A DNA stretch of 64,000 nucleotides, taken from the NCBI GenBank assembly GCA_018712435.1, contig DVGZ01000041.1:1-64000 (forward strand). Reading direction: 5' to 3'. The position numbers and the translations under genes are program-made. The notes under the pieces are model-generated. The model was not told the origin of the DNA. It saw only the letters and a list, made by a program, of their open reading frames with translations, and made no database searches. Within the stretch, counting starts at the first letter, position 1. Each line of letters starts with the position of its first letter. This DNA comes from Candidatus Caccousia avicola. GTDB lineage: Bacteria; Bacillota; Clostridia; Oscillospirales; Acutalibacteraceae. Below, piece after piece: positions 1 to 64,000 of the stretch.

Positions 1-1
1 G

Positions 2-961
2 GTGTGGTCTGTTTCCCATAACTTTTGGTTGTTTTTGGCTGCTGCCGTTCTCAATTGCTTCGAGCAGATCAACCAGACAGCCTGGTATTGTCTGCTCATA
101 GAGGACGCCCGTCCCAAGGATCTGGTGGGACTTTACACCTGGGTGAATATCGGCGGGCTGGTGGCTATCTTTTTCGCGCCGCTTTCCGGTTTGTTTGTCA
201 ACTCCTATTCGGTGGTGCCGGTTGTGCGGGTGTTGTATTTCGTTTTTGCATTGACCATGGTAGCGAAAACGATCATCACCTTCAAATTCTGCCATGAAAC
301 CAAGCAGGGAAAGATCCGCATGGCAGAGACGCGGAATGTGTCCGTGTTTCAGATGTTGGGGGAATACCGCCATCTGATTCCCGGCCTTTTGCGGAACAGA
401 GGGGTGCTGAAGGCGGTGGCCGTCTCGGTGATCCTGTACATCGTCAACATCGTAAACACCAATTTCTTCAGCCTGTATGTGACGCAGCGGCTGGGACTTT
501 CTGAAAATCTTCTGGCCGTGTTTCCGATTCTGAATGCCGCCGTGATGCTGATTTTCATGGTGGGGATCCAGCATCGCATCAGCGTGGCTAAATTCCGCGT
601 CCCGCTGTGGATTGGATTGGCGCTGTACGGTGTGGCGGCTTTGCTGCTGATTTTCACTCCCGCGAACAACGTGGGATTTGTGTTCCTCTATGTCTTTGTT
701 TCCGCTGTGGCAGCCGCGCTGGTGAATCCCCGCAAGGACGCGCTGCTCCAGCTCAATATCAATCCGCAGGAACGGGCGCGTTTGAACGCTCTGATCATGG
801 CCTCGACCATCGCGCTCTCGTCGCCCTTCGGCTATCTGGCCGGATGGCTTTCCAGTGTGGATCGCCGCCTGCCCTTTGCGTTCACTCTGGTGCTGTTTGT
901 CATTGCCATGCTGGTGATCTGCCGTGTGCAGGAGCCGCAGGTGGAGGAGAAGGAAGCCTGA
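2..961 (+). CDS. MFS-type transporter, 5'-truncated by window edge
   Basis: Integral membrane protein of the major facilitator type; only the C-terminal ~319 residues are in the window, so the true start lies upstream and the GTG at position 2 is probably internal. Hydrophobic segments recur throughout (roughly residues 8-28, 45-65, 70-92, 135-158, 165-190, 200-220, 225-245, 265-285, 290-310), separated by short basic loops. A charged central loop (about 93-125) resembles the cytoplasmic linker between the two six-helix halves of MFS proteins. The protein ends in an acidic tail, and a strong terminator follows 44 bp later. The substrate cannot be told from the sequence. Family assignment is from overall pattern, not a diagnostic motif. 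Confidence 0.7.
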   Translation: MWSVSHNFWLFLAAAVLNCFEQINQTAWYCLLIEDARPKDLVGLYTWVNIGGLVAIFFAPLSGLFVNSYSVVPVVRVLYFVFALTMVAKTIITFKFCHETKQGKIRMAETRNVSVFQMLGEYRHLIPGLLRNRGVLKAVAVSVILYIVNIVNTNFFSLYVTQRLGLSENLLAVFPILNAAVMLIFMVGIQHRISVAKFRVPLWIGLALYGVAALLLIFTPANNVGFVFLYVFVSAVAAALVNPRKDALLQLNINPQERARLNALIMASTIALSSPFGYLAGWLSSVDRRLPFAFTLVLFVIAMLVICRVQEPQVEEKEA

Positions 962-1004
962 GCATTTGGCCGGGCTTGCCTTGCGCAAATACTGTCTGCA
1001 CAGT

Positions 1005-1054
1005 CCGGGATCTTTTGAGCTGCCATGCTCTTAAAGGATCCCGGGCTTTTGTTT
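1005..1054 (+). terminator. Rho-independent terminator after MFS gene
   Basis: A long stem (left arm from CCGGGATCTTTTGAGC, right arm GCTCTTAAAGGATCCCGG) is followed by CTTTTGTTTT. It closes the MFS gene and resembles the hairpin at 3701-3756. Confidence 0.85.
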
Positions 1055-1093
1055 TGCGTCATAAGCCTTTACATGAGGACGGTTGTCGTGTAG

Positions 1094-1408
1094 GATGGAT
1101 ATTTTGCCAAGTCCTTGGAAGTGAATGAGAGCAAATATGCGCAGAGCCATTTGGCCCGCTGCTATCTGGAAGGCTGGGGAACCGGCCCGAATTATGAAAA
1201 AGCCTATTCTCTTGCCTGGGACTCTCAGACGGATAACAAGCAAAGTCTGTATGTGCTTGGCAAGCTTTACTGTGAGGGGCTGGGACTGCCGGAGGACATT
1301 GCCCGCGGCGTGGACTTTTTCCGGCAGGCCAATCTTTCCGATGCGCAGGAGGAGCTGAAAAAATACAAAAAAACGCTGTTCGGCAAATGGGTGCGCAGGC
1401 GTGTCTGA
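1094..1408 (+). pseudogene. Sel1-repeat protein fragment
   Basis: The frame encodes two Sel1/TPR-like repeats: an alanine/glycine pattern around AQSHLARCYLEGWGTG, then a second unit around SLYVLGKLYCEGLGL, then a basic tail. Sel1 repeats are alpha-alpha scaffolds for protein-protein contacts. The repeat pattern already runs (YFAKSLE) before the first usable start, TTG at 1115, and is cut by an in-frame TAG at 1091. There is no Shine-Dalgarno sequence, and the previous gene's terminator ends only 40 bp upstream. I read it as the 3' remnant of a larger Sel1 protein; a 97-aa protein starting at TTG 1115 is possible but less likely. Confidence 0.5.
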
Positions 1409-1433
1409 ACGAAACTCCTTTCCCAAAACCGGT

Positions 1434-1460
1434 AAAAATCGAAAGAGTGTTCGATTTTTG
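1434..1460 (+). terminator. Terminator after Sel1 fragment
   Basis: Hairpin AAAAATCGAA / TTCGATTTTT with a 6-nt loop; the right arm doubles as the T-run. It lies 25 bp after the Sel1 fragment's stop. Confidence 0.65.
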
Positions 1461-1471
1461 CTCTGGAATGG

Positions 1472-1500
1472 TTGCATAAAAACGGAAGCTGTGGTATGAT
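1472..1500 (+). promoter_or_regulatory. Sigma-A promoter of the SH3-like membrane protein gene
   Basis: TTGCAT (1472-1477), 17-bp spacer, TATGAT (1495-1500), placed 84 bp before the ATG at 1584. Confidence 0.7.
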
Positions 1501-1583
1501 GGAGCGGTAAAACGACTGATTTCGCGGTTTTTCACCGCAGCAAAGACGGCAGACAGCCACAGGAAAAGAGGAATCTGAACAAG

Positions 1584-2600
1584 ATGCTGTTCTTCATTGC
1601 GGCCGAACTGATTGCCGTCCCGCTTGTTTTTGGGGCAGGGTTTCTGAATGGTTCGATCGACGGCCTGGAAACTGTTCCTCCCTGGATTATCGCAGGAGCG
1701 GGGGCAGGCCTTGTACTTACCATCATACATTGGGTGTTCCGCGCTTTCCGATGGAAAACGGGGAACGTCCTGTTTGCTTTCTCGGAGGCTGCCCTGCTTC
1801 TCGGGCTCCTTCCCGGATCGTTTCTCTATGCGGAGCTTCTGAATCTGGATCAGTGCCACCGGTGGATGGCGTGGTTTGGGAGCAGTCTGGCCGCGCGCCT
1901 GTTTACGGTGCTGGCGGTGCTGACGATCGCCTCTGTGGCTCTGACCGCAATCGCCTTTCTGATTCGTCTCCGGCCCCTGCGTGTGGTGGTGCTGATTCTG
2001 CCTTTGCTTCTTCCGGCTGCTTTGTATCTTCACGGCTTGTCTGTCTGCACAAAGAGCTATTCGGATTACATGACGGCCAACCTGACGGTCGCCCAGCCCG
2101 TGGAGGAGTATGAACTGAAAAGGGATGCCGATATTTATTACCCGTCTTTTCTGCTGGAAAACACCTTTCCGATGCTTCTTCCGGAAGGCTACGCAGAGGA
2201 GGGCTTTTCCAAAGGGGACGTGGTCTATCTGCTCTATTCCATGAAGGCGGCGCAGCGGCAGAATTGGGAATACGTTCCGGTCAGCGATGGGGAAAAGGCC
2301 GGATTTGTCAAGATTTCAGAACTGAGAAAGCTCTCGGCCCCGCAAAACGAATATGCTGTGGCGACGCTGGAAAAGGATACTCCTGTGTATGAGGAGGAGA
2401 TCTTTGACACACGGGTGCTTCCTCTGGCAGGCGGTTCCGGAAAGGCGGCGGAGGAATGTGTTCTGTCCACTCTTCCGAAGGGAGAAAAGCTGGCGGTCAA
2501 ACGATTGCGCGGAGATTACCTGGAGGTGCTGCTTTCTGACGGTACCTCCGGTTATGTGGCGAGGGAAAGCGTGACGGTGGTCAAACAACCGCTTTCCTGA
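1584..2600 (+). CDS. Membrane protein with C-terminal SH3-like domains
   Basis: 338-aa protein. The N-terminal half holds four to five hydrophobic helices (about residues 2-22, 32-52, 62-84, 98-124, 130-150). The rest (about 165-338) is predicted extracytoplasmic, with two stretches resembling bacterial SH3/SH3b folds: one around WEYVPVSDGEKAGFVKISEL and one near the C-terminus around DYLEVLLSDGTSGYVARES. Such domains usually bind cell-wall peptides, so a role in sensing or anchoring at the wall is inferred. ATG 1584 is the first start after the in-frame stop at 1497 and has its own promoter. No named family is recognised. Confidence 0.7.
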   Translation: MLFFIAAELIAVPLVFGAGFLNGSIDGLETVPPWIIAGAGAGLVLTIIHWVFRAFRWKTGNVLFAFSEAALLLGLLPGSFLYAELLNLDQCHRWMAWFGSSLAARLFTVLAVLTIASVALTAIAFLIRLRPLRVVVLILPLLLPAALYLHGLSVCTKSYSDYMTANLTVAQPVEEYELKRDADIYYPSFLLENTFPMLLPEGYAEEGFSKGDVVYLLYSMKAAQRQNWEYVPVSDGEKAGFVKISELRKLSAPQNEYAVATLEKDTPVYEEEIFDTRVLPLAGGSGKAAEECVLSTLPKGEKLAVKRLRGDYLEVLLSDGTSGYVARESVTVVKQPLS

Positions 2601-2650
2601 ATATAGCAGAGGAAGTTGGATGCTGCATTTTCAAGGGAGGATGATCAAGG

Positions 2651-3697
2651 ATGAAGGACGCAATGATCCTGGAACAGGAAGCATTCCTGCGGGATACGCT
2701 GCAAAAGCTGCTGACACAGGACAGTCCCACGGGATTTACCGACCGGGCGGTTGAGCTGGCCGAAGGAATGGCGCGGGATTTGGGGTTTGAGACCAGCCGC
2801 ACCAATAAGGGCAATCTGGTGGTAACAGTGCCCGGCCGGGATGCGAGCCGCCGTGTGGGGCTGTGTGCCCATATCGACACGCTGGGGCTGATGGTACGCT
2901 CGATCACCGATAGCGGCATGCTGATGGTCACTCGGGTGGGCGGCCCTCTGATGCCCACGCTGGATGGGGAATACTGCCGCATCTATACCCGTGAGGGGAA
3001 TGTGTTCACCGGCACGGTGCTTTCCTTGTCGCCGTCGGTGCATGTACAGGACGACGCCGGTACCCGCGCCCGGGACGAGAAGAACATGGCGGTGCGGATC
3101 GACGAGAAGGTGCGCAGCAAGGAAGAGGTGCAGGCGCTGGGGATTGCCCCCGGCGATTATGTGTGTTACGATCCCAAGACGGTCATCACGGAGAGCGGGT
3201 TCGTCAAATCCCGTTTCCTCGATGACAAAGCCAGCGCCGCCTGCCTGCTGACGCTGCTTTGGTGGATGCACCATACTGGTGAACGGCCGCGGTACAACAC
3301 CTGGATCACCTTTACGGTTCATGAAGAGGTGGGACACGGCGGGGCCACTTTGCCGCCGGTGGACGAACTATTGGCGGTGGATATGGGCTGCATCGGAGAG
3401 GATCTGTCCTGCACCGAATATCAGGTGTCCATCTGCGCCAAGGACAGCAACGGTCCTTATGATTACAACATGGTCAGCCGGTTGGTGAAATTGGCCGGTG
3501 ACAGCGGAGTGGACTACGCGGTGGACGTCTACCCACACTACGGTTCGGATGTGTCTGCCGCATGGAGAGCAGGTATGGATGCACGCGCCGCCCTGATTGG
3601 GCCGGGTGTGCACGCATCGCATGGCATGGAGCGCACGCATCTGGATGCATTGCGCGCCACTTTGCAGCTGGCGGGACTGTATCTGGATCTGGCATAA
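2651..3697 (+). CDS. M42 family metallopeptidase
   Basis: 348-aa dinuclear-metal aminopeptidase of family M42 (glutamyl aminopeptidase/PepA/FrvX type), a cytosolic enzyme trimming N-terminal residues from peptides. Metal and catalytic motifs are in order: AHIDTLG (H74, D76), FLDDKASA with the bridging aspartate, HEEVGHGG with the catalytic glutamate pair, AVDMGC, and a C-terminal GPGVHASHGMERTH carrying the last metal histidine. Length is normal for the family. An AGGGAGG-type site precedes the ATG at 2651; ATG 2663 is a possible alternative. The gene stands alone before a strong terminator. Confidence 0.93.
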   Translation: MKDAMILEQEAFLRDTLQKLLTQDSPTGFTDRAVELAEGMARDLGFETSRTNKGNLVVTVPGRDASRRVGLCAHIDTLGLMVRSITDSGMLMVTRVGGPLMPTLDGEYCRIYTREGNVFTGTVLSLSPSVHVQDDAGTRARDEKNMAVRIDEKVRSKEEVQALGIAPGDYVCYDPKTVITESGFVKSRFLDDKASAACLLTLLWWMHHTGERPRYNTWITFTVHEEVGHGGATLPPVDELLAVDMGCIGEDLSCTEYQVSICAKDSNGPYDYNMVSRLVKLAGDSGVDYAVDVYPHYGSDVSAAWRAGMDARAALIGPGVHASHGMERTHLDALRATLQLAGLYLDLA

Positions 3698-3700
3698 CGA

Positions 3701-3756
3701 AATCCGGGACCTTTTGGAGCGTTTACCGCTCAAAGGGTCCCGGATTTTTTTGTTTT
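3701..3756 (+). terminator. Rho-independent terminator after M42 peptidase
   Basis: Stem AATCCGGGACCTTTT...GAGC / GCTCAAAGGGTCCCGGATT followed by seven Ts and GTTTT. Closely similar in design and sequence to the hairpin at 1005-1054. Confidence 0.9.
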
Positions 3757-3766
3757 CCCGGATTCC

Positions 3767-3795
3767 TTGACAGAGAAATGGAACGGTGATATAAT
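3767..3795 (+). promoter_or_regulatory. Consensus sigma-A promoter of the copper operon
   Basis: Perfect TTGACA (3767-3772), 17-bp spacer, perfect TATAAT (3790-3795). Such a strong promoter fits a repressed, metal-inducible operon. Confidence 0.92.
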
Positions 3796-3801
3796 ATACC
3801 C

Positions 3802-3820
3802 ATACCCCGTGGGGGTGTAT
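3802..3820 (+). promoter_or_regulatory. Putative CsoR operator
   Basis: A GC-rich pseudo-palindrome, TACCCCGTGGGGGTGTAT (3803-3820), sits at the expected transcription start of the copA promoter. It follows the TACCC-N4-GGGGGT pattern of the Bacillus subtilis CsoR site. A csoR gene lies in the same operon, so the repressor is probably at hand. Confidence 0.75.
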
Positions 3821-3857
3821 AGAAAACTTTACGCAGAACCGGGAAAGGAGAATCCAG

Positions 3858-6437
3858 GTGAAACAGCGTTTTGATGTAACGGGGATGACTTGCAGCGCAT
3901 GCAGCGCCCATGTGGAAAAGGCTGTGCGCAGCTGCGGTGTGGACGGTGTATCGGTGAATCTGCTGCAAAACAGTATGACGGTGGATTACGACGCGTCCAA
4001 GCTGACCTCCGGCGCGATTATTCAGGCGGTGGAGGACGCGGGATATGGCGCGTCTGTCCATGGAGCGTCCGAAGCGGCGCGGCAGGATATTCCGAATGAG
4101 GGGGAGAAGGAGGCAAAATCCACCCGCTTTCGGCTCAAGGTGTCGATTGCATTCCTAATCCCGCTGATGTATATTTCCATGGGCCACATGATGGGGCTTC
4201 CTCTGCCGTCCTTTTTGCACGGAACAGAGAACGCGCTGGCCTTCGCGTTTACGCAATTCCTGCTGGTCCTTCCCATCCTGTTTGTCAACCGGAAATTTTA
4301 TCAGAATGGATTCAAAAGCCTGTTCAAGGGAGCGCCAACCATGGATACCCTGATTGCAATCGGATCCGGGGCGGCTCTGGTGTATGGAATTTATGCGATT
4401 TACTGCATTGGATGGGGTCTTGGGCACGGCGACTGGGGGCTGGTGGACCAGTACTCCATGGATTTGTACTTTGAGTCCGCCGGAACCATCCTGACGCTGA
4501 TCACCGTCGGTAAATTTCTGGAAGCGAGATCCAAGGGCCGAACCTCGGACGCGGTTTCCCGTCTGATGAACCTTGCCCCGAAAACGGCCCTGCTTCTGCG
4601 GGAGGGGGAGGAAGTGGAAATCCCTCTGGAGCAGGTGAAGCCCGGAGATGTGCTGATTGTCAAGGCGGGGGCTTCCGTCCCGGTGGACGGGAAGCTTTTG
4701 GAAGGCTCCGCCGCTGTGGATGAATCGGCCTTTACCGGCGAGAGTATGCCGGTGGAGAAAACGGTGGGAGACAGTCTGACGGGCGGAACGATCAGCAAAT
4801 CCGGATGGATGAAGATGGAGGCCGCGCGCGTCGGTTCCGATACCGCTTTGGCACAGATCATCCGGCTGGTGGAGGACGCCAACGCGACAAAAGCGCCGAT
4901 TGCGCGGATCGCGGATAAGGTGAGCGCCGTTTTTGTCCCCGCTGTGATGGCGATCGCCGTGGTGGCGACGGTGGCGTGGCTGCTGGCCGGTCAGTCTCTG
5001 ACCTTTGCGCTGTCGATTGGCATTTCCGTGCTGGTGATTTCCTGTCCGTGCGCGCTTGGCCTTGCCACGCCGACCGCCATTATGGTGGGAACGGGCAAGG
5101 GAGCGGAGAACGGAATCCTGTTCAAAACGGCGGAAAGCCTGGAAACCATCCATTCCGTGGATACCGTGGTGCTGGACAAGACAGGCACAGTCACGCAGGG
5201 CCGCCCTGAGACAGCGGAAATTCTCCCCGCACAGGGAGTGACGGAGGAGGAGCTGTTGCTGTGGGCCGCTTCCGTGGAGCAGCGCTCCGACCATCCGCTT
5301 TCCCTGGCCATCCGGGAACGGGCAAAGGGAGTGGAGCTGCTGAACGCCGACGCATTCCGCACAGAGGAAGGGCGCGGCGTGTCGGCTCTGGTGGACGGTA
5401 AGCGTGTTCTGGCGGGCAACCGCCGGATGCTGGAGGAAAACGGCATCGATCCCGGCCCTCTTGCCCGTCAGGAGGAAGAACAGGCGGCGCTGGGGCGGAC
5501 TCCGCTTTATTTTGCCCGGGAGGGGAAGCTGCTGGGACTCATCTCCGTGGCGGATCTGGTAAAGCCAACAAGCCGTCAGGCTGTAGAGGAGCTGCGGGCG
5601 CTCGGGATCGACGTAGTCATGCTGACGGGAGACAACCGGCGTACCGCGGCCGCGATCGGAAAGGAGCTTTCTATCCCGCATGTTGTCGCGGAGGTCTATC
5701 CGCAGGATAAGGAGCAGGAGGTCCGCCGGCTTCAGGAGCAGGGCAGACGCGTGGCGATGGTCGGAGACGGCGTGAACGACGCGCCCGCGCTGGCCCGCGC
5801 GGATGTGGGAATTGCCATCGGTGCCGGAACGGATGTGGCGATTGAGTCGGCCAGTGTGGTGCTGATGCGCAGCGATCTGATGGACGCTGTTTCCGCCATC
5901 CAGTTGGGACGCGCGGTGATCCGAAATATCAAGGAAAACCTGTTTTGGGCCTTTTTCTATAACAGCATCGGGATTCCCGTGGCCGCCGGTGTGTTCTTCA
6001 CGCTCTGGGGCTGGAAGCTGAATCCCATGCTTGGCGCGGCGGCTATGAGCCTGAGCTCCGTCTGTGTCGTCTCCAATGCCCTGCGGCTTCGTTTCTTCAA
6101 AAGGAAGCTGCATGGGAACGCCGCTCTCCCGCCCGTGGAAACGGAGCTTCGCATTCCGGGGGAGGAGCAGGGGACGGACACAGTTTCCCATAAAGAATCA
6201 ACCAAAGAGAAAGAAGGAGAGGAAACCATGACAAAGACAATCGAAATTGAAGGCATGATGTGCGGCCACTGTGTCGCGCATGTGGAGAAAGCGCTGAACG
6301 CGATCGACGGTGTGCAGGAGGCCAAGGCGGATTTGGAGAACAAGTGCGCCACGGTGACGCTCACGAAGGATGTGGACGACAGCGTTCTGACGCAAGCGGT
6401 CACCGAGGCGGGATACGAAGTTAAGGGAATCCGCTGA
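3858..6437 (+). CDS. copA: Copper-exporting P1B-ATPase with C-terminal CopZ-like domain
   Basis: 859-aa Cu(+)-translocating ATPase. An N-terminal heavy-metal domain with GMTCSACSAH (about residues 9-18) is followed by membrane helices, the TGES phosphatase loop, ISCPCALGLATP (CPC about 396-398, transmembrane metal site), DKTGT with the phosphorylated Asp (about 440), an HP pair (DHPLS) and GDGVNDAP (about 636). Unusually, after a charged linker, a second complete HMA domain (GMMCGHC, 791-859) follows in the same frame. The GTG start has AAAGGAG seven bases upstream. It exports cytosolic copper, first gene of a csoR-linked operon. Confidence 0.95.
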   Translation: MKQRFDVTGMTCSACSAHVEKAVRSCGVDGVSVNLLQNSMTVDYDASKLTSGAIIQAVEDAGYGASVHGASEAARQDIPNEGEKEAKSTRFRLKVSIAFLIPLMYISMGHMMGLPLPSFLHGTENALAFAFTQFLLVLPILFVNRKFYQNGFKSLFKGAPTMDTLIAIGSGAALVYGIYAIYCIGWGLGHGDWGLVDQYSMDLYFESAGTILTLITVGKFLEARSKGRTSDAVSRLMNLAPKTALLLREGEEVEIPLEQVKPGDVLIVKAGASVPVDGKLLEGSAAVDESAFTGESMPVEKTVGDSLTGGTISKSGWMKMEAARVGSDTALAQIIRLVEDANATKAPIARIADKVSAVFVPAVMAIAVVATVAWLLAGQSLTFALSIGISVLVISCPCALGLATPTAIMVGTGKGAENGILFKTAESLETIHSVDTVVLDKTGTVTQGRPETAEILPAQGVTEEELLLWAASVEQRSDHPLSLAIRERAKGVELLNADAFRTEEGRGVSALVDGKRVLAGNRRMLEENGIDPGPLARQEEEQAALGRTPLYFAREGKLLGLISVADLVKPTSRQAVEELRALGIDVVMLTGDNRRTAAAIGKELSIPHVVAEVYPQDKEQEVRRLQEQGRRVAMVGDGVNDAPALARADVGIAIGAGTDVAIESASVVLMRSDLMDAVSAIQLGRAVIRNIKENLFWAFFYNSIGIPVAAGVFFTLWGWKLNPMLGAAAMSLSSVCVVSNALRLRFFKRKLHGNAALPPVETELRIPGEEQGTDTVSHKESTKEKEGEETMTKTIEIEGMMCGHCVAHVEKALNAIDGVQEAKADLENKCATVTLTKDVDDSVLTQAVTEAGYEVKGIR
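6214..6437 (+). CDS. copZ: Possible internally initiated CopZ copper chaperone inside copA
   Basis: Inside copA and in its frame, a strong ribosome site AAGGAGAGG (6214-6222) lies 5 nt before ATG 6228. Starting there gives a 69-aa single HMA-domain protein (MTKTIEIEGMMCGHC...), exactly the size and fold of stand-alone CopZ copper chaperones. Free CopZ delivers Cu(I) to CopA and CsoR. The linker upstream (KESTKEKEGEE) reads like translated intergenic sequence, suggesting copA and copZ once were separate genes and lost the stop between them. Whether a free chaperone is made is inference. Confidence 0.55.
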
Positions 6438-6450
6438 TCGGGAGCACGCC

Positions 6451-6723
6451 ATGAGAGCGGATAAGGCGAAGGTGTCCCGCCTGCTGAAAACGGCCCGGGG
6501 CCAGATCGACGGCATCCTGAAAATGGTGGAGGAGGACAAATACTGCATTGATATCCTCAACCAGATTATGGCGTCGGAAGCGGTGCTTCGCCGCGCGCAG
6601 CGAGAGGTCCTGCGGGCCCATATGGAGGGCTGTGTCACGGAAGCGTTTGCCCACGCGGACGAAGCGGAGCGGGCGGAGAAAATTGAAGAGATTATCAAAA
6701 CGGTCGAAAAAATGGAGCGTTGA
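6451..6723 (+). CDS. csoR: CsoR-family copper-sensing transcriptional repressor
   Basis: 90-aa all-helical repressor of the CsoR/FrmR (DUF156) family. The Cu(I) ligand set C32, H57 and C61 (YC...AHMEGC) matches copper sensors rather than formaldehyde-sensing FrmR. The N-terminal KAKVSRLLKTARGQIDGI segment is the conserved DNA-binding helix. The gene starts 13 bp after copA, so it is co-transcribed and probably autoregulated through the operator at 3802-3820. Copper binding would release the operator and allow efflux. Confidence 0.93.
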   Translation: MRADKAKVSRLLKTARGQIDGILKMVEEDKYCIDILNQIMASEAVLRRAQREVLRAHMEGCVTEAFAHADEAERAEKIEEIIKTVEKMER

Positions 6724-6770
6724 ACAAAGCGCGCCGGGGATTGTGTTTCCCGGCGCGCTTTGTTCGTTTT
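6722..6770 (+). terminator. Terminator of the copper operon
   Basis: Very strong GC hairpin: GAACAAAGCGCGCCGGG / CCCGGCGCGCTTTGTTC, starting at the csoR stop codon and followed by GTTTT. Confidence 0.92.
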
Positions 6771-6808
6771 GGGATTGTCTGGAATAACAAAAAGGATCCC
6801 AGATTTTC

Positions 6809-6837
6809 TTGCATTTGATTGTGAAATCTGTTATAAT
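6809..6837 (+). promoter_or_regulatory. Sigma-A promoter of the hydrogenase operon
   Basis: TTGCAT (6809-6814), 17-bp spacer, perfect TATAAT (6832-6837). Confidence 0.85.
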
Positions 6838-6840
6838 TAT

Positions 6841-6860
6841 TACGTTAAAACTTTAACAAA
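6841..6860 (+). promoter_or_regulatory. Rex-like redox operator
   Basis: GTTAA (6844-6848), AACT, TTAAC (6853-6857) and following AA: a good match to the Rex site TTGTTAA-N4-TTAACAA (right half complete, left half GTTAA). It overlaps the first transcribed bases, a classical repressor position. Rex represses hydrogenase and fermentation genes at low NADH/NAD+ in Clostridia. Confidence 0.65.
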
Positions 6861-6924
6861 AATGTCTCAAATTTGTCTCATGTAAGAAAAGTTATTGAAA
6901 AGGGAAAAGGAGGAAACAGCACCT

Positions 6925-7176
6925 ATGATGGAGGTCACCATTTGTATCGGCAGCTCCTGCCATTTGAAGGGCTCCAGAGACGTCATCTCCATTTTGCAGC
7001 GCCTGATCGCGCTCAACCGGTTGGAGAGCGAAGTGGAGCTGAAGGGCTCGTTCTGCATGGGGGAGTGCATGAACAACGGCGTCTGTGTCTGCATTGATGG
7101 CGAGCGATTCAATGTTACTCCGTTGGGGACGGAGGAATTCTTCAAGACGGAAATCATGAAACGGCTGGGAAAGTAA
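6925..7176 (+). CDS. Thioredoxin-like [2Fe-2S] ferredoxin
   Basis: 83-aa protein of the thioredoxin-like [2Fe-2S] ferredoxin group (NuoE/HydC C-terminal type). Cys7, Cys12, Cys44 and Cys48 form the C-x4-C-x31-C-x3-C ligand set. The start at ATG 6925 follows AAGGAGG at 6908-6914; an upstream in-frame ATG at 6895 would place the ribosome site inside the gene. It is the first gene of the operon with two [FeFe]-hydrogenase-type proteins, so it most likely shuttles electrons to or from one of them. It is too small to bind NAD(P)H or flavin itself. Confidence 0.88.
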   Translation: MMEVTICIGSSCHLKGSRDVISILQRLIALNRLESEVELKGSFCMGECMNNGVCVCIDGERFNVTPLGTEEFFKTEIMKRLGK

Positions 7177-7216
7177 GCGTTTGGGTCATCATTATGGATG
7201 GAGAAGGAGTTTTCAC

Positions 7217-8926
7217 ATGAGTATTATCGGCTTGAAAAAGGCAAATTGCAAAAACTGTTACCGGTGCGTCAAGGTCTGTCCCGTTAAATCCATTCGGGTG
7301 GCGGACGGACAGGCGACCATTATTGATAAAAGCTGTATTCTGTGCGGTACCTGTCTGGAACGCTGCCCGCAGAACGCCAAGACTCTGATCAGCCACAGAA
7401 ACGCGGTGGAGGAGCTCCTGCGCTCCGGCGCCAAGGTGATTCTGTCGATTGCGCCCTCGTATTATGGCTGCTTCCATGTGGAGGATCCGAAGAAATTCGT
7501 GGGAGCCGTCAAAGCGCTCGGCTTTACCGGCGTGAGCGAAACGAGCGAGGGAGCCGCCTATGTTACCGCGGAATATCACCGGCTCATGCAGGAAAACAAG
7601 ATGAAAAATATCATCACCACCTGCTGCCCATCCTTTAACCGTCTGGTGGAGCTGTATCATCCCGGTTTGGTGGACCAGCTCGCGCCCGTGGTTTCCCCGA
7701 TGATTGCGCATGCCCGGCTGCTCAAGCAGCGCTTCCCGGATGCCCGTGTGGTATTCTGCGGACCGTGTATCGCGAAAATTGACGAAGCGGAGGACGTCCG
7801 CCACAACAACGAAGTCGACGCCGTTCTGACCTTTGAGGATCTGATGGAAATGCTGCATGACGCGGGCGTTTCCATGGAGACGGCGGAGCCGGCCTCCTTC
7901 CTGAACGGCAGCTCCAAAATTCTGCGCATGTATCCTGTCAACGAGGGAATTCTGGCTTCCCTGCGCCAGCTTGGCGACGTGGGAGACTGGCGCTTCCTCA
8001 GCGTCTCCGGCACGACGGAGAGCAAGGATCTGTGCAAGGCTCTCGAGGAGGGCTGGCTGGATCACTGCGTGATCGAAGTCAATGCCTGCCGCGACGGCTG
8101 CGTCAACGGTCCCGCGTCCGGTGTGAAGAATCATGAGCGCTTCTCCAGCAGCGTCCGTGTGCGCAACTACGCGCTGGAGGACTGCGACGAGTATCCCGTT
8201 CTGCGCGATACCATTTCCATGCACAAGCAGTTCCTGGATCGTTCCCCGAAGGAGGAGATCCCGGACGAGGATACCATCCGCGCCATCCTGGCCAAGATTG
8301 GCAAGCACGGGCCGGAGGATGAGCTCAACTGCGGCTCCTGCGGCTACCCGACCTGCCGGGAAAAGGCGATCGCCGTGTTCCAGGGGAAAGCGGAGCTGGA
8401 AATGTGCGTGCCGTATATGAAGGAGCGCGCCGAGTCCTTCGCCAACTGCCTGCTGACGGAAACGCCGAATATCACCATCATGGTCGACGAGGAACTGAAC
8501 ATTGTGGAGTTCAACCGCGCGGCGGAAAAGGTGTTCCGCATTTCCCGCGCCGAAGCGCTGCAAAAGTGCATTTACGAGCTGATGGATCCGAGCGATTTCG
8601 AGTTCGCGCTGACCAGCCATCAGTCCATTTCGGATAAGAAGGTTGTCCTGAAGGAGTACGGCATCACCACGCAGCAGAGCCTGGTGTATGTGGAGAAAAA
8701 CAAGATTGTGATCGGTATCTTCAAGGATATCACGCAGGAGGAAAAGAACCTCGAAAACCAGTACAAGCTGCGCGCGGAGACGATGGAAATGGCCCAGAAG
8801 GTCATCGACAAGCAGATGGTTGCCGCGCAGCAGATTGCCAGCCTGCTCGGTGAGACGACGGCGGAAACCAAAGTCACGCTGACAAAGCTCAAAAACATGA
8901 TCGTTTTCGATTCCGATGAATCGTAA
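7217..8926 (+). CDS. hydS: PAS-domain sensory [FeFe]-hydrogenase (HydS type)
   Basis: 569-aa protein with, in order: two [4Fe-4S] motifs (Cys 11/14/17/21 and 40/43/46/50), an H-cluster domain with TTCCPS (C136-C137), FCGPCIAK (C184) and ACRDGC (C291, C295), a Fe-S domain of the CGSCGYPTC type (about 374-385), a PAS domain (about 420-520) and a coiled coil. All H-cluster cysteines are kept. The PAS domain and lack of diaphorase subunits match group C sensory hydrogenases such as HydS of Ruminococcus albus, thought to sense H2 or redox state. ATG 7217 is chosen for its AAGGAG site; the 12 residues before it look untranslated. A PP2C phosphatase gene follows directly. Confidence 0.88.
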   Translation: MSIIGLKKANCKNCYRCVKVCPVKSIRVADGQATIIDKSCILCGTCLERCPQNAKTLISHRNAVEELLRSGAKVILSIAPSYYGCFHVEDPKKFVGAVKALGFTGVSETSEGAAYVTAEYHRLMQENKMKNIITTCCPSFNRLVELYHPGLVDQLAPVVSPMIAHARLLKQRFPDARVVFCGPCIAKIDEAEDVRHNNEVDAVLTFEDLMEMLHDAGVSMETAEPASFLNGSSKILRMYPVNEGILASLRQLGDVGDWRFLSVSGTTESKDLCKALEEGWLDHCVIEVNACRDGCVNGPASGVKNHERFSSSVRVRNYALEDCDEYPVLRDTISMHKQFLDRSPKEEIPDEDTIRAILAKIGKHGPEDELNCGSCGYPTCREKAIAVFQGKAELEMCVPYMKERAESFANCLLTETPNITIMVDEELNIVEFNRAAEKVFRISRAEALQKCIYELMDPSDFEFALTSHQSISDKKVVLKEYGITTQQSLVYVEKNKIVIGIFKDITQEEKNLENQYKLRAETMEMAQKVIDKQMVAAQQIASLLGETTAETKVTLTKLKNMIVFDSDES

Positions 8927-8976
8927 TCCGCTCAGAACGAGACGACACGACTTCATCTTCAGGAGGGAAGCGAATC

Positions 8977-10155
8977 ATGAAAATACATATCGACGCCGCG
9001 TTCAAGAGCATCAACAAGAATAACGAGGAGCTCTGCGGCGATAAGGTGCAGATTATGCGCACGGAGAATTCCACCATCGCCGTGCTGGCGGACGGCCTGG
9101 GCAGCGGAGTGAAGGCGAATATCCTTTCCACGCTGACCAGCACCATCATTGCCACCATGCTTCAGGGCGGGGCGAGCGTGACGGAGGCGGTGGAAACGAT
9201 TGCCGCCACGCTGCCGGTGTGCAACGTCCGCAAGCTGGCGTATTCCACGTTCAGCATCGCGCAGGTGTTTGACGATGGCCGCGTGGATCTGGTGGAATTC
9301 GATAATCCCCCGTGCATCTTCATCCGCAATGGCGAGGTGATGGATCTCAGCGACTGCTCGGAGCTCAAAGAGTGCGCGGGGAAAAATGTGACGGAAAGCC
9401 ATTTTACCATGATGTCCGGAGACGTGCTGGCCCTGGTGAGCGACGGCGTGGTGTATGCCGGCGTGGGGCAGGCGCTCAACTTCGGCTGGAACTGGGATAA
9501 CGTCTCGTCCTGGCTGGCAAAGACGGTGGGGAAGGAAAGCTCCGCGCCGCGTCTGGCTGTCTCGCTGATCGAGGCGGTCAACGAGCTGTATATGGGAAAG
9601 CCCGGCGACGATTCCACCTGTCTGGTGCTGAAAGCCACGCCGCGCTGTGTGGTCAACATGCTGGCCGGTCCGCCGGTGGACAAGGCGGACGATAACCGGA
9701 TGGTCCATGATTTCATGACCTCGCCCGGCAAAAAGGTGATTTGCGGCGGCACCAGTGCGAACATTGTGGCGCGCGTGCTCAACCGCAGGATTGAAACGAC
9801 GCTGAATTACTCCGATCCGACGCTGCCCCCGACGGGCAAAATCCAGGGGATCGATCTGGTGACGGAAGGCGTTCTGACGCTCTCCCGCACGGTGGAGATT
9901 CTGCGGGATTATCTGAATCATGAGACGGATTCGTACTATTTCCGCCGTCTCGATGAGGATAACGGCGCGGCGAAGATTGCCAAAATGATTCTGGAGAACT
10001 GCACCAGCCTGCGGATTTTCGCGGGACGCGCCATCAATCCTGCGCACCAGAATCCGGGGCTGCCCGCCGATTTGAGCATCAAAATGCAGCTTCTCGATCA
10101 GCTTGCTTCGCTGGTCAAGGAACTTGGTAAGCCGGTGGAAAAGACCTATTATTGA
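8977..10155 (+). CDS. SpoIIE/PP2C-type serine phosphatase with C-terminal extension
   Basis: 392-aa protein. Residues 1-225 form a SpoIIE-like PP2C phosphatase with metal-binding motifs ADGLGSG (D39), SDGVVYAG (about 155) and GDDST (about 210). The last ~165 residues have no motif I recognise. PP2C proteins remove phosphate from Ser/Thr of partners such as anti-sigma antagonists. Sitting between the sensory hydrogenase and the catalytic hydrogenase, it is the likely output of the PAS sensor; this pairing is known for group C hydrogenases. The start has GGAGGG upstream. No kinase, anti-sigma factor or antagonist is encoded nearby. Confidence 0.85.
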   Translation: MKIHIDAAFKSINKNNEELCGDKVQIMRTENSTIAVLADGLGSGVKANILSTLTSTIIATMLQGGASVTEAVETIAATLPVCNVRKLAYSTFSIAQVFDDGRVDLVEFDNPPCIFIRNGEVMDLSDCSELKECAGKNVTESHFTMMSGDVLALVSDGVVYAGVGQALNFGWNWDNVSSWLAKTVGKESSAPRLAVSLIEAVNELYMGKPGDDSTCLVLKATPRCVVNMLAGPPVDKADDNRMVHDFMTSPGKKVICGGTSANIVARVLNRRIETTLNYSDPTLPPTGKIQGIDLVTEGVLTLSRTVEILRDYLNHETDSYYFRRLDEDNGAAKIAKMILENCTSLRIFAGRAINPAHQNPGLPADLSIKMQLLDQLASLVKELGKPVEKTYY

Positions 10156-10205
10156 CAGCGGCTTTGAGTCAGGACAGTCTGTGAAGGACGGAAAGGTGTG
10201 GATCC

Positions 10206-11657
10206 ATGCAATACGATAACGACGCGAAACAAATGAAATACAAGGTGCTGCGCAGCGTGGCCAAATACTCCTATGAGGGAACGCTGGAAGAGCACATCAA
10301 TGACATTCCCTATGACATCATCCCCGGCCCGCTGCCGACCTACCGCTGCTGCATTTACCGGGAGCGGGAGATCATCCGGGAGCGCATTGCCAGCGCGCGC
10401 GGCGAGCTGCTGCCCGGTCAGCCGGAGCGCGGGATTGTGGGCGTGCTGCCCGCCGCCTGTGAGGGCTGCCCGATCAGCCGCTTTACCGTGACGGATAACT
10501 GCCAGCGCTGTCTGGCGAAGAAGTGCCAGGCGGCTTGCCCGTTCGGTGCGATCTCGATCACCGGCAAGGGCGCGTACATCGATCCCTCCAAGTGCAAGGA
10601 ATGTGGGCGCTGTGCCGCGGCCTGCCCGTATAACGCGATCTCCGATACCATGCGTCCCTGCATGCGCGCCTGCCCGGTGGGGGCAATCAGCAAGGACGAC
10701 TACAACCGCGCGCAGATCGATTACGGAAAATGCATCAGCTGTGCGGCCTGCGTGTCCGGCTGTCCGTTCGGCGCCATCACGGATCGCTCGAATCTGGTAT
10801 CGGTGATTGAAGCCATCCGCAAAAAGGAAACCGTTGTGGCCGCGTTTGCCCCCGCGATTGAGGGCCAGTTTGGAGACGCCAACGTCGGCATGCTCAAAGC
10901 GGCGATCAAGAAGCTTGGCTTTTCCAGTGTGGTGGAGGTCGCGCTCGGCGCGGACGCGACGGCCTGGCATGAGGCGCAGGAACTGAAGGAAGCCATCCAG
11001 AATCAGATGAAGATGACAACCTCCTGCTGCCCCGCCTTTGTGGAGATGATTGAAAAGCATTTCCCGAAGCTGATTCCGAACATTTCCCATACGGGTTCTC
11101 CCATGACGCTGACGGCCCGGTACATCCGGGAGGCGGATCCGAAGGCCAAGGTGGTGTTTATCGGTCCCTGCGTGGCGAAAAAGCTGGAGATCCAGCGGGT
11201 GGAGGACAGCGCCGACTATGTCCTGACCTTCGAAGAGCTGGCCGCGATGTTTGACGCTATGGGCATTCAGCCCAATGAGCCGGCGGAAAACGAACAGGAC
11301 GGAAGCAAGCTGGCGAAGGGCTTTGCGCAGAGCGGCGGCGTAGCCGCTTCCGTCTCCGAGGTGCTGGAGGAGGAAGGCTTCGAGCTGCCCTACAGCTGCG
11401 TGAAGTGCAACGGAGCGAAGGAGTGCAAGAAGTTCCTCATGATCATGAACGCGGGCAAGATGCCGGAGGATATTCTGGAAGGCATGGCCTGCGAGGGCGG
11501 TTGTGTGGCAGGCCCCGGCGGCGTGGAAACGCTGCAAAAGCTGCTGCGTGCGCGCACCAAGCTGGTCGCCGCGGCGGACAACCGCGGAATTGCGGAAAAC
11601 ATTCAGCAGCTGCATGATTTCTCGAAGATCGATATGACGGTTCATCGCCGTCCGTAA
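10206..11657 (+). CDS. Monomeric [FeFe]-hydrogenase (group B-like)
   Basis: 483-aa enzyme reversibly reducing protons to H2 with ferredoxin. The Cys-rich N-terminal half carries [4Fe-4S] sets (CQRCLAKKCQAACP, CKECGRCAAACP, CISCAACVSGCP plus the MRPCMRACP segment). The H-cluster motifs follow: TTSCCPAF (C274-C275), IGPCVAKK (C322), GMACEGGC (C429, C433). No flavin or NADH module is present, so it is not an electron-bifurcating HydABC complex. The fold order matches monomeric group B enzymes such as HydA2 of Ruminococcus albus, encoded beside a sensory hydrogenase. Last gene of the operon, ending before a terminator. Confidence 0.9.
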   Translation: MQYDNDAKQMKYKVLRSVAKYSYEGTLEEHINDIPYDIIPGPLPTYRCCIYREREIIRERIASARGELLPGQPERGIVGVLPAACEGCPISRFTVTDNCQRCLAKKCQAACPFGAISITGKGAYIDPSKCKECGRCAAACPYNAISDTMRPCMRACPVGAISKDDYNRAQIDYGKCISCAACVSGCPFGAITDRSNLVSVIEAIRKKETVVAAFAPAIEGQFGDANVGMLKAAIKKLGFSSVVEVALGADATAWHEAQELKEAIQNQMKMTTSCCPAFVEMIEKHFPKLIPNISHTGSPMTLTARYIREADPKAKVVFIGPCVAKKLEIQRVEDSADYVLTFEELAAMFDAMGIQPNEPAENEQDGSKLAKGFAQSGGVAASVSEVLEEEGFELPYSCVKCNGAKECKKFLMIMNAGKMPEDILEGMACEGGCVAGPGGVETLQKLLRARTKLVAAADNRGIAENIQQLHDFSKIDMTVHRRP

Positions 11658-11679
11658 TTCTTCCGAGTCGCTTCTGACA

Positions 11680-11720
11680 AATCCCGGGAGCACAAGCTTT
11701 CTGTGTTCCCGGGATTTTTT
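11680..11720 (+). terminator. Terminator of the hydrogenase operon
   Basis: Stem AATCCCGGGAGCAC / GTGTTCCCGGGATT with a T6 tail. Confidence 0.92.
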
Positions 11721-11808
11721 CGTGATGGGGAGCGTCTGCTTTTTCTGGAAAGGTTTTTAAAAGATTTCTAAAGAATCCCATTCCTTTCTGTATCGCTACC
11801 GGGCGCTA

Positions 11809-11817
11809 TGCTATAAT
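11809..11817 (+). promoter_or_regulatory. Extended -10 promoter before the GNAT gene
   Basis: TGCTATAAT (11809-11817) is a perfect extended -10 element; no good -35 is visible. Transcription should begin near 11824. Confidence 0.65.
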
Positions 11818-11868
11818 ACGGTTATGAAACAGCGCCAGACGGGACGCGGTAAGGAGTGTGCGGCGGTT

Positions 11869-13095
11869 ATGTCAGGTTCGATTGCAATTGACAGAAGAAA
11901 AACGGAGCATCGCGAAATCCGGCGGGAGCGTCTTGCCGCGCTTCCGGAGAACGTGCTTGTCGCGGAAGAAACTGCGGTACGGGAAGATCAGATGGTCCGT
12001 AAGGAGCGCAAGCGGCGCGAAAAGGAAGCAAAACGTGAATACCAGGAGCGGGGGAAGCAGGGGCGGCTGCTCTTCTTGGAAGAGGGGCGCGGTTTGGACA
12101 TGTTTCAAAACCACATAGCTTTGAAGCAATGGGATGATACCAAAACCAAGCACATCGATCTCCCTTTGCGCAATCTGCTTGCTAAACAAGCTCCTGACAA
12201 GCGGTTTGCCCTCAAACTGTTTACGATTCTTCCCGAGCAGGCGGAACAGGGAAAACCTCTTCTCAGCCGGGAAGCGGCGGACCTGGTTTCCCAGGGCCAG
12301 GCGTTTTCCCTCTGTGCGGTGGAGGATGGCGAAGCTTGCGGCGCAATCTGCGCAAAATTTTCCGAGGGTTGGCAGGACGCGGTGGAGCTGATCCACCTTT
12401 ATGTCGCTCCTTCGCACCGGCAGCGCGGAATTGGCGGAGCGCTGCTTTTGGAGCTGCTGGATGAACTGACGGATTTCACGGGCGGCGAGCTTTGCCGGGT
12501 GGAAGCCATGTTTTCCGAGACGGCGGAGGGAATGATGGAGTTTTTGCAGGCCGCTGGTTTTTCTCTGGAAACGGAGGAGACGGCCTGTGCCTGGAGGATT
12601 CCCGTCGCCGCGCTGGCAGATGCTCCCCTTCTGCAACGAAAAACCGCTTCCCATCCGCAGGGATTGTTTTCCCTGGAATCACTCGACATCCATCAGAGAA
12701 AGCAGCTCTATCACAACCTAAAGCGTTATGACGCTGATTATCTCTCCATGGAGGAGCTGGAGCACGCGCATCCCAAACTCAGCTATGTTTTGCTGGGAGC
12801 GGGAAATAGTCTGGACGCCTGTTCCATCCTGGATATGCAGGAGGAAGGAGTGTACTGTCTCAGACAGTTTTTCTGTACACCACATCACACCACGGCGACC
12901 CTGCCGGTGCTGCAAGCGAGCGCGCGGGCGCTTCTGACGTTTTGTCCGGGGGAAGCGGTGCTGGAAATTCCGACTGTTACGGAGCCGGCTGCTCAGCTGG
13001 CTCACCGTCTGCTCCCGAAGGGAACCGCATGCCGGCATATGATGTGTGCTGTTCTGAATTTGCATGAAAGCAGAGAATTGTTTCGCGGATTCTAG
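11869..13095 (+). CDS. GNAT-family acetyltransferase with charged N-terminal extension
   Basis: 408-aa protein starting at ATG 11869, which has AAGGAG 12 nt upstream; an earlier ATG at 11824 coincides with the predicted transcription start and would be leaderless. Residues 1-65 are highly charged (KERKRREKEAKRE). A GNAT core lies mid-protein, with the acetyl-CoA loop pattern VAPSHRQRGIGGALL and a following motif B-like helix ending AAGF. The remaining ~180 residues may be a second, degenerate acetyltransferase-like half. The acceptor substrate is unknown. A beta-propeller gene follows after 41 bp, probably co-transcribed. Confidence 0.7.
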   Translation: MSGSIAIDRRKTEHREIRRERLAALPENVLVAEETAVREDQMVRKERKRREKEAKREYQERGKQGRLLFLEEGRGLDMFQNHIALKQWDDTKTKHIDLPLRNLLAKQAPDKRFALKLFTILPEQAEQGKPLLSREAADLVSQGQAFSLCAVEDGEACGAICAKFSEGWQDAVELIHLYVAPSHRQRGIGGALLLELLDELTDFTGGELCRVEAMFSETAEGMMEFLQAAGFSLETEETACAWRIPVAALADAPLLQRKTASHPQGLFSLESLDIHQRKQLYHNLKRYDADYLSMEELEHAHPKLSYVLLGAGNSLDACSILDMQEEGVYCLRQFFCTPHHTTATLPVLQASARALLTFCPGEAVLEIPTVTEPAAQLAHRLLPKGTACRHMMCAVLNLHESRELFRGF

Positions 13096-13136
13096 GAACC
13101 TGTGCGAAACAGAAAGAAACAGAGGGAGGAAACAAA

Positions 13137-14063
13137 ATGGAAAAGGGAAAGCTCTTGTTTTCCGGATATACCGGAAACGAGGAAGAGATCCTTCTGATGG
13201 AGTGGACGCCGGAGGGGCTTGTCAAAAAGACAGGCGTGCGGCATGGGGGGAACCCTTCGTTTTGCTGCCGCTGGCAGGATCGCTTGTATGCGGTGTCCGA
13301 GCTGGCCGAGGGAGCGGCGGTTGTCTCCTATGATCTGCGGGGAGATACGCTGTCCCCGCTGGGAAAGATTTCGCTGCCGGGCAGAAAGGCGCTGTGCCAT
13401 CTGACGGCAGTGGACGGCGTGATTTTCGGAAGCTGCTATGAAAGCGGACATTATTTTACGGTGGACGCGGATTTGACGCGGGTTCTGTGGGAGTTCCTGC
13501 CGTCCGGTACGCCGCGCGCCCATTGGGTGCAGCCTTTGGGGGACGGAATCTGTCTCGCGGATCTCGGCAACAGCCGACTGTACCGTTTCCCGCTTTCCGG
13601 AGGGGTGCCGCAGGGGGAGGCCCAGGTCATTTCTCTGCCCGAGGGCAGCGGGCCGCGCCAGCCAATCCCTCTTTCGGACGGCGGCTTTGCCGTTGTCTGT
13701 GAGCTGGACGGCATGCTGCGCTTTTTCGACAAGGAAGGCGGCTGTGTGCAGACAATTCCCGCCAGCGGGACAGGGAAGGAAAACGCGCCCGGCGGCGGAT
13801 GCGTCGCGGGGGATGTTCTGTTTGTCGGAAACCGTGGGCCGAATACCGTTTCCGCGTTCCGTTTGACGAAGGACGGAGCCGTTTTGGCAGGGGAATGGGA
13901 AACCGGCAACTGGCCGCGCCATCTGGCGTTTGTGGGAGAGGATCTTCTGTTTGCCGCTTGTCAGAGAGAAAACAGCGTCTGGCAGTACCGGTGGGACGGA
14001 ACGGCCCTGACAAAGCAGGCGGAATACCCGCTGCATCAGGCGTCCTGTGTGCTGGCGCTTTGA
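13137..14063 (+). CDS. Lactonase-family beta-propeller protein
   Basis: 308-aa protein with repeated blade-like segments rich in Gly, Asp and aromatic residues, resembling the 6-phosphogluconolactonase/muconate-lactonizing seven-bladed propellers (YkgB/Pgl type). Matching patterns are an N-terminal GYTGNEEEI, GNPSFCC.W...LYAVSE, and a C-terminal VGNRGPNTVSAF followed by NWPRHLAF, typical of this family. It may hydrolyse a sugar or other lactone; no zwf or gnd lies nearby to tie it to the pentose phosphate pathway. GGGAGG lies eight bases before the ATG. No signal peptide, so cytosolic. Confidence 0.8.
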   Translation: MEKGKLLFSGYTGNEEEILLMEWTPEGLVKKTGVRHGGNPSFCCRWQDRLYAVSELAEGAAVVSYDLRGDTLSPLGKISLPGRKALCHLTAVDGVIFGSCYESGHYFTVDADLTRVLWEFLPSGTPRAHWVQPLGDGICLADLGNSRLYRFPLSGGVPQGEAQVISLPEGSGPRQPIPLSDGGFAVVCELDGMLRFFDKEGGCVQTIPASGTGKENAPGGGCVAGDVLFVGNRGPNTVSAFRLTKDGAVLAGEWETGNWPRHLAFVGEDLLFAACQRENSVWQYRWDGTALTKQAEYPLHQASCVLAL

Positions 14064-14098
14064 GCGAAAAGGCAGAGTTTGCGCCTTTCTTCGGATCC

Positions 14099-14178
14099 GT
14101 TATCGAGTGGGATCGATAACGTGTAGACAAAGAGCGGCGCGATCGTGGGAACCGTTTCCCGCGATCGCGCCGCTTTTC
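14099..14178. terminator. Convergent terminator region between + and - operons
   Basis: A small inverted repeat GTTATCGA/TCGATAAC (14099-14120) is followed by a strong hairpin AGCGGCGCGATCG / CGATCGCGCCGCT (14133-14174) with TTTTCTG. It lies between the convergent propeller and DHHW genes and can serve both. Confidence 0.8.
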
Positions 14179-14215
14179 TGCGTCATTATAGATGGATATT
14201 TGTTGAACAGCTCTT

Positions 14216-15361
14216 TTATTTCACCAGGGTATTCAGATTCCGATCGTCCGCAAAGTTGGCGGTGCTGTAGAGAATGAGCACATCAGTGAAATCCTCCTGC
14301 TCCATAAACTGCTTCACGCCCAGATTGAAGTAGCGCAGATCAATCAGTGTGGTTTCCTCAAAATGATTGACCGCAAAGGGAGCGAAGCAGTGGGAATAGG
14401 AGTCCTTCACAATCAGCAGGCGGCGGCCAGGTTCGCCGGAGGACGACGTGATCTCAACCAAGGGATTGTTTCCGCCGAGGAAATAGGAGTATTTGTCCTT
14501 TCCCTCCAGCTTGGATTCGTCGTACAGGGAATCGCTCTCCCATTCTCCCAGATTAAAGGTGAGGTGGTAGGAAATCGGATTGCGCGGCGTGTACCGGATG
14601 ATGCTGTCCGGATAGACCGGGAGGTTGATTTTGGAATGGGTTGTGCCGTAGAAATCATCCGCCACGGTTTCCTCGGAAAAATCCTCGCGTGCGTAGGGAG
14701 TCAGTCCGCAGCTTTCCGCCCATTCCGCGTAGCTGTAGTAAGCGCCGAGCGTTGTCCAGTGATGATCCGTGCGGTAGTAGATGGGTTCCTCCTTGTGCTC
14801 CTGGAGCACGGGGAGCAGGTTGAGGAAGGTTCCCTCGGGACACAGCTCCTCGGCCTGCGCCAGCATTCCCGCCTGATCAAAGTCGGAAGCAAACGCGGGC
14901 ATCCGGTTGTCCAGTACGCCGCTGGCCGTGGGAACCAGCATCACGCGGACGTGATCGTCTCCCAGCTTGTCCACGGCGTAGTGTGTGAAGGAGGAAAGCT
15001 TTTGCAGATTATCCTGAATCCGTTCCTCCGAAAGCGTCCCCTTGTATTTGTCAATCAGCCATCCGTTTTTTCCGAAGAACACACCATTGATGTCCTTTTT
15101 GCCGAGCAGCAGCTCCGTTCTCGTTTTGAGGGAGATCCACTCGTCGCGCACGGGGAACTGATCCGCCAGGTATTTTTCATATTGTTCTGAAAAATCCCCA
15201 TTGAGAAGCGTTTCTACGCTCAGCTCGGGAAACTGGGCAAGCGTGCGGTTTTCATTTTCAGAAAAGACGCGGATCGGGCGCAGCAGATTCCAGGCGGAGA
15301 TTGCCGCCAGCAGACACAGGAAAACGCCGATGGGAAGCCATGCGGCAAGCTTTTCTTTCAT
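14216..15361 (-). CDS. DHHW-family protein (AlgX/DltD-like acylation partner)
   Basis: 381-aa membrane-anchored extracytoplasmic protein: a short basic start, one transmembrane helix (about residues 8-28) and a SGNH-like domain. The family motif is visible in YRTDHHWTTLGAYY at about residue 195, holding the catalytic Asp-His pair of AlgJ/AlgX-type esterases. Such proteins work with an MBOAT acyltransferase to O-acylate a surface polymer. It starts 15 bp after the MBOAT gene, with AAAGGAGG upstream, supporting a shared transcript. The polymer is unknown. Confidence 0.88.
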   Translation of the reverse strand: MKEKLAAWLPIGVFLCLLAAISAWNLLRPIRVFSENENRTLAQFPELSVETLLNGDFSEQYEKYLADQFPVRDEWISLKTRTELLLGKKDINGVFFGKNGWLIDKYKGTLSEERIQDNLQKLSSFTHYAVDKLGDDHVRVMLVPTASGVLDNRMPAFASDFDQAGMLAQAEELCPEGTFLNLLPVLQEHKEEPIYYRTDHHWTTLGAYYSYAEWAESCGLTPYAREDFSEETVADDFYGTTHSKINLPVYPDSIIRYTPRNPISYHLTFNLGEWESDSLYDESKLEGKDKYSYFLGGNNPLVEITSSSGEPGRRLLIVKDSYSHCFAPFAVNHFEETTLIDLRYFNLGVKQFMEQEDFTDVLILYSTANFADDRNLNTLVK

Positions 15362-15376
15362 ATCGGACGCCTCCTT

Positions 15377-16804
15377 TCAAAAGCGGAAATAGAGAAACGG
15401 GTTATAGCTTGCGTCCACCAGATAAGCGGTGCTCAGAAGAAGCAGCAGGGCGGCGCAGACCGAGCGAAGCAAGGCATAGGGAAGGGGTCTGCGCTTGGAA
15501 AAGCGGGAGAAGGCTTCCCGGATCCGTTTTGGGATCCCTGCGGACGCAATGCAGAGAACGACAAGAAGAATCAGGTTGGTGTAGAACAGATAGACGGTTT
15601 CGTTGGAAAGCAGCGTTCCGCCGGCGCCAAAGAGAGCGGAAAGATAGGAAAGCCCCCGTGAAAGATCGTCAAAGGCAAACAGCACCCATCCGATCAGGAT
15701 GAAGAAAAGGGCGTAAACATGCTGGAAGAAGGAGGGAAGCTTTTCCAGCATGCGGAGCAGGAACAGCTTTTCCAGAATCAGAAGGATGCCGAAATAGACG
15801 CCCCACAGCAGAAAATTCCAGCTTGCCCCGTGCCAGATTCCCGTCAAAGCCCATACAATGGCAATGTTGCGGATTTGCATCGCCGGTCCGCGCCGGTTTC
15901 CGCCGAGAGGGATATACACATAGTCGCGGAACCAGCTGCCCAGCGTGATATGCCAACGCCGCCAGAATTCCGTAATGCTCTTGGAGCGATAGGGATGATC
16001 GAAATTTTCCGGGAAATGGAAGCCGAACATCAGACCCATTCCCACCGCCATATCGGAATAGCCGGAGAAGTCAAAATAGATCTGGAACGCGAAGGCAAAA
16101 ATTCCCAGCCAGGCCATCAGCACAGGCAGATCCCCGGCTGGCATGGCTGAGATTTCCTCCCACACCAGGCCGATGCTGTTGGCTAACAGGACTTTCTTTC
16201 CAAGCCCCTGCAAAAAGCGTGAGATTCCCTGGGAAAACGCGTCCCGGGACTCGCTGCGTCCGGTCAGCTGATCCGCGATGGAATGGAACTGGACGATGGG
16301 GCCCGCGATCAGCTGAGGGAAGAAGGAGACATACATGCCGAAGGCCGCCAGATTTTTCTGCGCTCTGGCCTCTCCCCGGTAGATGTCCACGGGATAGGAC
16401 AGCGACTGGAAGGTATAAAAGGAAATTCCAATCGGCAGGGCGATCTCAAGCAGAGGGATTTCCCGTCCCAGAATGGCGGAGACGTTTTCGAGAAAAAATC
16501 CCGCGTATTTAAAAATGCCGAGCAGCAGAAGGTTGACCGCCACGGAGACGGCCACCACAACGCGCGCCTTTTTCCGCTCTTCGCGATCGCAGAAGCGCTG
16601 CACCAGCCAGCCCAACGCATAGTTGAGGACAATGGAGCCGACCATCAGCCAGATGGCCACCGGTTCCCCCCAGCTGTAAAACAACAGGCTGAACACCAGA
16701 AGGATCAGATTCCGGACGGTGCGAAAACGCTTGGGAACGACAAAATAGAGCAGGAGAACGAGAGGAAAGAACTGATAGAGAAAGATCAGGCTGCTGAATA
16801 CCAC
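15377..16804 (-). CDS. MBOAT-family membrane O-acyltransferase (AlgI/DltB-like)
   Basis: 475-aa polytopic membrane protein, usual size for AlgI-type MBOAT proteins. Diagnostic segments include FWRRWHITLGSWFRDYVYIP and the catalytic-histidine segment ALTGIWHGASWNF. It moves acyl (often acetyl) groups from the cytosol across the membrane for attachment to an exported polymer by the DHHW partner encoded just downstream. The start is GTG at 16804 with a modest GGTGAGG site. No dltA/dltC carrier genes or alginate genes are present, so lipoteichoic acid D-alanylation is unlikely; peptidoglycan, teichoic acid or exopolysaccharide are open options. Confidence 0.93.
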   Translation of the reverse strand: MVFSSLIFLYQFFPLVLLLYFVVPKRFRTVRNLILLVFSLLFYSWGEPVAIWLMVGSIVLNYALGWLVQRFCDREERKKARVVVAVSVAVNLLLLGIFKYAGFFLENVSAILGREIPLLEIALPIGISFYTFQSLSYPVDIYRGEARAQKNLAAFGMYVSFFPQLIAGPIVQFHSIADQLTGRSESRDAFSQGISRFLQGLGKKVLLANSIGLVWEEISAMPAGDLPVLMAWLGIFAFAFQIYFDFSGYSDMAVGMGLMFGFHFPENFDHPYRSKSITEFWRRWHITLGSWFRDYVYIPLGGNRRGPAMQIRNIAIVWALTGIWHGASWNFLLWGVYFGILLILEKLFLLRMLEKLPSFFQHVYALFFILIGWVLFAFDDLSRGLSYLSALFGAGGTLLSNETVYLFYTNLILLVVLCIASAGIPKRIREAFSRFSKRRPLPYALLRSVCAALLLLLSTAYLVDASYNPFLYFRF

Positions 16805-16844
16805 GAGAGTTCCTCACCTTCTGTCGTAAAATAGAGGATTCACA

Positions 16845-16882
16845 GGAAAAGCAGAAACCGCGGCGCCATCCCGGCGCCGCGG
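16845..16882 (-). terminator. Hairpin between the DUF4358 gene and the MBOAT gene
   Basis: Perfect 10-bp GC stem CCGCGGCGCC / GGCGCCGCGG. On the minus strand it is followed by TTTCTGCTTTT, so it probably ends or attenuates the lipoprotein transcript before the MBOAT gene. Confidence 0.65.
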
Positions 16883-16900
16883 CTCCAGATGCTGCCGGGA

Positions 16901-17683
16901 TCAGCCCGCCAGTGTTTTGTCGATTGCGTCAATGGCAATCTGGTTCTGCTCCTCGTGGAAGGTGACCGCGGCCGGATCGTCCGCCAGCAGATCATCGGGA
17001 GCAAAGGCGCCGAGCATGATGAAGAACACATAATCGCCCTTCTGGTACACCTTGGAGGCGTTGACTTTGGGGATGTTCATGGGGTACTGCATGGAGTTGT
17101 TGACCAGATCGTCACGGTAAGCGTTGAGCGCGGAGACAACGTTTTCCGCTTTGCCCTCCTTGGCGTGAACGGCCACAAACGTGTCAACCTGTGTGCTCAT
17201 CATGGCCACCTGTCCGATCGCTTCCGTATAGTCGTCGGCGTTCAGGCCAAAACGGGTCTTGAGATCCTCGGCCGTCAGATCCATGGAGGGAAGATAGTTC
17301 TCACCATAGGCGTTTTTCACAGCGTCCAGAACGGTGCTCAGAGCCACGGTGCTGGAAGCGGAAGCGTTGTTGGAAGAGGGAGTCTGGCTTGCCTGCGGCG
17401 CGGAGGACGGAGTGGAGGGCTTCTCAGAGGGAGCAGCCTGCGAAGGAGCGGCTTCAGAGGAAGCGGCTTCGGAAGATTCCGCCTCAGAGGACGCAGCCTG
17501 CGAGGATTCCGCCTCGGAGGATTCTGCTTCAGACGATTCCGCCTGCGAGGATTCCGTCTCGGAGGACGTGATGGCAGAGGAAGCGTCGGAGGATGCCGTA
17601 TCCCCGCTGCTGGTGCAGGCGGCGAACAGGGAAGCGCACATGGCGCAGACGAGCAGGGCGGCAATCAGTTTCTTTTTCATCAT
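16901..17683 (-). CDS. DUF4358 lipoprotein with Ser/Glu/Ala-rich linker
   Basis: 260-aa lipoprotein. The signal peptide begins MMKKKLIAALLV and ends in lipobox LFAAC (Cys near residue 23). A ~90-residue linker of repeated Ser/Glu/Ala units (SSEAE, SSQAA) probably spans the wall. The C-terminal ~130 residues match the DUF4358 pattern (mature part from YGENYLPSM to GDYVFFIMLG), a domain often found beside MBOAT and DHHW genes in Firmicutes; its function is unknown. I start at the paired ATGs (17683) because the 28 residues upstream precede a normal signal peptide and are out of character. Confidence 0.82.
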   Translation of the reverse strand: MMKKKLIAALLVCAMCASLFAACTSSGDTASSDASSAITSSETESSQAESSEAESSEAESSQAASSEAESSEAASSEAAPSQAAPSEKPSTPSSAPQASQTPSSNNASASSTVALSTVLDAVKNAYGENYLPSMDLTAEDLKTRFGLNADDYTEAIGQVAMMSTQVDTFVAVHAKEGKAENVVSALNAYRDDLVNNSMQYPMNIPKVNASKVYQKGDYVFFIMLGAFAPDDLLADDPAAVTFHEEQNQIAIDAIDKTLAG

Positions 17684-17937
17684 TTGGAAATCTACCTTTC
17701 GTATGAAAATAAATAAATAAAAAGCGATGGTATGAATATCGCGGATCCACGGAAGTTTTTGGCACAAAAATTCTGGTTTTGAAATACATTGGTACTAGAG
17801 TAACGGCGGAATCCTGCGGCCTGCCGTGCGGGCAGAAAGGTTCCGAAGGCGCGTTCCCGGGACGTGCGGCGGACCCGGCGGCCGTGGGCTCCGGCGGTAC
17901 TAACCCCCGATTTGTGTCATGCTAGGAGGATTCAGCT
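17684..17937. other. Intergenic region with GC-rich structured leader
   Basis: 254 bp between the divergent DUF4358 gene and the interrupted gene. The left ~100 bp is AT-rich. From about 17790 to 17915 the sequence turns strongly GC-rich with several possible nested hairpins and two GGTACTA words (17801 region and 17896 region). An AGGAGG ribosome site precedes ATG 17938. No clear sigma-A promoter was found for either gene. Confidence 0.4.
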
Positions 17938-18027
17938 ATGGATGATACCAGTTTTGTTTCGACGGGCTGCTCGTCGAATTGCTTTAAGGAAGCGGTCTGC
18001 ATCGATGCGATGCGTGTGTATGACAGC
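17938..18027 (+). CDS. Interrupted conserved Cys-rich gene, 5' part
   Basis: First 30 codons of a gene whose remainder lies at 19936-20703, beyond the inserted element. ATG 17938 follows AGGAGG. The segment ends ...CIDAMRVYDS and joins seamlessly at TGCAGTGA to DKDCLEDLRVYF, giving VYDSCSDKDCLEDLRVYF, a continuous conserved-looking block. In the inserted state the frame runs into the element and stops at 18291 (117-aa chimera overlapping the recombinase gene on the other strand). I recall the family as conserved uncharacterised Cys-rich proteins of Clostridia; no function is known to me. Confidence 0.8.
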
Positions 18028-18035
18028 TGCAGTGA
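18028..18035 (+). repeat. attL core (TGCAGTGA)
   Basis: Left copy of the 8-bp direct repeat bounding the element; in frame it encodes Cys-Ser of the split gene. Identical to 19936-19943. Serine recombinases typically leave such short identical crossover cores. Confidence 0.85.
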
Positions 18036-18039
18036 ACCG

Positions 18040-18066
18040 CAACCTTCCGGTTGTCACAGCTGTGAC
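18040..18066. repeat. Hairpin and palindrome just inside attL
   Basis: CAACC-TTCC-GGTTG (18040-18053) abuts the perfect 14-bp palindrome GTCACAGCTGTGAC (18053-18066), which overlaps the recombinase stop codon. Possible recombinase binding sites or a weak terminator. Confidence 0.5.
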
Positions 18067-19529
18067 GCGTCGGGAGAGCAGCGCAGCTGCACCTCAAAGC
18101 AAACATGGTTTCCGTCCGGGCCGCGTTCGCTCCGGCAGAGAATGGAGCGGACCAGAAGACGCCAAAGCCTGTTTTCTTCGGCGGGAGACGCGCCGTTCAG
18201 CGCATCCTCCGCCGTCAAGGTTTTTTCGTCCCGCTGGTTGTCCGTCGCGGTGGACAGGCGGCTGAGCTGCTCCGATAGTTTTTCCCGCTGAGTAAGCAAT
18301 ATGCGGCGGCGTTCTTCGTAGAGAGCAGGGGAGTAAATCCCGGCTTCCAGCAGCGTGCACAGCCGTCCTTCCTGCGTGCGCAGCCGTTTTTCGGCATCCA
18401 GCAGAAGGCGTTCGCGTCTTTGATCGCAGGGATCAGGCGTGTCGGGCTGGATGGGGATCCGGCGAAGCAGGGGGCGTAAAGCGTTTCGAAGCGCGTCCGC
18501 GGCGTCGGAGAAATTGCAGGAGGGACAGCACCCGGCCCGCTCACACAGCAGATAGCCGCCCGGCCGGTTGGCGCGGGGGCGAAGCTGCATCAGACCGCCG
18601 CAGTTGGCGCATCGGATCAGGCCCGCAAAGGGGTTGACCAGCTCGCGCCCGGTGCCGGACGGCTTGCTTCTGGACTGCATGCGTGCCTGCACGCGGTCAA
18701 ACAGCTCCTGCGCGACGATGGCGGGATGTTTTCCCCGCGTGATTACCCATTGTTCCCGGCTGTTCTCGATTTTCCGGCATCCGGGCGATTGCCCGCCGGA
18801 ACGGAGAAAACGGCGGCGGTTCCAAATCACGGTCCCTGTGTAAACGGGGTTGCGCAGAATGTTCATGACAGCACCGCGCGTGAAGGATTCGCTCCGCCTG
18901 GGATGTGCGCCGCAGGCATTGAGAAAGGCCGCGATTGCCGGGGCCCCCTCGCCGTTTGCATAGGCGAGGAACATCTGACGGACGTAGACGGCCTCGTCCT
19001 CCTGAATTTTGAGCGTCGGCAGACGGCCTTCCCTGGTTTTTTCATACCCATAGGGGGCGTTTGCCAGATACCCGCCGTCAGCGGCGGTACGCTCCACGCC
19101 GCGCCGCATCCGTTTCTTGATCAGCTTGAGCTCCTTGCGGGCGAAGAAGGTTTGCAGCTCTGTGTAATCCTCGTCCATTTCATCGCGCAGATCATACGTT
19201 TTCTGCGGCGTGATGATCCGCACGCCCGCTTCCTTGAAGGTTTCCAGGATCACACCCTGCTGGCTCATGGTGCCGCGTCCCAAACGGTCAATGTCCATGC
19301 AGAGGACAGCTTCGCACGCGCCGTCTCTTACGTCGCGAAGCAGGCGCAGCATTTCCGGTCTCGCGTAGAGATCCTCGCCGCTGACGACCTCCTCGTAAAC
19401 GCCGCAGATCGTCAGCTGCATCGAACGTGCCGTCTCCTCCAGCGTTTCCCTGTGGCGGCGCAGGGTGTCTCCGGTGGTGTCGGACAGATCCTCCGCCCGG
19501 GATTTGCGCAGATACATACAGGTTTTCAA
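18054..19529 (-). CDS. Large serine recombinase of the intervening element
   Basis: 491-aa large serine recombinase (SpoIVCA-like size). N-terminal resolvase domain: catalytic serine in YLRKSRAED (S10), then VVSGEDLYARPE and the conserved MDIDRLGRG. A recombinase domain follows (LANAPYGY, about 150-290), then a zinc ribbon (CANCGG...LCERAGC, about 312-337) and a C-terminal coiled coil (about 360-440). It should cut both att sites, link via Ser and reseal. TTG start at 19529 has AAAGGAGG eight bases upstream, itself just below a sigma-E-like promoter. Its 3' end is only 19 bp from attL. Confidence 0.95.
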   Translation of the reverse strand: MKTCMYLRKSRAEDLSDTTGDTLRRHRETLEETARSMQLTICGVYEEVVSGEDLYARPEMLRLLRDVRDGACEAVLCMDIDRLGRGTMSQQGVILETFKEAGVRIITPQKTYDLRDEMDEDYTELQTFFARKELKLIKKRMRRGVERTAADGGYLANAPYGYEKTREGRLPTLKIQEDEAVYVRQMFLAYANGEGAPAIAAFLNACGAHPRRSESFTRGAVMNILRNPVYTGTVIWNRRRFLRSGGQSPGCRKIENSREQWVITRGKHPAIVAQELFDRVQARMQSRSKPSGTGRELVNPFAGLIRCANCGGLMQLRPRANRPGGYLLCERAGCCPSCNFSDAADALRNALRPLLRRIPIQPDTPDPCDQRRERLLLDAEKRLRTQEGRLCTLLEAGIYSPALYEERRRILLTQREKLSEQLSRLSTATDNQRDEKTLTAEDALNGASPAEENRLWRLLVRSILCRSERGPDGNHVCFEVQLRCSPDASQL

Positions 19530-19556
19530 GCTCCCTACCTCCTTTACAGAAGATAG

Positions 19557-19580
19557 GTATGAGAAAACGGAGGGAAATAT
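19557..19580 (-). promoter_or_regulatory. Sigma-E-like (mother-cell) promoter of the recombinase
   Basis: On the minus strand: AATATT-type -35 (ATATT, 19580-19576), 14-bp spacer, CATACCTA -10 (from 19561). This fits the Bacillus sigma-E consensus kmATATT-N14/15-CATACAnT in the ATATT and CATAC cores and in spacing. The predicted start is about 20 nt before the TTG codon. No sigma-A promoter is visible here. Confidence 0.6.
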
Positions 19581-19710
19581 TTTCGTTTCCCGCCTTGAAT
19601 ACCGGCGGAAAAAAGCGAATGTTACAGGAAAAGAAAAAATTTTTTCGCGGCTTCTGCTCTGTCATAAAAACCAAAGGACGGCGATTATCTTATATAAGTG
19701 GGAAGCGCGC

Positions 19711-19739
19711 AGAAAAACCGCCATGCGAAATACGGCGGA
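19711..19739 (-). terminator. Minus-strand hairpin upstream of the recombinase
   Basis: Read on the minus strand: CCGCC, 11-nt loop, GGCGG, then TTTTTCT. It would shield the recombinase from transcripts entering the element from the right. A similar 5-bp CCGCC/GGCGG hairpin lies at 19590-19608. Confidence 0.5.
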
Positions 19740-19775
19740 ACGGGCTTCCTTTTTATCTTTAAGGAGGCGGTATCC

Positions 19776-19943
19776 ATGCAGCCGGAAAAAGGAAAAAGAA
19801 ACCCGAAGGGGGAGAAAGAGCGGCGGAGAAGGCCGGTGTTTTGTGTGACGCTATTGCCGCCCGCTCAGGAGGAAAAGCAGGAGGAATGGCTTTGCGAGCT
19901 GGAGCGCGAAGCGGCAAACGTGATACGCGGGAGGTTGCAGTGA
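19776..19943 (+). CDS. 55-aa ORF ending in attR; candidate directionality factor
   Basis: Small ORF with a perfect AAGGAGG (19761-19767) eight bases before ATG 19776. The protein is basic at the N-terminus (KGKRNPKGEKERRRR) and acidic/helical at the C-terminus (EEKQEEWLCELEREAANVI). Its TGA stop is part of the attR core, so the stop is also kept after circularisation. It is the only element gene besides the recombinase. Small charged proteins next to att sites often act as recombination directionality factors; that role here is inference from position and size. No homologue recognised. Confidence 0.6.
   Translation: MQPEKGKRNPKGEKERRRRPVFCVTLLPPAQEEKQEEWLCELEREAANVIRGRLQ
19936..19943 (+). 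repeat. attR core (TGCAGTGA)
   Basis: Right copy of the 8-bp direct repeat, in the same codon phase as the left copy (TGC AGT GAt). It also holds the TGA of the 55-aa ORF. Confidence 0.85.
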
Positions 19944-20703
19944 TAAAGACTGTCTGGAAGATCTGCGCGTCTACTTCACACAGGACAAAAACGAGCTGAT
20001 CGCAAACGCAACAAGCGCCCACCTTCGGAGCGTGGACGTGATCACGGTTTACCTGAACCTGGAACCGGTGCCGTTCAACAAGGGCTTTTATTCGGTCGAC
20101 ATGACGTTCTTCTTCGACGTCTGCCTGGACATATGCTCTGCTCCGGCCTCCGCGTCCGTGGTGGTAAGCGGCATTGCTATTTTCAATAAGAAGGTAATCC
20201 TTTACGGCGGAGAAGGAAACGTGAAGTCCTTCAGCTCCGATAACGCCTGCGAATCGGTCGATCCGGCCTGCAGCCGCGTGCTGCCCAAGGCCAGCGTCCA
20301 GGTAGCGCAGCCGATCGGTCTGGCCGCCTATGTGAAGGACTGCTGCTCGCACTGCGACGCCTGCTGCCATATTCCCGACGGGATCTGCCGCCGGTACGGC
20401 GGTGGGTTCGACTGCAACTGCCGCCGCGGTATTTATATCGCGGTGGGGCTGTTCACCATCGTGCAGATTGTGCGCAATGTGCAGATGCTAATCCCGACGT
20501 ACGATTTCTGCATCCCGGAGAAGGAGTGCACCACCTCCACCTCCGACAGTCCCTGCGATATGTTCAGCCGCATTGATTTCCCGACCGATGAATTTTTCCC
20601 GCCCAAGGCCGGAGATTCCTTCTGTGAGAGCCATTGCTCCTGCTGCCAGACGAATCAGAATACTTCCTCGGGCTGTTCCGGCCGTTCTTCCTGCTCCAGA
20701 TAA
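19936..20703 (+). CDS. Interrupted conserved Cys-rich gene, 3' part
   Basis: Remaining 255 codons of the gene begun at 17938; intact product 285 aa. As it stands, the first ATG-like start is GTG 20032, giving 223 aa without the DKDCLEDLRVYFTQ block. The protein has a long beta-rich N-terminal part (EPVPFNKGFYSVDMTFFF, FNKKVILYGGEGNVK), a Cys cluster (CCSHCDACCH...FDCNCRRG) in the middle, a hydrophobic segment (GIYIAVGLFTIVQIV), and a Ser/Cys-rich tail (CESHCSCCQTNQ). No signal peptide. The disulfide-prone tail would suit a spore-coat or surface protein, but that is inference. Confidence 0.82.
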   Translation, partial: CSDKDCLEDLRVYFTQDKNELIANATSAHLRSVDVITVYLNLEPVPFNKGFYSVDMTFFFDVCLDICSAPASASVVVSGIAIFNKKVILYGGEGNVKSFSSDNACESVDPACSRVLPKASVQVAQPIGLAAYVKDCCSHCDACCHIPDGICRRYGGGFDCNCRRGIYIAVGLFTIVQIVRNVQMLIPTYDFCIPEKECTTSTSDSPCDMFSRIDFPTDEFFPPKAGDSFCESHCSCCQTNQNTSSGCSGRSSCSR

Positions 20704-20720
20704 GAACAACAGGGACGCTA

Positions 20721-20754
20721 AAAGGGGCTGCATCCATATGGATGCAGCCCCTTC
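20721..20754. terminator. Bidirectional terminator after the interrupted gene
   Basis: Perfect stem AAGGGGCTGCATCC / GGATGCAGCCCCTT with 4-nt loop, between two convergent genes; T/A tracts are short but on both sides. Confidence 0.85.
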
Positions 20755-20776
20755 TTGCTGTTGCCGGAAGATACGC

Positions 20777-21289
20777 TTAGTCGAGATTCTTGACCGGGTT
20801 CACACGGGTTACGTTGACCTTGCTGCCGTCGGTTCCCTCGACGTTGCCGGTGTACATCACGGACACCTTATCCCCGATTTTCAGGCCGTTCGGCATGTTG
20901 TCGAGATTGGTATCCTCACCGATGGTGAAGGTAATGGAGCCGTCGTTGGTTTTGAGGACAAAGGTGTTCATGGTGGCGTCCTCAATGGTACCCTTCATCA
21001 CATGCTCCATGGGGGTGGGCTCGGCAGACTCCGCCGCCTGGGAAGCCGCCTCGGACGCTGCCTCAGAGGCCGCCTCGGAAACCGCTTCGCTTGCCGTCTC
21101 CGAAGGGGTCTGCGCCTCAGACTCCTCCTTCGTCTCCGATTCCGTGCCGGAGGATGCCGTGGAGGAAACGCTTGTCCCGGAGGACGTGGTGGAACTGGTC
21201 GAGTCGGTATTTCCACAGGCAGCCAGCGTGGCGAGCATCGCGCAGAGAAGAAGCACTGCTGTCATTTTTCTCAAAATCTTGTTCATCAT
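20777..21289 (-). CDS. Small lipoprotein with low-complexity linker
   Basis: 170-aa lipoprotein: signal peptide with lipobox LAAC (Cys about residue 25), then ~65 residues of Ser/Thr/Glu/Ala repeats (SEAASEAASEAASQA). The C-terminal ~75 residues (MKGTIEDATMNTFVLKTND... and GDKVSVMYTGNVEG) look like a small beta-barrel of OB or DUF5666-like type. Function unknown. Its linker resembles that of the DUF4358 lipoprotein 3.5 kb away, but the end domains differ. ATG 21289 is one of two adjacent ATGs. Confidence 0.75.
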   Translation of the reverse strand: MMNKILRKMTAVLLLCAMLATLAACGNTDSTSSTTSSGTSVSSTASSGTESETKEESEAQTPSETASEAVSEAASEAASEAASQAAESAEPTPMEHVMKGTIEDATMNTFVLKTNDGSITFTIGEDTNLDNMPNGLKIGDKVSVMYTGNVEGTDGSKVNVTRVNPVKNLD

Positions 21290-21421
21290 TCAACCTCTTT
21301 TCCGGGTTCCGCCCGAGAGCGGACAACCCTTTTGCTTTGATGTGGCTATTATCCTACCCCGAATTTGTGAAATTGGTGTGAACAAAACAAAAGGAATTTC
21401 TGACAACGTTTTACAGGCGGT

Positions 21422-21450
21422 TTGACAGGCATCCGCAAACAAAGTATACT
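21422..21450 (+). promoter_or_regulatory. Sigma-A promoter of the repair operon
   Basis: TTGACA (21422-21427), 17-bp spacer, TATACT (21445-21450), 64 bp before the first ATG. Confidence 0.85.
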
Positions 21451-21513
21451 GATTTTCAAAGAAAAGGCTGTGAAAACATAAGCCGAATTTGTCTGGAAGG
21501 AGCCTGATCGATC

Positions 21514-21903
21514 ATGGCGCAGGAAATCTCGCAGGAGCGGCAGAGTGAAATTGCCCACGCAAACCAGCTTCAGGTGGAGGTGATGAAAGGCCTGCAATGC
21601 GGAGAGCCGGTGGAACGCCTTCTGCTCAAAGCCCTGGAAAGCATGGCGCTCAAGGAGAACGATACCGTATCATATCTTGAAGCGAAAAAAACGCTGATTG
21701 CCGTTTATGGCGACGCGCTCGGCCAGCCGGTTCCGCTTCAAATTGAATTGGAGGAATTTGAGACGCGTTTGGAGCGTCTTCGCCAGGCGTATGAGGAAGG
21801 GAAGGAGACGGAGCCGAAGGATACCCAGGAGCGTGTGAAAAACGCCATCATGGCGCACGAGAACCGCATCGCCCTGCTGAAGAAAAGGATTGAAAAAGAA
21901 TGA
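21514..21903 (+). CDS. Uncharacterised helical protein in repair operon
   Basis: 129-aa cytosolic protein, almost entirely helical and highly charged, with a likely coiled coil near the end (LEEFETRLERLRQAYEEGKE) and no cysteine motif beyond a single Cys. No family recognised. It is first in an operon with ogt and nfo: its TGA overlaps the ogt ATG (ATGA), so translation is coupled. A link to DNA repair is suggested only by this context. AAGGAG lies 11 bases before ATG 21514. Confidence 0.75.
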   Translation: MAQEISQERQSEIAHANQLQVEVMKGLQCGEPVERLLLKALESMALKENDTVSYLEAKKTLIAVYGDALGQPVPLQIELEEFETRLERLRQAYEEGKETEPKDTQERVKNAIMAHENRIALLKKRIEKE

Positions 21904-22379
21904 GGAAAAAGGAAACAATCGAGAGCGTCCGGCGGTTTTCCACTCCGTTTGGCGAAGCGTGGCTGGGGGAGCAAAACGGCGCGCTGTCCGTTCTGTGTCT
22001 GGGAGAGCCGCCGGCGGATCTGCCGCAGAGGGAGACGGAGCTGTCGGAGGGGACGGTGCGCTGGCTTCACGCTTATTTTGACGGCGCGCGGACTCCGTTC
22101 CCGTTTCCGCTTCTGCCGCAGGGAACGCCGTTTCAGCAGAGCATCTGGCGCGGTCTGCTCGAAATTCCTTACGGAGAAACGCGATCCTATGCCTGGCTGG
22201 CGCAGCGCGCGGGGAGTCCCAAGGCGTTCCGGGCCGCCGGGGATGCATGCCGCCGCAATCCGATCTGGATCGTGATCCCGTGCCATCGTGCCATTGCCTC
22301 CAGCGGGGCGCTGACCGGCTACGCGGGCGGGCTTGCGATGAAGCAGGCGCTGCTTGCTTTGGAAAGGGGGAACGGCTGA
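21900..22379 (+). CDS. ogt: Methylated-DNA-[protein]-cysteine S-methyltransferase
   Basis: 159-aa suicide enzyme removing methyl from O6-methylguanine onto its own cysteine. The C-terminal ATase domain has the helix-turn-helix region ([23 protein letters not shown]), the Asn hinge ([12 protein letters not shown]) and the acceptor Cys in IPCHR, followed by LTGYAGGL. The N-terminal domain is short, as in Ogt. It overlaps the preceding gene by 4 bp and the next gene by one base, so all three form a tight operon for alkylation damage and resulting AP sites. Confidence 0.95.
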
Positions 22380-23206
22380 TGCTGTATCTCGGATGTCATC
22401 TTTCCTCGTCCAAGGGCTTTTTACAGATGGGGAAAACGGCCCTGTCCATCGGGGCGAACACCTTTCAGTTTTTCACGCGCAATCCCCGGGGAAGCCGGGC
22501 CAAGCAGATGGATCCCGAGGATGCTCTGGCGCTGCGGGAGCTGATGCAAAACAATGGCTTTTCGGCGATCGTGGCGCACGCGCCCTATACGCTCAACGCC
22601 TGCTCCTCCACGCCGGAAACGAGAGAGTTCGCGGAACAGACCATGGCGGATGACCTTCGCCGTCTGGAAGCGCTGCCCGGTACGCTCTACAATTTCCATC
22701 CGGGCAGCCATACAGGACAGGGAATGGAGGAGGGGATCCGCCTGATTGCGGATCAGCTCAACCGGATCCTGACGCCGGAGCAGCACACAACGGTGCTCCT
22801 GGAAACCATGGCGGGCAAAGGGACCGAGGTGGGAGGACGCTTTGAGGAGCTGCGGGCGATTTTGGATCGCGTGGAGCTGCGGGACCATCTCGGCGTATGT
22901 TTGGATACCTGCCATGTCCATGACGCGGGCTACGACATTGTGAACGATCTCGACGGCGTTCTGCGGGAGTTTGATCGGGTTATCGGATTGTCCCGTCTGC
23001 GCGCCCTCCATCTCAACGACAGCAAAAATCCGCTCGGAAGCCACAAGGACCGGCACGAGAAGATAGGGGAGGGATTTTTGGGACTGGATACGTTTGCCCG
23101 AATCGTCCGGCACCCGCAGCTTCGGGGGCTTCCGCTCTGCCTGGAAACGCCGAACGAGCTGCCCGGCTATGCGGCGGAAATCGCTCTCCTGCGCGGTTTG
23201 GAATGA
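22379..23206 (+). CDS. nfo: Endonuclease IV (AP endonuclease)
   Basis: 275-aa AP endonuclease cutting 5' to abasic sites, TIM-barrel with three metal ions. Recognisable segments: the start [73 protein letters not shown] and CLETPNE, holding the His/Asp/Glu ligands. ATG 22379 is chosen because it overlaps the ogt stop (TGATG) and gives the family N-terminus; upstream in-frame sequence is inside ogt. Works downstream of base loss in base excision repair. Confidence 0.95.
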
Positions 23207-23212
23207 TTTTCC

Positions 23213-23241
23213 TTGAACGAGCCTGCTTTTTTTGCTATACT
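23213..23241 (+). promoter_or_regulatory. Sigma-A promoter of thyX-tmk
   Basis: TTGAAC (23213-23218), 17-bp spacer, TATACT (23236-23241). The 80-bp leader has a possible hairpin GCTTTTTCCC / GGGGAAAAGC. Confidence 0.75.
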
Positions 23242-23322
23242 ATATCCGTATATTGCTTTTTCCCGTGGAAACCGACAGAGGGGAAAAGCGGTGAATCCTG
23301 AGAGGAAAGGCTCTGATATTTT

Positions 23323-24087
23323 ATGGCAACCGTAACGCTTCTGGCTTGTACGCCGGAGCCGGAAAAGCTGGTGGCTGCGGCGGCAAAGCTGTGCTATTCC
23401 CCATCCTCCATCGAGACGATTCGGGAGGGGCTTACCGAGGAGAAAACCTCTTCCTTTGTGCAGATGCTGGCGGAAATCGGCCACGAAAGCCCCATTGAGC
23501 ACGCAAGCTTCACCTTCGGCATTGAGGGAGTGTCGCGCTCGTTTTTGGCGCAGATCACGCGTCACCGCATCGCGTCGTACAGCGTGCAGAGCCAGCGCTA
23601 TGTGGCGGAGGATTCCTTTGCGTATGTCGTTCCGCCGGAGATCGAGGCGATCCCGGAGGCAAAGGAGGAGTTCCTGGCTGCCATGCGCGAGGATCAGGCG
23701 CATTACGAGCGTCTGACGGCTCTTTTAAAGGAAAAGCACCGCGAGGAGCTTCTGCGCGAGGGAAAGACGGAGAAGGAGGCGGATCGCGCCGCGGAGAAGC
23801 GCGCGATCGAGGACGCCCGCTTTGTCCTGCCCAATGCCTGTGAAACCAAAATGGTGTGTACCTTCAACGCCCGTTCCCTGCTCAATTTCTTCTCCCACCG
23901 CTGCTGCAACCGCGCCCAGTGGGAGATCCGGGACGTGGCCTGTCAGATGTTGGCGCTTGTCCGTGAAGCGGCTCCCCATATCTTTGAAAAAGCGGGACCG
24001 CCCTGCCTGCGCGGCGCCTGCCCGGAGGGAAAGATGACCTGCGGGAAGGCCGCCGAGGTGCGCCGGAAATTCGGAGGAGAGGTATGA
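23323..24087 (+). CDS. thyX: Flavin-dependent thymidylate synthase
   Basis: 254-aa FAD enzyme making dTMP from dUMP with methylenetetrahydrofolate and NAD(P)H. The ThyX signature RHR-x7-S is present as RHRIASYSVQSQRY (about residue 83). ESPIEHASFTF and the C-terminal NFFSHRCCNRAQWEIRD are further family blocks. It yields tetrahydrofolate rather than dihydrofolate. The stop overlaps the thymidylate kinase start (ATGA), pairing two successive steps to dTTP. No thyA is seen in the window. Confidence 0.95.
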   Translation: MATVTLLACTPEPEKLVAAAAKLCYSPSSIETIREGLTEEKTSSFVQMLAEIGHESPIEHASFTFGIEGVSRSFLAQITRHRIASYSVQSQRYVAEDSFAYVVPPEIEAIPEAKEEFLAAMREDQAHYERLTALLKEKHREELLREGKTEKEADRAAEKRAIEDARFVLPNACETKMVCTFNARSLLNFFSHRCCNRAQWEIRDVACQMLALVREAAPHIFEKAGPPCLRGACPEGKMTCGKAAEVRRKFGGEV

Positions 24088-24776
24088 GAGGCCTTCTGAT
24101 CACAGTCGAGGGCCTTGACGGCAGCGGTAAGGGAACGCAGTCGCGGCTGCTGCTGGATTCGCTTCGAGAACGGGGGATTCCGGCGCGGCTGGTGTCGTTT
24201 CCCGATTACGAGCATCCGTCCTCCGCGCTGGTCAGGCAGTATCTGTCCGGCGAGTTCGGCAGCAAGCCCGGCGACGTCAACGCCTACGCCGCGTCCTCCT
24301 TTTTCGCGGTGGACCGCTTTGCCAGCTACCGCAAGTATTGGCGGGAAGCTCTGCTCGGCGGCGAATGCGTTGTCGCGGATCGGTATACCACCTCCAATAT
24401 GGTGTATCAGCTCACGAAGCTGCCCCGGGAGGAATGGCAGGCGTTTCTGGACTGGATCTGTGATTTTGAATATGGAAAGCTGGAGCTTCCCCAGCCGGAC
24501 TGCACGCTGTATCTGGATATGCCGGTGGAGATCTCGCAGCGCCTGCTGAGCAGCCGGTACGCGGGGGATGAAAAGAAAAAGGATATCCATGAAAGCAGTC
24601 TGGCGTATCTGGAGGCCTGCCGTGCTTCCGCTCTTTATACGGCGGAACGCTTCGGCTGGCGCATGATTTCCTGTGCCGCAGGGCAAAATCCTAAGACGGT
24701 GGAGGAGATCCACGCTGAGGTGCTTTCCTGTGTGGAGGAAGCCCTTGGCCGAAGGACGAACAACAAAGGAACGTGA
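24084..24776 (+). CDS. tmk: Thymidylate kinase
   Basis: 230-aa P-loop kinase phosphorylating dTMP to dTDP. The Walker A is GLDGSGKGTQ (about residues 10-19), the DR motif is VADRYTTSNMVYQ (Asp-Arg-Tyr), and a lid region follows (SSRYAGDEKKKDIHE). The start overlaps the thyX stop by 4 bp. Family length is usually 205-215; the extra residues are at the C-terminus. Confidence 0.93.
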   Translation: MRGLLITVEGLDGSGKGTQSRLLLDSLRERGIPARLVSFPDYEHPSSALVRQYLSGEFGSKPGDVNAYAASSFFAVDRFASYRKYWREALLGGECVVADRYTTSNMVYQLTKLPREEWQAFLDWICDFEYGKLELPQPDCTLYLDMPVEISQRLLSSRYAGDEKKKDIHESSLAYLEACRASALYTAERFGWRMISCAAGQNPKTVEEIHAEVLSCVEEALGRRTNNKGT

Positions 24777-24812
24777 CGCAAAGGAGGAAGACGGCCTCAG
24801 GCCGCAAATGGT

Positions 24813-25709
24813 ATGCTGAATTTCTATTATCCGGAACTCAAAGACCGTGACTGGGTGCAGCCGATACTTTCCGCTTCCGGCGGTCTTGGCAGCGAGCATG
24901 CGTTCGGTACGATGTATGTCTGGCGCTGGACGTATTGCCGCCGGATCTGCCGCTATAAGGATTTTCTGCTCTCCGGATTCGGGAAGGATCTGCGGGCTTA
25001 TGTGGTTCCCGAGGGAACGGGCGACCTGCGCGAAGCGGTGGAAGTGCTGATCGAGGACGCGAAGGAACGAGGGATTCCGTTCCGCCTGTGGGGCGTGACA
25101 AAGGAGCGGCTTGAGGAATATGAAAGCCTGTTCCCGGGGAAGTTTGATTACATTCCCCTGCGCGACGACGCCGACTACCTGTACCGCTCCGAGGATCTGA
25201 TTCAGCTGGCGGGACGCAAGCTGCACGGCAAGCGGAATCATCTCGCACAGTTCAACCGTTCCTATCAGTGGACGTACGAGGAGGTTTCCCGCGAGAATTT
25301 CAAGGACTGCATGGCGGTGGCGCATGAGTGGTGCCTGAAGCACGGAAGCTGCGGCGAGGACGGTCACAGTGAGGAAAACTGCGCCGTGGCGGCGGCGCTT
25401 CATGGCTTTGAACCGCTTGGCATGAAGGGCGGCCTGATCCGCATCGAGGGCAAGCCTGTGGCCTTTACCGTCGGAGAGGAGATCAATCCCCGCTGCTTTG
25501 TGATTCATTTTGAAAAGGCGGTCGACGGCTACAACGGTCTTTACGCGGCTATCAATCACGAATTTGCGGCCAACGCCCTTTCCGGATATGAATATATCAA
25601 CCGGGAGGAGGATATGGGGATCGAGGGACTTCGCAAGGCAAAGCTTTCCTACCAGCCCGCTATCCTGCTGGAAAAATATATGGCGGTTCCCAAGGGGGAG
25701 ACGCTGTGA
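24813..25709 (+). CDS. DUF2156 (phosphatidylglycerol lysyltransferase-like) protein
   Basis: 298-aa protein of the DUF2156/LPG-synthetase C-terminal type: two GNAT-like halves, with the ligand-binding segment GRKLHGKRNHLAQF (about 132-145) and C-terminal FEKAVDGYNGLYAAINHEF followed by NREEDMGIEGLRKAKLSY. Homologues with a membrane domain move Lys/Ala from aminoacyl-tRNA to lipids; this one lacks membrane helices, so its acceptor is unknown. AAGGAGG is 25 nt before ATG 24813, with a GGCC-TCA-GGCC hairpin between. The stop overlaps the next GNAT gene. Confidence 0.85.
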   Translation: MLNFYYPELKDRDWVQPILSASGGLGSEHAFGTMYVWRWTYCRRICRYKDFLLSGFGKDLRAYVVPEGTGDLREAVEVLIEDAKERGIPFRLWGVTKERLEEYESLFPGKFDYIPLRDDADYLYRSEDLIQLAGRKLHGKRNHLAQFNRSYQWTYEEVSRENFKDCMAVAHEWCLKHGSCGEDGHSEENCAVAAALHGFEPLGMKGGLIRIEGKPVAFTVGEEINPRCFVIHFEKAVDGYNGLYAAINHEFAANALSGYEYINREEDMGIEGLRKAKLSYQPAILLEKYMAVPKGETL

Positions 25710-26593
25710 TAGGCCCCGCCCGGCCCGGGATGGAACGGCAGCTTCGGGAGCTGTGGCAGACGTGCTTTCAGGAACCCGCCCGCCCGGTCAATTTCTATCT
25801 GCGCACGCTGTACCGTCCGGAAAACTGCCTGGTCTACACCCAGGGAGACCGTCTGGCTTCGATGGTGCATCTGCTTCCGTGCCGTGTGCAGCTTGCGGAC
25901 GGAGGAACGGCAAACGCGCATTATATTTACGCCGCCGCGACCTTTCCCGAGTTCCGCGGACGCGGATTTATCTCTTCGCTGCTGGCCTGCGCCGCGATGC
26001 GCGGCATGGAGCGGGGGCAGTCCTATTCGGCGGTTCTGCCCGCCCACGACGGCTTGATCCCGCTGTATGAAAAAGCGGGATACCGCCCGTATTACCGGGT
26101 GACGCGGCAGACGGTGACAGCGGATCAATTGCGCGCCGCCTGCACCGTTCCCTTCGCGGGACGCCGTCTCGCGTCCTGGCGGGAATTGTGCCGCCGCCGG
26201 GATCGCTGGCTGCAAACAAGGCCAGGCTCCGTTCTGTGGGGGCCGGACGCGTTTTTCTACGCGGCGGAGAGCGCCCGTCTGTATGGCGGAAAGCTTTTGA
26301 TTGCGGGAGAGGGAGAGACGCTTTCCTACGCGCTCTGTGCGGGGGACGGAGCCTGCTGTGAGGTGACGGAGTGGGCGGTTTCTCCGCAGACGCGGGCGGA
26401 GCTGTTCGGGCTTCTTCTGCGCGACGCTCCCGCCGAAACGTATGCGTTCCGCCTTCCGGCCGGGGGAGCTCCCCTTTTTTCGGACGTCCCATGCGAGGAG
26501 CGGCCTTTCGGTATGCTCAAGCCTCTTTCCGGCTGTGAGCTTCCCGCGCTTCTCGCGGATTGTCCGCCCTATCTGGGACTGTCTCTGGATTAA
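25706..26593 (+). CDS. GNAT-family N-acetyltransferase (Eis-like)
   Basis: 295-aa acetyltransferase. The acetyl-CoA-binding stretch is AAATFPEFRGRGFISSLL (about 73-90), followed by a GNAT motif-B-like LPAHDGLIPLYEKAGYRPYY. The C-terminal half is extra, as in Eis-type two-domain GNATs. The GTG start overlaps the DUF2156 stop, so the pair is translationally coupled; both are GNAT-fold enzymes and may share a pathway, which is inference. The substrate is unknown. Confidence 0.82.
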   Translation: MIGPARPGMERQLRELWQTCFQEPARPVNFYLRTLYRPENCLVYTQGDRLASMVHLLPCRVQLADGGTANAHYIYAAATFPEFRGRGFISSLLACAAMRGMERGQSYSAVLPAHDGLIPLYEKAGYRPYYRVTRQTVTADQLRAACTVPFAGRRLASWRELCRRRDRWLQTRPGSVLWGPDAFFYAAESARLYGGKLLIAGEGETLSYALCAGDGACCEVTEWAVSPQTRAELFGLLLRDAPAETYAFRLPAGGAPLFSDVPCEERPFGMLKPLSGCELPALLADCPPYLGLSLD

Positions 26594-26623
26594 AAGGTTT
26601 TATCACAAAGGAGGTTTTTTCAG

Positions 26624-27169
26624 ATGATTTATGTGTTTTTGGCAAACGGATTTGAAGAGGTCGAGGCTCTCACGCCCGTGGACGTTCTGCGCCGTCTGGG
26701 CTGCGAGGTCAAAACCGTCGGCGTTGGCGGCCGGGTGATCACCGGTTCCCATGGCGTTTCTGTGACGGCGGATCTGGAGGAAAAGGACGTCGTGACGGAT
26801 GGGGTGGAGATGGTGATCCTGCCCGGCGGCATGCCCGGCACGCTCAATCTGGAAAAATCTCCTGTGGTGCGCGCGGCAGTGGAAGCCGCGGCGCAGGACG
26901 GCGCCTGGGTGGCCGCGATCTGTGCCGCTCCCTCCGTGCTGGGGCATCTCGGCCTTCTGGAAGGACACACCGCGACCTGCTATCCCGGCTTCGAGCAGGA
27001 GCTCAAGGGAGCCAGGACAACGGGAGAGCCGGTGGAGGTCAGCGGGCATTTTGTCACCGGACGCGGCGCGGGAGCCGCAATGGCCTTTGCCCTTCGCCTG
27101 GGCGAACTCCTGTGCGGCGAAGAAAAGGCCCGGAAAATTGGGGCGGCGATGTGCGTCCCGGGGCTGTGA
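26624..27169 (+). CDS. DJ-1/PfpI family protein (YajL/ThiJ-like)
   Basis: 181-aa DJ-1 superfamily protein. Catalytic nucleophile C100 lies in AAICAAPSVLG with the conserved upstream Glu in NGFEEVEA (about residue 12). Members act as glyoxalases/deglycases or redox-protective proteins. PGGMPGT and the C-terminal TGRGAGAAMAFAL are family blocks. AAAGGAGG lies ten bases upstream of the ATG. Followed after 27 bp by the folate cyclo-ligase gene. Confidence 0.92.
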   Translation: MIYVFLANGFEEVEALTPVDVLRRLGCEVKTVGVGGRVITGSHGVSVTADLEEKDVVTDGVEMVILPGGMPGTLNLEKSPVVRAAVEAAAQDGAWVAAICAAPSVLGHLGLLEGHTATCYPGFEQELKGARTTGEPVEVSGHFVTGRGAGAAMAFALRLGELLCGEEKARKIGAAMCVPGL

Positions 27170-27196
27170 GCCTGTTTTCCGAAACACTGCGCAAGG

Positions 27197-27862
27197 ATGG
27201 GTGAGCCCATGCGTACCAGGAACGTCAACATCAAGGAACTGAAAAATTCCCTGCGCCTGCACAGCCGCTCCTTTCGGGAAAGCATGGAGGAGAACAGGAA
27301 AAAGAAGGCGGATGCGTCCATTTTCCGCCGCCTGACCTCCCTGCGCGAGTATGCGCAGGCCCGGTGGATTTATACTTATGTGAGCAAGCCGATCGAGGTG
27401 GACACCATCGCTTTGATCCGCCGCGCTCTCGCGGACGAAAAGCATGTCGCGGTGCCGCGCTGTGTGCCCGGTACCCGGGAGATGGAATTCTATGAGATTC
27501 GCTCGCTGGAAGAGCTGGAACCCGGAGCCTTCGGGGTGCTTGAACCGGTGCCAGGCCGTTCCCGGCTGGTGCAGGAGGATACGGGCGGCCTGTGTGTGGT
27601 GCCGGGGCTCAGTTTTGATTCCGAGGGCTACCGGCTCGGCTACGGAAAGGGCTACTACGACCGCTTCCTTTCGCGCTTTCGCGGCGTGACGGTGGGAGCC
27701 TGCTACAGCGGCTGTGTACGCCGGATGCTTCCGCACGGCTATTTTGACCGTCCGGTGGATATCCTCGTCACGGAGCGCTGCATCCGCAATATTTCCAAAC
27801 CGGCAGTTCGTCCGCATCCGGGAAACGGAGGAAACAGAAAGCATGAACGAAAACAATCATAA
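27197..27862 (+). CDS. 5-formyltetrahydrofolate cyclo-ligase
   Basis: 221-aa ATP-dependent enzyme converting 5-formyl-THF to 5,10-methenyl-THF. The family motif PGLSFDSEGYRLGYGKGYYDRFL (about 140-162) includes the ATP/phosphate loop GYGKGYYDR. The N-terminal KKADASIFRRL and WIYTYVSKPIEVDT segments also fit. The start may be ATG 27197 or ATG 27209; AAGGA lies just before the first. Its 3' end overlaps mltG by 20 bp. It links to the folate use of thyX, though 3 kb away. Confidence 0.9.
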   Translation: MGEPMRTRNVNIKELKNSLRLHSRSFRESMEENRKKKADASIFRRLTSLREYAQARWIYTYVSKPIEVDTIALIRRALADEKHVAVPRCVPGTREMEFYEIRSLEELEPGAFGVLEPVPGRSRLVQEDTGGLCVVPGLSFDSEGYRLGYGKGYYDRFLSRFRGVTVGACYSGCVRRMLPHGYFDRPVDILVTERCIRNISKPAVRPHPGNGGNRKHERKQS

Positions 27863-29162
27863 CCTGCATCCCTCAGAGGAAGAACTCAGCCGCCGCCTGC
27901 GGGAAAAAAGGGTCAGCGGCTTTTCGCTGAATATTGCAGACGAGGAGTATGACAATACACAGGATTACGAGGAGTCCTCCTCCATCAGCAGCTACAGCGA
28001 TCCCTCTGTCGCGCAGCAGCAGTCCGTACAGGCCGCGCGCGGCGAAAAACAGGCCAAAAAGCGCGCGGAGCTGGCACATAACGCGAGAAACCGTCAGAAG
28101 CGAAGAGGAAACCGTCTCTTTTTCCGTCTGGTCTGGCTGGTCGTGGTGGTTCTGGTTTCTCTGGTGGCCGGACAGTACGCGGTGAACGGTATCAATGACA
28201 TGCTGGCCACCGGCCGCGAAGCCATTGACGTGACTGTGGATCTGCCGGTCGATCCGACAACGGATCAGGTGGCCGATATTCTGGAAGAAAAGGGGATTAT
28301 CCGGGAAAAGTTCTTTTTCAAGCTGTATGCCCGCTTCACCAATTCCAGCGAGTATTACAGCAACGGAACCTTCCAGCTGGATACCTCGATGGATTATCAG
28401 GCCATCATCAATACCTTGCAGCGTTCCTCCAACCGTCTGGACACGGTTCGCGTGATGATTCCCGAAGGAACCAGTATTGTGGAGCTGGCCGCTCTTCTGG
28501 AACAGAACGGAGTCTGCTCGGCCAACGACTTTATGGAGGCCTGCAATACCACGGAGCTGGACGAAAGCTATGACGTGCTCGGCGCGATCGAGGACAGGGG
28601 CCAGCGGTACTATCATCTGGAGGGATATCTGTTCCCGGATACTTACGATTTTTATCAGAATGACGACATCTCCTCCGTGCTGATGAAGCTTGTCAACAAT
28701 GCGAACAAAAAGCTGATGGACGAGGAGCTTCAGGAACAGATTGCAAACTCCGGTATGTCGATGGATGAGGTGCTTACCCTGGCTTCCATCATTCAGATGG
28801 AGGCGGCGGACGCCGACGATATGTATCTGGTTTCCTCCGTCCTGCACAACCGTCTCGAAAACGGCGCGCAGTACGACATCTACACACTGGACTGCGATTC
28901 CACCATGTACTATCCGTACCGCACAAAGGAGCAGGTGCCGGAAGATCAGCGGGAAACCTTTGTCAGCACCTACAACACCTACAATCTCGGCGGGCTGCCC
29001 GCGGGGCCGATCTGCAATCCCGGCCTGGACGCGGTGAAAGCCGCGCTGAATCCGGAGAGCACAAATTATTACTACTTCTGCCACGACGCGGAGGGCAACG
29101 CTTATTACGCCAGAACCTCCTCCGAGCATGAGCAGAATCTTGTGAAGGCAGGGCTGCGCTGA
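27843..29162 (+). CDS. mltG: Endolytic peptidoglycan transglycosylase MltG
   Basis: 439-aa membrane-anchored murein transglycosylase (YceG-like) that ends glycan-strand growth. A ~90-residue charged cytoplasmic N-terminus precedes one transmembrane helix (about 90-112), a LysM-like segment, and the catalytic domain with EGYLFPDTYDF and LASIIQMEA (catalytic Glu about residue 320), then HNRL and the C-terminal GLPAGPICNPG. ATG 27843 has GGAGG 11 bases upstream; earlier in-frame sequence is inside the cyclo-ligase gene. The stop overlaps the U32 gene start. Confidence 0.93.
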   Translation: MNENNHNLHPSEEELSRRLREKRVSGFSLNIADEEYDNTQDYEESSSISSYSDPSVAQQQSVQAARGEKQAKKRAELAHNARNRQKRRGNRLFFRLVWLVVVVLVSLVAGQYAVNGINDMLATGREAIDVTVDLPVDPTTDQVADILEEKGIIREKFFFKLYARFTNSSEYYSNGTFQLDTSMDYQAIINTLQRSSNRLDTVRVMIPEGTSIVELAALLEQNGVCSANDFMEACNTTELDESYDVLGAIEDRGQRYYHLEGYLFPDTYDFYQNDDISSVLMKLVNNANKKLMDEELQEQIANSGMSMDEVLTLASIIQMEAADADDMYLVSSVLHNRLENGAQYDIYTLDCDSTMYYPYRTKEQVPEDQRETFVSTYNTYNLGGLPAGPICNPGLDAVKAALNPESTNYYYFCHDAEGNAYYARTSSEHEQNLVKAGLR

Positions 29163-30391
29163 TGAAAAAACCGGAGGTTTTGGCTCCCGCGGGCGATATG
29201 GATCGCCTGCGGGCTGCCCTGCGCTTCGGCGCGGACGCTGTTTATCTGGCCGGTTCGGAATTTGGGATGCGCTCGGCTCCGGCCAACTTTACCCCCGAAG
29301 AATTGAGGGAGGCTGTCTCGCTTGCTCACGCGCAGGGAGTGCGCGTCTATCTGACGTGCAACACCATTCCCCGCAGCGACGAGCTGGAACGCCTGCCCGC
29401 CTTTCTTGCGCACGCGCAGGAGGTCGGGGTGGACGCGTTTATTCTCACGGATCTCGGCGTGCTGGAACTTGCCAGAGAGTATGCGCCGAAGGTTGAGCTG
29501 CACATTTCCACGCAGGCCGGGGTGGCCAATTACGCCGCCGCAAACGCTTTGCACCGGCTTGGCGCTTCCCGTGTCGTTCTCGCGCGGGAGCTTTCCCTTG
29601 CGGAAATTGCCGTTCTGCGGGGGCGCACGCCGCCGGAGCTGGAGATCGAAGCCTTTGTGCATGGGGCCATGTGCATGAGCTTTTCCGGGCGCTGTCTGCT
29701 CTCGAACTACCTGACCGGCCGCGACGCGAACCGCGGCGACTGCGCCCAGCCCTGCCGCTGGAAATATGCGCTGGTGGAGGAAAAGCGGCCCGGCCAGTAT
29801 ATGGAGATCGAAACGGCGGGCGAGGGCTCGTATATTCTCAATTCGCGGGATATGTGTATGATCGAGCATATTCCCGAGCTGGTGAACGCTGGAGTGACCA
29901 GCCTGAAAATTGAGGGAAGGGCAAAGTCCGCTTACTATGTTTCGGTCATTACACATGCCTACCGGCAGGCGGTTGACTGGTGCTTTGACCATCCGGGCGA
30001 GCCGGTTCCCGCATGGATTGTGCGGGAGACGGAGGCGATCAGCCACCGGCCGTACAGCACCGGCTTTTATTTCGGTTCGGAGCCGGGGCAGGAGACGGTG
30101 CACGGCGGTTATGTGCGCGACTGTGAGGTCATTGCCGTCTGTGATGGGCGGCAGGGGAGTGATCTTCTTCTGACGCAGAAAAACCGATTCTTCCGCGGCG
30201 ACGTGGCCGACGTGCTGGAACCGGGCCGCCGTCCCTACGAGGTTTCCCTTGACGCGATCTTCAACGAGGACGGGGAGCCGCTGGAATCCGCGCCGCATCC
30301 GGCCATGCGTGTGCGTCTGCGTTCGGACGCGCCCGTTTCTCCCGGTGCGATTCTGCGAAAGTGGTCGCCATCGGAAGGGAAAACAGAATAA
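29162..30391 (+). CDS. U32-family peptidase / tRNA or rRNA hydroxylase
   Basis: 409-aa member of the U32 family. Known members hydroxylate RNA (TrhP on tRNA U34, RlhA on 23S rRNA) using prephenate and an Fe-S cluster. The signature is visible: EAFVHGAMCMSFSGRCLLS, TGRDANRGDCAQPCRWKY with four conserved Cys (about 171-205). N-terminal PEVLAPAGD and GADAVYLAG are typical. Of the two RNA enzymes it is closer in length to TrhP. ATG overlaps mltG's stop. Confidence 0.9.
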   Translation: MKKPEVLAPAGDMDRLRAALRFGADAVYLAGSEFGMRSAPANFTPEELREAVSLAHAQGVRVYLTCNTIPRSDELERLPAFLAHAQEVGVDAFILTDLGVLELAREYAPKVELHISTQAGVANYAAANALHRLGASRVVLARELSLAEIAVLRGRTPPELEIEAFVHGAMCMSFSGRCLLSNYLTGRDANRGDCAQPCRWKYALVEEKRPGQYMEIETAGEGSYILNSRDMCMIEHIPELVNAGVTSLKIEGRAKSAYYVSVITHAYRQAVDWCFDHPGEPVPAWIVRETEAISHRPYSTGFYFGSEPGQETVHGGYVRDCEVIAVCDGRQGSDLLLTQKNRFFRGDVADVLEPGRRPYEVSLDAIFNEDGEPLESAPHPAMRVRLRSDAPVSPGAILRKWSPSEGKTE

Positions 30392-30432
30392 AAACCGTCC
30401 GCGAGGGGAAACTCCTATTATCCGGGCGAGAG

Positions 30433-30460
30433 AAAAGGGGGCGCGCCGCGTCCCCTTTTT
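30433..30460 (+). terminator. Terminator after the U32 gene
   Basis: Stem AAAAGGGGGCGC / GCGTCCCCTTTT with tight loop and T5 tail. Confidence 0.75.
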
Positions 30461-30483
30461 CGCGTCTGAAAGGGGGATGAACC

Positions 30484-32091
30484 GTGGAACGGCGGGTGGC
30501 AGGATTTTTTGGAATGGTAATGCTGGGGCTTCTGATTTGTATTTTGAGCGTTTATACGCTTTCGCTGGGCGAATCTCTCGCGGAGACGGCGCAGCGGCAG
30601 AGCAGCTACCGATTGACGGTGAACGAGACGCGCGGGACGATTTACGACTGCAATCTGCTTGCGCTCACCGGAGAGCAGGAGCGCTGGGTGGCCGCGGTGG
30701 CTCCCGGCGTTCAGACCGCTTCCGATCTCAGCCGCGCGATGGGGAGCGAGGGCGTCGCGGAAATTTCCTCCCTTCTGCAAAACGGTACGCCGTTTGCCCT
30801 GTCCCTTCCGTCGAACGTGTCCGGGGACGGGATTTTGACCTTCCAGATCCCGGAGCGGTACGGGGATTCCCAGCTGGCTGTCCATGCGATCGGATACCTT
30901 GACGGCTCCGGGCATGGCGTGGCGGGCATGGAAAAGGCGTACGATACATTTTTGTCGGAGCAAAAGGGGGAGATCTCCGTCTTGTATCAGGTGGATGCGC
31001 TGCATCGTGCGCTGGCGGGGGAAACGCCCACTGTGACCGATACGACGTATCTCGGAAAGGGCGGGCTGGTGCTGACGCTGGATAAGCGGATTCAGGAGCT
31101 GGCGGAGCAGGCGGCGGAAAAATCGCTGACAAAGGGAGCCGTTCTCGTGGCGGAGGTGCCGTCCTGCAAAATCCGCGCCATGGTCAGCCTGCCCACGTTT
31201 GATCCGAACGAGGTGGCCCAGCTTTTGGAGGACGAGGATTCCCCGCTGATGAACCGCTGTCTGGCCCCGTATAGCGTCGGTTCCGTGTTCAAGCTGGTTT
31301 CAGCTGCCGCCGCGCTGGAGTCCGGTCTGACGCCGGACGTTTCCTATGAATGTACCGGCAGCATCACGGTTTCCGGCGGCGATTTTCATTGCTACAATGA
31401 GGAATCCCACGGTGTGGAGGACATGCAGTCCGCGATCGCGAATTCCTGCAACACTTATTTTGTCCATCTGATGCAGCAGGTGGATCCCTCCCTGTTTCTC
31501 AATATGGCAAAACGCTTCGGTTTCGGTTCCGGGACGCAGCTTGCTCCGGGATACGTTTCCAGCTCCGGCATTCTGCCGTCGGAAAGCTCTCTGCGGGTTC
31601 CGCAGGCTCTGGCGAATTTTTCCTTTGGACAGGGAGAGCTCACCGCCACGCCCCTCCAGATTTTGGGGATGGTAAACGCAATCGCTTCCGACGGGGAATA
31701 TACGGCTCCTTCGCTGGTGCAGGGGACGGTTGACGCTTCGCTTCAAACGGTGTCGGGCGTGGAGGAGCAGGAACCGACGCGCGTTTTGAGCGCGTACCAC
31801 GCCGCCCTTTTGCAAAATTTCATGCGTGCGTCCGTGGAGGACGGCACCAGCACCAAGTATTCTCCCGCGCACGGCGGGGCGGGAGCCAAAACGGCGACGG
31901 CGCAGACAGGCCGCTTTGACGAAAATGGGGTGGAGCAGGTGCATTCCTGGTTCGCGGGCTTTTACCCGTACGACGATCCCCAGTATGTGATTGTGGTCTT
32001 TTCCGAAACGGGAACGGGCGGCGGCCCGACCTGCGGCCCCGTGTTTCAGGAAATTGCCGACGGTCTTTGGGAGCTGTTCCTCTCTCCGTGA
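30484..32091 (+). CDS. Class B penicillin-binding protein (transpeptidase)
   Basis: 535-aa PBP2/SpoVD-like enzyme: an N-terminal signal anchor (about residues 8-28), a reduced dimerisation domain (about 40-190) and a transpeptidase domain with SVFK (Ser266, Lys269) and SCN (321-323). The third motif, normally KTG, reads KTA (469-471, KTATAQTG). It cross-links peptidoglycan outside the membrane. ATG-independent start: GTG-like frame from 30484 (GTG GAA CGG) behind AAAGGGGG. Shorter than typical PBP2 (~600-700 aa) and without PASTA domains; vegetative versus sporulation role cannot be told. Confidence 0.88.
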   Translation: MERRVAGFFGMVMLGLLICILSVYTLSLGESLAETAQRQSSYRLTVNETRGTIYDCNLLALTGEQERWVAAVAPGVQTASDLSRAMGSEGVAEISSLLQNGTPFALSLPSNVSGDGILTFQIPERYGDSQLAVHAIGYLDGSGHGVAGMEKAYDTFLSEQKGEISVLYQVDALHRALAGETPTVTDTTYLGKGGLVLTLDKRIQELAEQAAEKSLTKGAVLVAEVPSCKIRAMVSLPTFDPNEVAQLLEDEDSPLMNRCLAPYSVGSVFKLVSAAAALESGLTPDVSYECTGSITVSGGDFHCYNEESHGVEDMQSAIANSCNTYFVHLMQQVDPSLFLNMAKRFGFGSGTQLAPGYVSSSGILPSESSLRVPQALANFSFGQGELTATPLQILGMVNAIASDGEYTAPSLVQGTVDASLQTVSGVEEQEPTRVLSAYHAALLQNFMRASVEDGTSTKYSPAHGGAGAKTATAQTGRFDENGVEQVHSWFAGFYPYDDPQYVIVVFSETGTGGGPTCGPVFQEIADGLWELFLSP

Positions 32092-32136
32092 AATGGCAAA
32101 AGGCGCGAAAAGGCGAAATTCTGTGAGATTTGTCGG

Positions 32137-32165
32137 TTGACAACCGGGGAGAATCCGGCTATAAT
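32137..32165 (+). promoter_or_regulatory. Consensus sigma-A promoter of alaS
   Basis: TTGACA (32137-32142), 17-bp spacer, TATAAT (32160-32165); transcription should start near 32172, just before the T-box. Confidence 0.93.
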
Positions 32166-32175
32166 TTTTATGTTT

Positions 32176-32445
32176 CATAGGAGCCTGGGGAACGGCTGCG
32201 CCGTGTCCGCAAGGCTTCCGGCATTGAAGGGAAACGCGCCGTGTCGGTTCGCGCAGAGAGGCCCTTGTCCTTCGGGACGCTGCGAGAGGGCTGCGAAAGG
32301 GTACGGAAGCGGCCGTCCCGGAGCCCCGTGCGAGGAGTACGGCGTTTTCCGCGTTAAGGAGCAAGAGAGGCGCTGCGGCGCAATTTGGGTGGTACCACGG
32401 GTTTCCCCGTCCCATATGGGAGGGGAAGCCCTTTTCTTTTTGCGC
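32176..32445 (+). promoter_or_regulatory. T-box riboswitch upstream of alaS
   Basis: About 270-nt structured leader: an AGAGAGG element (32267 region) and GCTGCGAGAGGG typical of stem I, the T-box sequence TGGGTGGTACCACGG (32386-32400) and a terminator GGGTTTCCCC / GGGGAAGCCC with a long T-run (32398-32441). A plausible alanine specifier GCC is at 32323-32325, followed by GAGTA. Uncharged tRNA-Ala should pair with the T-box and block termination, raising alaS. Confidence 0.93.
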
Positions 32446-32488
32446 GGGCCGCAAATTATGATTTCAAAATAAGGAGTCGGGTCAAGTT

Positions 32489-35122
32489 ATGCAGTGGACA
32501 GGATTAAACGAGCTGAGAGAAAAGTATCTGTCGTTCTTTGAGAGCAAGGGGCATCTGCGCCTGCCGAGCTTTTCGCTCATTCCGAAGGATGACAACAGCC
32601 TTCTGCTGATCAATTCGGGCATGGCGCCCATGAAGAAGTATTTCACGGGAGAGGTCACGCCGCCCCGCAAGCGCGTCACCACCTGTCAGAAGTGCATCCG
32701 CACGGGCGACATTGAGAATGTCGGCAAAACCGCGCGCCACGGCACTTACTTTGAGATGCTGGGCAACTTCTCCTTCGGAGACTATTTCAAGCATGAGGCC
32801 ACCGCTTGGGCGTGGGAATTCTGCACGAAGGTGCTGGAAATGCCCGTGGATAAGCTGTGGGTGACGATTTATCAGGACGACGACGAAGCGTTCGAGATCT
32901 GGACGAAGGAAGTCGGCGTTGCCCCGGACCGCATTGTGCGCATGGGCAAGGAGGATAACTTCTGGGAGCATGGCTCCGGCCCCTGCGGCCCCTGCTCGGA
33001 GATCTATTTTGACCGCGGCGAGCAGTACGGCTGCGGAAAGCCCACCTGCGGCGTCGGCTGTGACTGCGACCGCTATGTGGAATTCTGGAACGTGGTGTTC
33101 TCTCAGTTTGACAGCGACGGCAAGGGCAACTACCCGCCGATGGCGCACCCGAACATTGATACCGGCATGGGCCTGGAGCGTCTGGCCTGCATTATGCAGG
33201 GCGTGGATAACCTGTTCCTCGTCGACACGGTGCAGAATATCATGAAGCATATCTGCCGCATTGCCGGTGTTACCTATGGCGAGGACGAGAAGAAGGACGT
33301 TTCCCTGCGCGTTATCACCGACCATATCCGTTCCACGACCTTCATGATCGGGGACGGCGTGATGCCGAGCAACGAGGGACGCGGCTATGTTCTCCGCCGC
33401 CTGCTCCGCCGTGCCGCCCGTCATGGCCGTCTCCTCGGCATCGATCGCCCCTTCCTCTCCGAAGTGGCCGAGACCGTGATCCATGAGAACCTGACCGCGT
33501 ATCCGGAGCTGGATGAAAAGCGCGCCATGATCCTCAAGCTGATCCGTGTGGAGGAGGAGAGCTTTGCCAAGACGATCGATCAGGGCATGCAGATGCTCAA
33601 CGATATTCTGGATCGCCTGGATACCAGCGTAATGACCGGCGAGGATGCGTTCCGTCTGAACGATACCTACGGCTTCCCGCTGGATCTGACGAAGGAAATT
33701 GCCGCTGAGCGCGGATTCACCATTGACGAGGAAGCGTTCCGCGAGAAGCTCCAGGAGCAGAAGGTGCGCGCCCGCAACGCCCGCAAAAACGCGGGAGCCG
33801 ACGCATGGCTGGGAGAGAGCAATCTGCTCGACGGCGTGCCGGAGACGGAGTTCCTCGGCTATGAGGAGCTTTCCTGCCGCGCGAAGATCCTCGCGATTGT
33901 GAAGGATGGCGCGCGTGTGGATTCCGTGACAGCCGGCGACGAAGCTGTGATCGTGTGCGATCGTACGGTGTTTTACGGCGAGGGCGGCGGACAGATCGGT
34001 GATACCGGATCGGGCGAATCCGAGGACGCGATGTTCACCGTGGACAACACCACCAAGAACCATGCGAAGAATTATCTCCACCATATTTCCGTGACGGCGG
34101 GAGCCGTGTCTGTCGGGGAAGAGGTTTCCCTGAGTGTGGACGCGGAGCGCCGCGCCGCCATCATGCGCAACCACACGGCGGCTCACCTGCTCCAGGCCGC
34201 CCTGCGCCGTGTGCTGGGCGATCACGTTGAGCAGGCCGGTCAGTTGGTCAATGAAAAGCATGTCCGCTTTGACTTCACGCATTTCTCCGCGCTGACTCCG
34301 GAGGAGATCGCGCAGGTGGAGCTGCTGGTCAATCAGGAGATCCTCAAGGGCGTGGAGGTAAGCTGCCGCGAGATGCCGATCGAGGAAGCGCGCAAGCTCG
34401 GCGCGATGGCTCTGTTCGGGGAAAAGTACGGCGATATTGTCCGCGTCGTTTCCGTGGAGGACTTCTCGCGCGAGTTCTGCGGCGGCACCCATATTTCCAA
34501 TACGGCGAAAATCGGTCTCTTTAAGATTGTGTCCGAATCCTCCGTGGCTTCCGGTGTGCGCCGGATCGAGGGCGTGACGGGTCTCGGCGTTCTGGGAATG
34601 CTGACGGACGCGACCGCGCTGATCGGCAGCACGGCGATGGTGATGAAGCTGAACAATCCCGCCGACATCAGCGTGCGCGCTGCCCAGCTCATGGGCGAGA
34701 TCAAGGAAAAGGACTCCGCGATCGAGGCGCTCAACAGCCGGATCGCAGGCATGCAGATGGACGGCCTGTTCTCCGAGGCGAAGGAGATCAACGGCGTGAA
34801 GGTAATCACCGCGCTCTTCTCCGGCACGGAGCCCGCCGCGCTGCGGACCATGTGCGATCGCATCCGTGATCAGGCTTCTGCGATCGCGGCGGTTCTCGCC
34901 TGCACCAACGGCGGAAAGGGCAGCATCGCGGCGACCGTTGGCAAGGGCGCGCAGGCCAAGGGTCTGCATGCCGGACAGCTTGCCAAGGCGGTGGCGCAGA
35001 TCACCGGCGGCAACGGCGGCGGAAAGCCCGATTTTGCCATGGCGGGCGCGAAGGATCTGACCAAGCTGGACGAAGCGCTTGCCGCGGCGGAAACGATCGT
35101 CGCGGACATGATGAAGAAATAA
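32489..35122 (+). CDS. alaS: Alanine-tRNA ligase
   Basis: 877-aa AlaRS, normal length. N-terminal class II catalytic core (RPSF-like LRLPSFSLIPKDDNSLLLIN, RHGTYFEMLGNFSFG), tRNA-recognition region, then the editing domain with HTAAHLL (about 567) and CGGTHISNT (about 665), and a C-terminal oligomerisation part. It charges tRNA-Ala and clears mischarged Ser/Gly. Controlled by the T-box leader immediately upstream. ATG 32489 is preceded by AAGGAG at 32471. Confidence 0.97.
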   Translation: MQWTGLNELREKYLSFFESKGHLRLPSFSLIPKDDNSLLLINSGMAPMKKYFTGEVTPPRKRVTTCQKCIRTGDIENVGKTARHGTYFEMLGNFSFGDYFKHEATAWAWEFCTKVLEMPVDKLWVTIYQDDDEAFEIWTKEVGVAPDRIVRMGKEDNFWEHGSGPCGPCSEIYFDRGEQYGCGKPTCGVGCDCDRYVEFWNVVFSQFDSDGKGNYPPMAHPNIDTGMGLERLACIMQGVDNLFLVDTVQNIMKHICRIAGVTYGEDEKKDVSLRVITDHIRSTTFMIGDGVMPSNEGRGYVLRRLLRRAARHGRLLGIDRPFLSEVAETVIHENLTAYPELDEKRAMILKLIRVEEESFAKTIDQGMQMLNDILDRLDTSVMTGEDAFRLNDTYGFPLDLTKEIAAERGFTIDEEAFREKLQEQKVRARNARKNAGADAWLGESNLLDGVPETEFLGYEELSCRAKILAIVKDGARVDSVTAGDEAVIVCDRTVFYGEGGGQIGDTGSGESEDAMFTVDNTTKNHAKNYLHHISVTAGAVSVGEEVSLSVDAERRAAIMRNHTAAHLLQAALRRVLGDHVEQAGQLVNEKHVRFDFTHFSALTPEEIAQVELLVNQEILKGVEVSCREMPIEEARKLGAMALFGEKYGDIVRVVSVEDFSREFCGGTHISNTAKIGLFKIVSESSVASGVRRIEGVTGLGVLGMLTDATALIGSTAMVMKLNNPADISVRAAQLMGEIKEKDSAIEALNSRIAGMQMDGLFSEAKEINGVKVITALFSGTEPAALRTMCDRIRDQASAIAAVLACTNGGKGSIAATVGKGAQAKGLHAGQLAKAVAQITGGNGGGKPDFAMAGAKDLTKLDEALAAAETIVADMMKK

Positions 35123-35176
35123 GCCCTTCCTTTCGGCAAAAGAAACGAAAAGATTCTTTTCAGTCCCCTTTTGATG

Positions 35177-35185
35177 TGCTATAAT
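35177..35185 (+). promoter_or_regulatory. Extended -10 promoter of the HIT operon
   Basis: TGCTATAAT (35177-35185); weak TTTTCA -35 at 35157-35162. A ~130-nt leader follows. Confidence 0.7.
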
Positions 35186-35214
35186 AAACGCAGTAGAGCC
35201 GTGGTGCGGGCGGT

Positions 35215-35266
35215 ATCGCGCGCGAATCCATGCAAACCGGTTTGCCGGGGGATGCGTGCGCGATTG
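35215..35266 (+). other. Structured leader hairpin upstream of the HIT gene
   Basis: Imperfect long stem TCGCGCGCGAATCC / GGATGCGTGCGCGA enclosing the palindrome AAACCGGTTT. No T-run follows, so it is not a terminator. Meaning unknown. Confidence 0.45.
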
Positions 35267-35315
35267 GTCCGCGTGAAGCTTCGGCACGGCAAAAGGAAAG
35301 TGGTGAGAATGAAAA

Positions 35316-35657
35316 ATGAGCGATTGTATCTTTTGTAAGATTGCCGCGGGAGAGATCCCCAGTAAAAAAGCATACGAGGACGAACGCGTTCTTGCTTTCT
35401 ATGATTTGGAGCCGCAGGCTCCCGTCCATGTCCTGATCATCCCGAAGGAGCATATTGCTTCCGTCGCGGAGATCACGGAGGAAAATTCCAGCATTGCGGC
35501 GCATATCTTTGAGGTGGCGGCCCGTTTGGCGAAAGAGCTGGGGCTGGAAGGCGGCTTCCGTCTGGTGGCCAACACAGGAGCCGACGGCGGGCAGACCGTG
35601 CAGCATCTGCATGTCCATCTGTTGGGCGGCCGTTCCATGAAGTGGCCTCCCGGCTGA
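35316..35657 (+). CDS. hinT: HIT family protein (HinT-like purine nucleotide hydrolase)
   Basis: 113-aa HIT-domain protein of the HinT branch. N-terminal DCIFCKIAAGEIPS with conserved Cys, and the HIT catalytic triad HLHVHLL near residue 100. Such proteins hydrolyse AMP-amidates, including aminoacyl-adenylates released by tRNA synthetases; the neighbouring alaS may be coincidence. ATG 35316 is seven bases after an out-of-frame ATG and has a weak GGTGAG site. Confidence 0.93.
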   Translation: MSDCIFCKIAAGEIPSKKAYEDERVLAFYDLEPQAPVHVLIIPKEHIASVAEITEENSSIAAHIFEVAARLAKELGLEGGFRLVANTGADGGQTVQHLHVHLLGGRSMKWPPG

Positions 35658-35697
35658 GAAATGCCGTCCTTCATTTTGCAGGAAAAGAGGAGTTTGT

Positions 35698-36261
35698 ATG
35701 AGCGATACGGATCGAAAGTATTATCATATGGAAATTGCCGGGTGCAGCCGGGAGCTTCCGATTTGCCCCATCAGCGATACCATGGATATCGCGGGCTTTG
35801 TGATGCTGGGTGACGTGGAGATCACGGAACATACGGCCAAGGCGCTGCTGGAAAAATGCCCGGAGCACGACGTTATCATCACCGCTGAGACGAAGGGAAT
35901 CCCGCTGGCCTACGAGATGGCCCGGCAGGGATGCCGCCGATATGTGGTGGCCCGCAAGAGCGTGAAAGCGTACATGCGCAACCCGATCCATGTGGAGGTC
36001 AAATCCATCACGACGGATCATGTGCAGAAGCTGTTCCTCGCGGAAGATGATTATCGGGATTTGAAGGGAAAACGCGTGCTGATCGTGGACGATGTGATCA
36101 GTACGGGAGAATCCCTTGCGGCCATTGAAAGCCTTGTGCTGCAATTTGGCGGCGTGATTGTCGGGCGGGCCTGCGTGCTCGCGGAAGGCGACGCCATGCA
36201 TCGGGACGATATTATTTTCCTTGAGCCTCTCCCGCTGTTCACCAAGGAGGAGAACGCTTGA
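35698..36261 (+). CDS. Phosphoribosyltransferase family protein
   Basis: 187-aa type I phosphoribosyltransferase. PRPP-binding loop VLIVDDVISTGES (about residues 124-136) with the two acidic residues, and flexible loop region KAYMRNP. Resembles adenine/xanthine phosphoribosyltransferases used in purine salvage, but base specificity cannot be read. AGAGGAG is six bases before ATG 35698; it follows the HIT gene after 40 bp in the same transcript. Confidence 0.85.
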   Translation: MSDTDRKYYHMEIAGCSRELPICPISDTMDIAGFVMLGDVEITEHTAKALLEKCPEHDVIITAETKGIPLAYEMARQGCRRYVVARKSVKAYMRNPIHVEVKSITTDHVQKLFLAEDDYRDLKGKRVLIVDDVISTGESLAAIESLVLQFGGVIVGRACVLAEGDAMHRDDIIFLEPLPLFTKEENA

Positions 36262-36352
36262 TTTTTCTGTTTTTGCAGAAGAACCCCGAAAAGTGACGCT
36301 GCCGCCAACAGAATAGGAGGGCGGCAGCCTGTAAAGGGGGCTTTTTATCCGG

Positions 36353-38560
36353 ATGAAGCGGCCGCTGGCGCTGGTAGGTTTTTCGTATCTGCTGGCGCTG
36401 ACGGTCGCTCTTTTCTTTGGTGAAAGACTGTCACCTTATTTGGCTTGCGGCGCGTCAATTCTGTTCACCATTTTCTTCCTTTCCAAACGGCTGCGAAAAG
36501 GTATGGTCCTTTCCGCTTCCATGCTGGCTGCGGCGCTTGCGTTCAGCAGCTTTTCCGCGGGATCCTCCCGCCTTGCCTGCGTGGAAAATCTTCACGGGAT
36601 AGAGGCGGAAATCAGCGGCGTTGTGGTGGACCTTCCCTATGACGAAAACTATCGCACCTGTTATTTGCTGGAAGTGCGCCGGATCGAGAACCACGCGTTT
36701 CCCGCAAACGGCCGTATCCTGGTTTACGCGAAGGAGCCTATCGCGGATGGGCCGGGGGACTGTGTGGAGGGCGTGATGCGCTTGCTTCTTCCGGATGGAA
36801 ACACCGGTCCTTTTGGCCAGCGGGCTTCCCTGGCGGCGGATGGAGTCTATTTATATGCATTTCCGGTGGAGGAAGGGGCTATCTCTGTTCCAGGCAGGGA
36901 GAATTCCCTCTGGATCTCCATCCTCTCCTGGAAGGAACGCTTGTATGATGCGGCGGATGCCGTCTTCTCCCGTTCTGATTCCGCTTTCGTGAAAGCTTTG
37001 CTGTTTGGGGACAAGCATGAGCTGTCCGAGGAGGTGCAGGAGGATTTCCGCGTGTCCGGTGTGTCGCATCTTCTGGCGGTATCGGGCTTTCACCTGGCTG
37101 TGGTGACGCAGCTCCTTACCCTTCTTCTGCGCGCGCTGCGTCTGCCGCGTCCTTTCTGCGTGCTGGGGGTGGCGGCGGGAATCCTTTTGTTTATGGCGAC
37201 GGCGGGATTCTCGTTTTCCGTTTGCCGGAGCGGAATCATGTGTCTGATTTTGCTGCTGGGCGAATGCTGTTTCCGGCGAGCGGATACCTTGAATTCGCTG
37301 GGCCTGGCTGTGCTGCTGATTTGCCTGCATAATCCGTACGCAGCCGCGGACGCGGGTTTTCTTCTTTCGATCTCTGCTACCGCTGGAATCGCGCTCTGTG
37401 CGGGACGACTGCAAAAAGCGATGGAGCGGCTGCACGGTTCCGATGGTGTGCTGCACCGCCTGCTGCGTCCGGTCTATGCTCTTTTGGCTTCCACGTTGGG
37501 CGCGCTTCTGTTTACGCTTCCGCTGAGCCTTCCTCTGTTTGGAACCATCTCACCGGCGGCTGTGCCCGCCAATCTTCTGATGATGATCCCATCCTCTCTG
37601 CTGCTCCAGCTTTCTCTCCTTACGGTTTTAGCGGCAGCCGTCGCACCGGGAGCCGCTTCAATTGCGGCGATTCCCGTTTCCTGGCTCTGCCGGTATCTCA
37701 GAAGCTGTGCCGCTTTTCTCTCCGGTTTACCGTATGCCAGCTTTTCTTTTTCCGGGAGGGAAGCGTTTCTGTGGCTGGGATGTGCGCTGTTTCTTTTGGG
37801 ATTGGCTGTATTGCTTGGGCGAGGCCGTCCGAAGCTCCGGCTTACCGGTCTGCTTTGTGTGATTTTGTTTTTGGTTACGCTTGTATCGCATCAGTTCTCC
37901 CTGCGCAATGTCACCTGTTGCTCGGTGCTTTCCTCCGGCGACGGGATTTCCCTTGTGCTGACGAGAAACGGCCGCGCGGCGGTTGTTGGGTGCGGAGGAT
38001 ATTCCCAGAGTCCTCTTTTGCGGGAACTGGATGCGCAGAACGTCAAGGAACTGGATTTGCTTGCCCTTGTGAGCGAAAGCTTTGAAGAGGGGAGCAATGC
38101 CGGGCATACACTGGAAAAGAAGCCCGCGAGCGTTCTTCTCTGCCGAGGGGAATCTCTGGCCAACGCAACGCTGCTCAGCGGCTCCGAAAAGGCGGGGGAG
38201 ACCGTCTGCTATGGAGAAGGGTACACGGTTTTTCTCTGGGACGGTGCGGTTTCCGTGGAGCGCAGCGGCGATTTTGTCCGGATCCTGTGCGGGAATGAGC
38301 GGATCCTGCTTTGGCCGGAGGGGGCCGGGGAGGATACGCTGCCGGAGGACTGGAAGGACTGTACCATTCTGGTGATGGAGGAAACGCCGGATTCTCTTTC
38401 GGATTTCGCGCCGCGGTACGGAATCTTTTGTATGGATGAGGACGCTGTCAGCCGTGTCTGGCGTGCGGATTACAGCTTTCTTCCTCTTGCGACGGAGGAT
38501 GGAGCAATTGAGATTCGGGTTGGTGCAGGAAACACAACACAGGTAAGGAGGGAGCTCTGA
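36353..38560 (+). CDS. comEC: ComEC/Rec2-family DNA uptake channel, degenerate MBL domain
   Basis: 735-aa polytopic protein. N-terminal membrane segment and DUF4131-like soluble domain (about 65-170), then the competence core with SHLLAVSGFHLAV (about 236) and CRSGIMCLI, typical of ComEC. The C-terminal ~220 residues align in position to the metallo-beta-lactamase-like nuclease domain but the HxHxDH metal motif is missing (around ELDLLALVSESFEEGS). It forms the channel for single-stranded DNA uptake; the nuclease would be inactive. Its stop overlaps nothing; holA follows immediately. AAAGGGGG precedes the start. Confidence 0.88.
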   Translation: MKRPLALVGFSYLLALTVALFFGERLSPYLACGASILFTIFFLSKRLRKGMVLSASMLAAALAFSSFSAGSSRLACVENLHGIEAEISGVVVDLPYDENYRTCYLLEVRRIENHAFPANGRILVYAKEPIADGPGDCVEGVMRLLLPDGNTGPFGQRASLAADGVYLYAFPVEEGAISVPGRENSLWISILSWKERLYDAADAVFSRSDSAFVKALLFGDKHELSEEVQEDFRVSGVSHLLAVSGFHLAVVTQLLTLLLRALRLPRPFCVLGVAAGILLFMATAGFSFSVCRSGIMCLILLLGECCFRRADTLNSLGLAVLLICLHNPYAAADAGFLLSISATAGIALCAGRLQKAMERLHGSDGVLHRLLRPVYALLASTLGALLFTLPLSLPLFGTISPAAVPANLLMMIPSSLLLQLSLLTVLAAAVAPGAASIAAIPVSWLCRYLRSCAAFLSGLPYASFSFSGREAFLWLGCALFLLGLAVLLGRGRPKLRLTGLLCVILFLVTLVSHQFSLRNVTCCSVLSSGDGISLVLTRNGRAAVVGCGGYSQSPLLRELDAQNVKELDLLALVSESFEEGSNAGHTLEKKPASVLLCRGESLANATLLSGSEKAGETVCYGEGYTVFLWDGAVSVERSGDFVRILCGNERILLWPEGAGEDTLPEDWKDCTILVMEETPDSLSDFAPRYGIFCMDEDAVSRVWRADYSFLPLATEDGAIEIRVGAGNTTQVRREL

Positions 38561-39613
38561 ATGCCTCAGCATACGGAATTGGAATTGAAAAAACAATTGG
38601 ATTCCGGTGAATTTGCCAGAGTCTATTTTTTCTACGGACCGGAAAAGTTTATGATCGAGAAATACACCAAACGATTTCTTGATAAAGCGGGAAATCTTCC
38701 TTTTCCGGATTTTAACGTACAGCGGTTTGACGGTCGGGAAACGTCCGTGGATACCATTGCGGACGCTGTGGAAGCGCTTCCCTTCATGGCGGAACGCAAA
38801 TGCGTGACGGTCAGCGATTTTGACGTGGAGACCTGCGGAGCGGTGGAGTTGGGGAAGCTTCACGAGCTGCTGGAAAATCTTCCGGATTCCACTTCGCTGT
38901 TGTTTTACTGTCCCGGCCTTGCGGTCGATGTGAAAAAATCATCCAAATGGAAAAAATTTGCGGCGGCGGTCAATCAGGCCGGAGTCAGCACGGTGATGGA
39001 GCGGCGTACCGGCGCGGAGCTGGAAAAAACACTTTGCGCAGCGGCCGCGAAGCGAGGCTGCGATCTTTCCCGCCCCAATGCTTCCCGCATCGTTTCCTAT
39101 GCGGGCAACGATCTGCGGACGCTCTATCATGAATTGGAAAAGCTGTGCTCCTATCAGGGAAAGGGAGAGATAACCGCCGCCCTGATCGATCGCCTGGTAA
39201 CCAAGAATCTGGAAGCCAACGTATTTGCGCTGGGAAAAGCGATTATCGCCGGAGAGTACGATAAGGCATACCGTGTTCTGGATCTTTTGTTTTATCAGAA
39301 TGAGGAGCCGGTTAACGTTCTGGCCGCGCTGTCCTCCTCGTATCTGGATCTCTACCGGGTGCGCGCTTCCATTCAGAGCGGCTTGTCCGCGCAGACTCCC
39401 GCACAGTATTTCGATTATAAGGGGAAGGAATTCCGTTTGCGCAACGCGGAACGGGATGTGCGCTCCCTTTCTCTGTCGGCCTTACGCGAAAGCCTGGACG
39501 TTCTTTTGGAAACGGACACCGCCCTGAAGGGCGCGAGGGGAAGCCGCAGAATTATCATGGAAAAAATGATAGCGCGGCTGCTTCTTGCCGCGCAGAAGGA
39601 GAAAATGGCTTGA
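38561..39613 (+). CDS. holA: DNA polymerase III subunit delta
   Basis: 350-aa clamp-loader subunit. N-terminal YFFYGPEKFMIEKY matches the delta pattern (YLLYGxExxL), central FYCPG and KKWKKF region, and a helical C-terminal domain (ALSSSYLDLYRV, FRLRNAERDVRSLS). It opens the beta clamp. In Firmicutes holA commonly follows comEC, as here, directly after its stop with AAGGAGG in the comEC end. The stop overlaps rnmV's TTG. Confidence 0.93.
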   Translation: MPQHTELELKKQLDSGEFARVYFFYGPEKFMIEKYTKRFLDKAGNLPFPDFNVQRFDGRETSVDTIADAVEALPFMAERKCVTVSDFDVETCGAVELGKLHELLENLPDSTSLLFYCPGLAVDVKKSSKWKKFAAAVNQAGVSTVMERRTGAELEKTLCAAAAKRGCDLSRPNASRIVSYAGNDLRTLYHELEKLCSYQGKGEITAALIDRLVTKNLEANVFALGKAIIAGEYDKAYRVLDLLFYQNEEPVNVLAALSSSYLDLYRVRASIQSGLSAQTPAQYFDYKGKEFRLRNAERDVRSLSLSALRESLDVLLETDTALKGARGSRRIIMEKMIARLLLAAQKEKMA

Positions 39614-40203
39614 CAAAACTCAAAATAAAGGAAGCCGTCATCGTGGAAGGAAAGTATGACAAGATCAAGCTTTCCTCGCTGATTGACGGCCTGATTATTG
39701 AAACGCATGGTTTTCAGATTTTTCGGGATAAAAAGCAGCTGTCGTTTCTCCGAAAGATGGCGGATACCAGAGGATTGCTGGTTCTGACAGACAGCGACGG
39801 CGCGGGCTTTCAGATCCGCCACTATTTGACCGGGGCCATCGATCCTTCCAAAATCAAGCACGCCTATATTCCGGATATTCTGGGAAAAGAGCGCCGGAAA
39901 GAAAAACCGTCCAGCGAGGGAAAGCTGGGCGTGGAAGGCCTGCCGGTGGAGATCCTTCGAGAAGCGATTCTGCGGGCGGGCGTGTCGTGTGGGGAAGAAC
40001 CGCGCGCTGTGTCCTCGCATCCCATCACAAAGCTGGATCTGTTTGAGGCGGGGCTTACCGGCCGTGATGACAGCGCGGCCAGACGGCGGCGCTTTTTGGC
40101 TTCCGTTGGTTTGCCGGAGCATCTTTCCGCCAATTCCATGGTTCCCGTTTTGAATTCCATGATGACTTACGAGGAGTTTATGGAAAGGTGCAGGGGACTT
40201 TAG
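39610..40203 (+). CDS. rnmV: Ribonuclease M5
   Basis: 197-aa Toprim nuclease maturing 5S rRNA. Toprim motifs IVEGKYDK (catalytic Glu) and DSDGAGFQIR (DxD). The C-terminal DUF4093 region (TKLDLFEAGLTGRDDSAARR) completes the protein. TTG start overlaps the holA stop. RNase M5 is characteristic of low-GC Gram-positives, supporting the placement in Firmicutes. Confidence 0.93.
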   Translation: MTKLKIKEAVIVEGKYDKIKLSSLIDGLIIETHGFQIFRDKKQLSFLRKMADTRGLLVLTDSDGAGFQIRHYLTGAIDPSKIKHAYIPDILGKERRKEKPSSEGKLGVEGLPVEILREAILRAGVSCGEEPRAVSSHPITKLDLFEAGLTGRDDSAARRRRFLASVGLPEHLSANSMVPVLNSMMTYEEFMERCRGL

Positions 40204-40230
40204 AAAAAACTTCACCTGATGGAAAATAGT

Positions 40231-40707
40231 TTATTCCCCGCTATAGAGAGTCAAGGAATAGCGTCGGCTGTAAATGTCAAATTGTTCCACATAGGGAATT
40301 CCGTTGTCATAAAGCCACCGTTGGATGAATTTTGGCTCGAACAGGAACAGCCGCTCCTTTTTCAGCATGGAGTATCTCTGAAATGAGTTTGGAAAATGGG
40401 CTTGAAATGCCTGAATAAATTCCTCATTCTCCTGAGGGGTTCCGACTTCGCGGCAGATCCCCTCCATTTGAATGTTGCCGGCGCAAAGCGCCGCATGAGG
40501 ATTTTCCATTAGTTGACGATATTTGCGGAAGGTGCAGTCTGTTTGAAAGAATAGTTTTTCTTTCAGAATAACGATGCTCATGCTCCGTGAACTGACGATA
40601 CCGTTTAGGGAAGTGGACAGTACCATCACTTTGCCTGATCCCAATTCCTCCCAAAACTGCTGATACCGTTCTTGAAATACCGAATCCGTTTGTTCCTGTT
40701 GATTCAT
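40231..40707 (-). CDS. Pyridoxamine 5'-phosphate oxidase-like flavoprotein
   Basis: 158-aa split-barrel protein of the PNPOx-like type: VLSTSLNGIVSSRSMSIVIL, FQTDCTFRKYRQLMENPHAAL. These usually bind FMN and reduce quinones, nitro compounds or others; true PdxH activity is unlikely as the PNPOx C-terminal motif is absent. ATG 40707 has AGGAGA and overlaps the phosphatase stop by 4 bp, so the two are co-expressed. Convergent with rnmV with only 27 bp between stops. Confidence 0.85.
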   Translation of the reverse strand: MNQQEQTDSVFQERYQQFWEELGSGKVMVLSTSLNGIVSSRSMSIVILKEKLFFQTDCTFRKYRQLMENPHAALCAGNIQMEGICREVGTPQENEEFIQAFQAHFPNSFQRYSMLKKERLFLFEPKFIQRWLYDNGIPYVEQFDIYSRRYSLTLYSGE

Positions 40708-41168
40708 ATTTTTTTCTCCTGTTTCAGGTGATGGAGCAGACCCTCACACCCTTCCTGAATATCGCGGTAGGTTGTTTCAAAATCCCCTGTATACCAGGGA
40801 TCGGCTACTTCACGGGGAGAGTCGGTGAAATCGAGCAGGCGGAACAGCTTTCCGTCTGGATCGCCGCCGCAGATCCGCCGCATGTTGCGCAGATTCCAGT
40901 CGTCCATCCCAATCAGATAGTCATATGTTTCGTAGTCGCGCCGTGTCATCTGCACGGCGTGTTTTTCTGCGCAGGAAATGCCGAGCCTGCGCAAAATTTG
41001 CTGTGTTCCCCGATGAACCGGATTCCCGATTTCTTCCGTGCTTGTTGCGGCGGATGCGGTGAAAATTTGGTCACCGTATCCCTCGCGCCCAGCAATGTCC
41101 CGCATCAGATATTCCGCCATCGGCGATCGACAGATATTGCCGTGACATACAAACAGTATTTTGATCAT
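40704..41168 (-). CDS. Low-molecular-weight protein-tyrosine phosphatase
   Basis: 154-aa phosphatase. P-loop CHGNICRSP (C8-x5-R14) at the N-terminus and general acid in DPWYTGDF (Asp about residue 122) are both present, so it should be active. Possible targets are BY-kinase substrates, none of which is encoded nearby. ATG 41168 is preceded by AGGAAGG. Length and motif spacing are typical. Confidence 0.95.
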   Translation of the reverse strand: MIKILFVCHGNICRSPMAEYLMRDIAGREGYGDQIFTASAATSTEEIGNPVHRGTQQILRRLGISCAEKHAVQMTRRDYETYDYLIGMDDWNLRNMRRICGGDPDGKLFRLLDFTDSPREVADPWYTGDFETTYRDIQEGCEGLLHHLKQEKKI

Positions 41169-41189
41169 CTCATACAGTTCCCTTCCTAA

Positions 41190-41237
41190 GCCTGCAAACC
41201 TTGCTATCTCTGGTTTACAGGCATTTTTCTTTTTTTG
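41190..41237. terminator. Hairpin between membrane protein and PTPase genes
   Basis: GCCTGCAAACC / GGTTTACAGGC with an A/T tract only on the right. The T-run fits the + strand although no + gene ends there; on the minus strand it follows the membrane-protein gene. Confidence 0.4.
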
Positions 41238-41264
41238 TAATTTCTGTACTGTCCATGCGGTTTA

Positions 41265-41972
41265 TCAGCAGTTGGACTTTTCGTTTGTACGCAGCTTGCG
41301 GCAGTATTGTGTGCAGAGCTTGTCGGTACATTGTGAGCATTGCAGCGCAGCATTGGAATATTCCCAAAAGCGTTCCGGGTACATCATGAAGCACAGTTCC
41401 CATACCAGCCATGCCATGATAGATAACACCACAAGGGAAACGGCAAAAAAACCGCCCATGTAAATCAAAGGAGAAAACATCATGAGGTGATCCCAGTTGA
41501 AGATCCGGCACGTTGTGCAGCAGCGGTTTTTCATGATCAACCGGAAAGGACACCAGATCAGAACGCAGATTAAGTCACAGACATAAAACAGTACGGAAAT
41601 CATGAATAGAGCGATTTTTGACAGGATGCCGGAATAGTAGAAGACGCCAATCATAGCAATCAAGGCGCACCAAATCAGGAAGACCTTGTAAGCGGCTTTT
41701 GTGGTAAAGATGATGTACTGCTTCAGCGCCTTATAGTTGATTTTTTCCCGGATAGGCTGGAAACGGTTGGCGAAAAGCTTTTGAGAGCCCAGCGGTACTC
41801 TGTTGCGGATTGGGACGATTTGCAGAATCATATCTGCCACCCAAATGATCCAGAGCAGATGCAGAGGGGAGAAGGAGCTGAAAAAATTCATACCGTCGAG
41901 CACCTGAAAGGAATCGCTGTGAAAGATGGCCAGAGCGGCACAGAGGAGCAGGATGCAGCCTTTCCGGGACAT
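41265..41972 (-). CDS. Cys-rich multi-pass membrane protein, unknown function
   Basis: 235 aa if begun at ATG 41972, the last start before the divergent tspO; no good ribosome site was found, so ATG 41894 (MNFFSSF) is also possible. Five or so hydrophobic helices. Cysteines cluster in CCTTCRIFNWD (about residue 155) and at the C-terminus QCSQCTDKLCTQYC, which could bind metal or an Fe-S cluster on the membrane face. No family recognised. Divergent from tspO with only 27 bp between the starts. Confidence 0.7.
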   Translation of the reverse strand: MSRKGCILLLCAALAIFHSDSFQVLDGMNFFSSFSPLHLLWIIWVADMILQIVPIRNRVPLGSQKLFANRFQPIREKINYKALKQYIIFTTKAAYKVFLIWCALIAMIGVFYYSGILSKIALFMISVLFYVCDLICVLIWCPFRLIMKNRCCTTCRIFNWDHLMMFSPLIYMGGFFAVSLVVLSIMAWLVWELCFMMYPERFWEYSNAALQCSQCTDKLCTQYCRKLRTNEKSNC

Positions 41973-41999
41973 ACTAATGAAGATGAGAGGAGGTGCGCC

Positions 42000-42466
42000 A
42001 TGAAAAAGTGGGCCCGATATCTTTTGTTTCCCGCAGCGGCGCTGGCGGCGGGAGCATTGTCCGGATGGCTGACGCGGGAAGCGATGCAGACCTCGTATGA
42101 GACTGTAAAAAATCGCCGCTGACGCCGCCTGGATTTGTGTTCCCGATTGCATGGACGATTCTGTATGTGCTGATGGGAATTGGCATGGCCCTGGTGTGGG
42201 GAGAAGGGGGAGAGCGCAGAAAACAGGCACTGGCTCTCTGGATCGCTCAGCTGGCCATGAACTTTACCTGGAGCCTGATTTTCTTTAACGCGCAGAACTA
42301 TCTGTTTGCCCTGGTGTGGCTCGTGGTCCTGTGGCTGCTGATTTTGGCCATGACGCTGGTTTTTTACCGAATCCGCCCCGCTGCCGGACTTTTGCAGATT
42401 CCCTATCTGATCTGGGTGGCGTTTGCGGGGTATCTGAACTATGCGATTTGGCAGCTAAACCCCTGA
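42000..42466 (+). pseudogene. tspO: TspO/MBR protein, frameshifted
   Basis: Translocator protein family (porphyrin/cholesterol-type ligand binding, five helices). The first part, from ATG 42000 (AGGAGGT upstream) ends at an in-frame TGA after ...YETVKNRR; the second part resumes in the -1 frame from about 42113 with SPLTPPGFVFPIAWT, the family's conserved PPGxVFPxxWT block. The break is in a run of six A (42107-42112). One extra A would restore ~155 aa. Either a real mutation, a sequencing error, or -1 slippage at A_AAA_AAT. Confidence 0.85.
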
Positions 42467-42477
42467 TTTTGAAAAAT

Positions 42478-42525
42478 GCGCGGTGCGTTTCTGCTGTTTG
42501 GCAAGGCGCGCCGCGCTTTTCTTTT
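42478..42525 (+). terminator. Terminator after tspO
   Basis: GCGCGGTGCG / CGCGCCGCGC stem followed by TTTTCTTTT. Confidence 0.75.
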
Positions 42526-42548
42526 CCCTTCCCGTATGAAATCTCCTG

Positions 42549-42577
42549 TTGCCTGCGCAATCGATCAATGCTACAAT
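42549..42577 (+). promoter_or_regulatory. Sigma-A promoter of azlCD
   Basis: TTGCCT (42549-42554), 17-bp spacer, TACAAT (42572-42577) with a TG extension one base before it. Confidence 0.7.
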
Positions 42578-42603
42578 AAAATACCGGAAGGAAAGGGAAA
42601 AAC

Positions 42604-43314
42604 ATGAAGGAAAAAGGGGTGCGCACGAAGGCGCTGAAAGCGGCCTTCCCCTATACCATTCCCATTTTTGCGGGATTCTGGTTTCTGGGGATGGCGTATG
42701 GAATTTACATGAATGTATCCGGGTTCAGCTTCTGGTACCCGCTGTGCATGAGCCTGACCATTTTTGGAGGCTCGCTGGAATTTGTGGCGGTCACCATGCT
42801 TCTCAGCCCGTTTGCTCCGGTGCAGACGCTGGTGATGGCTCTGATTTTACAGGCCAGGCATCTGTTTTACGGCATTTCGATGCTGGAAAAATACCGTGGG
42901 CTTGGCTGGAAAAAGTTTTATCTGATTTTCGGCCTGTGTGATGAGACCTTTTCCATCAACTGTACGGCGGAGGTTCCCGAAGGGGTGGACAAAGGATGGT
43001 TCTATTTCTTTGTGACCCTGCTCAATCATCTGTATTGGGTGTCCGGTTCCACCATCGGCGGAATAGCGGGATCGCTCCTGCAATTCAATACGGAGGGGAT
43101 CGGCTTTGTGATGACGGCCATGTTCACCGTGATTTTCCTGGAGCACTGGCTGGGGGAGAAGCATCACGACCCCGCTTTGCTGGGGCTTGGCGTTTCGGCT
43201 CTTTGCCTGGCTTTGTTTGGTGCGGATTCGTTCCTGCTTCCTTCGATGGCGTGCCTGCTCGCCCTGCTGACCTTCCTTCGCAGACCGATGGAGAGAAGGT
43301 GCGGCCTGCCATGA
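42604..43314 (+). CDS. azlC: AzlC-family branched-chain amino acid exporter subunit
   Basis: 236-aa AzlC permease. Typical segments: FPYTIPIFAGFWFLGMAYGI, GGSLEFVAV, LQARHLFYGISML and FGLCDETFSI. It forms an export system with AzlD for branched-chain amino acids or analogues. Strong GGAAGGAAAGGG site. The stop overlaps azlD's ATG (ATGA). Confidence 0.95.
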   Translation: MKEKGVRTKALKAAFPYTIPIFAGFWFLGMAYGIYMNVSGFSFWYPLCMSLTIFGGSLEFVAVTMLLSPFAPVQTLVMALILQARHLFYGISMLEKYRGLGWKKFYLIFGLCDETFSINCTAEVPEGVDKGWFYFFVTLLNHLYWVSGSTIGGIAGSLLQFNTEGIGFVMTAMFTVIFLEHWLGEKHHDPALLGLGVSALCLALFGADSFLLPSMACLLALLTFLRRPMERRCGLP

Positions 43315-43637
43315 CCACACTGGAACAAATTGTCACAATCGCCCTGTGTGCGGCCGGAACCATGGCCACAAGGTTTCTTCCTTTTCTGGTGTTTTCGGAT
43401 CGGCGTCCGACGCCGTCTTATATCCGCTATTTGGGGAAGGCGCTCCCGGGCGCCGTGTTTGGGCTGCTGATTGTCTATTACCTGCGGGATGTAAATTTTT
43501 CCGCTGGGAGTCATGGCCTGCCGGAGTTGGCGGCGATTGCCGTTACTGTTTGTCTGCACTTGTGGAAACGAAAAATGCTCCTCTCCATTGCGGGAGGAAC
43601 CATATGTTATATGCTGCTGATGCAGGTGGTTTTCTGA
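43311..43637 (+). CDS. azlD: AzlD-family transporter subunit
   Basis: 108-aa small membrane protein with four hydrophobic helices; TRFLPFLVF and YLGKALPGAVFGLLIVYYL are AzlD-like. It pairs with AzlC. ATG 43311 overlaps the azlC stop, the usual azlCD arrangement. An earlier start in the same frame would lie wholly in azlC and is rejected. Confidence 0.92.
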   Translation: MTTLEQIVTIALCAAGTMATRFLPFLVFSDRRPTPSYIRYLGKALPGAVFGLLIVYYLRDVNFSAGSHGLPELAAIAVTVCLHLWKRKMLLSIAGGTICYMLLMQVVF

Positions 43638-43671
43638 GGGGGATTCCCTCAAATCCGGAGAGAGAAGAGGA

Positions 43672-46029
43672 ATGGAAAAGATGACATTAAAGGAATTGAA
43701 AGCGGGGAAGACAGCGAAAATCCTCACCGTTGGCGGAGAGGGCGCGCTGCGCCAGCATTTTCTCGATATGGGCCTGATCCCGGGAGCCGAGGTCACGATG
43801 GTGAAGCTGGCTCCGATGGGAGATCCCATGGAATTGAAAATCCATGGGTATGAGCTGACGCTTCGGCTGGCAGACGCGGAGAACATTGAGATTTCTCTCA
43901 TGGATAAGGCAACGGAGGAAGCAGAGGCCGAGCCTGTCCGCGGAACGCCGCACCCCGGCTTCGGCGAGGGCGGCAAATATCACGTCAAGGCGGGGGAGAA
44001 CCCGCTGCCGGAGGGAACGACGCTCACCTTTGCACTTGCCGGAAACCAGAATTGCGGCAAAACAACAGTGTTCAACCGTCTGACCGGCTCCAATCAGCAT
44101 GTCGGCAATTTCCCCGGCGTTACGGTGGACCGCAAGGACGGCGTGATTCGGGAGCATCCCAACACGCTTGTCACGGACTTGCCCGGTATCTATTCCATGT
44201 CCCCCTACAGCAGCGAGGAGATTGTGACGCGTGAATTCCTGCTCAAGGAGAAGCCGAAGGGAATCATCAATGTCGTGGACGCTTCCAACATCGAACGCAA
44301 TCTGTATCTGACGCTCCAGCTCATGGAGCTTGACGTTCCGATGGTGGTGGCGCTGAACATGATGGATGAAGTGCGTGAAAACGGCGGATCCGTCCTGATC
44401 AACGAGATGGAACGGCTGCTCGGTGTGCCGGTGATCCCGATTTCCGCCGCGAAAAACGAAGGAATCGGGGAAGTGGTCAGCCATGCGATCCATGTCGCCA
44501 AATATCAGGAAAAGCCGGGACGGGTGGATTTTTGCAGCGCGGACGATATTGGCAGCGCGGTGCACCGCTGCATCCATGCGATCATGCATTTGATCGAGGA
44601 CCACGCCAAGAACGCGGGAATTCCGGTGCGGTTTGCCGCCTCCAAGCTGGCCGAGGGCGATCCGCTGATTTTGGAGCAGCTCAAGCTGGACGACAACGAG
44701 AAGGACATGCTCGGCCATATCATTCTGCAAATGGAGAAGGAGCGCGGACTGGACTGCGCGGCGGCGATCGCGGATATGCGTTTCCGTTTTATCCGCCGTG
44801 TGTGCGGCGCGGCCGTGATTAAGCCACGAGAGAGCCGTGAGCATGCCCGCAGCCGGAAAATGGATAAAATCCTGACAGGCAAGTATACGGCCATTCCCGC
44901 CTTCCTTGCGATCATGGGACTGGTGTTCTGGCTGACCTTCAATGTCATCGGGGAAGCGCTTTCCAGTCTTCTGGAGATAGGGATCGACTGGCTGACCGGA
45001 GTGGTGGACACGGCCATGACGGCGGCGGATATCAATCCGGTGCTGCATTCGCTTGTGATAGATGGAATATTCAGCGGCGTCGGAAGTGTGCTGAGCTTTC
45101 TTCCGATCATCGTGACGCTGTTCTTTTTCCTCTCCATGCTGGAGGACAGCGGGTACATGGCGCGCGTTGCCTTTGTGATGGATAAGCTTCTGCGCAAAAT
45201 CGGGCTTTCCGGGCGCAGCATTGTGCCGATGCTCATCGGCTTCGGCTGCACGGTTCCGGGCGTGATGGCAAGCCGCACGCTCTCCTCGGAGCGCGACCGC
45301 AAAATGACCATTCTGCTGACCCCCTTTATGAGCTGCTCGGCCAAGCTGCCGATCTATGGATTCTTTGCCGCGGCGTTTTTCCCGGACCAGGCCGCCCTTG
45401 TGATGATTGGCCTGTATGTCCTCGGTATTGTCATGGGAATTCTCGCCGCGCTGCTGATGAAAGGGAGCCTGTTCCGGGGCGAACCGGTTCCGTTTGTGAT
45501 GGAGCTGCCGAATTATCGGATGCCCGGGGCGAAAAATGTCGCGCTGCTGCTGTGGGACAAGGCGAAAGACTTTTTGCAGCGTGCCTTTACCGTGATTTTC
45601 GTCGCGACAATTGTCATTTGGTTCCTTCAGACGTTTGACCTGCAATTCAATCTTGTTGCCGACTCCCAGAACAGCATTCTGGCTTCGTTGGCGGGATGGA
45701 TCTCTCCGATCTTCCAGCCGCTCGGCTTTGGCGACTGGCGGGTTTCCACCGCGCTGATTACGGGCTTTATGGCGAAGGAGAGCGTGGTTTCCACCCTTTC
45801 CGTTCTGATTCCGTCGGCAGAAGGAATTTCCGCCCTGCTTTCGCCGCTTGGAGCGGCCTGCCTGCTGGTGTTCTGCCTGCTGTACACCCCCTGCGTTGCG
45901 GCGATTGCCGCGATTCGCCGTGAGCTGGGAGGAAAATGGGCCGCCGCCGTGATGGTCGGCCAGTGTGTCGTGGCGTGGTTTGCCGCCCTTATCGTGCACC
46001 TGATTGGCGCCATCGCCGGACTGGTCTGA
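43672..46029 (+). CDS. feoB: Ferrous iron transporter, FeoA-FeoB fusion
   Basis: 785-aa Fe(II) importer. Residues 1-75 form a FeoA SH3-like domain (TLKELKAGKTAKIL...LRQHFLDMGLIPGAEV). Then a G domain: G1 GNQNCGKTT (about 125), G3 DLPGIYS, G4 NMMD, and the membrane Gate domains (ARVAFVMDKLLRKIGLSGRS, GFGCTVPGVMASRT, FMSCSAKLPIY) with the pore cysteine. FeoA is fused instead of being separate; no FeoC. ATG 43672 with GAGAAGAGG; ATG 43681 is an alternative. It follows azlD after 34 bp, perhaps on the same transcript. Confidence 0.95.
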   Translation: MEKMTLKELKAGKTAKILTVGGEGALRQHFLDMGLIPGAEVTMVKLAPMGDPMELKIHGYELTLRLADAENIEISLMDKATEEAEAEPVRGTPHPGFGEGGKYHVKAGENPLPEGTTLTFALAGNQNCGKTTVFNRLTGSNQHVGNFPGVTVDRKDGVIREHPNTLVTDLPGIYSMSPYSSEEIVTREFLLKEKPKGIINVVDASNIERNLYLTLQLMELDVPMVVALNMMDEVRENGGSVLINEMERLLGVPVIPISAAKNEGIGEVVSHAIHVAKYQEKPGRVDFCSADDIGSAVHRCIHAIMHLIEDHAKNAGIPVRFAASKLAEGDPLILEQLKLDDNEKDMLGHIILQMEKERGLDCAAAIADMRFRFIRRVCGAAVIKPRESREHARSRKMDKILTGKYTAIPAFLAIMGLVFWLTFNVIGEALSSLLEIGIDWLTGVVDTAMTAADINPVLHSLVIDGIFSGVGSVLSFLPIIVTLFFFLSMLEDSGYMARVAFVMDKLLRKIGLSGRSIVPMLIGFGCTVPGVMASRTLSSERDRKMTILLTPFMSCSAKLPIYGFFAAAFFPDQAALVMIGLYVLGIVMGILAALLMKGSLFRGEPVPFVMELPNYRMPGAKNVALLLWDKAKDFLQRAFTVIFVATIVIWFLQTFDLQFNLVADSQNSILASLAGWISPIFQPLGFGDWRVSTALITGFMAKESVVSTLSVLIPSAEGISALLSPLGAACLLVFCLLYTPCVAAIAAIRRELGGKWAAAVMVGQCVVAWFAALIVHLIGAIAGLV

Positions 46030-46126
46030 TTGGCCCGAGAGTTCAAAAGCAAAGAGAGATGCATGAAATAGCGCGGGTTGGAATATGACTAAACTATAAA
46101 TCTTGTCAGGATTGGATGGATTCCCC

Positions 46127-46944
<818 letters not shown>

Positions 46945-46947
46945 ACC

Positions 46948-47502
46948 ATGCAGGAAATTTTGAAAAAAGCGGAAGACCATATGAAAAAAACCATCTCTGT
47001 TTTGCAGGAGGATTACGCGGCGATCCGTGCCGGACGCGCGAACCCCGCCGTGCTCGACAAGCTGCGCGTGGACTACTACGGAACCCCGACCGCCATTAAC
47101 CAGCTTGCGGCCGTTTCCGTGGCGGAGGCCCGCGTGCTGACCATTCAGCCCTGGGACGCTTCCGTCTGCCGCGCCATTGAGAAGGCGATTCAGACGTCCG
47201 ATATCGGAATCAACCCGCAGAGCGACGGCAAGATCATCCGCATCACCTTCCCGCAGCTTACCGAGGACCGCAGAAAGGAGCTCGCGAAGGAGATCTCCAA
47301 GATGGCGGAGGAATCCAAGGTGGCGGTGCGCAATGTCCGCCGTGAAGCTATGGATAAGCTCAAGCTGAAGAAAAAGGACGGCGAGCTGACGGAGGACGAT
47401 CTCAAGCAGGCCGAAAAGAAGACGCAGGATCTCACCGATAAATACTGCAAGGAGATCGAGACGGTCGAAGCAAAGAAAAAGAAAGAAATCATGGAGATTT
47501 AA
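46948..47502 (+). CDS. frr: Ribosome recycling factor
   Basis: 184-aa factor that with EF-G splits post-termination ribosomes. Family blocks: RAGRANPAVLDKLRVDYYG, WD...CRAIEKAIQTSDIGINPQSDG and RRKELAKEI. It starts 3 bp after pyrH stops, with AAGGAGG in the pyrH end. Confidence 0.97.
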   Translation: MQEILKKAEDHMKKTISVLQEDYAAIRAGRANPAVLDKLRVDYYGTPTAINQLAAVSVAEARVLTIQPWDASVCRAIEKAIQTSDIGINPQSDGKIIRITFPQLTEDRRKELAKEISKMAEESKVAVRNVRREAMDKLKLKKKDGELTEDDLKQAEKKTQDLTDKYCKEIETVEAKKKKEIMEI

Positions 47503-47508
47503 ACGCTT

Positions 47509-48225
47509 ATGGGAGAGACACTGCCGCAGAAGCTTCCGGTCCACCTGGGAATTATCATGGATGGCAACGGACGCTGGGCCAAGCGCCGCGGGCTGCCCCG
47601 TTCCGCCGGTCATGCCGCGGGGGCGGCCAACTTTAAAAAAATCACGCGCTATTGCGCTTCCATCGGCATCCGTTATCTGACCGTCTATGCGTTTTCCACG
47701 GAAAACTGGACGCGCCCCGCGGAGGAGGTTTCCGCGCTGATGGTGCTGTTCCGTCAGTATCTGGACGAAGCTCTGCGCGATTTCCGTGACGATGAAATTG
47801 CCGTGCGGTTTTTGGGAGATGTTTCGGCTTTCCCGAAAAAGCTTCAGGAGCTGATCCGGGAGACGGAGGAGATCTCCGTGGGGCGCACGGGGATGGTGCT
47901 CAACATTGCCATGAATTACGGAGGGCGCGCCGAACTGACGCATGCCTTCCGCACTCTGGCGCAGAAGGTGAAGGATGGTTCCCTGGCTCCGGAGGAGGTC
48001 ACGGAGGAGACAATTTCCTCCGCGCTGTATACGGCGGGGCAGCCCGATCCGGATTTGATCATCCGGCCGAGCGGGGAGCATCGCACCAGCAATTTCCTGC
48101 TGTGGCAGTCCGCTTACGCGGAATACGTTGTCATGGATATCCTTTGGCCGGATTTCCGTCCGGAAGATCTGAATGCCGCCTTGTGGGAGTATGCCAACCG
48201 CAGCCGGCGCTTTGGAGGAGTTTAG
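47509..48225 (+). CDS. uppS: Isoprenyl (undecaprenyl diphosphate) synthase
   Basis: 238-aa cis-prenyltransferase building the C55 carrier lipid for cell-wall synthesis. HLGIIMDGNGRWAKRRG holds the catalytic Asp; AFSTENW and the C-terminal RPSGEHRTSNFLLWQSAYAE are conserved. It follows frr by 6 bp, with GGAGAT at the end of frr as ribosome site. Confidence 0.96.
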   Translation: MGETLPQKLPVHLGIIMDGNGRWAKRRGLPRSAGHAAGAANFKKITRYCASIGIRYLTVYAFSTENWTRPAEEVSALMVLFRQYLDEALRDFRDDEIAVRFLGDVSAFPKKLQELIRETEEISVGRTGMVLNIAMNYGGRAELTHAFRTLAQKVKDGSLAPEEVTEETISSALYTAGQPDPDLIIRPSGEHRTSNFLLWQSAYAEYVVMDILWPDFRPEDLNAALWEYANRSRRFGGV

Positions 48226-48226
48226 T

Positions 48227-49051
48227 TTGTTGAAATCAAGAGTGATTTCCGCATCTTTCCTGATCCTGTTTCTCGCGGCGATTGTGGTCTTCAACGATAT
48301 CTTCCCATTGGCGCTGAACATTGCGGTGGCGGTGATCAGCGTCTTTGCCGTGATTGAAATTGTGAAGGCGCTTGGTCTGGCCCGCAAACTGGTCCTTTTG
48401 ACGCCGAGCCTTGTGTTTGCGGCGGTCACGCCCTTTCTGCCCGGTTCCTTCTGGCACTCGATCGCCTACTATGTGTATACCGTTGTGCTGTTCAGTTCTC
48501 TGATTCTGTATCATGACACCGTCACCTTCCGGGAAGCCGGTGTGATTTACAGCATGACCATTTTGATTCCCACCGCTCTGGAAACGCTGCTCTCGATCCG
48601 CACGATCGGAGGCAATCACGGGATGTTCTATGTGATCATCGCGGTGTTTGCCGCTTGGGTGTCGGACGTTGGAGCGTTTGCGGCCGGCAGTCTGTGGGGG
48701 AAACATAAGCTGTGTCCGTCCATCAGTCCCAAAAAGACTGTGGAGGGCCTGATAGGCGGCTTTGTCCTGAACATTGCCGCGATGCTGGTGTTTGGACTGG
48801 TGTTTTCCTGGTCCTACGGCGGTATGGTGCCCGTCAATTACCTGACGCTGGGGCTGATCGGTCTGTTTGGCTCCGCGCTTTCGGTGGTGGGCGATCTCAG
48901 CTTTTCGCTGATCAAACGAAGCTGCCATATCAAGGATTTCAGCAATATTCTGCCGGGACACGGTGGAATTCTGGATCGCTTTGACAGCGTGATTTTCGTG
49001 GCTCCGTTTGTTCTGCTTCTCGTTCAGGTTTTGCCGATTACTCCGGTGTAA
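48227..49051 (+). CDS. cdsA: Phosphatidate cytidylyltransferase
   Basis: 274-aa membrane enzyme making CDP-diacylglycerol from phosphatidate and CTP. Six to eight helices and the C-terminal signature GDLSFSLIKRSCHIKDFSN followed by LPGHGGILDRFDS. TTG 48227 is preferred: GGAGGAG lies six bases upstream at the end of uppS; TTG 48230 is the other option. The frame upstream of these overlaps uppS and is not expected to be translated. Confidence 0.93.
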   Translation: MLKSRVISASFLILFLAAIVVFNDIFPLALNIAVAVISVFAVIEIVKALGLARKLVLLTPSLVFAAVTPFLPGSFWHSIAYYVYTVVLFSSLILYHDTVTFREAGVIYSMTILIPTALETLLSIRTIGGNHGMFYVIIAVFAAWVSDVGAFAAGSLWGKHKLCPSISPKKTVEGLIGGFVLNIAAMLVFGLVFSWSYGGMVPVNYLTLGLIGLFGSALSVVGDLSFSLIKRSCHIKDFSNILPGHGGILDRFDSVIFVAPFVLLLVQVLPITPV

Positions 49052-49116
49052 CGGTATATTTTCCGTGCCGTCACATAGGATCGGATGGATAAGGGAATCC
49101 TTAGAAGAAAGATGTG

Positions 49117-49146
49117 CCGAAGCCGCCCCGCAGGGGACGGCTTCGG
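49117..49146 (+). other. Hairpin between cdsA and dxr
   Basis: CCGAAGCCGCCCC / GGGGACGGCTTCGG with a 3-nt loop, in the 118-bp gap within the operon. No proper T-run, so an RNA processing or stability hairpin is more likely than a terminator. Confidence 0.55.
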
Positions 49147-49169
49147 TTCCGTCTTGGAAGGGCTTTGGT

Positions 49170-50330
49170 GTGAAAATGAAACAGATGCTTTCCATATTGG
49201 GCTCCACCGGCTCCATCGGCACACAGACGCTGGATGTCGTGCGCGGGCTGGGATTGTCTGTCTGCGCATTGGCCGCAAGGGGAAACGTCTCCCTGCTGGA
49301 AAAACAGATCCGGGAATGCAGGCCGCGTTTTGCGGCCGTTTTCGATCCGCAGGCGGCTAAAATGCTTCGCCTTGCCGTGCGCGATCTGGACGTCACCGTG
49401 GCGGAGGGGATGGAGGGCCTTTGCGAGGCTGCTTCCCTGCCCGAAGCGGATTTGGTCTGCAATTCCGTGATGGGAATGGTGGGTCTGGAGCCCACGCTGG
49501 CCGCGATTGAGGCGGGGAAGGATATTGCCCTTGCCAACAAGGAAACGCTTGTTGCGGGCGGCGCGCTTGTGATGACTCGTGCGGCGGAGAAGGGCGTGCG
49601 GATTTTTCCGGTGGACAGCGAGCACTCCGCGATTTTCCAGTGCTTGCAGGGCAGTCCGGGCGAACAGGCGGTTTCCCGTCTGATCCTCACCGCCTCGGGA
49701 GGGCCGTTCTTCGGCAAGAAAAAAGCGGAGCTGCAAAACGTCGGCCCGGAGCAGGCTCTGCGCCACCCGAACTGGAGCATGGGGGCGAAGATTACCATTG
49801 ATTCCGCCACCATGATGAACAAGGGCTTGGAGATCATGGAAGCCTCCTGGCTGTTCCATATGCCTCCCTCTCAAATTGATGTGGTGATTCACCGGGAGAG
49901 CGTGATCCACTCGCTGGTGGAGTATGCGGACAATTCCGTGATTGCCCAGCTGGGTGTGCCGGATATGCGCATTCCCATTCAGTATGCCGTTACATGGCCG
50001 GATCGCTTTCCGTCGCCGGTGCGCCGGCTGAGCCTGGCCGATTGGGGGACGCTTACCTTCTATCCGCCGGATGAGGAAGCCTTCCCCGCGATGGGAGCGG
50101 CCAGACGGGCGCTTGCGCGCGGCGGTCTGGCTCCCGCGGCTCTCAATGGAGCGAACGAAATGGCGGTCAGCCTGTTTTTGGAGGGGAAGCTTCCCTTCCT
50201 GCGCATTGCGGAGCTGGCGGAGGAGGCCTCGCAGGCTCAGCCGGCGGGGGAAAGTACGGTGACGCTGAACGCGATTCTCGAGGCCGATCGGGCGGCCCGC
50301 GACTATGTCCTGGCCCATGCCGGGCTTTGA
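49170..50330 (+). CDS. dxr: 1-deoxy-D-xylulose 5-phosphate reductoisomerase
   Basis: 386-aa NADPH enzyme of the MEP isoprenoid pathway making MEP. NADPH-binding ILGSTGSIGTQTLDV, LANKETLVAGG, FPVDSEHSAIFQ and HPNWSMGAKITIDSATMMNKGLE are diagnostic. GTG 49170 fits GGAAGGG seven bases upstream; ATG 49176 is close behind. Its product feeds the pathway that ispG, three genes on, continues, and finally UppS. Confidence 0.96.
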   Translation: MKMKQMLSILGSTGSIGTQTLDVVRGLGLSVCALAARGNVSLLEKQIRECRPRFAAVFDPQAAKMLRLAVRDLDVTVAEGMEGLCEAASLPEADLVCNSVMGMVGLEPTLAAIEAGKDIALANKETLVAGGALVMTRAAEKGVRIFPVDSEHSAIFQCLQGSPGEQAVSRLILTASGGPFFGKKKAELQNVGPEQALRHPNWSMGAKITIDSATMMNKGLEIMEASWLFHMPPSQIDVVIHRESVIHSLVEYADNSVIAQLGVPDMRIPIQYAVTWPDRFPSPVRRLSLADWGTLTFYPPDEEAFPAMGAARRALARGGLAPAALNGANEMAVSLFLEGKLPFLRIAELAEEASQAQPAGESTVTLNAILEADRAARDYVLAHAGL

Positions 50331-50342
50331 ATTTGAAACGAG

Positions 50343-51440
50343 GTGGTTGGTATCACACAAGTACTGCTGGTGATCATTGCCGTTCTACTGTTCGGCCTTG
50401 TCATTACGATTCATGAATTCGGCCACTTTTTCACAGCGAAGCTGTGCGGAATCCGGGTCAATGAGTTTGCGGTAGGCATGGGCCCTCAAATTGTCAGCTT
50501 CCAGAAGGGGGATACGCTTTATTCCCTTCGCTTGCTTCCGATTGGCGGCTATTGCGCCATGGAGGGCGAACAGGAGGACAGCAGCGACGAGAGGGCTTTC
50601 AACAGAAAACCCGTATGGAAACGCATCCTGGTGGTCTGTATGGGCGCGGTGATGAACATCGTCCTCGGTCTGATCCTGATGGTGATTGTGCTGCTGCAAA
50701 TGCCCTTGATGGGCTCCAATGTGGTGGCGCGGTTTGAGGAGAATTCCGCCTTGCAGGCGGCGGGAATTCAGGTGGGGGATGTGATCACCAGCATCGACGG
50801 CTACACGGTGCGGACCGACCGCGATCTCCAGTTTGCGCTGGCGATTCTGGACACAAGCGGATCGGAAGTGCTGGCGGATTTCACCGTCGACCGGGAGGGG
50901 CAGACGCTGCATTTCCCGGATGTGAAGATCAACACGGTGCAGGCGGAGGACGGGACAAAGAGCATCATCTTTGATTTCAAGGTGATGGCCATTCCCAAAA
51001 CCTTCGGAACCGTTCTGCAAAAAGCGGCGGAGGATACCATCTCGATCGTCCGCTTGGTCTGGCAGAGCCTGTTCATGCTGGTGACGGGGCAGTTCGGACT
51101 CAACGATCTGGCAGGTCCTGTCGGTACGGCGTCGGCCATCACACAGGCCGCGTCCGCCGGTCTGGAAAGCAACGGCTTTGCCGGGGCTTTGAACAATATT
51201 GTGTATATCATCATGGTCATTACCGTGAACCTCGGCATCATGAACCTTCTGCCGATTCCGGCCCTGGACGGCGGGCGGCTTCTGTTCCTGATCATTGAAG
51301 CGGTGGTGCGCCGTCCGATTCCGCGCCGGTTTGAAGGGATCGTCACAGCGGCGGGCTTTATTTTCCTGATGGCTGTGATGGTGCTGGTGACATTCAGCGA
51401 TATCCTGCGCCTGTTCACAGGGCAGGGGTTGGGAGCGTGA
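50343..51440 (+). CDS. rseP: RIP metalloprotease RseP (site-2 protease)
   Basis: 365-aa intramembrane zinc protease. HEFGH active site (residues 23-27), one PDZ domain (about 130-190) and the C-terminal NLLPIPALDGGRL third metal ligand motif. It cleaves anti-sigma factors and leftover signal peptides. GTG 50343 is used; a GAGG site is just upstream, so spacing is tight. Confidence 0.94.
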   Translation: MVGITQVLLVIIAVLLFGLVITIHEFGHFFTAKLCGIRVNEFAVGMGPQIVSFQKGDTLYSLRLLPIGGYCAMEGEQEDSSDERAFNRKPVWKRILVVCMGAVMNIVLGLILMVIVLLQMPLMGSNVVARFEENSALQAAGIQVGDVITSIDGYTVRTDRDLQFALAILDTSGSEVLADFTVDREGQTLHFPDVKINTVQAEDGTKSIIFDFKVMAIPKTFGTVLQKAAEDTISIVRLVWQSLFMLVTGQFGLNDLAGPVGTASAITQAASAGLESNGFAGALNNIVYIIMVITVNLGIMNLLPIPALDGGRLLFLIIEAVVRRPIPRRFEGIVTAAGFIFLMAVMVLVTFSDILRLFTGQGLGA

Positions 51441-51444
51441 CAAC

Positions 51445-52479
51445 ATGAGCAGACAAGTGAAAGCGGGAAACGTCCTGATTGGCGGCGGCGCGCCTGTGAC
51501 CGTGCAGTCCATGCTGAACGTTCCCTCCACCGATTTGGAGGGAAGCGTTCGCCAGGCGAAAGCGCTGGAAGCGGCGGGCTGTGAGCTGATCCGTGCCGCT
51601 GTGCCGGATCGCGACGCGGTCCGGCTGATCGCCGCGCTCAAAGAGGCGGTCCGTGTTCCGATTGTCGCGGACATTCATTTTGATTACCGTCTGGCGCTGG
51701 AATCCGCTGCGGCCGGTGTGGACAAGATCCGCATCAATCCTGGCAACATCGGGGACGACAGCCGCGTGAAGGCGGTGGCGGATGCCTGCCGCGCCCGAGG
51801 GATTCCGATCCGCGTCGGCGTGAATTCCGGCTCGGTGGAGCGAGAAATCCTCGCCAAACACGGCGGGCCTACGCCGGAAGCGCTTGTGGAGAGCGCGCTG
51901 TATCACGCTTCGCTGCTGGAGCGCTTCGATTTTACCGATATCGTTTTGTCGCTCAAATCCTCCACGGTGGATTCCACGATCCGCGCTTACGAGCTTTGCG
52001 CGGCCCGCTGTGATTATCCGCTGCATCTCGGCGTTACCGAGGCGGGCACGGAGCGAATGGGTCTGATTAAATCCTCCATCGGGATCGGTTCTCTGCTGCA
52101 AAGAGGAATTGGAGATACCATCCGCGTTTCCCTCACGGCGGATCCGGTCCGGGAGGTGCGGGCGGGGCAGGATATTCTGCGCGCGCTCGGTCTGCGGCGC
52201 GGCCCGCAGCTGGTCTCGTGTCCGACATGCGGGCGGACGCGGATTGATCTTATTTCCATCGCCAATGAGGTGGAAGCCCGGCTGGCCTCCTGTACCAAGG
52301 ATATCAAGGTTGCCGTGATGGGGTGCGTGGTCAACGGCCCCGGCGAAGCCAGAGAAGCCGACGTGGGCATTGCCGGCGGCAAGGGCGAGGGACTGGTGTT
52401 CCGCAAGGGGGAGATTCTGCGCAAGGTGCCGGAGGATCGCCTGGTGGACGAGCTGATGAAGGAAATCGAATTGTTATGA
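51445..52479 (+). CDS. ispG: 4-hydroxy-3-methylbut-2-enyl-diphosphate synthase (flavodoxin/ferredoxin)
   Basis: 344-aa [4Fe-4S] enzyme of the MEP pathway (GcpE) producing HMBPP. N-terminal TIM barrel (PVTVQSML, ADIHFDYRLAL, KIRINPGNIGDD) and C-terminal cluster ligands SCPTCGRTRID and VMGCVVNGPGEARE. It is the short bacterial form without the plant insert. Only 4 bp separate it from rseP. Electrons come from ferredoxin or flavodoxin. Confidence 0.96.
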   Translation: MSRQVKAGNVLIGGGAPVTVQSMLNVPSTDLEGSVRQAKALEAAGCELIRAAVPDRDAVRLIAALKEAVRVPIVADIHFDYRLALESAAAGVDKIRINPGNIGDDSRVKAVADACRARGIPIRVGVNSGSVEREILAKHGGPTPEALVESALYHASLLERFDFTDIVLSLKSSTVDSTIRAYELCAARCDYPLHLGVTEAGTERMGLIKSSIGIGSLLQRGIGDTIRVSLTADPVREVRAGQDILRALGLRRGPQLVSCPTCGRTRIDLISIANEVEARLASCTKDIKVAVMGCVVNGPGEAREADVGIAGGKGEGLVFRKGEILRKVPEDRLVDELMKEIELL

Positions 52480-52485
52480 ACAACT

Positions 52486-52518
52486 GGGCTCCGGACTTTT
52501 GTCCGGCGCCCTGTTTTT
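52486..52518 (+). terminator. Terminator after ispG
   Basis: GGGCTCCGGAC / GTCCGGCGCCC, loop TTTT, then TGTTTTT. It separates the isoprenoid operon from polC. Confidence 0.88.
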
Positions 52519-52547
52519 GAGAATGGTTGAGGGTGAAGAAAGCAGGA

Positions 52548-55500
52548 ATGGATAAGACCTTTGGAGAGTTTTTTCGTCCTTTTATCAATTTTGAGGGGCT
52601 GCCGGAAACGATCGCGCAGGGCGTGATCGAGACGATGCAGGTGGATTCCATAAATCGTTGTGTGGCGGCGGCGGTGCAGTTTCCCTCCCTGGTGGAAAGG
52701 GAAGCGCTGTATGAGGCGGAAAAAAGAGTCGCCCTTTCGCCGGGGCTCCAGCTGACGCGGGCCAGCCTTCGTCCGAAGTTTCCGCCGGAAGCGTTCTGCG
52801 CGGAATATCTTCCGAGCCTGGTGCTGGAGATGAAGCGGCGGGACGCGAGCATCAACGGAACCTTTTCCGACGCGCAGGCGCGTTTGGAGGAGGGGAAGAT
52901 TATCGTCACGCTGGCCCACGGCGGAGCGGAGCTGATGCGCCAGCGGCGCGCGGATCGCTTGATGAGCCGGATCATTTCCGAGGAATTCGGGCTGACTGTC
53001 GCCGTGGATTTTGACGGCGTTACCGAGGTGGATGTGGACAGCAGCGCCTATCTGGAACGCCAGCGGCAGACGGAAGAGCGCCTGCGGCGTGAAGCGGTGG
53101 TGGAAGCGGTTTCGCAGTATGAGAGCACCATGAACCGTCAGTCGCCCCACGAAAAAAAGGTGGCGGCGCGTCAGGCGGCAAACCAAACGCCGCGTGTCGG
53201 TACGGGCGGTTCCGCGGAGACATGGGGCGAGCGCGTGCCGCCCGTGGTGAACATCCGCAGCGGCGCGACCATGCTTCCGGCCATTCTGCCGGAGACGATG
53301 AAGGAGATCCATGGCCGCATGGGGCGCGTCCGCCTGATGCAGATTGCGAAGATTACGCCCGACGCGGGCAGCGTGGCTGTCTGGGGCGAGATCTTTTCGA
53401 TGGAAACGCGGATGACCCGCGATCAGAGCCGGAAGATATACTCCATCAATATTACGGACTACACCGGATCGATCACGCTCAAAATTTTGCAGGACGCCAA
53501 GCAGTGCCGGGCTCTCGACGAGCTGTCCAACGGAACGAGCATCGTGGTGCGCGGCGAGGTCGAATACGACAAATACGATCACGAGATCGTCCTGCGTCCG
53601 CGGGCCGTGGCCACGGTGGAGCAGGCCAAGGTGGTCGATGACGCGCCCGTCAAGCGGGTGGAGCTGCACCTGCACACCAATATGTCGAGCATGGACGGCG
53701 TGACGGGTGTGGGCGAGCTGATTGCCCGCGCGGCAAAGTGGGGCCATCCCGCGATCGCTATCACGGACCACGGTGTGGCGCAGGCGTACCCGGATGCGAT
53801 GAACGCGGCGGCGAAGGTCAACAGCAAGGGCGGCCACATCAAGGTGATCTATGGTGTGGAATCGTATTTCATCAATGATATGGTTCCCGCCGTCAAGGGA
53901 GACTCGGACGCTCCGTTCAGCGGGGAGTTCATCTCCTTCGATATTGAGACAACGGGTTTGAGCCCGAATCAGGAGCGCATCACCGAGATCGGCGCGGTGC
54001 GTTTGCGTAACGGGGAGATCGTGGAGACGTTCGACACCTTTGTGAACCCGGAAAAGCCGATTCCTCCTAAAATCACCGAGCTGACGGGCATCACCAACGA
54101 GATGGTGAGGGATGCGCCCTCCGAGCGGGAAGCTTTGGAAGCGTTTTTCCGCTTCTGCGGCAGCGACGCGGCGATCCTGGTCGCGCACAACGCGGAGTTT
54201 GATACCTCGTTCCTGCGCGCCGCCGCCCGGCGCTGTGAGATGGAATTCCCCTATACTTATATCGACACCCTGCCGATGTGCCGTTCCCTTCTCAAAGATC
54301 TGAAAAATCATAAGCTGGATACGGTGGCCAACTATTTGAAGCTGGCTCCGTTCAACCATCACCGCGCGAACGATGACGCGGCCGTGCTTGGTGGGATTTT
54401 CGCCGCCCTTTTGCAGCGTCTCCATGAGGATACCGGGGCGGAGACGGTGCAGCAGATCAACACCTCGCTGACGGGCGGGGACTGGAAGAAGCTCAAACCG
54501 TATCACCAGATTATCCTGGTGCGCAACCAGACTGGCCTGAAAAATCTGTATAAGCTGATTTCGATGTCGCATCTGGATTACTTCTTTAAAAAGCCTCGTA
54601 TCCCCAAAAGCGTGCTGATGCAGTACCGCGAAGGGCTGATCCTCGGCAGCGCCTGCGAGGCGGGCGAGCTGTACCGGGCTGTGTTCAACGGCGCGCCCTG
54701 GGATGAGCTGTGCCGGATCGCGGAATTTTACGATTACCTGGAAATCCAGCCGCTGGGCAACAACGAGTTTATGGTGCGGCAGGGCATGGTGCCGGACGAG
54801 GAGCGTTTGAAGGACTTCAACCGCACCATTGTGCGCCTGGGCGAAAAGCTGAACAAGCCGGTCGTGGCGACGTGCGACGTGCATTTCATGGATCCGAAGG
54901 ACGCGGATTTCCGCCGGATCCTCATGGCGGGCCAGGGCTATGACGACGCGGACAACCAGGCTCCGCTCTATTTCCGCACCACCCCGGAAATGCTCCAGGA
55001 ATTCGCCTATCTGGGCGAGGAAAAGGCGTATGAGATCGTCGTCAAGAATTCCAATCTCATTGCGGATATGGTGGAAGAGATTCGCCCAATCCCGGACGGC
55101 GTGTTCCCGCCCTTCATCGATGGGGCGGAGGAACAGCTGAATTCCATTTGCTGGAAGCGTGCGAAGGAGATTTACGGCGATCCCATGCCGGAGCTTGTGC
55201 GCAAGCGTTTGGAGCGTGAGCTGGGCTCCATCAACAAGCATGGTTTCTCCGTGCTGTACATGACGGCGCAGAAGCTGGTGGCGAACAGTGAGGAGCACGG
55301 CTATCTTGTTGGTTCGCGTGGATCGGTTGGTTCGTCGTTCGTGGCGAGTATGTCGGGTATTTCCGAGGTTAACCCGCTGGAACCGCATTATATCTGCCCG
55401 AACTGCAAAAACAGCGAATTCATTCTCGACGGCAGCTATGGATCGGGCTTCGATCTGCCGCCGAAGAAATGCCCGAAATGCGGCTCGGATTACGATCGGG

Positions 55501-56984
55501 ACGGCCATAACATCCCGTTTGAAACGTTCCTGGGATTCGACGGCGACAAAACGCCGGATATCGACCTGAACTTCTCCGGTGAATACCAGAGCGGCGCGCA
55601 CCGCTACACGGAAACGCTGTTCGGTAAGGACCATGTGTTCAAGGCCGGAACCATCGCCACGGTGGCCGATAAGACGGCGGTTGGTTTTGTGAAGAAGTAT
55701 CAGGAGGAAAAGGGCCTGACCTGCCACCGGGCCGAGGAGATGCGTTTGTCCATCGGCTGTACCGGTATCAAGCGCACCACGGGACAGCATCCGGGCGGCA
55801 TGGTCGTGGTGCCGAAGGGCTATGAGATTTACGATTTTTGCCCCGTTCAGCACCCCGCCAACGATCAGAATTCGGATAACATCACCACGCACTTCGATTT
55901 CCATTCCATCCACGACACCATCTGTAAACTGGATGAACTTGGACACGACGTGCCGACCATCTATCACTATCTGGAGGAATATACCGGCATTCCGGTGATG
56001 AAGGTCTCCATGAGCGATCCTGAGGTGATGGCGCTGTTCCATTCCACAGAGCCGCTCGGCGTTACGCCGGAGGACATTGATTCGCAGACGGGTACCTTCT
56101 CTCTGCCGGAGCTGGGCACGCCCTTTGTCCGTCAGATGCTCATGGATTCCCAGCCGCATACCTTCTCGGACTTTCTCCAGATCTCCGGCCTGTCCCATGG
56201 CACGGACGTGTGGCTCGGCAACGCGCAGGATCTGATCAAGAACGGCACCTGCACCATCTCAGAGGTGATCGGTACGCGTGACAGCATCATGACGTACCTG
56301 CTGCTCAAAGGATTGGAGCCGAAGATGGCGTTCAAGATCATGGAGATCACCCGAAAGGGAAAAGCCCCCTCTTTGTTGACGGATGAACACAAGCAGGCAA
56401 TGCGCGACCACGGTGTGCCGGAGTGGTACATCGAGTCGTGCTTGAAAATCAAGTACATGTTCCCGAAGGCGCACGCGGCGGCATATATGATTTCCGCCCT
56501 GCGTCTGGGCTGGTACAAGGTGCACCGCCCGGTCGAATACTACGCCGCCTACTTTACGGTGCGCGGCGAGGACTTTGACGGGATTCTGGTGGCACAGGGG
56601 CGCGAAGCCGTCCGCCGCCGGATGAACGAGATCACCATGAAGGGCAAGGAAGCCAGCAAGAAGGAGGAGGACGCGTTTGCGACGCTCCAAATCGTCAATG
56701 AAATGCTGGCGCGCGGTATTCAGGTGCTGCCGGTTGACCTCTACCGTTCCCACGCGAAAAAATATCTGGTTGAGGACGGCAAGGTGCGTCTGCCGTTTGC
56801 CTCCCTTGGCGGCGTGGGGGAAGCCGCGGCAAACAGTCTCTATGAGGCGGGGCAGCAGGGCGCGTACATTTCGGTGGACGACTTGCAGGCCCGCTCCAAG
56901 GTGTCAAAATCGGTGATTGAGATGCTGAGCGAGGCGGGAGCCTTGAAGGATCTTCCCCAAAGCTCGCAGATGACGCTGTTCTGA
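52548..56984 (+). CDS. polC: DNA polymerase III alpha subunit, Gram-positive PolC type
   Basis: 1,478-aa replicative polymerase with built-in proofreading. Order: N-terminal domain (1-230), OB domain (about 250-360), PHP part 1 (VELHLHTNMSSMDG, about 370), inserted DEDD exonuclease (FISFDIETTGL, about 462-630), PHP part 2, palm with PDIDLNFS catalytic aspartates (about 1003), fingers, and a C-terminal duplex-binding region. Starts possible at TTG 52527, GTG 52533 and ATG 52548; MDKTFG is the most family-like. PolC is confined to Gram-positives and relatives, which helps place the organism. A terminator isolates it from ispG. Confidence 0.96.
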   Translation: MDKTFGEFFRPFINFEGLPETIAQGVIETMQVDSINRCVAAAVQFPSLVEREALYEAEKRVALSPGLQLTRASLRPKFPPEAFCAEYLPSLVLEMKRRDASINGTFSDAQARLEEGKIIVTLAHGGAELMRQRRADRLMSRIISEEFGLTVAVDFDGVTEVDVDSSAYLERQRQTEERLRREAVVEAVSQYESTMNRQSPHEKKVAARQAANQTPRVGTGGSAETWGERVPPVVNIRSGATMLPAILPETMKEIHGRMGRVRLMQIAKITPDAGSVAVWGEIFSMETRMTRDQSRKIYSINITDYTGSITLKILQDAKQCRALDELSNGTSIVVRGEVEYDKYDHEIVLRPRAVATVEQAKVVDDAPVKRVELHLHTNMSSMDGVTGVGELIARAAKWGHPAIAITDHGVAQAYPDAMNAAAKVNSKGGHIKVIYGVESYFINDMVPAVKGDSDAPFSGEFISFDIETTGLSPNQERITEIGAVRLRNGEIVETFDTFVNPEKPIPPKITELTGITNEMVRDAPSEREALEAFFRFCGSDAAILVAHNAEFDTSFLRAAARRCEMEFPYTYIDTLPMCRSLLKDLKNHKLDTVANYLKLAPFNHHRANDDAAVLGGIFAALLQRLHEDTGAETVQQINTSLTGGDWKKLKPYHQIILVRNQTGLKNLYKLISMSHLDYFFKKPRIPKSVLMQYREGLILGSACEAGELYRAVFNGAPWDELCRIAEFYDYLEIQPLGNNEFMVRQGMVPDEERLKDFNRTIVRLGEKLNKPVVATCDVHFMDPKDADFRRILMAGQGYDDADNQAPLYFRTTPEMLQEFAYLGEEKAYEIVVKNSNLIADMVEEIRPIPDGVFPPFIDGAEEQLNSICWKRAKEIYGDPMPELVRKRLERELGSINKHGFSVLYMTAQKLVANSEEHGYLVGSRGSVGSSFVASMSGISEVNPLEPHYICPNCKNSEFILDGSYGSGFDLPPKKCPKCGSDYDRDGHNIPFETFLGFDGDKTPDIDLNFSGEYQSGAHRYTETLFGKDHVFKAGTIATVADKTAVGFVKKYQEEKGLTCHRAEEMRLSIGCTGIKRTTGQHPGGMVVVPKGYEIYDFCPVQHPANDQNSDNITTHFDFHSIHDTICKLDELGHDVPTIYHYLEEYTGIPVMKVSMSDPEVMALFHSTEPLGVTPEDIDSQTGTFSLPELGTPFVRQMLMDSQPHTFSDFLQISGLSHGTDVWLGNAQDLIKNGTCTISEVIGTRDSIMTYLLLKGLEPKMAFKIMEITRKGKAPSLLTDEHKQAMRDHGVPEWYIESCLKIKYMFPKAHAAAYMISALRLGWYKVHRPVEYYAAYFTVRGEDFDGILVAQGREAVRRRMNEITMKGKEASKKEEDAFATLQIVNEMLARGIQVLPVDLYRSHAKKYLVEDGKVRLPFASLGGVGEAAANSLYEAGQQGAYISVDDLQARSKVSKSVIEMLSEAGALKDLPQSSQMTLF

Positions 56985-56993
56985 CAGAAAGAC

Positions 56994-57030
56994 AATGGGA
57001 AACCACACAGGGCGGTTTCCCATTTTTCTT
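56994..57030 (+). terminator. Terminator after polC
   Basis: AATGGGAAACC / GGTTTCCCATT with TTTTCTT. Confidence 0.9.
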
Positions 57031-57065
57031 GAGTTCATCCAGCAAAAGTATGTGGAAATTATCCC

Positions 57066-57094
57066 TTGACGCGGATGATTCATCATGATATTAT
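57066..57094 (+). promoter_or_regulatory. Sigma-A promoter of the histidine operon
   Basis: TTGACG (57066-57071), 17-bp spacer, TATTAT (57089-57094). The 53-nt leader has a CCGTTCCC-GAAA-GGGACGG hairpin and no His T-box. Confidence 0.75.
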
Positions 57095-57147
57095 ATTAGC
57101 GAACTAAAGCGAAAGGCCGTTCCCGAAAGGGACGGAGCGTACAGAAG

Positions 57148-58371
57148 ATGAAAAAATACAGCAAAGTAACGCCGGAAGGGACAAAGGATCTTCTCTTTGA
57201 AGAGTGTCTGATCAATCGCATGGTGGAGCAGAAGCTGAGCCGTGTCTTTGTGTCCCGCGGCTTCCATGAGGTTGTCACCCCCGCGATGGAATTTATGGAT
57301 GTGTTCGATCCGGAAACCTCCGGAATCGCTCCGGAGATCATGTATAAAATGTCGGACCGGCGCGGCCGCCTTGTTGTGATGCGCCCGGACTCCACCATGC
57401 CGATCGCGCGTCTGGCGGCAACCCGCCTGCAAAACGAGGAAAAGCCGCTGCGCCTGTATTACACGCAGCGCATTTACCGCAACAATCCGAATCTGACGGG
57501 CCGCAGCGACGAGGTGCTGCAATCGGGCGTGGAGCTGCTGGGTGCGTCGGGAAAACGGGCGGATCTCGAAGCCATTGCCACGGCGGTGGAAGCGCTCTCC
57601 CACTGCACGCCGGACTTTCGTCTGGAACTGGGACACGCGGGCTTTTTCCGCGCGATTGCCGCACAGCTTCCGATTTCTCCGGAGCAGCGCGAGGACATCC
57701 GTTCCACCATCGAGGCGAAAAATTATGCCGCGCTGAATACGCTGCTGGATGGTCTGGAACAGACCCGCTCCGTGGCGGCGATGCGCCGTTTGCCCCGTCT
57801 GTTCGGCGGGGAGGAGGTTTTTGCCGAAGCGGCTCCGCTGTGCGGGAGCGAGGAAGCGGCCTCCATGCTGGAATATCTCCATTCCCTGTACCGCAGTCTG
57901 GTGCAGCTCGATCTGGGCGATCGGCTGATGGTGGATCTGGGGCTGGTGCAACGCAACGATTACTATACCGGCGTGGTGTTCAGCGCCTACGCGCAGGACT
58001 GCGGAGACGCGATCCTGTTGGGCGGGCGGTACGATAACCTCTTGTCCCGCTTCGATCTCCCGATGCCCGCCATTGGTTTTTCCGTGAATGTGGACGCGGT
58101 GGTGAAGCTGCTGGCGGAGCAGGGCTACGCGCCGGACTGCCCGAAGCCGGATGTTCTGGTGTTTGGGCCGGAGGGCTGCGAGATGAAAGCGCTTCTGTTT
58201 GCCTCCGGCGTGGCCGCGCAGGGAGGAAGCTGTGAAACCTCCGTGTTTGAGACGGAGGAGGAAACCATCGCGTATGCGCGCCGCGGGGGAATCTCCCGTG
58301 TGGCCGTTGTGGACGATACGGTTCGGGAAATCCGTCTGGAGGACGAAACGGGAAAGGGGGAGGCCAGATGA
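57148..58371 (+). CDS. hisZ: ATP phosphoribosyltransferase regulatory subunit
   Basis: 407-aa catalytically silent HisRS paralogue that activates the short HisG. Class II synthetase-like motifs TPEGTKDLL, MRPDSTMPIAR, RIYRNNPNLTGRSDEVLQSGVELLG are present. Needed because the HisG downstream is the short form. The stop overlaps hisG's ATG (ATGA). Confidence 0.93.
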   Translation: MKKYSKVTPEGTKDLLFEECLINRMVEQKLSRVFVSRGFHEVVTPAMEFMDVFDPETSGIAPEIMYKMSDRRGRLVVMRPDSTMPIARLAATRLQNEEKPLRLYYTQRIYRNNPNLTGRSDEVLQSGVELLGASGKRADLEAIATAVEALSHCTPDFRLELGHAGFFRAIAAQLPISPEQREDIRSTIEAKNYAALNTLLDGLEQTRSVAAMRRLPRLFGGEEVFAEAAPLCGSEEAASMLEYLHSLYRSLVQLDLGDRLMVDLGLVQRNDYYTGVVFSAYAQDCGDAILLGGRYDNLLSRFDLPMPAIGFSVNVDAVVKLLAEQGYAPDCPKPDVLVFGPEGCEMKALLFASGVAAQGGSCETSVFETEEETIAYARRGGISRVAVVDDTVREIRLEDETGKGEAR

Positions 58372-59015
58372 AGCCGCTGCGCATTGCGCTGACAAAGGGC
58401 CGCCTGGAAAAGGATACGGTGGCCCTGTTTGAGAAAATCGGATATGACTGCGACGCGGTTCACAACAAAGGCCGCCGCCTGATCCTTCCCGTGGGGGATC
58501 GGCTGGAAGTGGTTCTGGCCAAAGCCGCCGACGTGATTACCTATGTGGAGCATGGCGTGTGCGATATGGGAGTTGTGGGAAAGGATACCATCATGGAGCA
58601 CGGATCCAGCTTCTATGAGGTGCTGGATCTGGGCTTCGGACGGTGCCGGTTCGCGCTGGCCGCCCCCAAAGGGGCGGATTTTTGGAGCGGCTATTCCTCC
58701 CGTACCATCGCCACCAAATATCCCGCCACCGCCCGCGCATTTTTTGAGAGCCGCGGAATGGATGTGAGCATCATTAAAATTGAAGGCTCCGTGGAACTTG
58801 CGCCGCTGCTGGGGCTGTCGGACGCGATTGTGGATATCGTGGAGACAGGAACAACGCTCAAAGAAAACGGTCTTGAAGTGGTGGAAGAGATTTGCCCCAT
58901 TTCCGCGCGGCTGATTGTGAATGTGGCAAGCTTGAAGCTGAGAAAGCAGGAGATTGAAACACTGGTGAGCCAGATGGAGCAGGAAACAAGAAAACGGGAG
59001 GGAACAACGCGGTGA
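58368..59015 (+). CDS. hisG: ATP phosphoribosyltransferase, short form
   Basis: 215-aa catalytic subunit for the first step of histidine synthesis (PRPP + ATP). It lacks the ~80-aa C-terminal regulatory domain of the long form and therefore depends on HisZ. RIALTKGRLEKDTV, D(I/M)GVVGKDT and the PRPP site DIVETGTTLKENGL are seen. The stop overlaps hisD. Confidence 0.96.
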   Translation: MKPLRIALTKGRLEKDTVALFEKIGYDCDAVHNKGRRLILPVGDRLEVVLAKAADVITYVEHGVCDMGVVGKDTIMEHGSSFYEVLDLGFGRCRFALAAPKGADFWSGYSSRTIATKYPATARAFFESRGMDVSIIKIEGSVELAPLLGLSDAIVDIVETGTTLKENGLEVVEEICPISARLIVNVASLKLRKQEIETLVSQMEQETRKREGTTR

Positions 59016-60301
59016 TCAAAATTGTGACGGAGGGCGGCGCGTCCGCCAGAGAATATGTCAAGCTGTTGAAGGAGAGAAACCGTGAGGCGGGCCTTAAAGT
59101 GGAGAACGCTGTCGCGGAAATTCTGGACACGGTCCGCCGGGACGGAGATTCCGCTGTGCGGATGTACGCCGACCGCTTTGACGGCGGCGCGCCGGAGAGT
59201 TTGGAGCTGCCGCGCGATCAGGTGGAAGCTTTGGCGGAAAAAGCGGATCCGCTGTTTGTGGAGTCGCTCAAAAAGGCGGCGGCCAATATCCGCGACTTCC
59301 ACGAGCGGCAGAAGCAGCAGAGCTGGCTCACGACGCGGGAGGACGGCGTTCTCATGGGACAGCGGATTCGCGGTCTGTCGCGCGTCGGTCTGTATGTGCC
59401 GGGCGGTACGGCGGCGTATCCATCGTCCGTGCTGATGAACGCGATCCCGGCGAAAATTGCCGGTGTGGGCGAGCTGATCATGGCAACTCCCGTGAAGGGC
59501 GGCAAGGCGAACCCCGACATTATGGCGGCGGCTCTTGTGGCGGGCGTTGATCGTGTGCTTCAGGTGGGCGGCGCGCATGCCGTCGCGGCGCTGGCCTACG
59601 GAACGGAAAGCATTCCGAAGGTGGATAAGATTGTCGGCCCCGGCAATATCTACGTTGCCACAGCCAAAAAGCAGCTTTACGGCACGGTTGACATTGACAT
59701 GGTGGCCGGGCCGAGTGAAATTCTCGTTCTGGCCGATGAAACGGCGAACCCGCGCTATCTGGCCGCCGACCTCATGAGCCAGGCGGAGCATGATCCGATG
59801 GCTTCCGCCATTCTTCTGACCACGTCCGAAGCCATTGCCCGCGAGACAGCGGCGGAGCTGGAACGCCAGGTGCAGACGCTTTCCAGAAAGGATATCATTC
59901 TGGAATCTCTGTCCAACTTCGGGGCCATTCTGGTCTGCTCCACCATGGAGGAAGCCGTCGGCTTTGCCAACGAGCTGGCGCCCGAGCATCTGGAAGTCTG
60001 CGTGCGCGATCCGATGGAATACATCGGCCGTCTTGATAACGCCGGTTCGGTGTTCCTTGGGAACTACTCGCCGGAACCGCTCGGCGATTATTTCGCGGGG
60101 CCGAACCATGTGCTCCCCACCAGCGGGACGGCACGCTTCTTCTCGCCGCTCTCCGTGGACAGCTTCGTGAAGAAGTCGAGCTTTATCTATTACACGCGCA
60201 GCGCCCTGCTGCCGCAGGCGGACGATATCATCCGTCTGGCGCAGGCCGAAGGGCTGACGGCGCATGCAAATTCCATCCAGGTGCGGAAGGAGGAGCCGTG
60301 A
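59012..60301 (+). CDS. hisD: Histidinol dehydrogenase
   Basis: 429-aa Zn enzyme oxidising histidinol to histidine, last two steps. Blocks: GLYVPGGTAAYPSSVLMNAIPA, GPGNIYVATAKK, DMVAGPSEILVLAD, SQAEHDP, and C-terminal NHVLPTSGTARFFSPL. GTG start at 59012 overlaps hisG's stop; GGAGGG upstream. Confidence 0.97.
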   Translation: MIKIVTEGGASAREYVKLLKERNREAGLKVENAVAEILDTVRRDGDSAVRMYADRFDGGAPESLELPRDQVEALAEKADPLFVESLKKAAANIRDFHERQKQQSWLTTREDGVLMGQRIRGLSRVGLYVPGGTAAYPSSVLMNAIPAKIAGVGELIMATPVKGGKANPDIMAAALVAGVDRVLQVGGAHAVAALAYGTESIPKVDKIVGPGNIYVATAKKQLYGTVDIDMVAGPSEILVLADETANPRYLAADLMSQAEHDPMASAILLTTSEAIARETAAELERQVQTLSRKDIILESLSNFGAILVCSTMEEAVGFANELAPEHLEVCVRDPMEYIGRLDNAGSVFLGNYSPEPLGDYFAGPNHVLPTSGTARFFSPLSVDSFVKKSSFIYYTRSALLPQADDIIRLAQAEGLTAHANSIQVRKEEP

Positions 60302-60305
60302 TTCC

Positions 60306-61370
60306 ATGTATGAGCTGAACGAAAAAATCCGGGATCTCGTTCCGTATGAGCCGATCGCGGGCGAATACCCCGTGCGCTTGGACGCAAACGAGTCGTTTCT
60401 TCCGCTTCCGGAGGAGGTTCGCGATCGGATTGCCAAAGCCGCCGCACAGACAGCCTTCAACCGGTATCCGGATCCGCTTTCCCGCGAGGTGACGGAAGCC
60501 TTCGCCGCTTATTACGGCATTTCTCCGGAGCTTGTCACAGCCGGAAACGGTTCGGACGAATTGATCTCCATCCTTTGCAGCGCCTTCCTGATGAAAGGGG
60601 AGGCGATGATGGTGATCCTGCCGGATTTCTCCATGTACCAGTTTTACGCGTCCATCTCGGAAGGGCGCGTCGTGACCTGCGGCAAGCGCGAGGATTTGAC
60701 GATTGATGTGGACGCGGTCATTGAGAAGGCGAAGGCGGAAAATGTCCGCATGATCGTCTTTTCCAATCCCTGCAACCCGACGTCTCTCGGCCTTGCGCGG
60801 GAGGAGGTCCGCCGCCTGATTCGCTCCGTGGATTCTCTTGTGGTGCTCGATGAAGCATACATGGATTTCTGGGATCAGAGTCTTCTGAACGAGGTGGAGG
60901 AATACGACAATCTCGTGATTTTGCGCACCTGCTCCAAGGCCATCGGCATGGCGGCCCTGCGCCTGGGCTTTGCGGTGGCTTCTCCCCGTCTGACGCGGGT
61001 GCTCCGGGCGGTGAAGTCTCCGTATAATGTGAATTCGCTTTCTCAGGCGGTGGGAACGCTCGTTTTGGGAGAGCGCGAATGGGAGCAGCAGGCGCGCGCA
61101 CAGATCGTGGAATCCCGCCAATCGCTGCAAAAGGCCCTTATGCGTATGCAGGAGGAGCATCCCGGCGCGTTCTCGCTGTATGAGAGCTGCACCAATTTTG
61201 TTTTTCTGAAAACCGATCGCGCCGAGTCTCTTTTTCAGGGACTTCTCCAGCGCGGTATTGCCATCCGTCATATGGGGGGCTATCTGCGCGTGACGGCGGG
61301 GAATGAGGAGGAGAACGCGGCGTTTTTGCGGGCATTCGGTGAACTGATAGCAGAGGAGGAAACAAAGTGA
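60306..61370 (+). CDS. hisC: Histidinol-phosphate aminotransferase
   Basis: 354-aa PLP enzyme. LDANES, NRYPDP, SNPCNPTSLG, VLDEAYMDF and the PLP lysine in RTCSKAIGMAALRLGF are all present. ATG 60306 follows AAGGAGG at the hisD end; the earlier frame lies in hisD. Its GTG-started neighbour hisB overlaps by 4 bp. Confidence 0.96.
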   Translation: MYELNEKIRDLVPYEPIAGEYPVRLDANESFLPLPEEVRDRIAKAAAQTAFNRYPDPLSREVTEAFAAYYGISPELVTAGNGSDELISILCSAFLMKGEAMMVILPDFSMYQFYASISEGRVVTCGKREDLTIDVDAVIEKAKAENVRMIVFSNPCNPTSLGLAREEVRRLIRSVDSLVVLDEAYMDFWDQSLLNEVEEYDNLVILRTCSKAIGMAALRLGFAVASPRLTRVLRAVKSPYNVNSLSQAVGTLVLGEREWEQQARAQIVESRQSLQKALMRMQEEHPGAFSLYESCTNFVFLKTDRAESLFQGLLQRGIAIRHMGGYLRVTAGNEEENAAFLRAFGELIAEEETK

Positions 61371-61939
61371 GACAAGCAGCGGCGGAGAGAACCACAAAGG
61401 AGACGGACGTTTCCGTTCAGCTTTGTCTCGATGGGGGAGACGTTTCCATTTCCACCGGGATTGGCTTTTTCGACCACATGTTGAACGCCTTTGCGGTACA
61501 TGGAGGTTTCGGCCTGACGGTTCGCGTGAAAGGGGATTTGGAGGTGGACGGCCACCATACGGTGGAGGATACCGGCATCGTGCTGGGGCAGGCTCTGGCA
61601 AAGGCCCTCGGCGATAAGTCCGGTATCGCCCGTTTCGGCAGCTTTTTTATTCCCATGGACGAAAGCTTGTCGTTTGCGGCGGTGGATGTCAGCGGCCGTC
61701 CGTTCCTGCGGTTTCAGGCGGAATTTTCGCAGGAGCGCTGCGGCGAATATGACGCCTGTTTGACAGAAGAATTTTTCCGCGCGTTTGCGATGAATGCCGG
61801 AATCACGCTTCATCTGCGGTTGGAATATGGAGCAAACGCCCATCATGAGATCGAAGCGATGTTCAAAGCGGCGGCGCATGCGCTTCGCCTTGCGGTTTCT
61901 GAAAAGAAAGGCTTGCTTTCTACAAAAGGTGTATTATAA
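61367..61939 (+). CDS. hisB: Imidazoleglycerol-phosphate dehydratase
   Basis: 190-aa dehydratase only; no fused histidinol-phosphatase domain. Metal-binding GIGFFDHML and DGHHTVEDTGI plus their C-terminal repeat ANAHHEIEAMFKA. Normal length. GTG start overlaps hisC. After its TAA the canonical hisH position is empty. Its final codons hold a -10 box for the next transcript. Confidence 0.96.
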   Translation: MRQAAAERTTKETDVSVQLCLDGGDVSISTGIGFFDHMLNAFAVHGGFGLTVRVKGDLEVDGHHTVEDTGIVLGQALAKALGDKSGIARFGSFFIPMDESLSFAAVDVSGRPFLRFQAEFSQERCGEYDACLTEEFFRAFAMNAGITLHLRLEYGANAHHEIEAMFKAAAHALRLAVSEKKGLLSTKGVL

Positions 61940-61940
61940 T
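61913..61940 (+). promoter_or_regulatory. Internal promoter for hisA-I-E
   Basis: TTGCTT (61913-61918), 16-bp spacer, TATAAT (61935-61940) across the hisB stop codon. The ~145-bp leader after it has a small GAGAAG / CTTCTC hairpin with a TTTATTT tail (62041-62064). Confidence 0.6.
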
Positions 61941-62086
61941 AGAGATAGATTCTGATGATTTATTGCTGTATTTTTGGAAACACGCCATAAAAAACGAGGC
62001 TTTTTTCCGTGTAATGCGGCACTGTTTCATAGATACACCGGAGAAGGAAAGCTTCTCTTTATTTAGAAAGGCGAGGGTGAATCGTT

Positions 62087-62812
62087 TTGATAGTAATTCC
62101 TGCGATTGATATTATGAATGGCTGCTGCGTGCGTCTCGTGCGCGGCGATTACGGCACAGCGTATAAGGTGGCCAGAGACGCGGTCAATACCGCGCAGGAG
62201 TTTGAAAAGGCAGGCGCACAGTGGCTCCATATCGTGGATCTCAACGGTGCGATTGCGACAGAGCCGGTCAACACGGATCTGATTTTGAAAATCATTGCGG
62301 GCTGCGGTCTGAAAATTGAAATTGGCGGCGGCATCCGGCGGATGGAAACCATTGATTTCTATTTTGATAAGGGCGTTTCCCGCGTGATTCTCGGTTCGGC
62401 GGCGATCAACAATCCCAAGCTGGTCGAGGAAGCCGTGAAAAAATACGGGGATAAGATTGCGGTCGGCATTGACGCCAACGAAGGAATGGTCGCTGCGGAG
62501 GGATGGACGGAAACCTCCTCCATCAACTATCTGGAGCTTGGAAAGCGCATGGACGCGATCGGTGTGCAGTATATTATCTTCACCGACATTTCGCGCGACG
62601 GCACGCTGTCCGGGCCGAACTTTGCGCAGCTGGATCTGTTGAACCGCGCCGTTTCGTGCAATGTTATTGCGAGCGGCGGCGTGAGCAGTCTCAAAGATAT
62701 TGTCACGCTGGCGGATCTCAAGCTGTACGGCGCGATCTGCGGCAAGGCCATTTATTCCGGAGATCTCAGTCTGCGTCAGGCGATCGCCTTGTGCCGGACA
62801 GGAAAGGTGTAA
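62087..62812 (+). CDS. hisA: Phosphoribosylformimino-AICAR-phosphate isomerase
   Basis: 241-aa (beta/alpha)8 ProFAR isomerase. [18 protein letters not shown] with the catalytic Asp (residue 8), [18 protein letters not shown], and [13 protein letters not shown] with the second Asp. The PAIDI start and IGGGIR favour HisA over HisF. TTG 62087 follows GCGAGGGTG. Acts just before IGP synthase, whose genes are missing here. Confidence 0.95.
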
Positions 62813-62816
62813 ACCC

Positions 62817-63164
62817 ATGACACAGAGCGATTTTTCTTTTCTTGAAGATTATTTTCAAAAATCGGAGCTGCTTCCCGCCATCGTCCAGGAGGATGGGACG
62901 GGAGAAGTTCTCATGCTTGCTTATATGAATCGCGAATCCTTCCGTAAAACGCTGGAAACGGGCTATACCTGGTTTTTCAGCCGCTCGCGGCAGGAGCTTT
63001 GGAACAAAGGCGCAACCTCCGGCCATCTGCAAAAGGTGGTTTCCATTCACGGGGACTGTGACTGCGATACGCTGCTTGTACGGGTGGTGCAGACGGGCCC
63101 GGCCTGTCATACCGGGAGTCACAGCTGCTTTTTCCGACAGATTGTTCCCTCGGAGCCGTCGTAA
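62817..63164 (+). CDS. hisI: Phosphoribosyl-AMP cyclohydrolase
   Basis: 115-aa Zn/Mg cyclohydrolase. [30 protein letters not shown] and GPACHTG carry the metal cysteines. ATG 62817 starts four bases after hisA; no hisF between as is usual. Not fused to HisE. Confidence 0.95.
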
Positions 63165-63235
63165 CCGGCGGGGGAGATCGGTTTGCGCTTTCTCGCCCTG
63201 GACAGGGATTTGTCAGAAAGGAACAAGAGGAAATC

Positions 63236-63562
63236 ATGAACGACGCATTGAAGCATTTGTATGATACCATCCTTTCCAGAAAAGGGGAACAGCGGGAGGG
63301 ATCCTATACCTGTTATCTGTTTGAAAAGGGAACGGATAAGATCCTGAAAAAGTGCGGAGAGGAGTGCAGTGAAGTGATCATCGCCGCGAAAAACGGCGAC
63401 AATCATGAGACTGTGCTGGAAATTTCCGACTTGCTGTATCATTTGATGGTGCTGATGGTCAATGAAGGAATTTCACTGGATGATGTGGAGCAGGAGCTGG
63501 AGAAACGGAGTGAAAAAACCGGCAATCTCAAGCAGTTCCATCAGGTAGACAAAAATACATGA
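63236..63562 (+). CDS. hisE: Phosphoribosyl-ATP pyrophosphatase
   Basis: 108-aa MazG-like helical pyrophosphatase, second step of the pathway. [12 protein letters not shown] and [12 protein letters not shown] hold the Glu/Asp metal ligands. Separated from hisI by 71 bp; GGAACAAGAGG site before ATG 63236. Followed by a strong terminator. Confidence 0.95.
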
Positions 63563-63575
63563 ACGGATGCATATG

Positions 63576-63610
63576 AAAAATCGCCGGGAAATCCTCCCGG
63601 CGATTTTTTC
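63576..63610 (+). terminator. Terminator of the histidine operon
   Basis: AAAAATCGCCGGGA / TCCCGGCGATTTTTT, reading as a good terminator in both directions; it also lies at the 3' end of the minus-strand RluA gene. Confidence 0.9.
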
Positions 63611-63634
63611 CGTGCGAAACAAGGGCAGCGCTGT

Positions 63635-64000
63635 TTATTTCCATTGCTCAAATTCTTTTAAGAACCATACGTCGCCCGCCGTAAATTCGCGGCCGTTGAG
63701 ATAGTCGAGAATTCCGCCGGGCGTGGTGAAGGCAAACCGTAATTTGTAGGAGCAGAGCGCCTGATAGCGAAACCCCGTTTCGCGGTTTAATGCGTTGGTG
63801 CCGTATTTCCCGTCTCCGGCCAGCGGATGCCCGATGGAAGCCAAGTGTGCGCGGATCTGATGGGTGCGCCCGGTGAGCAGTTCCACTTCAAGCAGGCTGA
63901 ATTTCTGCTTTTCCTGCAACACACGATAGCGCGTTTTGATGCTTTTTGAGTCGGCGGAGGGCTTTCGGGAGATGTACACGCGGTTCTGGCTCTCGTTTTT
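63635..64000 (-). CDS. RluA-family RNA pseudouridine synthase, partial
   Basis: C-terminal ~122 residues of an RluA-type pseudouridine synthase; the N-terminal part and catalytic Asp lie beyond the window. The family block VELLTGRTHQIRAHLASIGHPLAGD is diagnostic. The frame stays open to the window edge (the GTG at 63979 is probably internal). Target RNA cannot be assigned. Confidence 0.92.
   Translation of the reverse strand, partial: KNESQNRVYISRKPSADSKSIKTRYRVLQEKQKFSLLEVELLTGRTHQIRAHLASIGHPLAGDGKYGTNALNRETGFRYQALCSYKLRFAFTTPGGILDYLNGREFTAGDVWFLKEFEQWK

Follow-up and report, generated by a model that had tools for sequence, protein, structure and literature searches.

Positions 18036 to 19943 of the window, by which we mean the whole 64,000-nucleotide stretch of Candidatus Caccousia avicola DNA that was analysed, probably form a skin-type intervening element (we put the probability at roughly 0.78) whose predicted precise excision, probably a mother-cell event of sporulation, would restore a 285-codon frame. 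This reading follows from the combination of frame restoration, the palindrome at the att sites, selection, the link of the split gene to a promoter class and to SpoIVA, the prophages at the same site, and the splitting of sigK. The element, 1,908 bp in all, consists of a 55-codon open reading frame and the gene for a large serine recombinase, and interrupts a conserved Cys-rich clostridial gene, here called the host gene, inside codon 33. A skin-like element had been proposed in the initial annotation, and the proposal is supported by selection, by the att-site symmetry, by the sigma-K-type promoter that intact homologues have and by sister species that cleanly lack the element.

The split gene and its rejoined frame

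The host gene, the element and the flanking repeats are arranged as follows.

17938..18035, + strand: host gene 5' part, codons 1-32 plus the GA of codon 33
18028..18035, + strand: direct repeat TGCAGTGA, left copy, with the predicted crossover GA at 18034-18035
18036..19943, no strand: intervening element, 1,908 bp
19936..19943, + strand: direct repeat TGCAGTGA, right copy, with the predicted crossover GA at 19942-19943
19944..20703, + strand: host gene 3' part, from the remainder of codon 33 to the stop

When the two parts were joined at the repeat, a 285-codon open frame was obtained that encodes a coherent Cys-rich protein, as the initial annotation had claimed; we counted 26 Cys in it. 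Uninterrupted homologues align through DSCSDKDCLED, a comparison that had been named beforehand as a refuting test, and among 80 homologous loci 62 read through the junction in one frame while 18 break exactly there. As is characteristic of skin-type elements, one coding sequence is split and exact removal of the insert restores the frame of the uninterrupted homologues, and the insert has its own intact site-specific recombinase with matching att sites at its bounds. Removal of the insert gave an open frame in all 13 elements for which both ends were available, and the lengths of these inserts leave a remainder of 0, 1 or 2 when divided by three. In DNA alignments with intact relatives the joined flanks were gap-free at the junction in 12 of the 13; the element outside the 12 is L144, and its joined frame is open. 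In the intact sister species the element is absent and there is no scar.

Both copies of the 8-bp repeat that had been said to bound a 1,908-bp segment with a large serine recombinase were found, and the recombinase domains were matched. TGCAGTGA is the sole 8-mer common to 17938-18100 and 19851-20100; its flanking copies are spaced by 1,908 bp, and a distant third copy lies at 63365. The full repeat is present in only part of the window's genus, with less of it present in L008 and L010. Across genera the dinucleotide GA alone is always common to both element ends, and GA is therefore the predicted crossover point. The earlier description of the element as one of the smallest such systems holds, but it is not the smallest, because the relative L009 is 1,763 bp long.

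Attachment sites, recombinase and small open reading frame

The features within the element are listed below.

18036..18055, no strand: left inner attP arm, forming an inverted repeat with the right arm (15 of 20 positions paired about GA)
18054..19529, − strand: large serine recombinase of 491 aa with a TTG start and the catalytic motif YLRKS
19554..19581, − strand: sigma-E-like promoter, AATATT N14 CATACCTA, before the recombinase
19776..19943, + strand: 55-codon open reading frame with its TGA stop inside the right repeat; candidate recombination directionality factor
19922..19941, no strand: right inner attP arm, pairing with the left arm about GA

The ends of the circularised element form a palindrome about GA that resembles those of serine integrases. 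Over 12 elements the attP symmetry averaged 11.8 of 20 positions, against 5.4 for shuffled sequences, and the symmetry centre at GA was the sole best in eight elements, tied in three and beaten in L023. A blind att scan of the window placed the GA join first with 15 of 20 (the runner-up scored 13, and the mean over 441 pairs was 5.0); across the 13 site-A elements the same scan missed the GA join in four.

The recombinase matched the Resolvase and Recombinase domains, with a zinc ribbon below Pfam's cut-off, and has the features of a large serine recombinase and SprA-like integrase, the catalytic serine included. A sequence comparison with the PDB at E<=0.001 gave only the SPbeta integrase YokA (SprA), in two constructs, with E 6.9e-33 over residues 6-446. 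The gene is oriented in the window's genus oppositely to that in other elements, and in L019 the 12 codons that precede the recombinase motif contain no ATG, GTG or TTG. The sigma-E-like promoter has a p of about 0.013 by shuffling, a value not corrected for the 13 elements tested; such a promoter was also found in L007 (0.027), and the other 11 elements gave none below 0.03. The position of the 55-codon open reading frame is conserved, and its pN/pS between the window and L007 is 0.24 compared with 1.14-1.17 in its other frames; judged by its size, position and selection, it is a candidate recombination directionality factor.

In the mechanism that we propose, the recombinase would join the two GA sites, and the 55-aa protein would act as the directionality factor, switching the reaction from integration to excision; the expression of this protein in the mother cell would time the event. 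Under sigma-K control, the rebuilt gene would work at a late stage in the mother cell, and the forespore would keep the element. The element likely originated from a prophage that used this codon as attB and lost everything but its excision module.

Sporulation, selection and alternative explanations

A sigma-K-type promoter, defined by a motif picked after the sequences had been inspected, precedes 53 of 60 intact homologues, compared with 8 of 281 other genes used as controls. The strict sigma-K motif is absent from the host gene in the window's own genus, where one conserved block lies upstream of the gene.

17764..17791, + strand: conserved block, AC N17 AATACATTG, common to all five species of the genus

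This block is possibly a divergent sigma-K-type promoter of the host gene, weaker than those of the intact homologues. The host gene is present in 171 of 255 SpoIVA-positive genomes compared with 5 of 88 SpoIVA-negative ones; among the 58 nearest relatives it occurs in 40 of the 50 genomes with SpoIVA and in three of the eight without, and all three of these are under 90% complete. The host gene is thus likely a spore-formation gene, a role assigned by association because its protein matches no Pfam or NCBIfam family and lacks a clear fold match.

The gene is split in all five genomes of the window's genus that were examined. Across these five split species pN/pS is 0.000 for the final 16 codons of the 5' part and 0.06 for the 3' part, whose synonymous divergence is large (dS about 0.3-1.4), and the dN/dS of the recombinase is 0.08-0.37 in 10 pairs. 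Purifying selection acts on both host gene parts and on the recombinase. The host tree of 81 rows requires eight gains or losses of the split, indicating that the split comes and goes and that the gene is not destroyed.

An ordinary mobile element or prophage remnant could instead have inactivated the gene, any excision being rare, unregulated and unrelated to sporulation. This codon is an attachment site for serine-integrase elements and prophages, the split state is gained and lost on the tree, and the excised form was not seen: the best 120 of 2,582 matches, from a search of 5.8 billion proteins, held no near-identical full-length protein, and the near-99% match among the 120 was a 223-aa split version. 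However, the frame joins perfectly, and a dead gene would drift, whereas here strong purifying selection acts on both parts even at a large synonymous divergence in a genus with five of five genomes split; we regard inactivation as unlikely. Gene fission, with the 3' part translated alone from an internal start, the 5' open reading frame making a separate peptide and excision being needless, would agree with the conservation of the 3' part and with five in-frame internal starts between 20032 and 20158, including a GTG at 20038 with GGAG seven bases upstream as a possible weak ribosome site. Such a product would lose KDCLEDLRVYF..., which lies ahead of 20032 and belongs to the best conserved residues of the family; in addition, the 5' part shows no protein-level change over its last 16 codons in the five split species, and insert lengths vary while the family sequence is obtained solely by exact removal, so that fission seems quite improbable.

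The precise boundaries of the interruption would also suit removal of the insert at the RNA or protein level, as an intron or intein, but the serine recombinase and the integrase-like att symmetry argue against it and we give it hardly any weight. A host-frame stop codon at 18289-18291, which leaves a 117-aa truncated open reading frame, rules out an in-frame intein, and a group I or II intron was rejected, as Rfam at E<=1 gave no intron family for 17700-20900, where the three matches found were all under their gathering scores.

Known systems, related elements and significance

The skin-type element proposed here shares features with several known systems. SPbeta in spsM of B. subtilis and the engineered 'SPmini' (PMC4191935) likewise have an SprA-family serine integrase and a small partner protein, 58 aa in SPbeta and a candidate of 55 aa in the window. 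SprA and the 58-aa SprB alone suffice for excision of SPbeta during sporulation, and this pair corresponds to the content of the window's element; the target spsM is a sporulation gene, a likeness that for our host gene holds by association (PMC4191935). Unlike the window's element, which is naturally reduced to 1.9 kb and whose excision is predicted, SPbeta is a complete prophage, and its target is a different gene (PMC4191935). The skin elements in sigK (B. subtilis; CD1231/CD1234 in C. difficile) also combine a large serine recombinase, a split gene, an open joined frame and the mother-cell logic predicted here, but the window's element is far smaller and sits in a different host gene (PMC5025042); it is not skin proper, since no sigma-factor match was obtained for the host gene and sigK is located elsewhere in the genome. 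The gin element in gerE of B. cereus is, like ours, a non-phage intervening element, with the serine recombinase GirC plus GirX and a 9-bp shared core, but it spans 28.6 kb with 31 genes and three recombinases compared with one recombinase and one small open reading frame in the window (PMC5595907); having one recombinase only, the window's element is not of the gin type (girA, girB, girC). The yin element in yabG of C. botulinum, likewise clostridial, has a recombinase and a candidate directionality factor and sits in a sigma-K-controlled gene, as our host gene is predicted to be, but yin is a putatively functional prophage of one isolate whereas the family to which the window's element belongs occupies one codon across many genera (PMC10747680). 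The programmed-excision targets named there are sigK, spsM, spoVFB, gerE and yabG (PMC10747680), and we did not find the host gene as such a target in the published literature.

In other species, related segments split the host gene at this codon as well, and this insertion point is used by elements from 1.8 to 40 kb, including a prophage of about 40 kb; viral-collection loci at the insertion point numbered 10 of 80. The window's element is a stripped-down relative of these same-site prophages. The host gene has been invaded at two further sites, and sigK is also split in the window's genus by separate elements, twice over in one relative. On balance we favour, with some reserve, a broader picture in which an uncharacterised, Clostridia-wide, sigma-K-type Cys-rich gene would be a docking hub that phages and serine-recombinase elements have entered at at least three codons, some of those at one codon having been domesticated into minimal 'DNA introns' of recombinase and directionality factor; completion of the mother-cell programme would then take two or three sequential programmed DNA excisions in the window's genus.

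If the skin-type reading is true, an unrecognised late sporulation gene joins the short list of programmed-excision targets. It would come with a minimal system made by nature and with a series of sizes at one codon, from a prophage of about 40 kb down to 1.8 kb, which allows a phage integration module to be watched turning into a developmental switch of its host. The genes for the recombinase and its partner are compact, their att sites are mapped, and they could serve as practical tools; moreover, an apparently truncated gene may be whole after excision, which is a warning for annotation. The precise, scarless coming and going of these elements makes it testable why sporulation genes are preferred attachment sites.

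Interruption of a conserved gene in the window

A conserved Cys-rich clostridial gene (the host gene) is split inside codon 33, here called site A, by a 1,908-bp element at 18036-19943.

Features of the element
18028-18035 and 19936-19943: direct repeat TGCAGTGA
18054-19529, minus strand: large serine recombinase, 491 aa, between the repeats, with Resolvase and Recombinase matches
19776-19943, plus strand: 55-codon ORF between the repeats, with AAGGAGG upstream

The initial annotation had proposed that this repeat bounds a segment with a large serine recombinase and that joining at the repeat restores a Cys-rich frame, and both points were borne out. The recombinase lies between the two copies (Resolvase, E 7e-22; Recombinase, E 2e-22; a zinc ribbon match, E 2e-4, is under Pfam's cut-off), and the joined flanks give an open frame of 285 codons with 26 cysteines. 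Unjoined, the 5' part runs on into a truncated ORF of 117 aa. The 3' part has five in-frame starts (20032 to 20158), of which one, GTG 20038, has a GGAG seven bases upstream; separate translation of the 3' part is therefore unlikely. Lipoprotein-like proteins with long Ser/Ala/Glu repeats flank the split gene (16901-17767 and 20777-21289, both minus strand).

Uninterrupted homologues, suggested by the same annotation as a check, were found. Searching GTDB species genomes with the 3' part gave 232 confirmed loci; in the best 80 of these 232, a sample biased to close relatives, the junction was read through without a frame break in 62 and the frame broke exactly there in 18. The intact sequence is [VI]YDSC, then one or two residues, then KDC. 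For 10 of the 18 split loci the 5' part lay within the same fetched locus; a whole-genome search recovered it from the same contig in two further cases (at distances of 11.5 kb and 40.5 kb), from other contigs in four, and nowhere in two. The joined frame was open in all 13 elements with both ends, and the joined flanks were 72-87% identical to intact relatives and gapless at the junction in 12/13, the exception being L144, which was aligned with misplaced coordinates and has an open joined frame. Because the inserts (1,763 to 11,502 bp) leave remainders of 0, 1 and 2 when divided by three, yet the joined frames are open, it is precise removal, rather than insert length, that preserves the frame.

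Predicted crossover and the recombination genes

In the different genera the boundary sequence is TG[CT]AG[TC]GAA on the left and GA[TC]AA[AG]GA on the right, and only GA, the predicted crossover dinucleotide, is always common to both. The inner ends put together, as in the predicted circle junction, form a palindrome about GA. On average 11.8 of 20 positions paired in 12 elements, compared with 5.4 in shuffles and 8.5 when arms were exchanged between elements; the window's junction paired at 15/20. Of the 13 centres tried in each element, GA alone scored best in 8/12, shared the top score in 3/12 and was beaten by one in L023. Such symmetry is described for serine-integrase attP sites in PMC5595907. 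We also scanned, without recourse to protein data, every crossover pair with a shared dinucleotide within 40 bases. The GA join ranked top, alone or in a tie, in 9 of 13 site-A elements, outright in 6 including the window (15; runner-up 13; mean 5.0 over 441 pairs), and was missed in L008, L023, L028 and L032.

An orthologous recombinase frame, open over 482-509 codons, is present in each of the 13 elements with both ends, that of L019 lacking a usual start codon within the 12 codons that precede the motif; five of the other split loci also have such a frame next to the break. In seven aligned recombinases RLGR and the catalytic motif YLRKS with its serine are invariant, and RLGR is preceded by D in four of them and by Q in the other three. 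Within the window's genus, recombinase dN/dS was 0.08-0.37 over ten pairs. At E<=0.001 the only PDB relatives by sequence were two constructs of YokA (SprA), the integrase of SPbeta, one of them fused to YotN. Within the window's genus the recombinase is opposed to the host gene; in the remaining eight two-ended site-A elements both have the same orientation (window 18054-19529 compared with L019-L041, L124 and L144).

The TGA stop of the 55-codon ORF is the end of the right repeat. Relatives' loci L007, L008 and L009 have counterparts in the same place, and L010 a less similar one. Over the last 36 codons pN/pS was 0.24 between the window and L007, the other two frames of this pair giving 1.14 and 1.17, and 0.53 and 0.44 against L009. 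By analogy we infer a candidate directionality factor, likening the ORF to SprB of SPbeta, proposed as one, and to CD1234 and GirX, shown to be such (PMC4191935, PMC5025042 and PMC5595907, respectively). Site-A elements L023, L025, L028, L032 and L124 contain other small conserved ORFs, about 50 and 77-90 aa long, which are possible directionality factors of their own kind.

Phages and other insertion sites

At the site-A codon of genome G059 (L012) lie about 40 kb that include genes for terminase, portal, head and tape-measure proteins and for endolysin. Half of the host gene also lies at the edge of 10 among the best 80 IMG/VR relatives of the recombinase: the 3' half in 7/10, starting at model position 34-35, and the 5' half in 3/10, ending at 39 (one weak, E 0.003). 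Phages therefore use the site-A codon for attachment, and the element in the window is a minimal relative. In a recombinase tree the site-A enzymes group together, a grouping that also takes in L002, the other recombinase of the window's genome; only 20% of bootstrap trees keep site A undivided.

Elsewhere in the class the host gene is also split near model position 73 (G134) and, among the genomes inspected, near 159 (G016, G032, G047, G093, G129, G173, G195, G230, G247 and G297), by elements whose serine recombinases are distant from the site-A family, with just 25-30% identity. Of these loci (L117-L119, L129-L135 and L138), five have short recombinases of about 281-283 aa. Here the scan restored the family sequence as sole best in L118, L119, L134, L135 and L138, tied in L132, and did not restore it in L117, L129, L130, L131 and L133.

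Possible link to sporulation, and persistence of the split gene

AC-N13-17-CATANNNT, which we take to be the sigma-K consensus, precedes 53/60 intact homologues, compared with 1.9 expected by shuffling and with 8/281 other genes in the same loci, the pattern having been settled after viewing the upstream sequences. The strict motif is absent upstream of the gene in L144 and throughout the window's genus, whose five species all share a conserved block, AC-N17-AATACATTG. Among 343 genomes of the class, the host gene occurred in 171/255 SpoIVA-positive and 5/88 SpoIVA-negative ones (E<=0.001; some matches are weak and partial, and the counts ignore kinship). Among the 58 nearest relatives it occurred in 40/50 with SpoIVA and 3/8 without, these three all being under 90% complete. 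In two relatives spoIVA lies near the host gene, about 5 kb away in G052:C9 and about 9 kb in G042:C1. The window's genome has sigma-E- and sigma-K-like genes scoring below curated cut-offs.

In G002 (L235, G002:C56:65500-80000) sigK itself is in three pieces on one contig, with gaps of about 6.0 and 6.2 kb and a recombinase at the end of each; the best palindromic joins restore it in frame at both gaps, another join tying on score at the second. In G003 and G004 sigK is cut at the first of these points and its two parts lie on separate contigs. The window's genome (L234, G000:C124) and G001 yielded the 3' part alone, at 155 and 119 bases from the end of a contig, a position that would fit a split sigK. 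The gene is whole in G011, G029 and G042.

No title or abstract listed in the literature searched, most subscription papers and all preprint-server papers lying outside its scope, dealt with an intervening element in the host gene; the known systems used for comparison are those of PMC5595907, PMC10747680, PMC4191935 and PMC5025042. The skin-like element of the initial annotation, in a gene without known target status, holds up: the 1,908-bp segment is real and conserved, a small intervening element of the skin type whose target gene was not found in print. Homology and anatomy argue strongly for the predicted mechanism; excision and its timing are predictions from sequence.

The host gene stays alive despite the split: in the window's genus, where 5/5 genomes examined have it split, pN/pS was 0.000 over the final 16 codons of the 5' part and 0.06 over the opening 60 codons of the 3' part; in another group, of six, the values were 0.08 and 0.10, respectively. 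Well-supported branches of the host tree (81 rows) require the split to have been gained or lost at least 8 times, and intact species sit next to split ones (L014/L013, L034/L025, L021/L019+L022 and L016/L020). Scarless loss or gain of the element is therefore frequent.
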